Origin: Gemmatimonadota bacterium
GTDB taxonomy: Bacteria; Gemmatimonadota; Gemmatimonadetes; Gemmatimonadales; Gemmatimonadaceae
Direction: 5' to 3'
NCBI GenBank assembly: GCA_031127085.1
Contig: JARIEY010000006.1
Span: forward strand, 1-42,803
Length of the DNA: 42,803 nucleotides
Shown: positions 1-42,803 of the stretch, in pieces
Layout: the number at the start of each line of letters is the position of its first letter
Numbering within the stretch: position 1 is the stretch's first letter
Notes under the pieces: generated by a model
Told to the model about the DNA's origin: nothing
What the model saw: the letters and a program-made list of their open reading frames with translations, nothing else
The model's database searches: none
Program-made: the position numbers and the translations under genes

Positions 1-7640: not shown

Positions 7641-8534
7641 GTGGCCGACGTGCGAACGCGGGGCGGCGTGGCGCTGGCCGCCCTCGGGATGATTCTCGCC
7701 ATCACGGGTGCGTGGTGGGCGTTCGCGCTGTGGCCGGTGCCGACTGACGTGCCGGAGTGGGTGCTGCGCACACGCGCGGCCTGCTTTGGCACGACGGCTA
7801 CCGGGCTACCGCATGCCGGTGGATGGATACTGCTCGTTGGCGAGCCGATTGGAATGATCGGTGTGTTGGTGACGGTTTGGGGCGAGGCGCTGGCACGCGA
7901 TCTCCGTCGACTGCGGGAGACGTTCTCGGGTCAGGTGACGATCGTCGCAGCGCTGGTGCTCTTCGCGTACGGTGCATCCGCGGCGGCGCAGCGCGTTCGT
8001 TCGGCGCGAGGCGTCGCCAACGCCGCGCTGTTCACGCCAGCGCCGTTTTTCGACCCCGTGGAGACGGCGCGCTACTCTGAGCCGGCCCCGCCGCTGGGTT
8101 TGGTGGATCAGCACGGAGCGGCGTTCTCGCTGGACGATGTGCGGGGCCGGCGCGTGATTGTGACGTTCGCCTTCGCGCACTGTCAAACGATTTGCCCGAC
8201 CATTGTGAAGGACCTGAAGGCGGCTCGCCGTGCGGCTCACGCGGAGGATGCGGCGTTAGTGGTTGTGACGCTCGATCCGTGGCGTGACACGCCGAGTCGG
8301 TTGCCAGCGATTGCGGGGCAGTGGCAACTCGGTCCGGACGACCGCGTGCTCAGCGGCCCCGTGGCGGATGTGCTGCGGGTGCTTGCCGCATGGGAGGTGG
8401 CGCATTCACGCGACGAGCGTACTGGCGATGTCACGCATGCATCGGCGACGGTGCTGGTTGGACGCGACGGTCGGGTGAGGTATCGGATGTCCGGGGACTG
8501 GCAGCGGACGGTGGCGCTGCTGCAAACGATGTGA
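7641..8534 (+). CDS. SCO1/SenC-family copper chaperone with N-terminal membrane domain
   Basis: FAFAHCQTICPTIVKDLK (CxxxC), VTLDPWRDTPSRL, C-terminal VTHASATVLVGRDGRVRY; ~130-aa hydrophobic N-terminus. GTG start 3 nt after subunit I. Confidence 0.88.
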   Translation: MADVRTRGGVALAALGMILAITGAWWAFALWPVPTDVPEWVLRTRAACFGTTATGLPHAGGWILLVGEPIGMIGVLVTVWGEALARDLRRLRETFSGQVTIVAALVLFAYGASAAAQRVRSARGVANAALFTPAPFFDPVETARYSEPAPPLGLVDQHGAAFSLDDVRGRRVIVTFAFAHCQTICPTIVKDLKAARRAAHAEDAALVVVTLDPWRDTPSRLPAIAGQWQLGPDDRVLSGPVADVLRVLAAWEVAHSRDERTGDVTHASATVLVGRDGRVRYRMSGDWQRTVALLQTM

Positions 8535-8548
8535 CGATTGGGGGAGCC

Positions 8549-9040
8549 ATGACGGTGCGCAGAACATGGGTTCGGGACGGCGTGGTTGTTGGGCTCATCG
8601 CGTATGCCGCGGTGGCCATCTTCTACAGCGCCTTTGATGTGCTGGCGAGCCGTGGGACACTCTTCACCGTCAACCTGCTGGGGCAGGGGCTGTTCAACGG
8701 GCTGCGCGACCCGTCGGTGCTGCTCTTCCCGGTGCCGGTGGATTTCACCGTGGTGTTTTGGTACAATGCAGTGCACCTGGTGGTATCACTGGCGATTGGT
8801 CTGTTTGTGCTGTGGCTCGTGGAACGCGCGGAGCAGTTTCCAGCGCGTGCTGGCCTGATTGCGGGACTGCTGGTGACTGGCTTTGCGATCACGGTGGCGG
8901 TGGTGGCACGCCTCACCGAGCCCATGCGCACATTGCTGCCGTGGTGGAGCATTGTGTTGGCCAACGGTGCGGCTACGGCGTGCGCCGCGGTGTACGTGTT
9001 GCGTCGTCGGCCGGGGCTGTGGAGAACGATGTTCGGCTAA
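8549..9040 (+). CDS. Hypothetical 4-TM membrane protein of the heme-copper locus
   Basis: ATG at 8549 (MTVRRTWVRDGVVVGLIAYAAVAIFYSAFDVL...), internal to the listed ORF 8321-9040; 14 nt after the SCO gene. Confidence 0.75.
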   Translation: MTVRRTWVRDGVVVGLIAYAAVAIFYSAFDVLASRGTLFTVNLLGQGLFNGLRDPSVLLFPVPVDFTVVFWYNAVHLVVSLAIGLFVLWLVERAEQFPARAGLIAGLLVTGFAITVAVVARLTEPMRTLLPWWSIVLANGAATACAAVYVLRRRPGLWRTMFG

Positions 9041-9122
9041 CGGGCGCCGCGTGCCGAACGTACGGTCTGTGAGTTCGGCAATGGCTCAGCGACGATCGCC
9101 TCGCTTTAGGCCTGCGCACCCA

Positions 9123-10538
9123 TCACCACCAACCCAGCAGTTTCCACCACGCGAGCCCAACCGTTCCGAACACGAGCACGGAGACGCACGAGATGATCAG
9201 TCCGTGCAGCCACCACTCGCGCTGCGAGATGTAGCGCGATCCGAAATAAATGGGTGCTGGGGTGGTGCCGTAGTGGGTGAGTCCGGCGCTGAGATTGGAC
9301 GCGTAAGCCAGGAGCGCCACGGCGACCATCGCAGGGGCACCGGCCGCCATGACCACGACCACGAAGGGCGTGAACATCGCGGTTGCGTGCGCGGTGATGC
9401 TGGCAAAGCCGTAGTGTGCATAGAAGTAGATGAGCACAAGGACGCCGAGCGCAGCGCCCCATGCCCAGTCCATGGTCATCGACGCGGCATACTCGGCAAA
9501 CTTGCGCGTGATGCCCGTCTCGCCAAGCGCTTCGGCCATGCGCACGAGTCCGCCGTACCAAATGAAGACGTCCCACGCGGCGCGCTCGCCCACGATGTCT
9601 TCCCACGTCAGCACATTCGTGAGAAAGAGTGTGGAGATGCCGAGCAGCGCGACTACGGCGTAGTTGACGTGGTGAAGCGCCGTGGTCATCCATAGGCCGG
9701 CGACCAGCGCAAAGACCGCAAGCATCAGTCTCTCCTCGCGCCGCATTGGGCCCATGCGAGCGAGTTCCTCGCGCGCAAGCTGCGCGGCGCCCGGCGTGTG
9801 CTTGACGTCTGGAGGAAAGATGCGGTACAGCACCAGCGGCATGAGCACGAGCATCACCACGCCGGGGACGACTGCGCCGAGGATCCATGTGCCGTAGGAG
9901 AAATCGACCTTGGCGACATCAAGGGCGAATTTCGCGATCAGCGCGTTCGATGCCTGTCCGGTCCACCACATGGAGCAGGCGATGACATCGCCCTGATAGA
10001 TGGCGAAGAGGAGAAATGCGCCGAGTCGTCGCGCGGTTTCGCCGGGGCGCGAGTCGTAGGCCTCGGCGAGCGATGTGGCCACCGGGTAGACGATGCCACC
10101 GGCGCGCGCGCCGTTGCTGGGCACGAATGCGGCGAGTAGCGTGTCAGTGGAGATGAGCGCGTACGCCAGGCCGAGTGACGAGTGACCGATCGCGCGGATG
10201 AACAGGTAGGCAATGCGGCGACCGAGTCCTGTCTTGAGAACGCCGCGCGACATGAAGAAGGCGCAGAGCACCAGCCAGACGATAGGATCGGCGTAGCCAC
10301 CAAGCGCGTCCCTGGGCGCAAGGACGTTGAAGAGCGCGAGTGCGGCCACGCCGAGAAAGACCACCGCGGCAGCCGGGACTGGCCGCGCGATGGACCCGAC
10401 GATCGTCGCGGTGAAAATGGCGAGCAGGTGCCAGGACTGCGGTGTGATGCCGTCGGGCCGCGGCGCTGCCAGAATAAGCAGCGCGCTGCAGAGCACGGCC
10501 GCCCATCGCCACGCCGCATGGTGATCAGCGTGGCTCAT
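9123..10538 (-). CDS. DASS/SLC13-family anion (dicarboxylate) transporter
   Basis: 471 aa, multi-TM; FVPSNGARAGGIVYPVATSLAEAYDS, GLTHYGTTPAPIYFGSRYISQREWW typical of CitT/DASS. Confidence 0.88.
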   Translation of the reverse strand: MSHADHHAAWRWAAVLCSALLILAAPRPDGITPQSWHLLAIFTATIVGSIARPVPAAAVVFLGVAALALFNVLAPRDALGGYADPIVWLVLCAFFMSRGVLKTGLGRRIAYLFIRAIGHSSLGLAYALISTDTLLAAFVPSNGARAGGIVYPVATSLAEAYDSRPGETARRLGAFLLFAIYQGDVIACSMWWTGQASNALIAKFALDVAKVDFSYGTWILGAVVPGVVMLVLMPLVLYRIFPPDVKHTPGAAQLAREELARMGPMRREERLMLAVFALVAGLWMTTALHHVNYAVVALLGISTLFLTNVLTWEDIVGERAAWDVFIWYGGLVRMAEALGETGITRKFAEYAASMTMDWAWGAALGVLVLIYFYAHYGFASITAHATAMFTPFVVVVMAAGAPAMVAVALLAYASNLSAGLTHYGTTPAPIYFGSRYISQREWWLHGLIISCVSVLVFGTVGLAWWKLLGWW

Positions 10539-10548
10539 CAGGTCTGCC

Positions 10549-13500
10549 TCACGGGACGAGCTTTACGCGCGCGAAGTTGGGGCCGAGCAGGGCGCGTGCC
10601 TTGGCCATGGTGACGTCGAGTTCCTTGCGCAGTGTCGTGTAGCGCGTGGCGGCATCACGGCCGACCTTCTGGTCGCCCATCATGTTCATGCTGTAGAGGT
10701 ACTGGACCTGCGACTGCAGTTCGGGTTTGCTGTAGCGCACGGGGGGCATGACGACGGTCGCGCGGATCTCTTCCACCCCCTTGGCCGTATCGGCGGCGGT
10801 GGCGCCGGCGAGGCGCTTGCGTTGCTCGTCGAGTGCGGCGACGAGGCGGTTCACTTCGCTGACGAGGTCGCGGAGCTTGACGTTGTGGTCGTACTGCGCC
10901 TGCAGGTCGGCAACGGTGATGCCGTCGCGCGCCGAGCGCGGATCGATCTTGACGGTGAGCGGCTTGGTGAGCGCCGCGCCTGCGGTGAGGCGCACCTGAT
11001 AGGTGCCAGGAACGACCGTGGGGCCTCCGCCGGAGCGACCGCCCGGCACGCCGCCGATGGCGGCCTGCGGGGTCCACGGACCGGTGGTGGTGAAGTCCCA
11101 GCTGAAGCGGTTCATTCCCGCGTTCTTGGTGAGGCGGGCGGCAGCGCCGCCGCGTCCGCCACGTCCCATCGCCGGTGCGTCAGCGCCTTCGCTGGTGAAC
11201 GAGCGCAGCACGTTGTTCTTGGCGTCGAGGATGTCGAGCGTGACGGCGCCGGTGTACGAGGCCGGCAGGTAATAGTCGATCATCGCGCCTGCGGGGGGAT
11301 ACTGCGGATCGGCGGAGGCATCGCGCGTGGATTCGACGCCGCCGAACGTGCCGGCATAGCGCGCGCGGATGGCGGCGCGCGGTGCAAAAAGCGCCGGGGA
11401 AGCAACCGTGCCGGCCGCGAGCTGGTGCAGCGCGGTGAGGTTGTCGAGGATCCAGAACGAACGTCCCTGCGTGGAGAGGACGAGATCGTTCTGGTGCACC
11501 TTGAGGTCGGTAATGGGGGTGTGCGGGAGGTTCTGTTGGAACGATTTCCAGGTGGCGCCGTTGTCGAACGAGATGTGCATCCCGAACTCGGTGCCGGCGT
11601 AGAGCAGGCCCTCGCGCATGGGGTCTTCGCGCACCACACGCGTGGGCTCGTTGGCGGCGATGCCGTTGTTGCCGCTGGTCAGCAGGGTCCAGGTGGCGCC
11701 GTAATCGTCGGTGCGCCAGAGGTACGGCTTGAAGTCGCCGAGCAGGTAGCAGTAGACCGCGTAGTAGGCGGAGCCGCGACGGTGGGGCGAGGGGTCGATG
11801 TTCTGCACGCGGCAGCCGGCGGGCTGCCCCTTGGGCGTGATGTTCTTCCAGCTCTTGCCGTCATCGCGCGTGATGAAGAACGGGCCGTCGTTGGCGCCGG
11901 TCCAGATGACGCCCTTCTCCAGCGCCGATTCCCGAATGGCGTAGACCGTGGAGTACATCTCTTCGCCCGTGCCGTCGACGGTGATGGGCTCGCCGCTGTA
12001 GTGGCCGCGCCGTTCCACCGGATTGGCCGTGAGGTCAGGGGAGATGGTTTCCCAGGTGACGCCCTCGTCGCGCGTGCGGTGCACGTGCTGCGAGCCGTAG
12101 TAGAGCACGCGCGCATCGTGCGGTGAGAACTCCATCGGCGAGACCCGCTGGAAGCGGAAGATGAGATCCTTGGAGGCGTTGCCGTAGAGCGACTGGGCGC
12201 CCACCCAGTACTGCTTCTCACTGCCGCTGCTCAGGCGCAGGCGCGAGAACTGGCCCTTGCACGAGCCGTAGACCGTGTCGGGGTTGGTGGCGTGCGGGAA
12301 GATGGGGCCAGTTTCACACCCCGGTCCGCTGCGCCACTCCTGCATTGGCGAGTCGGGGCGCCCTGACGAAAGCGGGAGCGACGGGACGATGAGCGTGGTG
12401 TTGTCCTGCTGCGCACCGTACAGGCGATATGGGAACTGGTTGTCGACGTAGACTTGATAGATCTCGGACGTGGGCTGGTTGTAGAGCGTGGACCAGCTGC
12501 GCCCCGCGTTGAGCGTGACCGTGGCGCCACCGTCGTTGGACTGCACCATGATCTGGGGATTGTTGGGATTCACCCAGAGGTCGTGGTTGTCGCCGTGCGG
12601 CGTGGACATGGTACGCCACGTCTTGCCGCCGTCGGTGGTGAGGTGGAACCCTTCGGCGCCGATCCAGACCGTGTTGGCGTCCTTGGGATGCGCCGTGATG
12701 TTGGTGTAGTAGAACGGGCGCGTGATGAGTTGGCCGTAGTCGGAGGCCAAGGTGAACGACTCGCCGGCATCGGTGGAGCGATAGAGCCCGTTGCCCGGCT
12801 TGGCTTCCATCAGGACCCAGACGACGTTGGGATCGGCGGCGGTGACGGCGACGTTGCTCTTACCGACCAACTGGTTGGGCAGGCCGCCACCGAGCTTCTT
12901 CCACGTGGCGCCGCCGTCGGTGGACTTGTAGACGCCACCCTCGCGCGCGCCGGAGATGATAGTCCAGGGTTTGCGCTCACCGCGCCACATCGACGCATAC
13001 AGCGTGTTCGGATTGCCGGGCTGGAACTCGACGTCCACGGCACCCGTGGAGTCGGAGACATACAGCACGCGCTCCCAGGTCTTGCCGCCATCCGTGGTGC
13101 GGTAGAGGCCGCGCTCGTTGGTGGGCTTGAACGGGTTGCCGATGGCGGCGACGAAGGCGATGTCTGGGTTGGCGGGGTGCACCCGAATGCCGCCGATATT
13201 TCCGACCTCTTTCAGGCCGATGTGTGCCCACGTGCGCCCCGCGTCTGCAGACTTGTAGACGCCATTGCCGATGGAGACGTTGGAGCGGAGGCCGTCGGAG
13301 CCGGTGCCGACATAGATGATGTCGGGGTTGCTCAGCGAGACTTCGACGGCGCCCATCGAGCCAACGGCGAAGAAGCGGTCGGAGATGTTGATCCAGGCCT
13401 GGCCCGCGTCGGTGGTGCGCCAGATGCCGCCGCCGGTGGAGCCCATATAGAACGTGTGCGGCTGGCTTGGCACGCCGGTGACGGTGGTCACGCGGCCGCC

Positions 13501-13647
13501 ACGGGCGGGGCCGACGTTTCGGTAACGCAGATGCTGGAAGAGGGCCGCGTCCCCGGGGGTGGGCATGGGCTTGGGCTTGGCGGTCGGGGCCTGCGCCGAG
13601 AGGGGGAGGGCGGCGAGCAGGGCGACGAGGACGGCAGAGATGCGCAT
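10549..13647 (-). CDS. Secreted large sortilin/BNR-type beta-propeller ('glycosyl hydrolase'-annotated family)
   Basis: MRISAVLVALLAALPLSAQA signal peptide; repeated S/TTDGGxTW (BNR) motifs; LRYRNVGPARGGRVTTVTGVPSQPHTFYMGSTGGGIWRTTDAGQAW. The listed start at 13704 precedes the signal peptide. Confidence 0.85.
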   Translation of the reverse strand: MRISAVLVALLAALPLSAQAPTAKPKPMPTPGDAALFQHLRYRNVGPARGGRVTTVTGVPSQPHTFYMGSTGGGIWRTTDAGQAWINISDRFFAVGSMGAVEVSLSNPDIIYVGTGSDGLRSNVSIGNGVYKSADAGRTWAHIGLKEVGNIGGIRVHPANPDIAFVAAIGNPFKPTNERGLYRTTDGGKTWERVLYVSDSTGAVDVEFQPGNPNTLYASMWRGERKPWTIISGAREGGVYKSTDGGATWKKLGGGLPNQLVGKSNVAVTAADPNVVWVLMEAKPGNGLYRSTDAGESFTLASDYGQLITRPFYYTNITAHPKDANTVWIGAEGFHLTTDGGKTWRTMSTPHGDNHDLWVNPNNPQIMVQSNDGGATVTLNAGRSWSTLYNQPTSEIYQVYVDNQFPYRLYGAQQDNTTLIVPSLPLSSGRPDSPMQEWRSGPGCETGPIFPHATNPDTVYGSCKGQFSRLRLSSGSEKQYWVGAQSLYGNASKDLIFRFQRVSPMEFSPHDARVLYYGSQHVHRTRDEGVTWETISPDLTANPVERRGHYSGEPITVDGTGEEMYSTVYAIRESALEKGVIWTGANDGPFFITRDDGKSWKNITPKGQPAGCRVQNIDPSPHRRGSAYYAVYCYLLGDFKPYLWRTDDYGATWTLLTSGNNGIAANEPTRVVREDPMREGLLYAGTEFGMHISFDNGATWKSFQQNLPHTPITDLKVHQNDLVLSTQGRSFWILDNLTALHQLAAGTVASPALFAPRAAIRARYAGTFGGVESTRDASADPQYPPAGAMIDYYLPASYTGAVTLDILDAKNNVLRSFTSEGADAPAMGRGGRGGAAARLTKNAGMNRFSWDFTTTGPWTPQAAIGGVPGGRSGGGPTVVPGTYQVRLTAGAALTKPLTVKIDPRSARDGITVADLQAQYDHNVKLRDLVSEVNRLVAALDEQRKRLAGATAADTAKGVEEIRATVVMPPVRYSKPELQSQVQYLYSMNMMGDQKVGRDAATRYTTLRKELDVTMAKARALLGPNFARVKLVP

Positions 13648-13708
13648 CGGGGCTCCGGTGGGGCGGGTCTGACCGGTTACGCGGTCGGAGGCAAAGATGC
13701 TCACATCC

Positions 13709-13781
13709 GTGGGAAGGGGAAGGGAGCGGGGTGTGGGAAGGGGAAGGGAGCAGGGTGTGGGAAGGGGATGGGGAAGGGGGC
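13709..13781 (+). repeat. Three 24-25 bp G-rich tandem repeats
   Basis: GTGGGAAGGGGAAGGGAGCGGGGT / GTGGGAAGGGGAAGGGAGCAGGGT / GTGGGAAGGGGATGGGGAAGGGGGC. Confidence 0.9.
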
Positions 13782-13831
13782 GTAATTGGTTGAATTCGTG
13801 GGTTCGGGGGGGCTACCTTTCCTCGTACGAA

Positions 13832-13902
13832 GGCGCCGTAGCCAAGTGGTAAGGCAGGAGACTGCAAATCTCTCATCGTCGGTTCGATTCCGACCGGCGC
13901 CT
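13832..13902 (+). tRNA. tRNA-Cys (anticodon GCA)
   Basis: Acceptor GGCGCCG/CGGCGCC, D arm GCCAAGTGGTAAGGC, anticodon arm GGAGA-CTGCAAA-TCTCT, T arm GTCGG-TTCGATT-CCGAC, discriminator T; CCA not encoded. Confidence 0.95.
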
Positions 13903-13910
13903 CTGAAGGG

Positions 13911-13970
13911 CAGAGAAACAACAGAGAGACAACAGAGAGACAACAGAGAGACAACAGAGAAACAACAGAG
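13911..13970. repeat. 11-bp tandem repeat CAGAGArACAA, ~5.5 copies
   Basis: CAGAGAAACAA, 3x CAGAGAGACAA, CAGAGAAACAA, CAGAG. Confidence 0.95.
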
Positions 13971-14010
13971 CGCCTGGGGCTTGGATGCCTTGGGCGCTCT
14001 GTCTTTCTTC
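13965..14010 (+). terminator. Hairpin terminator between tRNA-Cys and the convergent permease gene
   Basis: ACAGAGCGCC (13965-13974) / GGCGCTCTGT (13993-14002), then CTTTCTTC. Confidence 0.7.
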
Positions 14011-14025
14011 CCAACGGGTGGGGAT

Positions 14026-15510
14026 CTACGGTGTGGTCGGCCGAGTTTGCGCTGCTCGGCGATTCGCGGTGCGCAGGATGCCCAGGCCGACGAGGTTCAT
14101 CACGACGACAACGAGCGTGATCTTGAGAGCGAACGTCGAGACGCTCTCCACCTTGATAATGGGGAAGACGGCCAGCGCGATGTAGAGCAACGTCATCAGC
14201 AAGCCCGACAGTGCGGCGATGCGCAGCCAGAGTGGGGGGCGGGGGGTGACGTTGCGGAGGCCAAACAGCGGGATGGCAAACATCACCACGTACGTCAACG
14301 CGTAGAAGACGCCGCTGGCGTTGAAGAGCAGCTGGAACGCCTCGGCCTGGCCGACGCCAATGAGGCTGAGCAGTGCGATGCCGAACGAGCAGCAGCCGAC
14401 GAGCACAATGGAGTTGACGGGCGTGCGGTACTTGTTGTGCAGCCGGCTGAACCAGGGCGGCAGCATGCGATCCCAGCCGGCAACCATCGGGAGCCGGGTC
14501 ACGGCGGTGAAGCTGACGCTGGCCTGCGCGACGCGCATGCCAAGCGTCATCAGAATGGCAATCGTCACCAGCGGTCCGGCAATGCCGAACGGACCGAAGC
14601 CCGCGCGCAGCACCTGCGGCAGCGGGGCGATGAGATCGATCTCTCCCTGCGGCACGTATGCGACGACCGTGCTGGTGCCGAGGACGAACATCAACGCAAT
14701 GATGGGCGCGGCAATGAGCACCGAGCGCCCGACGGCGCGCGCGGGCGCCTTGGTTTCGCCGGCGAGAATGGCGATGTACTCGAATCCGCCGAGCGCGCCA
14801 AAGCCGAGCTTGCCGAGGATGTTGAGATTGTAGAGCGAAAGCTCGGGAATGCTGGTGCGGAGCGGGTTATAGGCCTTCAGGTGGCCGGTGGCGAGCCCGA
14901 GCAGCGGGAGCAGAATCAGGGCGCCAAAGATGACCAGCATCATCACGCCGCCGGTGTTGTGCACCCATTTGCCAACAGAGAGCCCGATGGTTGAAGCCAC
15001 CACCATCAACGACAGAATCACCGCGGACGCAACGGCGACGAAAGGTGTGCTGGTGGTCATCCACGCCGCGCTGGGGCCCAGCGCGTACGACAAGTACGTG
15101 GCCACCTGCAGGCCGACTTCCGACGTGAAGACAATCACGTACAACCACAGATTCCAGGCGAGCATGAAGCCGATGGTTTGGTTGAAGCCGAGCTTCGCCC
15201 ACTGGTAGAGCCCGCCCTCCAGCGGCATCAGCCGGTTGAGGTACATCACCACCGCCGCCGACGGCAAATAGAACAGCACCAGCGCGAGCAGCCAGAAGAC
15301 CACGTGCTGCGGGCCGAGCTTTCCGGCCACACCAATCCAGGTCAGACCAACAATGAACAGGATCTGGGTCAGGGCGAGATCGCGAACGCCGAGTTCCTTC
15401 TTGAGCTCGGCGCTGTGCTGCTGCACATCCGCTTCCGCGGCAGCCAGCTGCGCTGGTGGCGCGCCCCCGTTGCCGGCGGCGTCTGCGGGGGCGCGTTCGT
15501 CGCGCCTCAC
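14026..15510 (-). CDS. APC-superfamily amino acid permease
   Basis: LKKELGVRDLALTQILFIVGLTWIGVAGKLG, multi-TM; likely GTG start at 15510 in a GTGA overlap with the M20 peptidase stop. Confidence 0.88.
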   Translation of the reverse strand: MRRDERAPADAAGNGGAPPAQLAAAEADVQQHSAELKKELGVRDLALTQILFIVGLTWIGVAGKLGPQHVVFWLLALVLFYLPSAAVVMYLNRLMPLEGGLYQWAKLGFNQTIGFMLAWNLWLYVIVFTSEVGLQVATYLSYALGPSAAWMTTSTPFVAVASAVILSLMVVASTIGLSVGKWVHNTGGVMMLVIFGALILLPLLGLATGHLKAYNPLRTSIPELSLYNLNILGKLGFGALGGFEYIAILAGETKAPARAVGRSVLIAAPIIALMFVLGTSTVVAYVPQGEIDLIAPLPQVLRAGFGPFGIAGPLVTIAILMTLGMRVAQASVSFTAVTRLPMVAGWDRMLPPWFSRLHNKYRTPVNSIVLVGCCSFGIALLSLIGVGQAEAFQLLFNASGVFYALTYVVMFAIPLFGLRNVTPRPPLWLRIAALSGLLMTLLYIALAVFPIIKVESVSTFALKITLVVVVMNLVGLGILRTANRRAAQTRPTTP

Positions 15511-16889
15511 GCGTGAGCCTCGCCGAGCAGTTCCCAGTAGCGTGCCCACGCCTCGAGCCCCTCGTGCAACCGGTTCACCCGGAAGAACTCGTTGGGTGCG
15601 TGGTAGTCCTCATCGGACGTGGAGAACGAGAAGTAGACGGTGTCGATCCCCATATGTCGATTGAACAGCTCCATAATGGGGACCGTGGCTCCCATCCGCA
15701 CGACGAGCGGCGTTTCGCCATACACCGCCTGCAGCGCTGCCGAGGCGGCGGCGAGTGCGGGGTGATCGGTGGCGATGTGCGCAGCCGGTGTGCCGTGATC
15801 TCCAGGCGCAATCGTGAGGCGCGTGCCCGGCGGTTGATGCGCCTCGAGGTGGCGCGTGATCACGGCGACGATCTCGTCGGGATCCTGATCGGGGACCAGC
15901 CGGCACGTGATCTTGGCGTGCGCCTCGCAGGGGATGACGGTCTTCTGGCCGGGGCCCTGATAGCCTCCCCACAGCCCGTTCAGTTCAAGCGTGGGCCGTG
16001 TCCACTGGCGCTCGAGGAGCGTGTAGCCCTGCTCGCCGTGCCCGGGGGGCGCACCGATCTGTGCGAGATACTCGGCATCGTCAAACGGGATGGCCGCGAT
16101 GGCCGCACGCTCTGCGTCGCTCAACTCACGAACGCGGTCGTAGAAGCCGGCCACGGCGATGCGGCCATCGGCGTGGTGCAGCGACGCGATGAGCTGCGCC
16201 ATCGCCTGCAGCGGATTGGCGACGCTCCCGCCGTGCCGCCCGGAGTGCAGGTCCTTGGCGGCGGCGGTCAAGGTGAGGTTGAGGCCGGCAAGGCCGCGGC
16301 TGGCGACGGTGAGCGACGGTTCGGTGGGGCGCCACATCGCTCCATCGGCCGAGAGCACGAGGTCGGCGGCCAGCAGTTCCTTGTGGGCGGCGATGAAGGG
16401 ATCGAGACTGGGACTCCCAATCTCTTCCTCTCCTTCAATCAGGAACTTGATGTTGAGCGGCAGTGCGCCGTCGACGGCAAAGAACGCCTCGGCGACCATC
16501 ATTGGAATCAGCACGGGCCCCTTGTCGTCGGAGACGCCGCGGGCGTAGAGCCGGCCATCGCGCACGGTCGGCGAGAACGGAGGCGTATCCCACTTCTCCA
16601 ACGGATCGGGCGGCTGCACGTCGTAGTGCCCGTAAACGAGCACCGTGGGCTTGCCCAGCGCACCGAGCCACTCGGCGTAAATGATGGGATTGTGCGGCGT
16701 CTCCATCACGCGCACGGAGAGCGGGCCGGCGGTGGCAAGCCGATCGGCCACCCACTGCGCGGCTCGCCGCATATCGTCGGCGTGTGCCGGATCGGTGCTG
16801 ACGCTGGGAATCGCCGCGAAATCAGTGAGCAGGTTGAGAATGCGTTCGTGATGGGAGCGGAGATAGGCACGCACGTTCTCGCCAGGCAT
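15507..16889 (-). CDS. M20-family metallo-dipeptidase
   Basis: VLVYGHYDVQPPDPLEKWDTPPFSP, LYARGVSDDKGPV, FLIEGEEEIGSPSL, DLHSGRHGGSVANPLQAM. Confidence 0.93.
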   Translation of the reverse strand: MPGENVRAYLRSHHERILNLLTDFAAIPSVSTDPAHADDMRRAAQWVADRLATAGPLSVRVMETPHNPIIYAEWLGALGKPTVLVYGHYDVQPPDPLEKWDTPPFSPTVRDGRLYARGVSDDKGPVLIPMMVAEAFFAVDGALPLNIKFLIEGEEEIGSPSLDPFIAAHKELLAADLVLSADGAMWRPTEPSLTVASRGLAGLNLTLTAAAKDLHSGRHGGSVANPLQAMAQLIASLHHADGRIAVAGFYDRVRELSDAERAAIAAIPFDDAEYLAQIGAPPGHGEQGYTLLERQWTRPTLELNGLWGGYQGPGQKTVIPCEAHAKITCRLVPDQDPDEIVAVITRHLEAHQPPGTRLTIAPGDHGTPAAHIATDHPALAAASAALQAVYGETPLVVRMGATVPIMELFNRHMGIDTVYFSFSTSDEDYHAPNEFFRVNRLHEGLEAWARYWELLGEAHA

Positions 16890-17656
16890 CAGCGGCCTCC
16901 GTCGATGGACAGCACTTGCCCGGAGATCCAGTTGGCGTCGTCCGATGCGAAGAAGAGCACGCCGTGCGCGATGTCATCGGGTGTGCCGAGCCGCTTGAGC
17001 GCGATGCGCTCGACCAGTGCGCGCTGTCCCTCCTCGCCGTAAGACGCCCACTGCCGCTCCGTAGCGTCGTTACACCGCACGAAGCCGGGGGCCACGTTGT
17101 TGACCGTGATGTTCCAGGGCCCGAGTTCGTGGGCGAGCTGTCGGGTGAGGCCAATCTGCGCCGCCTTGGCCGACGCGTAGGCCTGGATGCCGGTGAGACT
17201 GATGCCGAGTCCGGCGCCGCTGGAGATGTTGATGATGCGGCCGAACCGCGCGGCCTTCATATGCGGGGCAACGGCCTGGGCGAAGTAGAAAGCGCCCGTG
17301 ACATTGACGTCAAAAATGCCCTGCCAATCGGCGGGGGAAATCTCCTCGAGCGGACGTCCGACCTGGCCGAGCACGCCACCGGCGTTGTTCACGAGGACAT
17401 CGACGGTGCCAGACGCCGCGGCGGCCTCGGCGACAAAGAGGCCGACGGCGTGCGCGTCACGAATGTCGACGGTGCGCACGGTGCACGCGCCGCCGGCTGC
17501 CGCGCAGAGCCGCTGCGTTTCAGCGAGCTCATCGGCGAGCAGATCGCAGCCCCACACGACGGCGCCTCTCTGCGCGAAGGCGAGCGCTATGGCGCGACCG
17601 AAGCCGTGAGCGGCTCCGGTGACGATGACGGTCTTGCCGGAGAAATCCGGATGCAT
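16889..17656 (-). CDS. SDR-family oxidoreductase
   Basis: VTGAAHGFGRAIALAFAQRGAVV, NNAGG, ISS...YASAKAA (YxxxK), C-terminal SIDGGR. Confidence 0.92.
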   Translation of the reverse strand: MHPDFSGKTVIVTGAAHGFGRAIALAFAQRGAVVWGCDLLADELAETQRLCAAAGGACTVRTVDIRDAHAVGLFVAEAAAASGTVDVLVNNAGGVLGQVGRPLEEISPADWQGIFDVNVTGAFYFAQAVAPHMKAARFGRIINISSGAGLGISLTGIQAYASAKAAQIGLTRQLAHELGPWNITVNNVAPGFVRCNDATERQWASYGEEGQRALVERIALKRLGTPDDIAHGVLFFASDDANWISGQVLSIDGGR

Positions 17657-17667
17657 AGTGCGGAACC

Positions 17668-18696
17668 CTAAGTGAGTACGGCGGCAAGCGCCGCGAGCGT
17701 GTCGAGCGACTGTGTGCGCGTGCCGTTTTCGATGTCGTGAATCAGTTCCACGAGGCGCGCGGTGAGCGGTGTGGGTACGCCGGCCTCGGCACCGAGCGTG
17801 ACGACAATGCCCAGTTGCGCATCGACCTCGGTGCGGCGCTTGCGCACCGCGAGGTCGCGCCAGATGCCGCTATGCGTCTTGGCCGAACGCCGATTGTGCG
17901 CGACCAGGGCGTCGAGCGATTGGTCGGGAGCATTGGCCGGTGCGCCGGGGAGGTACGCTGAAGGATCGAAGCCATCGAAGCCCAGCGGGGTGACGCCGCG
18001 CGCCGAGGCGACTGCGAGAATTTCGCGTGCGAGCGCGATGTAGACGGCACGATACGCCGGCATCGCGAGCGCGTCGGCGATGGACTCGTTGGTCAGCGCG
18101 GTGGTGAACAGCATCGCGCCATAGGCCTGCTTGCCCCAGAGGAAGCCCCAAATGTTGGGGGTGATGATGGCCCGGTCATCGAAGTGGCGCCACGCGGCAT
18201 GGATGGCGGTGACACGCGGTGTCACCTGCCCATCGATTTCTCCAATGACGACAGCTCCACGGCCGCCGTAGAGAATCACGCCCGGTTCCAGATAGTCGGC
18301 ACCAAAGTTCACAAAGGCGCCCACGGTGCGGTCGGCACCCACGAGGCGCGCGATGGTGATTTCGTTCAGGCCATTCTGTGCCGACACCACGCAGCCCGTG
18401 GGGGCCAAATGGGGACGCAGTGCCTGCGTGGCCGCCTCGGTGTGCTGCGCCTTGGTGGCGAGCACGATGGTGTCCCAGACGCCGGTGAGTTGCGCCGGCG
18501 TGTACGCGGGCATCGTCTGGGTGAAGTCGGCGATGGGGCCGGTGATATGCAGTCCATGCTGCCGCACCGCGGCGATGTGTTCATCGACGACGTCGACCAA
18601 CGTGACGTCGTGGCCCGCGCGCGCCAGATACGCGCCCATCGTGCCGCCAATCGCGCCCGCGCCCCAAATGAGGCACCGCATCTTGTCGTCTCCCAT
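17668..18696 (-). CDS. Ketopantoate reductase (ApbA/PanE)-family protein
   Basis: MRCLIWGAGAIGGTMGAYLARAGHDVTLVD; VLATKAQHTEAATQAL; SAQNGLNE. Start at 18696 gives an ATGA overlap with the creatininase-family gene; the listed N-terminal extension to 19044 is out-of-frame translation of that gene. Confidence 0.88.
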   Translation of the reverse strand: MGDDKMRCLIWGAGAIGGTMGAYLARAGHDVTLVDVVDEHIAAVRQHGLHITGPIADFTQTMPAYTPAQLTGVWDTIVLATKAQHTEAATQALRPHLAPTGCVVSAQNGLNEITIARLVGADRTVGAFVNFGADYLEPGVILYGGRGAVVIGEIDGQVTPRVTAIHAAWRHFDDRAIITPNIWGFLWGKQAYGAMLFTTALTNESIADALAMPAYRAVYIALAREILAVASARGVTPLGFDGFDPSAYLPGAPANAPDQSLDALVAHNRRSAKTHSGIWRDLAVRKRRTEVDAQLGIVVTLGAEAGVPTPLTARLVELIHDIENGTRTQSLDTLAALAAVLT

Positions 18697-19451
18697 CACG
18701 GCGTGCCGCCCCACGACCCCGTGAGGAGCGCGCGTGTCTCTTCCACCGCGACCTGCCAGAGGGCGAGCATTTCGTCGTCGTCGCGCTGGTAGTGCCCGCC
18801 ATAGTTCCCGTCGCCGAGGTAGGCACGCAGCGCGACGGGATCGAGTGCGCGCACGCGGGCGAGATCGACCATCGGCCGCGGTTCCGCCGGCTGGGCGACG
18901 CCCGGCAGTCGCGTCCAGGGGAAGTTCTCCATCCACGATCCGTGCGACGCAACGGGATCGATGGCCTGCACCTTGGCCCACGTCTGCGGCGCGTTCCACC
19001 AGTTGTGGAAGATGACGCGGCACTCCGCGTGGTCGGCGGCCCATTCCTGGGCGAACTGCTGCACCGCGCCGTTCCCGCCGTGCCCGTTGACGATGAGGAT
19101 GCGGCGAAAGCCGCTGTGCGCCAGGGAGTCGAGCACATCGCGCACAACGTGCAGGTGCGTCTCGACCTTCAGCGAGATGGAACCCGGAAACTCCCGAAAG
19201 TATGGCGTAACCCCGTACGGGAGCACGGGAAAGACGGGGATACCCAGCGGTTCCGCCGCTTCCACGGCGACGCGCTCCGGGAGGATGGCATCCACGGTGA
19301 GGCGCAGGTGGCTGTGTTGCTCGGTGCTGCCCAGCGGCAGCACGGCGCGGTCGTCACGGCGCAGGTAGTCCTCGACCTGCATCCAGTTCATATCGCTGAT
19401 GCGCACGTCGCATGTCCTCGGACGGTGATGGCTCCAACCGTGGCCGCCCAA
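18696..19451 (-). CDS. Creatininase-family amidohydrolase
   Basis: LPLGSTEQHSHLRLTVDAILPERVA, IVNGHGGNGAVQQFAQEW. Start may be internal (e.g. MNWMQVEDYL). Confidence 0.9.
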   Translation of the reverse strand: MGGHGWSHHRPRTCDVRISDMNWMQVEDYLRRDDRAVLPLGSTEQHSHLRLTVDAILPERVAVEAAEPLGIPVFPVLPYGVTPYFREFPGSISLKVETHLHVVRDVLDSLAHSGFRRILIVNGHGGNGAVQQFAQEWAADHAECRVIFHNWWNAPQTWAKVQAIDPVASHGSWMENFPWTRLPGVAQPAEPRPMVDLARVRALDPVALRAYLGDGNYGGHYQRDDDEMLALWQVAVEETRALLTGSWGGTP

Positions 19452-19476
19452 ACATGCCGCTGCGGTCAGTCAGGCG

Positions 19477-22400
19477 CTATGCGACCGGGCGCGTGGGGAA
19501 GCCGGCGTAGCTGAGGCCGGCATGCAGGTGCTCGTGCTTGAGCACCACGCTGTGCGGGGCGACGCGCACACCAGCGCCGATATCGGCGCCGTAGAGCAGC
19601 ACCGCATTGTGCCCCACGGTGGCGCCGCGCCGGATGGCGATGCGATCCATCTTGAGGACGCGATCCTCGAACGTGTGCGCCTGGAAGAGGCAGTCGACCG
19701 TTGCTCCGTCCTCGAATGTGAGCATATCGGGATCGGGGAGATCCTCGGCGAAGCCGACGCCCAGCACCACGCGGCGGCCGACATTCACGCCGGTGGCGCG
19801 CAGCAGCGCGTTGAGCAGCAGCGTGCCGTCGAGCTGCGAGACCAGCGGACCGGCGCAGATATGCCAGGCGAGGCACATCAGGTCCCAGCGCGACGCCCAA
19901 CTGGACCAGAGCGGATGCATGGCCGGCTGCACTTTGCCGAGCAGCGACCACTTGGTGATGACGACCGCGGCCGTGAATGCGGCGCCACACAGTAGCGTGA
20001 TCACCGGGAGCGCGACCAGCAAGAAGAGCGGCAACGGAAGTCCCGTCCACGTGGCCACGAGTGCGAGCCAGGCGAGCACGATGATGACCGGGAGTGCGGG
20101 GACGGCAAAGCGCGTCAGCTCCCAGAAAATGCGCACCACGTAGCGCCACGGCGTGGGGTCAAACGTGAACTGCGCGTCGAACTCCACCACTTCGCGATGC
20201 GGCAGTTCAAAGGCGGGATGCCCAAACCAGGCGCTACCGCGACGCATCGTGGCCTGATCGGCCACGGTGCAGATGCCGAGCAGGATGTCGTCGGGGAGCT
20301 GCGCGCCGGACGGGACGATGACGCCGTTGCCAAGAAAGGTGGCACTGCCGAAGGTCGTGTGCGCGGTGGTGACGGTGCCGCGGTGAAGTCGTGCCCCGCC
20401 GATGTAGATGCCATCGGCGAAGAAGTTTCGGTCCCCGATGGTCACCGTCTCCGGGACGGTGTCGATGAGTGAGCTGATTTCACAGTCGCGGCCCACCTGC
20501 ATACCGGCGAGGCGCAACCAGTATGGCCAGAAGAGCGTGCCATAGAGCCACTTGCTGGCGTTGTCGACGAGCATCGGCTTGAGCCAGACGCGCACGTAGG
20601 CGCTGCTCCAGCGCGAGATGGACCGACTGCCCACGGGACCCAGCGCGCGACAGGCCAGTGCGCTGAGCACTAGGCGCAGCGGGACCGTGCACGCGAGGAG
20701 CAGGGCGATGATTGCCGCCACGTCCCAGCTGAACCGACCGCTCTGTGTGTAGGCGACGACTGCGGCGGCGTCGAGACGCCACGCGCGCAGGGCGAGCCAA
20801 GTGAGCAGGCCGAGCGGAACGCCGAAAACGGCGGCGAGCCCAATGCGCGTGCCGTGCAGCCGCAGCGCGTACGCGACCGGTGTGAGGTCGGCGGTGTGAC
20901 TGACCGCCGGCGGGGCGGGGGCGTGTCCCGCCGACTGCGCGGGAATACCGTCCCATCGTTCACCGGCCGGGACGTGGGTGTCGGCGTCGAGCGAGGCGTT
21001 GTCGGCGAGCAGTGCGTTAGCGCCCATCACACAGCCGCCGCCAACGCCCGCATGCACGCCAATGGTCACCCCAGCGCCGAGCGTCACGGGAGAGAAGACG
21101 AGGTGACCGTCATCGAGTTCGGCGATTCGCAGCGCGGCATCCTGCGAGAGGGTCACGTCGTCGCCGATGTCGAGCAGGTCCCACCCGCCGCGCGTGAGCA
21201 CGACGCCGCGATGGATGTGCACGCGCTGGCCGATGCGTGCGCCCAGGGCGCGCAGCGCCATCACCTGAAACTCGGTGCCCTCGAGTATCCACCACGGGAC
21301 GGACTTCACGGATTGCTGCACGAACCAGTGCGGCAGGTACGCCGGCGTCCAGACACGCACGCGTCCGGGTGTGTAGCGGCCAATCAGTCGGCGTTTGCCG
21401 AGGACGGCGAGCGTGACGGCAATGGGCGCCCAGGCCAAGACTGCGAGGAGCGCGATGGGCGGGGCGAGCAAGACAGACGGCACCACGCCCAGTTGCAGCA
21501 CGAGCGTTGGCACCAGATGAAAGGCCGCCAGCCAGAGCACGAGCGAGGCCACGAGCAGCGAGCGGAGCAACGACAGTGTCTGCCGCAGCGTCACGCCGGT
21601 GACCGGGATATCGAGGTCGAGGGTGCTCGCGGGAGTGTCGGCCGCTGTGCCGCGGGGCCCGCGATCGCGCACGCGCGCGGCGAGACCGGCGACGGTGCGC
21701 GCTTCGTACACGTCGCGCACGTCGAGCACGTTGGTGCGTTCATCATCGCGCAACCGCGTGATGAGGTCGGCGGCACTCAGCGAGTCGCCGCCGAGCGCGG
21801 TAAAGAAATCGGCGGCGGGGTCCGGGTAGGGGCCCATACGCACCACGTGACGCACGGCTTCCGCGATGGCGCGTTCGAGCGGATCGTCGGGGGCGGCGGC
21901 TGCGCCGGTGACGGGCGTCGTGGTGAGGCGCGGGAGCGCGCGGCGGTCGAGTTTGCCGCCGATTGAGGTGGGGAGCGCGTCGATGGCGGCGATCTGCGCC
22001 GGCACCATATACGGCGGGAGCACGGCGCGCAGCGCTTCCTGCAGCGAGGCGGCTGTTGGCACCGGCACCATCGCTTCGGGCACAATGAAGGCGACCAGCG
22101 TCTGGCGTCCGTCGTCGTCCTGCACGGTGCAGGCTGCCTCGCGCACCCCGTCGCAGGCGGTGAGCGCCGACTCCACCGCGCCCAGTTCGACGCGATATCC
22201 ACGCAGCTTTACCTGCGCATCGAGGCGCCCATGATAGATCAGCGTGCCATCGGCGGTCCGCTGGGCGCTGTCGCCGGTGCGGTAGATGCGACCGAGCTGC
22301 GGGTGGTGCGGAAACCGTTCGGCGGTGAGCGCCGGCTGGTTCCAGTAGCCGCGTGCCAGCGAGGCGCCTCCGAAGACCAACTCGCCGCGTTCGCCGTCGG

Positions 22401-23442
22401 GTACTGGCTCCAACTGCTCATCGACGACCCACGCCTGCACATTGTGCACGGGGATGCCGATGGTGATGGGCATTCCTGTGGCGATGTGCGCCCTCGTGCA
22501 GGTGACCGTACACTCGGTGGGGCCGTATCCGTTGACGAGCGACCGTCCCTGCCCCCAGCGGTCGGCGACATCCTGCGGCAGCGCTTCGCCGCCTACATAC
22601 AGCAGGCGCAGTTCAGGGAGTTCGCGCGCCGGATGTTCACATCCGGTGGCGCGCAACAGCGTCGGGGGCGGACAGAAGACGGAGACGCGTTCGTGGCGCA
22701 GCCAGCCCACGAGGTCTGGGCCCAGGCGCGCCGCGTCGTCGTCCATGACAACGAGGGTGGCGCCCGCCGCGAACGCGAGCCATGTCTCTTCAATAGAGGA
22801 GTCATAGGCCGATGAAGACCCCTGCACTACGCGGTCTTCGGGGGCGAGGCCGAACGCGTCCAAATCGGAGTGCACCAGATTGGCGATGGAGCGGTGCTCG
22901 ATCATCACCCCTTTGGGGCGCCCTGTGGTGCCCGAGGTGTAGATGACGTAGGCGAGCGACGCCGGGGTCAGCCACGACGGTGACGGGGCGGGCGCAGTGT
23001 GTGCGTGGCAATGCAGCAGGTCAACGACATCGAGAATACGCTCAGCGGGAAAGCCGGCGGAGAGGGCACGCGCGCGGCCCGCGGCGTCGGTGAGCAGGGC
23101 GGCCGGTTGCGCGTCCGCGAAGGTGTCGCGCAAGCGCTCGTCCGGGAAGGCGAGGTCGACACACGTGTATGCCGCGCCTGCGCGAAGGACACCGAGTTGC
23201 GCCGCGTAGAGGTGCACGGCAGTGCGCGGCAGGAGGATGGCGACGATGCATTCCCCGGCGAGCAGCGGGGCGAGCGCGTGCGCCACGGCGCCGGCGTGCC
23301 GGTCGAGTTCGGCGTAGGTCGTGCGGTGGCGCGAGGGGCGGAGGCGTCCCGGCGGCACATCGACGGCGACCTGCTGGGGCCAGCGCGCGACGGAGCGGGC
23401 GAAGAAGTCGTGAAGCAGCCCCGGAGCCGCCTCACGATTCAT
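19477..23442 (-). CDS. Pls/PosA-type single-module NRPS: adenylation - PCP - transmembrane/hexapeptide C-terminal region
   Basis: 1321 aa; A domain YVIYTSGTTGRPKGVMIEH, NGYGPTECTV, YRTGD, GKLDRR; PCP FFTALGGDSLSAAD; C-terminus with paired TM segments and left-handed-helix (hexapeptide) repeats; no condensation or thioesterase domain seen. Confidence 0.9.
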   Translation of the reverse strand: MNREAAPGLLHDFFARSVARWPQQVAVDVPPGRLRPSRHRTTYAELDRHAGAVAHALAPLLAGECIVAILLPRTAVHLYAAQLGVLRAGAAYTCVDLAFPDERLRDTFADAQPAALLTDAAGRARALSAGFPAERILDVVDLLHCHAHTAPAPSPSWLTPASLAYVIYTSGTTGRPKGVMIEHRSIANLVHSDLDAFGLAPEDRVVQGSSSAYDSSIEETWLAFAAGATLVVMDDDAARLGPDLVGWLRHERVSVFCPPPTLLRATGCEHPARELPELRLLYVGGEALPQDVADRWGQGRSLVNGYGPTECTVTCTRAHIATGMPITIGIPVHNVQAWVVDEQLEPVPDGERGELVFGGASLARGYWNQPALTAERFPHHPQLGRIYRTGDSAQRTADGTLIYHGRLDAQVKLRGYRVELGAVESALTACDGVREAACTVQDDDGRQTLVAFIVPEAMVPVPTAASLQEALRAVLPPYMVPAQIAAIDALPTSIGGKLDRRALPRLTTTPVTGAAAAPDDPLERAIAEAVRHVVRMGPYPDPAADFFTALGGDSLSAADLITRLRDDERTNVLDVRDVYEARTVAGLAARVRDRGPRGTAADTPASTLDLDIPVTGVTLRQTLSLLRSLLVASLVLWLAAFHLVPTLVLQLGVVPSVLLAPPIALLAVLAWAPIAVTLAVLGKRRLIGRYTPGRVRVWTPAYLPHWFVQQSVKSVPWWILEGTEFQVMALRALGARIGQRVHIHRGVVLTRGGWDLLDIGDDVTLSQDAALRIAELDDGHLVFSPVTLGAGVTIGVHAGVGGGCVMGANALLADNASLDADTHVPAGERWDGIPAQSAGHAPAPPAVSHTADLTPVAYALRLHGTRIGLAAVFGVPLGLLTWLALRAWRLDAAAVVAYTQSGRFSWDVAAIIALLLACTVPLRLVLSALACRALGPVGSRSISRWSSAYVRVWLKPMLVDNASKWLYGTLFWPYWLRLAGMQVGRDCEISSLIDTVPETVTIGDRNFFADGIYIGGARLHRGTVTTAHTTFGSATFLGNGVIVPSGAQLPDDILLGICTVADQATMRRGSAWFGHPAFELPHREVVEFDAQFTFDPTPWRYVVRIFWELTRFAVPALPVIIVLAWLALVATWTGLPLPLFLLVALPVITLLCGAAFTAAVVITKWSLLGKVQPAMHPLWSSWASRWDLMCLAWHICAGPLVSQLDGTLLLNALLRATGVNVGRRVVLGVGFAEDLPDPDMLTFEDGATVDCLFQAHTFEDRVLKMDRIAIRRGATVGHNAVLLYGADIGAGVRVAPHSVVLKHEHLHAGLSYAGFPTRPVA

Positions 23443-23541
23443 CGATGGTCCCGCGCGCGCATCGTCATGCCACCCATGCGCGAAAGATAGGTCGTGCAGG
23501 GGGCGCTGGCGACGCTTGCGACGCTAACGATGCCAACGTGC

Positions 23542-24060
23542 CTACTGCGTCGCTCCGTGGTCCACTGGGCTTACCGCGGTGGCAGGATCACGCCGTGCGA
23601 ACTCCAGGAGGCCGCCAAGTTCGTAGATGCGGATGATCGAGTCGCTGAATTCTCCACGAAATGACGTCGCGCCACTGCTGCGGTCGATGATGAAGCGCAG
23701 CGTGGAATCGCGTCCCATTGCACGACCCTCCACGCGTCCCTCGTTGGTCTCCGTCACGAGGACGGTGCCATCGCACGACCGCATCGTTGAGCGGTAGATG
23801 AAGCCGCGGCCACTGCGGGTGATGAGCAGCGAGCCGTCGGCGACGCGGTCGCGGCAGTCGACGGCGGCGCTGCGGGAGCCTGGCGCCTCCAGTACGGGGC
23901 CGGCGCCGTGGACGCGCTGGCCGTCAATGCGTACCAGAGGGAACTCCCGGCCGCGGAGGGCGACGGGGGCGGGGGCGCTGCCGGCGCAGCCGAGCGTGCC
24001 AAGCGCAGCGAACGCGAGCAGCAGCGGCGTGATGCCGGGACAACGGAGATGGCGGACCAT
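23542..24060 (-). CDS. Hypothetical lipoprotein
   Basis: MVRHLRCPGITPLLLAFAALGTLGCAGSAPAP (lipobox LGTLGC); start 24060 chosen over the listed 24132. Confidence 0.65.
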   Translation of the reverse strand: MVRHLRCPGITPLLLAFAALGTLGCAGSAPAPVALRGREFPLVRIDGQRVHGAGPVLEAPGSRSAAVDCRDRVADGSLLITRSGRGFIYRSTMRSCDGTVLVTETNEGRVEGRAMGRDSTLRFIIDRSSGATSFRGEFSDSIIRIYELGGLLEFARRDPATAVSPVDHGATQ

Positions 24061-24220
24061 AGGGGTGCACACCAGTGAGGACGGGTGCATCATGGAGCGG
24101 CCGCTCGACGGATGCCAGAGTGCGCGGCACACTCGGCGTCACGCAGCTTCCGCCGGTGTCACGATGTGCAGGTCAGGCGCTGAAGTGTACGCCCCGCCGG
24201 TGGCGATTATAGCCCACCGC

Positions 24221-25387
24221 TCAACTCGAGTAGTACGCCGCGTTTTCGTCGATATAGCCTTTGGTGAGATCGCAGCCATAGGCGCGCGCCGTGGCGGTGC
24301 CGGCGCCGAGCGAGACCTCAAGATCCACCACCTCGACGGCGAGGGCGGCGCGTACCGTGGCGTCGTCAAACTCGAGCCGCACGCCGCTCCCCACGACCTG
24401 ATAACCATTGACCCAGGCGTGCGTGGCCGACGTGTTGACGGTGGCGTCGAAGCACTTGCCGATGGCCATCAGGATGCGGCCGACGTTGGGGTCGGCGCCG
24501 TGCACCATGGTCTTGATGAGCGGCGAGTTGAGCAGTGCCTTGGCCACGTAGCGCGCCTCGGTGTCGCTGGCGGCATCGCGCACGGTGACGCGTAGCAGGT
24601 GCTCGGCGCCCTCGCCGTCGCGGGCGAGCGTTTCCGTCATCCGAATGCAGCCGGCGATAAGCGCCTCCCGGAACGCCTGCTCGTCCACCGCACCGGCCAG
24701 GCCGTTGGCGAGAATGGCACAGGTGTCCGACGTGCTGGTGTCGGTGTCCACCGAGAGCATGTTGAACGACACGTGCACGGCATCGCGCAGCAGCCGGTCG
24801 AGCGTGGCAGCATCGAAGGCGGCGTCGGTGAAGATGTATGCCAGCATCGTGGCCATGTTGGGCTCAATCATTCCCGAGCCCTTGGCCACCCAGGTGATGG
24901 TGGCGTCTCCCACGGCGACCGATAGCGCCTTGGGATGCGTGTCGGTGGTCATAATCCCCTCGGCGCCTACGAGCGGATCGGCCTGCAGGTCGACCGACAT
25001 TCCGCGGATGCCGACCTCAATCTTCTCCACCGGAAGCTGCACGCCGATAACGCCCGTCGAACTGACAAGCACCTTGCCAGCGTCGGTGCCGAGTTCCGCC
25101 GCCGCCGCCGCGGCCATTCGGCGCGCATTGTCTACGCCGCGTGTACCGGTGGCGACGTTGCTGACCTTGCTGTTGGCGACAATCGCGCGCAGCGTGCCGC
25201 CCTTCAGCGTTTCGCGTCCCAGGATGATGGGCGCGCCAGGGAACTGATTGCGTGTGAAGACCGCGGCGGCGGTGGCGTCGACGTCACTGGCAAAGAGCGT
25301 GAGATCGCGTGCCTGCGGCTTGAGGCCGACATTCCGGCTGGCACAGCGGAACCCGCGGGGAAAGCGGGCGCGGTCGTGAAAGATCAT
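24221..25387 (-). CDS. argJ: Bifunctional ornithine acetyltransferase/N-acetylglutamate synthase
   Basis: AKGSGMIEPNMATML autoprocessing motif; SVDTDTSTSDTCAILANG; HGADPNVGRILMAIGKC; start MIFHDRARF at 25387 in an ATGA overlap with the upstream gene. Confidence 0.94.
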   Translation of the reverse strand: MIFHDRARFPRGFRCASRNVGLKPQARDLTLFASDVDATAAAVFTRNQFPGAPIILGRETLKGGTLRAIVANSKVSNVATGTRGVDNARRMAAAAAAELGTDAGKVLVSSTGVIGVQLPVEKIEVGIRGMSVDLQADPLVGAEGIMTTDTHPKALSVAVGDATITWVAKGSGMIEPNMATMLAYIFTDAAFDAATLDRLLRDAVHVSFNMLSVDTDTSTSDTCAILANGLAGAVDEQAFREALIAGCIRMTETLARDGEGAEHLLRVTVRDAASDTEARYVAKALLNSPLIKTMVHGADPNVGRILMAIGKCFDATVNTSATHAWVNGYQVVGSGVRLEFDDATVRAALAVEVVDLEVSLGAGTATARAYGCDLTKGYIDENAAYYSS

Positions 25388-26817
25388 GCAGACGCTCCGT
25401 CGCGCACGACCGGGTAGCCGGCGTTTGACCACTCCCGGAAGCCGCCCGTCAGATTGAGGATGTTGGTGTAGCCGCGCGCCGCCAGCAGCGAGGCCGCGAT
25501 GGCTGACCTGCCGCCGCCCTGACACTGGACGACCACGACGCCATCGCGCGGCACTTCCTCGAGCCGCTGGTCCAGCGTGCCCAACTGCACGTGATGCGCA
25601 CCGGGAATGCGCCCTGCATCCCACTCTGAGCGGTTGCGGACATCGATGATGGCGACGCCGCGCGGGAGCAATGCGTCGTGCAGCTCGGCGACGCTCGTTT
25701 GCGCCACCTGACCGGCGGCGGCGGTTGCTGCCCAGACCGGCACCGTGTCGTGTCCGAGTACGCCGGCCACACGGTCGAAGCCGATCATCGCCAAGTCGCG
25801 CACCGCCTCGTCGACGGCGCGCGCTTCATCATCGACGATCAGATAGATGTCCCGATCGTACGGCAGCAGCGACCCCGCCCAGGTGCTGAACGACTTATCG
25901 AGCGGAATGTTGAGCGTGCCCGGAATGTGCGCACTGGCAAACGACGCGGCGGCGCGGGTGTCCACCAGCACATGTCCGGCGGCGAGCAGCGCACCGGCGC
26001 GCGCGGCGGGGACGCGCTCGGGGCGGCGAAGTCCGTGCAGGAGCGCCGGGCCGTCGCGGTTGATGCGCTTCATCTCAGCGAAGTAGCGTGGCGGTTCAGG
26101 CTGTCCTTCGAGGATGCTTGCCACGAACTCCTCTTCGATCATCTCGGCCAGCGCCCAGTTGAACCGCTTCTCATAGCCGACGGTGCTGGATGGGACGGCG
26201 CCGAGTGCCTTGCCGCAGGCGGAGCCTGCGCCGTGACCGGGCCAGAGTTGCAGCCAGTCGGGGAGGCGCCGGAACTTGGCCAGCGACGCGTAAAGCGTTC
26301 GGGCCGCCGCGTCCATGGTGCCCGCAAACTTGGCCGCGCGTTCCAGCAGGTCCGGGCGTCCCACATCGCCAACGAAGACGAAGTCGCCACTGACGATGCC
26401 CATCGGTTCATTGGCGGCCGCGCCATCGGTCACCAGGAAGCACAGGTGCTCCGGCGTGTGTCCGGGGGTGTGCATCACCGTGAAGCGGATGTTGCCGGCG
26501 GAGAAGACGTCGCCGTCGCGCAGCAGCGTGGCCCCCGCCGAGGCGGCGAAGGCGTATTGCCACTCGGGACCGCCTTCAGCGGAGAGCAACAGCGTCGCGC
26601 CGGTCAGGTGTGCCAGCTCGCGGCTGCCCGAGACGTAGTCGGCGTGAATGTGCGTCTCGGTGACCTGCGTGATGCGCAGCTTCTGTGCTTCGGCCGCGTG
26701 GATGTACTGGGCGACGTCGCGGTTGGCGTCGATGACAACGGCTTCGCCCGTTGCCTGGCAGCCGATAAGGTAGCTCGCCTGAGCGAGCGGCGTGTCGTAG
26801 AAGCGCTCGAAGTACAT
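25384..26817 (-). CDS. MBL-fold (persulfide dioxygenase-like) hydrolase with two rhodanese domains
   Basis: VTETHIHADYVSGSRELA, HTPGHTPEHLCFLV, SGDFVFVGDVGRPDLL; first rhodanese has Asp at the Cys position (LIVDDEAR), second has an active-site loop CQGGGRS. Confidence 0.93.
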   Translation of the reverse strand: MYFERFYDTPLAQASYLIGCQATGEAVVIDANRDVAQYIHAAEAQKLRITQVTETHIHADYVSGSRELAHLTGATLLLSAEGGPEWQYAFAASAGATLLRDGDVFSAGNIRFTVMHTPGHTPEHLCFLVTDGAAANEPMGIVSGDFVFVGDVGRPDLLERAAKFAGTMDAAARTLYASLAKFRRLPDWLQLWPGHGAGSACGKALGAVPSSTVGYEKRFNWALAEMIEEEFVASILEGQPEPPRYFAEMKRINRDGPALLHGLRRPERVPAARAGALLAAGHVLVDTRAAASFASAHIPGTLNIPLDKSFSTWAGSLLPYDRDIYLIVDDEARAVDEAVRDLAMIGFDRVAGVLGHDTVPVWAATAAAGQVAQTSVAELHDALLPRGVAIIDVRNRSEWDAGRIPGAHHVQLGTLDQRLEEVPRDGVVVVQCQGGGRSAIAASLLAARGYTNILNLTGGFREWSNAGYPVVRDGASA

Positions 26818-26821
26818 GGGC

Positions 26822-27571
26822 TTAGAGTTGGGCGCGGTTCTGCCAGAGAATCATGATGCCGATGACGACCAGCAGCAGGGCGAAGGCGCGCTTGAGTTGG
26901 CGTGTTGGAATGTGGCGGACGAGGGCCGTTCCAGCGAGGATGCCCGCGACCGCCACCGACGTGAACTGCACGACAAAGCCCCAAGGCACGACCTCGCGTC
27001 CGTGATGACCGAGATAGCCAGAGGCCGAGTTGAGGGCGATGACCAGCAGCGAGGTGCCCACGGCCGATTTCATCGGGACGCGGCCGAGGATGACGAGCGC
27101 GGGGACAATGAGGAATCCGCCGCCGATCCCGACGACTCCTGTCAGCAGGCCGACGGCCAGGCCGACGCTGAGCATCACGGCGACGTGCGGCGGGGCCTCG
27201 GTGTGCGCGGTCGGGTCGTCGCGCACGGCGCTGCGCAGCATCGAGGCGGCGGCTCCGAGCATCACTGTGGCAAGAATGAGCAGTTGGGCGCGAGCGCTGA
27301 GCAGGACGCTCAGCCGCGCCCCGGTGTATGACCCGATCATCGCGACCGAGCCGAACAGCGCGGCCACCTGCAGGCGGACGTTGCCCGAGCGCCAATGGGA
27401 GACCACACCAACCAGCGCTGCCGTGCCGACGACCGGCAGGCTCATGGCGATGGCCAGCTTTGGCTCGAAGCCGAGCACGTACACCAGTACGGGGACGGTC
27501 AGTATCGATCCGCCCCCGCCAAGCATTCCGAGTGCCAGCCCGATGAGGGCGGCGAAGAGGTAGCCGAGCAC
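26822..27571 (-). CDS. TauE/SafE-family sulfite/sulfur exporter
   Basis: LGYLFAALIGLALGMLGGGGSILTVPVLVYVLG, VGIGGGFLIVPALVILGRVPMKSAVGTSLLVIALNS. Confidence 0.93.
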   Translation of the reverse strand: MLGYLFAALIGLALGMLGGGGSILTVPVLVYVLGFEPKLAIAMSLPVVGTAALVGVVSHWRSGNVRLQVAALFGSVAMIGSYTGARLSVLLSARAQLLILATVMLGAAASMLRSAVRDDPTAHTEAPPHVAVMLSVGLAVGLLTGVVGIGGGFLIVPALVILGRVPMKSAVGTSLLVIALNSASGYLGHHGREVVPWGFVVQFTSVAVAGILAGTALVRHIPTRQLKRAFALLLVVIGIMILWQNRAQL

Positions 27572-27598
27572 GCCGGAAAGATACGGCGCGCGAAGGTG

Positions 27599-28009
27599 TT
27601 ATGCGGTAGCGGTCTTCTTGGCCTTCTTGAGGGCGTCGCGGAGCGGGATGTCCTTGGCTCCGGTGACGAGTTTGCGGCCATGGCCGGCCCACGACGACAC
27701 GCCGCCGGCGAGGACGTGGACGTCGGACTTGCCCGTGCGGCGGATGGCGGTGGCGGCGCTCGCCGCGCGGCTTCCCGCGTGGCAGATGACGATAATTGGC
27801 GTTTCCGCCTCACCGAGCATAGTCAGCGACGCCTGCAGCTGGTCGAGCGGTACCAGCGTGGAGCCATCGATGTGACCCTGCACGTACTCATTGCGCGTAC
27901 GAACGTCGAGCAGAATGGCGCCGGGATGCTCGGCGCGGAGGGCGTCGAACTCCGCGGGGCCGAACGCGCCACCGCTGAGCATACTGGCCAGCGAAGAAAG
28001 GAAAGACAT
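27599..28009 (-). CDS. Rhodanese-like domain protein
   Basis: LLDVRTRNEYVQGHIDGSTLVPLDQL; active loop ICHAGSRA; start MSFLSSLASML. Confidence 0.9.
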   Translation of the reverse strand: MSFLSSLASMLSGGAFGPAEFDALRAEHPGAILLDVRTRNEYVQGHIDGSTLVPLDQLQASLTMLGEAETPIIVICHAGSRAASAATAIRRTGKSDVHVLAGGVSSWAGHGRKLVTGAKDIPLRDALKKAKKTATA

Positions 28010-28031
28010 GTCTCGTGGGTTAAATGTATCT

Positions 28032-28047
28032 CTATATCGCAATATAG
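28032..28047. promoter_or_regulatory. Candidate operator upstream of the rhodanese/TauE/MBL/argJ unit
   Basis: CTATAT-CGCA-ATATAG inverted repeat in an AT-rich stretch 23-38 bp upstream of the rhodanese start. Confidence 0.45.
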
Positions 28048-28086
28048 TAATTTATTAACGGAAGGGAAGGGGTCGCGCCGGACGGC

Positions 28087-29748
28087 TCACACGTCGAGCG
28101 GGGCGTAGTACCGTTGCGGTTTGCGCCGCTCCACGACGGTGTCGGCAAAGGCGGCGAGACGCAGCAGGAGGCGCTCGCTCCACCCGCGCCCGATGGCCTG
28201 CATCCCGATGGGGAGCCCCGTGGCATCGTAGCCTGCCGGAAAGGAGATGGCGGGATGGCCGGTGAAGTTGGAGGCAAAGGCGAAGCGCATCGTTTCCATC
28301 GAGCGGCCGAGGTCGGAGACGGCCCCGCCGGATGGGTGGATGGGCGGAGCCGTATTGCCGGCGGCGGGGGTGATGATGGCGTCGCAGTGCTGCAGGGCGC
28401 GCTCGAAGTGAGCGATCACGCGCGTGCGCGCGCGCTGGGCATGCACATACTCCACCGCCGTTGACGCCTGAGCGATGGCGAGGTTCAGCTGCGTCTCGGT
28501 GCCGAATTGTCCGAACCGCTCGCGAATATGCGGCAGCATACCGGCGCTCATCTCCGAGGTAATGGAAATCAGATGGGCGACCCGTGCGAGCTCGAGCTCC
28601 GGAATCTCGATCTCCACAAGGCGCGCCCCGTGCGCCACCATATGGCCGAGCAGTCGCTCACATTCTGCGACCACGGCCGGCTGCGCGTGCCGGAACCAGG
28701 GCCAGAACACGCCCAACGTGACGCCGTGCAATCCGCGCGGCGCGTCGTCGTCGATCTCGGGGGCCGGATGGCCGAGGGAGTGCGGGTCGGCGGGGTCGGC
28801 ACCGGCCATGACCTGGTAGGCAAGCGCGGTGTCGCGGGCGCAGTTGGCCAGGGGACCGAGGTACGCCACGGACCAGCACAACGGCGCCGCCCCCCGCTCG
28901 CTGATGCGGCCGTAGGTGGGTTTGATCCCCACCACGCCGCAGAAGGAGGCCGGGAGGCGGATGGATCCGCCGCCGTCGGCGCCAATGGCCATGGGGACGA
29001 GTCCTGCTCCCACCACGCAGCCGGGGCCTGCCGAACTTCCGCCGGTGTGGTGCGCGTCGTTGTAGGGATTGCGTGCCGAGCCGTAGTGTTGGTTGAAACC
29101 CGAGACGCCAATGCCGATTTCGTGCATGTTCGCCTTGCCAACCATCACGGCGCCGGCTGCACGCATACGCGCGACGGCGGTGGAATCGGTCGCCGCCGCG
29201 GGCGCGCCGTCAAACAGGGTAGTGCCGACCGTTGTGATGTAACCGGCCTGATCGATCTCGTCCTTGGCGGCGATGGGGACGCCGTCGAAGACGCTGAGCG
29301 GACGGCCCGCCTTCCAGCGCGCCGCCGATGCATCGGCCTGCGCGAGAATGTCATCGCGGCGCATCGAGATGAAGCCGCGCAACGGCACAGCCGCGTGTTC
29401 GCTCGTCTCCCATTGTGCGAGGAACCGCTCCGCGATGTCACGCGGCGTCAGTCGGCGGTCGCGAAAGGCGGCGTGGTAATCGGCGACGGTCGGGAACCGA
29501 AACCCCAGGCGTCCCTCGTCGCTCCGCGCTTCGAGCGGCGGCAGGGCAGGGGGCGCGTCCGGCAACATCGGCGTGAAGGTGGGCGGCTCGTCGATGCGTG
29601 TGTCGGTGAGCGCGGTCAGGCCGGCGTCGTTACGCAGCTTGGCGACGAGGGCGGCGCCAATGATCGGCGTTCCTGCCAAGGTGTTGACGGTGCGCAATCC
29701 GCCCGGTCCAAGCGTGGGGAGTGCGACGGTTGTGAGGTCGTAGGTCAC
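28087..29748 (-). CDS. Amidase (amidase signature family)
   Basis: IAAKDEID (Lys), HHTGGSSAGPGCVVGAGLVPMAIGADGGGSIRLPASFCGVVGIKPTYGRIS; likely GTG start at 29748 in a GTGA overlap with the upstream gene. Confidence 0.92.
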   Translation of the reverse strand: MTYDLTTVALPTLGPGGLRTVNTLAGTPIIGAALVAKLRNDAGLTALTDTRIDEPPTFTPMLPDAPPALPPLEARSDEGRLGFRFPTVADYHAAFRDRRLTPRDIAERFLAQWETSEHAAVPLRGFISMRRDDILAQADASAARWKAGRPLSVFDGVPIAAKDEIDQAGYITTVGTTLFDGAPAAATDSTAVARMRAAGAVMVGKANMHEIGIGVSGFNQHYGSARNPYNDAHHTGGSSAGPGCVVGAGLVPMAIGADGGGSIRLPASFCGVVGIKPTYGRISERGAAPLCWSVAYLGPLANCARDTALAYQVMAGADPADPHSLGHPAPEIDDDAPRGLHGVTLGVFWPWFRHAQPAVVAECERLLGHMVAHGARLVEIEIPELELARVAHLISITSEMSAGMLPHIRERFGQFGTETQLNLAIAQASTAVEYVHAQRARTRVIAHFERALQHCDAIITPAAGNTAPPIHPSGGAVSDLGRSMETMRFAFASNFTGHPAISFPAGYDATGLPIGMQAIGRGWSERLLLRLAAFADTVVERRKPQRYYAPLDV

Positions 29749-32594
29749 GGCGCGTTTCCCTTGAAGGTGACGATGCGGCCGCGCGGGCCGACGGCCCAGC
29801 CCGAATCGGGTGTCGCGAAGTCGATGGCGTAGAGCGTGAGCGTGTCGCCGCGCGTCCACGTGGCGCCGAAGTCAGTGCTGAAGCCGGTGCCATATGCCCC
29901 GACGGCGGCGAACGTCGGCTTCTTGGCTCCCCGCACGGCGACGACACCACCAGTGATGCCCTGCGCAGGCCACTTGGAGGCGCGCGCCCAGGTGACGCCG
30001 CCGTCGCGAGTCACTAACGTGAGGTCGCTGTGGCTCCGCGGGACGGTGTAGTCACCAGCCACGGCGATGCCGTGTCGCGCGTCGGCGAAGGCAATGCCAA
30101 AGAAGCCGGCGCTTGGCCCGGCGGCGATGCCCGTGCTGCTCACCTGCCACGTGCGTCCGGCGTCGGTCGAGCGGAAGACGCGCGCTTCGCGTCCGCCGCC
30201 GGTGGCGATCCAGGCGTTGGTGCGGCCTTGCACCGTGATGGTGGTTCCGCTGGCGGCGAACGACGCCTCGCCGGGAATCACCGGCGGGATGCCCGCCGGA
30301 TCCACGCGCTGCCACGTGGTGCCGTCGTCGGTGCGTAGAATGACGAGTTTGCCATCGATGGGATCGCTGAATGCCACGCCGTGTGTGGCGTCCCAGAAAG
30401 CCATGCCGTCGAGGAAGATGCCCTTGGTGGTGTCGCTCCACTGCAGCGACCAGCGCTTGCCGCCGTCCACCGTCTTGTACATGCGGGCCTGGCCCTGCTC
30501 GGCGGGGCCGGCACTCATCGCATAGGCCACCTGTGCGCTGACGCCGTGGACATCGCGGAAGTCGAGCGAGTCGGCGCCGGGGACGGACACGTTCTCCCAT
30601 CGTGCGCCGCCGTTGACCGTGCGGAGTACGGTCCCACGGCTGCCGCCGGCCCACGCGACAAGTCCGCTCACCGCGCTGAAGCCGCGGAACGACGCGGTGA
30701 CGCCGCTGGGCTGCACCGTCCAGCGCGGATCGCGCGCGACGGCCGTGAGTCGCGCGCCGAGGGCCTCAGCCAGCGCTGCAGCGTTGGCGTTGTTGCGGTT
30801 GGTGAGCACAATGACGGTGGCGCGCAGCGACGGGTAGCGGATGATGGCATTGCGGAAGCCGATGGTGCTGCCGGTGTGACGCGTGCGCGGCAGGGCGTTG
30901 CGGGTATCGAGGTACCAGCCGAAGCCGTAGTCGGCGCCGGCGCTGTCGGCACGGAGGCCGCGCCGGAAGAGCAGCGTGCGCAGCGAGTCGGCGAGCAACT
31001 CCCGCGTCTCGAGTGCGTTGCTCCACCGATAGAGTTCGGCGACGGACGAGTAAATGCCACCGTCGCCGAGCACCGCCGATGTGCTCGACTGATCGGTGCG
31101 CAGCCAGGCGCCATCACGACGCGAGTGGCCGAAGGCGCGGCGTTGCACGGCGGCGCGGCCATCTTCGCGGGCGACCGTCCACGGCATACCGACGCGGTCG
31201 AAGATGCGCGTCTTCAGGAAGTCAGCGAAGCGAACGCCGGCGCGCTTCTCCACGACCATCGCGAGCATCGCATAGCCCGTGTTGCTGTACCGAAAGCGTG
31301 CGCCCGCCGGAAAGTCGGTAGAGTCGAGCGAGCTCATACGGCGCAGCACGTCGGCGTCGAGCACCTGCGTGGCCTGGGAATCGGGGACGAAGTCCTCGTA
31401 ATCGCGGAGGCCGCTGGTATGCGTGAGCAAATGACGCACCGTGACGCGCGCGCCGTAGGCGGGAAACCCCGGGAAGATGTCGGTGAGCGTCTCGTCGAGG
31501 CGCAGCTTTCCGTCCTGCACCAGCAGCATCGTGGCCATCGCCGTGAACTGCTTGGTGACAGAGGCGAGCCGGAAGTTGGTGTGCGGCGTGACCGGTGTGC
31601 GCGCGTCCAGATCGGCCAGCCCGTAGCCCTTGCTGACGAGCAGACGGCCGTCCATTGCCACAAGGACGGCGGCCCCTGGTGTCGCCGGGCCGTTGAAGTC
31701 CGCGAAGAGGGAGTCGACAAACGCCTCGTCGAGTGGAGCGCCGTCGGCGGCCCGCGCCGTGACACGCCGCGTGGCGAGGTCGTACTCGTCGCCAGGGAGC
31801 AGGGTCAGGTACGGATGACCGGGATCATTAACGTCGCGTCCGTTGTGGACGAACGCCTTGCCGCGGCCGATGATCTCTCCCTTGTCGCCCTGAACGACGA
31901 GTGCGGTCCCTTCGTCGAGCCCGATGCCCAGAAGGGTAGGATGAGCGGTCACGACTGCTTGCAGGTCGTTCTGCCGATTACGCGCGACGATGTGCTGGTC
32001 GATGGCCATGTTGCGCAGGTAGCCGAAGCCCTGCTCGTATCCTTTGGCCATCATTTCGGTGTTCCCCGCGCGCGCGCCGCGCACGAGGTAACTGGCGAGA
32101 ATGGAGGCGCCCGCCGAGGAGCCGCCGATCACGCCGCCGCGCGCGAGAACATTGCGGAGTTCGCGCTCGGTGCGGGTCCCCAGATACGAATCCACCAGCC
32201 GCCACTGGCGCCCGCCCGGAAACCAGACGCCGCGTGCCGTACGGAGCGCGGCGACAAAGGCATCGCTCTCCGCGACGTTGCGGTCCTTGGTATGCAGGAC
32301 GGTGAGGTTCGTCGCGCCGGCGGCCTTGAGACCGTTGAGGCCGCTCCAGGTGGCGGGATAGATCGCGTCTTCGCCGGCGGTGGGGATCACGACGATGGGA
32401 GCGTCGGGGCCACCGGCGAGCGCGACAAAGCGCTGCAGGATTTCCGGCCCCATGTTTCCACCACCTACGACCACCAGCGAGCCGGTGGCCGGTCCCACGC
32501 GAATGCGCGCTGGGGCGGGCTGACCGGAGGGAGTGCGGGAACAGGCGGCGGCGACACACGCGCCGAGAATCACGAGGAAGCGTCGGGCAGTCAT
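29745..32594 (-). CDS. Triple-fusion lipoprotein: cyanophycinase-like S51 peptidase + class C beta-lactamase-like serine hydrolase + Ycf48/BNR beta-propeller
   Basis: MTARRFLVILGACVAAACSRT (lipobox); GGVIGGSSAGASILAS and IDQHIVARNRQNDL (S51); SVTKQFTA (SxxK), YSNTGY, HTGSTIGF (class C); C-terminal VDGGKRW, STDAGRTW, TRDGGVTW repeats. Confidence 0.87.
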   Translation of the reverse strand: MTARRFLVILGACVAAACSRTPSGQPAPARIRVGPATGSLVVVGGGNMGPEILQRFVALAGGPDAPIVVIPTAGEDAIYPATWSGLNGLKAAGATNLTVLHTKDRNVAESDAFVAALRTARGVWFPGGRQWRLVDSYLGTRTERELRNVLARGGVIGGSSAGASILASYLVRGARAGNTEMMAKGYEQGFGYLRNMAIDQHIVARNRQNDLQAVVTAHPTLLGIGLDEGTALVVQGDKGEIIGRGKAFVHNGRDVNDPGHPYLTLLPGDEYDLATRRVTARAADGAPLDEAFVDSLFADFNGPATPGAAVLVAMDGRLLVSKGYGLADLDARTPVTPHTNFRLASVTKQFTAMATMLLVQDGKLRLDETLTDIFPGFPAYGARVTVRHLLTHTSGLRDYEDFVPDSQATQVLDADVLRRMSSLDSTDFPAGARFRYSNTGYAMLAMVVEKRAGVRFADFLKTRIFDRVGMPWTVAREDGRAAVQRRAFGHSRRDGAWLRTDQSSTSAVLGDGGIYSSVAELYRWSNALETRELLADSLRTLLFRRGLRADSAGADYGFGWYLDTRNALPRTRHTGSTIGFRNAIIRYPSLRATVIVLTNRNNANAAALAEALGARLTAVARDPRWTVQPSGVTASFRGFSAVSGLVAWAGGSRGTVLRTVNGGARWENVSVPGADSLDFRDVHGVSAQVAYAMSAGPAEQGQARMYKTVDGGKRWSLQWSDTTKGIFLDGMAFWDATHGVAFSDPIDGKLVILRTDDGTTWQRVDPAGIPPVIPGEASFAASGTTITVQGRTNAWIATGGGREARVFRSTDAGRTWQVSSTGIAAGPSAGFFGIAFADARHGIAVAGDYTVPRSHSDLTLVTRDGGVTWARASKWPAQGITGGVVAVRGAKKPTFAAVGAYGTGFSTDFGATWTRGDTLTLYAIDFATPDSGWAVGPRGRIVTFKGNAP

Positions 32595-32697
32595 GAGCCA
32601 GCTTGGCACCGGAGGCGGGAGGCGCGCGTTCGACGAATGGAACGACCGGCATAAACATTCCGCCTGAACGCGCGGCGGGCCAGAGGATACGGGGGCA

Positions 32698-33465
32698 ATG
32701 CAGATGGGGATGGTTCTACTGACGGCGCTCGCAATTGCGGCCAGCCTGATGCTGGTGGCGTGGCTGATGTATCGCGCCACCGACAAGGCCAGCTGGGTGG
32801 ATGCGTTCTGGTCCGGCAACCTGGCCGTGCTGGCGGTGTGGTACGCCGTGTCGCAGGACGGCGATCCTGCGCGCCGCATTCTCGTGGCGGTGGTGGGCGG
32901 GCTGTGGGGGGCACGCCTGGCCGTGCACATTGCCGTGCGCGTGGCGCGCGGGGCGGAGGATCCGCGCTATCTCACGTTGCGCGCCGAGTGGAAAACCAAT
33001 CTGCCCCTGCGGTTTCTGCGGTTCTTCATGGTGCAGGGCGTGGTGGATGTGGTGCTCAGCGTGCCCTTCCTGTTGATGGCGCGCGATGCGTCCCCCTTTG
33101 GGCGCGTCACCGAGTTGGCTGGTCTGGCGCTTTGGGCGGTCGCCCTGGCTGGTGAGAGCGTCGCTGACGCGCAGTTGGCGCGGTTCAAGCGCGATCCGGC
33201 GAACCGTGGCGCGGTATGCCGCACGGGGCTGTGGGGGCGCTCCCGCCACCCGAACTACTTCTTTGAGTGGTTGCTGTGGGTTGCCTTTGCGCTGATGGCG
33301 ACGGGCACGCCGTGGGGATGGCTGAGTTGGAGCGCACCGGTGCTGATGCTCTACTTCCTGCTGCGGGTGACAGGGATTCCGTTGACGGAGAAGCAGGCGA
33401 TCGCGTCCAAGGGGGACGCCTACCGGGCGTATCAGCGGGAGGTCTCGGCGTTCCTGCCGTGGTAG
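32698..33465 (+). CDS. DUF1295 (steroid 5-alpha-reductase-like) membrane protein
   Basis: VDAFWSGNLAVLAVWYA...; CRTGLWGRSRHPNYFFEWLLWVAFALMA typical of DUF1295. Confidence 0.9.
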   Translation: MQMGMVLLTALAIAASLMLVAWLMYRATDKASWVDAFWSGNLAVLAVWYAVSQDGDPARRILVAVVGGLWGARLAVHIAVRVARGAEDPRYLTLRAEWKTNLPLRFLRFFMVQGVVDVVLSVPFLLMARDASPFGRVTELAGLALWAVALAGESVADAQLARFKRDPANRGAVCRTGLWGRSRHPNYFFEWLLWVAFALMATGTPWGWLSWSAPVLMLYFLLRVTGIPLTEKQAIASKGDAYRAYQREVSAFLPW

Positions 33466-33473
33466 ATTTGGCC

Positions 33474-35072
33474 ATGCGCCATACTGCCCTGGTTGTCCTC
33501 ATGCTTGCGCTGCCACTCGGCGCGCAGGCCCCGAAGAACGTCAAGACGCGCCGCACGCCGGCGCCACCCCCGCCACCGATCGCCGTGCCGTGCGCGGCCA
33601 CCGACAGCACCTGCGTGGCGCCCGAGTTGCGACGCGAGTTCCGCGGCGTGTGGGTGGCGGCTGTCTCCAATATCGATTGGCCGTCGAAGCCTGGCCTTTC
33701 CACGGCGGAGCAGAAGGAAGAGTTGCTGGCGATCCTCGACCGGGCGCAGGCCGCGCACCTCAACGCGGTCATTCTGCAGATCCGGCCTGCTGCCGACGCG
33801 TTGTACAAGAGCAGCATTGAACCGTGGTCCGAGTATCTGACCGGGCGACAGGGGCGCGCGCCCAAGCCGGCGTGGGATCCACTGGCCTTCGCCGTGGAGC
33901 ATGCGCACCAGCGCGGCCTCGAGTTGCATACGTGGTTCAATCCGTATCGCGCCAAGCATCCCAGCGCCAAGGGCCCGCTGTCACAGCGGCACTTGGCCAA
34001 GACCGCGCCGGCGCTGGTCAAGAAGTACGGGACGCATCTGTGGATGGATCCCGGCGAGAGCGCGGTGCGCAAGCGCACGTTGCGCGTGGTGCTCGACGTC
34101 GTGAAGCGGTACGACATCGACGGCGTGCACCTGGACGACTACTTCTATCCCTACAAGGAAAAGACGGCGGACGGGACGACGGAATTTCCGGATGCACGCA
34201 GCTGGGCGAAGTACCGCAAGATGGGCGGCGCGTTGTCGCGTGATGACTGGCGGCGCGAGAACGTGAACACGCTCGTGCGGCAGCTCAACGAACAGATCCA
34301 CAAGACGAAGCCGTGGGTGAAGTTTGGCGTGTCGCCGTTCGGCATCTGGCGTCCCGGATATCCGGAGCAGATCAAGGGATTCGACGCGTATGAACAGCTG
34401 TACGCCGATTCCAAGCTGTGGTGGGCCAACAACTGGGTCGACTATTTCACGCCGCAGCTGTACTGGCCCATTGCCAAGGCGGAGCAGAGCTATCCGGTGC
34501 TGATGCGTTGGTGGGGCGAACAGAACGCCACCGAACGGCATCTCTGGCTGGGGCTCTACACGAGCCGCGTGCGCGCGCAGACGCCAGAGGGGAATGGCCT
34601 CGCGCCGTCGAACGCGTGGGTGGCCGACGAGATCGTCGCGCAGATCGACACCGCGCGCGCGTACCCGCGCGCGTCGGGCACGGTGCACTTTTCGATGAAG
34701 GCTTTCGTCAACGATCAGGGCGGTGTGGCGACGCGCCTGGCCGAGCGTGTGTATGGCGACGTGGCGTTGGTGCCGGCATCGCCGTGGCTGTCGAAGGGGG
34801 CGCCGTCAGCGCCCACGGTGCGCGTGCGGAAGAACGCTGCGACGGGCGGCCTGTCGCTGACGATGTCGCTTCCAAAGCCGCAGGTGGCGCGCTGGTACTT
34901 GGTGCAGATGCGTACGGCCGGGGTGTGGGGGAGCAAGATGGTGGCGTCGTGCGCCTGCGCTGAGGAGCTTGTCCCTACATCGGATGGGGCGTTGCCTGAC
35001 CGGTTAGTGGTCACGGCGCTTGATCGCGCCGGGGTGGCGTCGCCTGCGGTGCGGCTGACGGTCGTGCGGTAG
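33474..35072 (+). CDS. Secreted family-10-like glycosyl hydrolase (GHL10/YddW-DigH type)
   Basis: MRHTALVVLMLALPLGAQA signal; EFRGVWVAAVSNIDWPSKPGLS, HLNAVILQIRPAADALYKS, GVHLDDYFYPYK, FGVSPFGIWR. Confidence 0.9.
   Translation: MRHTALVVLMLALPLGAQAPKNVKTRRTPAPPPPPIAVPCAATDSTCVAPELRREFRGVWVAAVSNIDWPSKPGLSTAEQKEELLAILDRAQAAHLNAVILQIRPAADALYKSSIEPWSEYLTGRQGRAPKPAWDPLAFAVEHAHQRGLELHTWFNPYRAKHPSAKGPLSQRHLAKTAPALVKKYGTHLWMDPGESAVRKRTLRVVLDVVKRYDIDGVHLDDYFYPYKEKTADGTTEFPDARSWAKYRKMGGALSRDDWRRENVNTLVRQLNEQIHKTKPWVKFGVSPFGIWRPGYPEQIKGFDAYEQLYADSKLWWANNWVDYFTPQLYWPIAKAEQSYPVLMRWWGEQNATERHLWLGLYTSRVRAQTPEGNGLAPSNAWVADEIVAQIDTARAYPRASGTVHFSMKAFVNDQGGVATRLAERVYGDVALVPASPWLSKGAPSAPTVRVRKNAATGGLSLTMSLPKPQVARWYLVQMRTAGVWGSKMVASCACAEELVPTSDGALPDRLVVTALDRAGVASPAVRLTVVR

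Positions 35073-42803: not shown

Follow-up and report, generated by a model that had tools for sequence, protein, structure and literature searches.

Locus and architecture of the synthetase

The window analysed here, i.e., the whole 42,803-nucleotide stretch of a Gemmatimonadota contig, carries on its minus strand a 1321-aa open reading frame that begins with ATG, has no internal stops, and is by sequence an intact A-PCP-membrane polymerase gene of the Pls-like kind (Table 1). A block of five tightly spaced genes lies downstream, and a 196-aa hypothetical protein is encoded upstream (23542-24132, minus strand), between ArgJ and the synthetase; it has no family match and is 52% identical in genome G003, where it occupies the same place.

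Table 1 Positions of the synthetase features and of the downstream gene block in the window
Feature	Residues (aa)	Position (nt)	Strand	Basis
Pls-like A-PCP-membrane polymerase gene, DSECYGGVTK subfamily		19477..23442	-	ORF, Pfam, TIGR02353, code, tree
Adenylation domain, large subdomain (PF00501 AMP-binding)	14-367	22342..23403	-	Pfam
Substrate pocket D214 S215 E218 C257 Y282 G284 G305 V313 T314 (GrsA 235-331)		22501..22803	-	Alignment
Adenylation domain, small subdomain (PF13193 AMP-binding_C), with A10 Lys497	423-497	21952..22176	-	Pfam
Peptidyl carrier domain (PF00550 PP-binding), phosphopantetheine Ser554 in LGGDSL	526-591	21670..21867	-	Pfam
C-terminal membrane polymerase region	606-1321	19480..21627	-	TIGR02353 and AlphaFold2 model
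TM hairpin 1	612-686	21385..21609	-	Hydropathy and AlphaFold2
Soluble unit C1, left-handed beta-helix	693-840	20923..21366	-	AlphaFold2 and fold search
TM hairpin 2	855-933	20644..20880	-	Hydropathy and AlphaFold2
Soluble unit C2, with invariant D1010 and N1039	940-1080	20203..20625	-	Alignment and AlphaFold2
TM hairpin 3	1105-1169	19936..20130	-	Hydropathy and AlphaFold2
Soluble unit C3	1174-1320	19483..19923	-	AlphaFold2
Invariant motif Q1254-x-H1256-x-x-E1259-D1260-x-x-x-K1264	1254-1264	19651..19683	-	Alignment
Five-gene block: creatininase family, ApbA/PanE-like (ketopantoate-reductase-like), SDR, M20 dipeptidase, GadC-like amino acid permease		14026-19451	-	Tight spacing

The architecture given in the preliminary description, in which an adenylation (A) and a carrier (PCP) domain are followed by paired transmembrane (TM) helices interleaved with soluble hexapeptide-repeat regions and no condensation or thioesterase domain is present, agrees with Pfam, hydropathy, and AlphaFold2 alike. 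Pfam finds neither a condensation nor a thioesterase domain in the protein, and at its C-terminus yields a single weak hexapeptide repeat match (aa 1270-1301). The key residues of the A and carrier domains are undisrupted, as the pocket Asp214 and Glu218, the A10 lysine, and the carrier serine are all present. Pls, the epsilon-poly-L-lysine synthetase, has the same architecture, while PosA, the delta-poly-L-ornithine synthetase of Acinetobacter baumannii, shares with the window protein its domain order, the pocket Asp and Glu, and the QxHxxED motif.

The C-terminal membrane half and the carrier

Hydropathy delimits three strong membrane regions (about aa 621-684, 862-935, and 1105-1169), and an AlphaFold2 model built from a ten-sequence alignment (mean pLDDT 89.3, pTM 0.89) predicts three successive repeats, each a TM hairpin leading into a left-handed beta-helix, which agrees with the three TM hairpins and three beta-helices of the published PosA model (PMC10522769). 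Sequence searches of solved structures with only the C-terminal half returned no useful match. By fold, the units of this half match acyltransferases including maltose and serine acetyltransferase, and unit C1 fits maltose and galactoside O-acetyltransferases with Z 14-15 over about 145 residues in VIA-align (maltose O-acetyltransferase best, Z 15); the PDB fold search covered mostly this first beta-helix unit, and families missing from it are uninformative. D1010, N1039, and the Q-x-H-x-x-E-D-x-x-x-K motif are among the residues that do not vary across the clade of the window protein and homologues of the poly-Orn, poly-Lys, and Dab types, and may constitute the acyl-transfer site.

Likeness to enzymes that transfer a single group raises an alternative, namely that the protein is an aminoacyl (arginyl) transferase instead of a polymerase, one that modifies the envelope by attaching a single basic residue to an amine of a lipid, polyamine, or sugar. 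Such a role would suit arginine, whose side chain is a poor nucleophile for forming successive isopeptide bonds, and would also suit a source genome (3.1-Mb draft, ~82% complete) in which neither a condensation domain (PF00668) nor a second full-length TIGR02353 gene was found. We nevertheless consider it quite unlikely, as the whole three-repeat polymerase region is kept, together with the residues invariant in poly-Orn- and poly-Lys-type enzymes, and no lipid-modifying neighbour was seen.

The carrier motif of the window protein is GGDSL (21781-21783), where canonical members mostly have GGHS. Complete relatives show a single ACPS-family phosphopantetheinyl transferase match among open frames of about 165-215 aa, and two canonical relatives have a phosphopantetheinyl transferase gene of their own next door. 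A switch to AcpS-type carrier activation in the window subfamily is a possible reading of these sequences.

Substrate pocket code

The pocket had been read by hand, in GrsA numbering, as D235 S236 E239 T278 Y299 G301 G322 V330 T331, with the substrate left unassignable. Alignment to the solved A domains of PosA and Pls (the latter, 7WEW, being the best solved match to the pocket region) bears out eight of these nine residues and corrects the remaining one: GrsA position 278 corresponds to Cys257, not Thr, with VFCPPPT of the window protein set against VLHAVPT in PosA and VVSTVPT in Pls. Including Lys497, the full code is DSECYGGVTK. The corrected code supplies a lead on the substrate, in that it is exactly the published code of a Bdellovibrionales homologue whose biochemistry points towards L-arginine (Patel and Gulick 2023, PMC10522769). 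The A domain of this CHPA homologue (Bdello_A), the only part of it assayed, failed on four diamino acids and was modestly active on L-arginine, the authors suspecting that its substrate is another and larger compound (PMC10522769). Bdello_A is likened to the window protein by the identical ten residues and by the A-PCP-terminal membrane domain family. The shared code argues against the Lys, Orn, and Dab end of the earlier candidate list.

In PosA, Asp217 and Glu221 are essential and the second pocket position gates chain length (PMC10522769); both acidic residues have counterparts in the window protein (D214 and E218), with a small Ser at position 2. Pls differs in its code (DAESIGTVVK, read from the alignment), its Lys substrate, and its carrier motif. 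A survey of A domains assigned DVESIGGVTK to arginine and homoarginine (PMC12283262), and seven of the ten residues, including the GGVTK end, are shared with the window code, although these domains come from modular synthetases with condensation domains, unlike the window protein. The comparison is weak on its own because the Dab-type code DFECLSAVTK still matches at six of ten positions, barely below the arginine code.

A separate subfamily beside TIGR02353

Against TIGR02353, the NCBIfam model of the Pls/PosA terminal domain, the protein aligns over positions 3-694/695 (E 8.5e-104) and scores 348.3 bits, below the curated equivalog cut-off of 423.1 bits. The window protein and four further clade members all lie between 342 and 359 bits, whereas canonical enzymes reach 725 bits (Acinetobacter PosA orthologue) and 548 bits (a Dab-type enzyme). 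Because of this sub-threshold score, we file the synthetase beside the curated family and not inside it. The earlier designation as a Pls/PosA-like membrane synthetase hence stands as regards architecture, homology, and a full-length C-terminal match, but not in the sense of an ordinary family member.

Fourteen homologues with DSE-YGG codes, from Gemmatimonadota, Streptomyces plasmids, Novosphingobium, one Anaerolineae MAG, and one unassigned MAG, were placed in a quick maximum-likelihood tree, in which they split off as one clade (SH-aLRT 100) with each canonical code class outside; this unrooted tree has one long row outside the clade and gives weak support to its basal splits and thereby to the position relative to Pls. 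The stem of the clade, at 1.29 changes per column, is the longest inner branch of the tree. Twelve of the 14 carry DSECYGGVTK, and the other two differ at a single position each (DSEMYGGVTK in L049, a MAG, and DSECYGGVVK in L051, the Anaerolineae MAG; both 46% identical to the window protein). The code is shared by all seven same-genus homologues, found in six other genomes (69-78% identity to the window, 66-100% among themselves, two being identical to each other), by members of two further Gemmatimonadota genera (58-59% and 49%), by copies on two Streptomyces linear plasmids (52%; NZ_CP108254.1 is a plasmid with such a copy), and by the Novosphingobium homologue (49%). The remaining family members, at about 30% identity, have known codes, e.g., DMEHNGTVSK in PosA of Acinetobacter and in Janthinobacterium, and DAESIGTV[V/I]K in Lys-type enzymes. 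Compared by sequence, these proteins form a distinct Pls-like subfamily with the code DSE[C/M]YGGV[T/V]K, which is homologous to the synthetases of epsilon-poly-lysine and delta-poly-ornithine but stands clearly apart from them.

The code could, however, merely have drifted within the clade while the product stayed an ordinary isopeptide-linked homopolymer, built from Lys, Orn, Dab, beta-Lys, or some unusual, longer diamino acid. This explanation draws on the architecture and invariant C-terminal residues shared with known polymerases, on the retained pocket Asp and Glu, on a fourth-position Cys and a ninth-position Thr that are seen in Dab-type codes too, and on side-chain amines that fit the known chemistry. 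We find it possible but doubtful, as the same-code Bdellovibrionales enzyme favoured none of the four diamino acids assayed (PMC10522769), the canonical codes all fall outside the clade, and no gene for diamino-acid biosynthesis (e.g., a Dab transaminase) was recognised next to any clade member examined.

Within Gemmatimonadota, homologues are patchily spread, occurring in 11 of the 395 genomes and 3 of the 138 genera sampled and, in the source genus, in 7 of 11 genomes, and one copy (G356) is broken by a single TAG. Patchiness and breakage of this kind would be expected of a decaying or non-functional relative, but we hold decay to be very improbable, given that every core residue, like the code, is retained from phylum to phylum and that dN/dS against four genus relatives is 0.10-0.19 in each of three regions, i.e., the gene is under purifying selection. 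Separately, one genome (G004) contains two copies, L043 (G004:C36) and L044 (G004:C8), of which one is protein-identical to that of G009 (L042, G009:C10) and the other 77% identical; this may reflect mixed binning of two species instead of duplication.

Genomic neighbourhoods

No neighbour in the window is linked to the synthetase. The adjoining ArgJ was considered as an arginine link and dismissed as background synteny, since G007, a genome of the same genus, has the same ArgJ block without a synthetase. The downstream creatininase-to-permease block was likewise rejected as a synthetase operon: orthologues of its two end genes lie a few kb apart in synthetase-less genomes and in several further genomes from the same family and order, and far from the synthetase in G001 and G003. 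It looks like an independent catabolic operon, a bystander as ArgJ is.

Among relatives, an APC antiporter gene lies directly upstream of the synthetase in three species of the Gemmatimonadota genus g22 (L140, L141, and L143), which as one lineage count as one observation. In L140, the one junction read base by base, the antiporter stop overlaps the synthetase start (TAATG). The L140 antiporter scores 225 bits against the NCBIfam basic amino acid/polyamine antiporter model and 198 bits against the arginine/agmatine antiporter model, both below cut-off, and its closest solved structure is AdiC (3e-45). At the positions of the AdiC arginine site (Ser26, Asn101, Trp202, and Trp293), Trp293 and Asn101 are kept, while Ser26 is replaced by Ile and Trp202 by Tyr.

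No neighbour was conserved across phyla among the clade members examined. A permease beside the Novosphingobium synthetase was discarded as a shared partner, being GadC-like and about 29% identical to the window permease. A small SET-domain protein is encoded directly upstream of the DSEMYGGVTK synthetase (L049 6467-6967), and was too loose a partner, as its Streptomyces plasmid counterpart (L137 31501-32103) lies about 14 kb downstream of the synthetase there. Neighbours can report the substrate in the Pls/PosA family: on a plasmid of Streptomyces sp. NBC_01527 (L149 687-7406), the gene of a canonical DFECLSAVTK synthetase runs with overlap into genes for diaminobutyrate transaminase and aspartate kinase, probably a cluster for poly-diaminobutyrate.

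Substrate, product, and significance

The analyses above show an intact gene, its domains, code, and subfamily, a fold model, and purifying selection; from these we infer substrate, polymerisation, linkage, and export as follows. The A domain would activate an amino acid that is both large and basic, L-arginine or a near relative (e.g., homoarginine) being the likeliest, with Asp214 holding the alpha-amine, Glu218 holding the charged end of the side chain, and the small Ser215 and Gly305 leaving room. Once loaded on carrier Ser554, the amino acid would be handed over at the membrane to the amine of an acceptor by the C-terminal bundle (three TM hairpins with three fused beta-helices), and repetition of this step would build up a short basic oligomer. 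Because guanidines are weak nucleophiles, a true arginine product would need linkage through the alpha-amine, unlike the known isopeptide polymers.

That the subfamily activates L-arginine or a related large basic amino acid (e.g., homoarginine) is the reading with the most support, although we hold it no more likely than not. It is supported by the code identity with an A domain active on L-Arg and unresponsive to four diamino acids (PMC10522769), by the near-invariance of that code across a clade with SH-aLRT 100, by the kept pocket Asp and Glu and the seven-residue match to the arginine/homoarginine code, and by the AdiC-like antiporter adjoining the synthetase in g22, with its overlap in L140. 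It is weakened by the modest Bdellovibrionales activity and the larger substrate suspected there (PMC10522769), by the want of a clade member with a known product, by the six-residue match of the Dab-type code, by an antiporter neighbour confined to one genus with its AdiC site half kept, by a guanidine that cannot act as the usual side-chain nucleophile, and by the unlinked neighbours in the window. That the clade goes on to link arginine (or homoarginine) via alpha-amines into an oligomer or polymer is in our judgement unlikely. To our knowledge, alpha-linked nonribosomal oligo- or poly-arginine is not known from nature, and known relatives of the polymerase make only side-chain isopeptide bonds; literature searches turned up no subsequent study of arginine polymers made by the Pls/PosA family.

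Some cationic amino acid homopolymers are used as preservatives, and poly-lysine is antimicrobial; we know of only a handful of such polymers, all of diamino acids. A multi-phylum clade with a near-invariant, non-diamino pocket is a specific and testable lead to another polymer, and the window synthetase may produce a so far undescribed basic polymer. The kind of enzyme was already known, as was one enzyme with the same code (PMC10522769); what is new is the subfamily as such, with its range and its distance from the TIGR02353 model, and the antiporter overlap. The standard family model leaves the subfamily unnamed in public records, where the Streptomyces plasmid copies are annotated simply as 'amino acid adenylation domain-containing protein'. 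What was one odd enzyme from Bdellovibrionales becomes part of a defined subfamily with cultured Streptomyces members (e.g., Streptomyces sp. NBC_00060) open to direct study. Streptomyces plasmids carry canonical relatives as well: on one from Streptomyces sp. NBC_01454 (L148 1416-6778), a Lys-code synthetase gene overlaps that of an M1 metallopeptidase, possibly a polymer-degrading partner.
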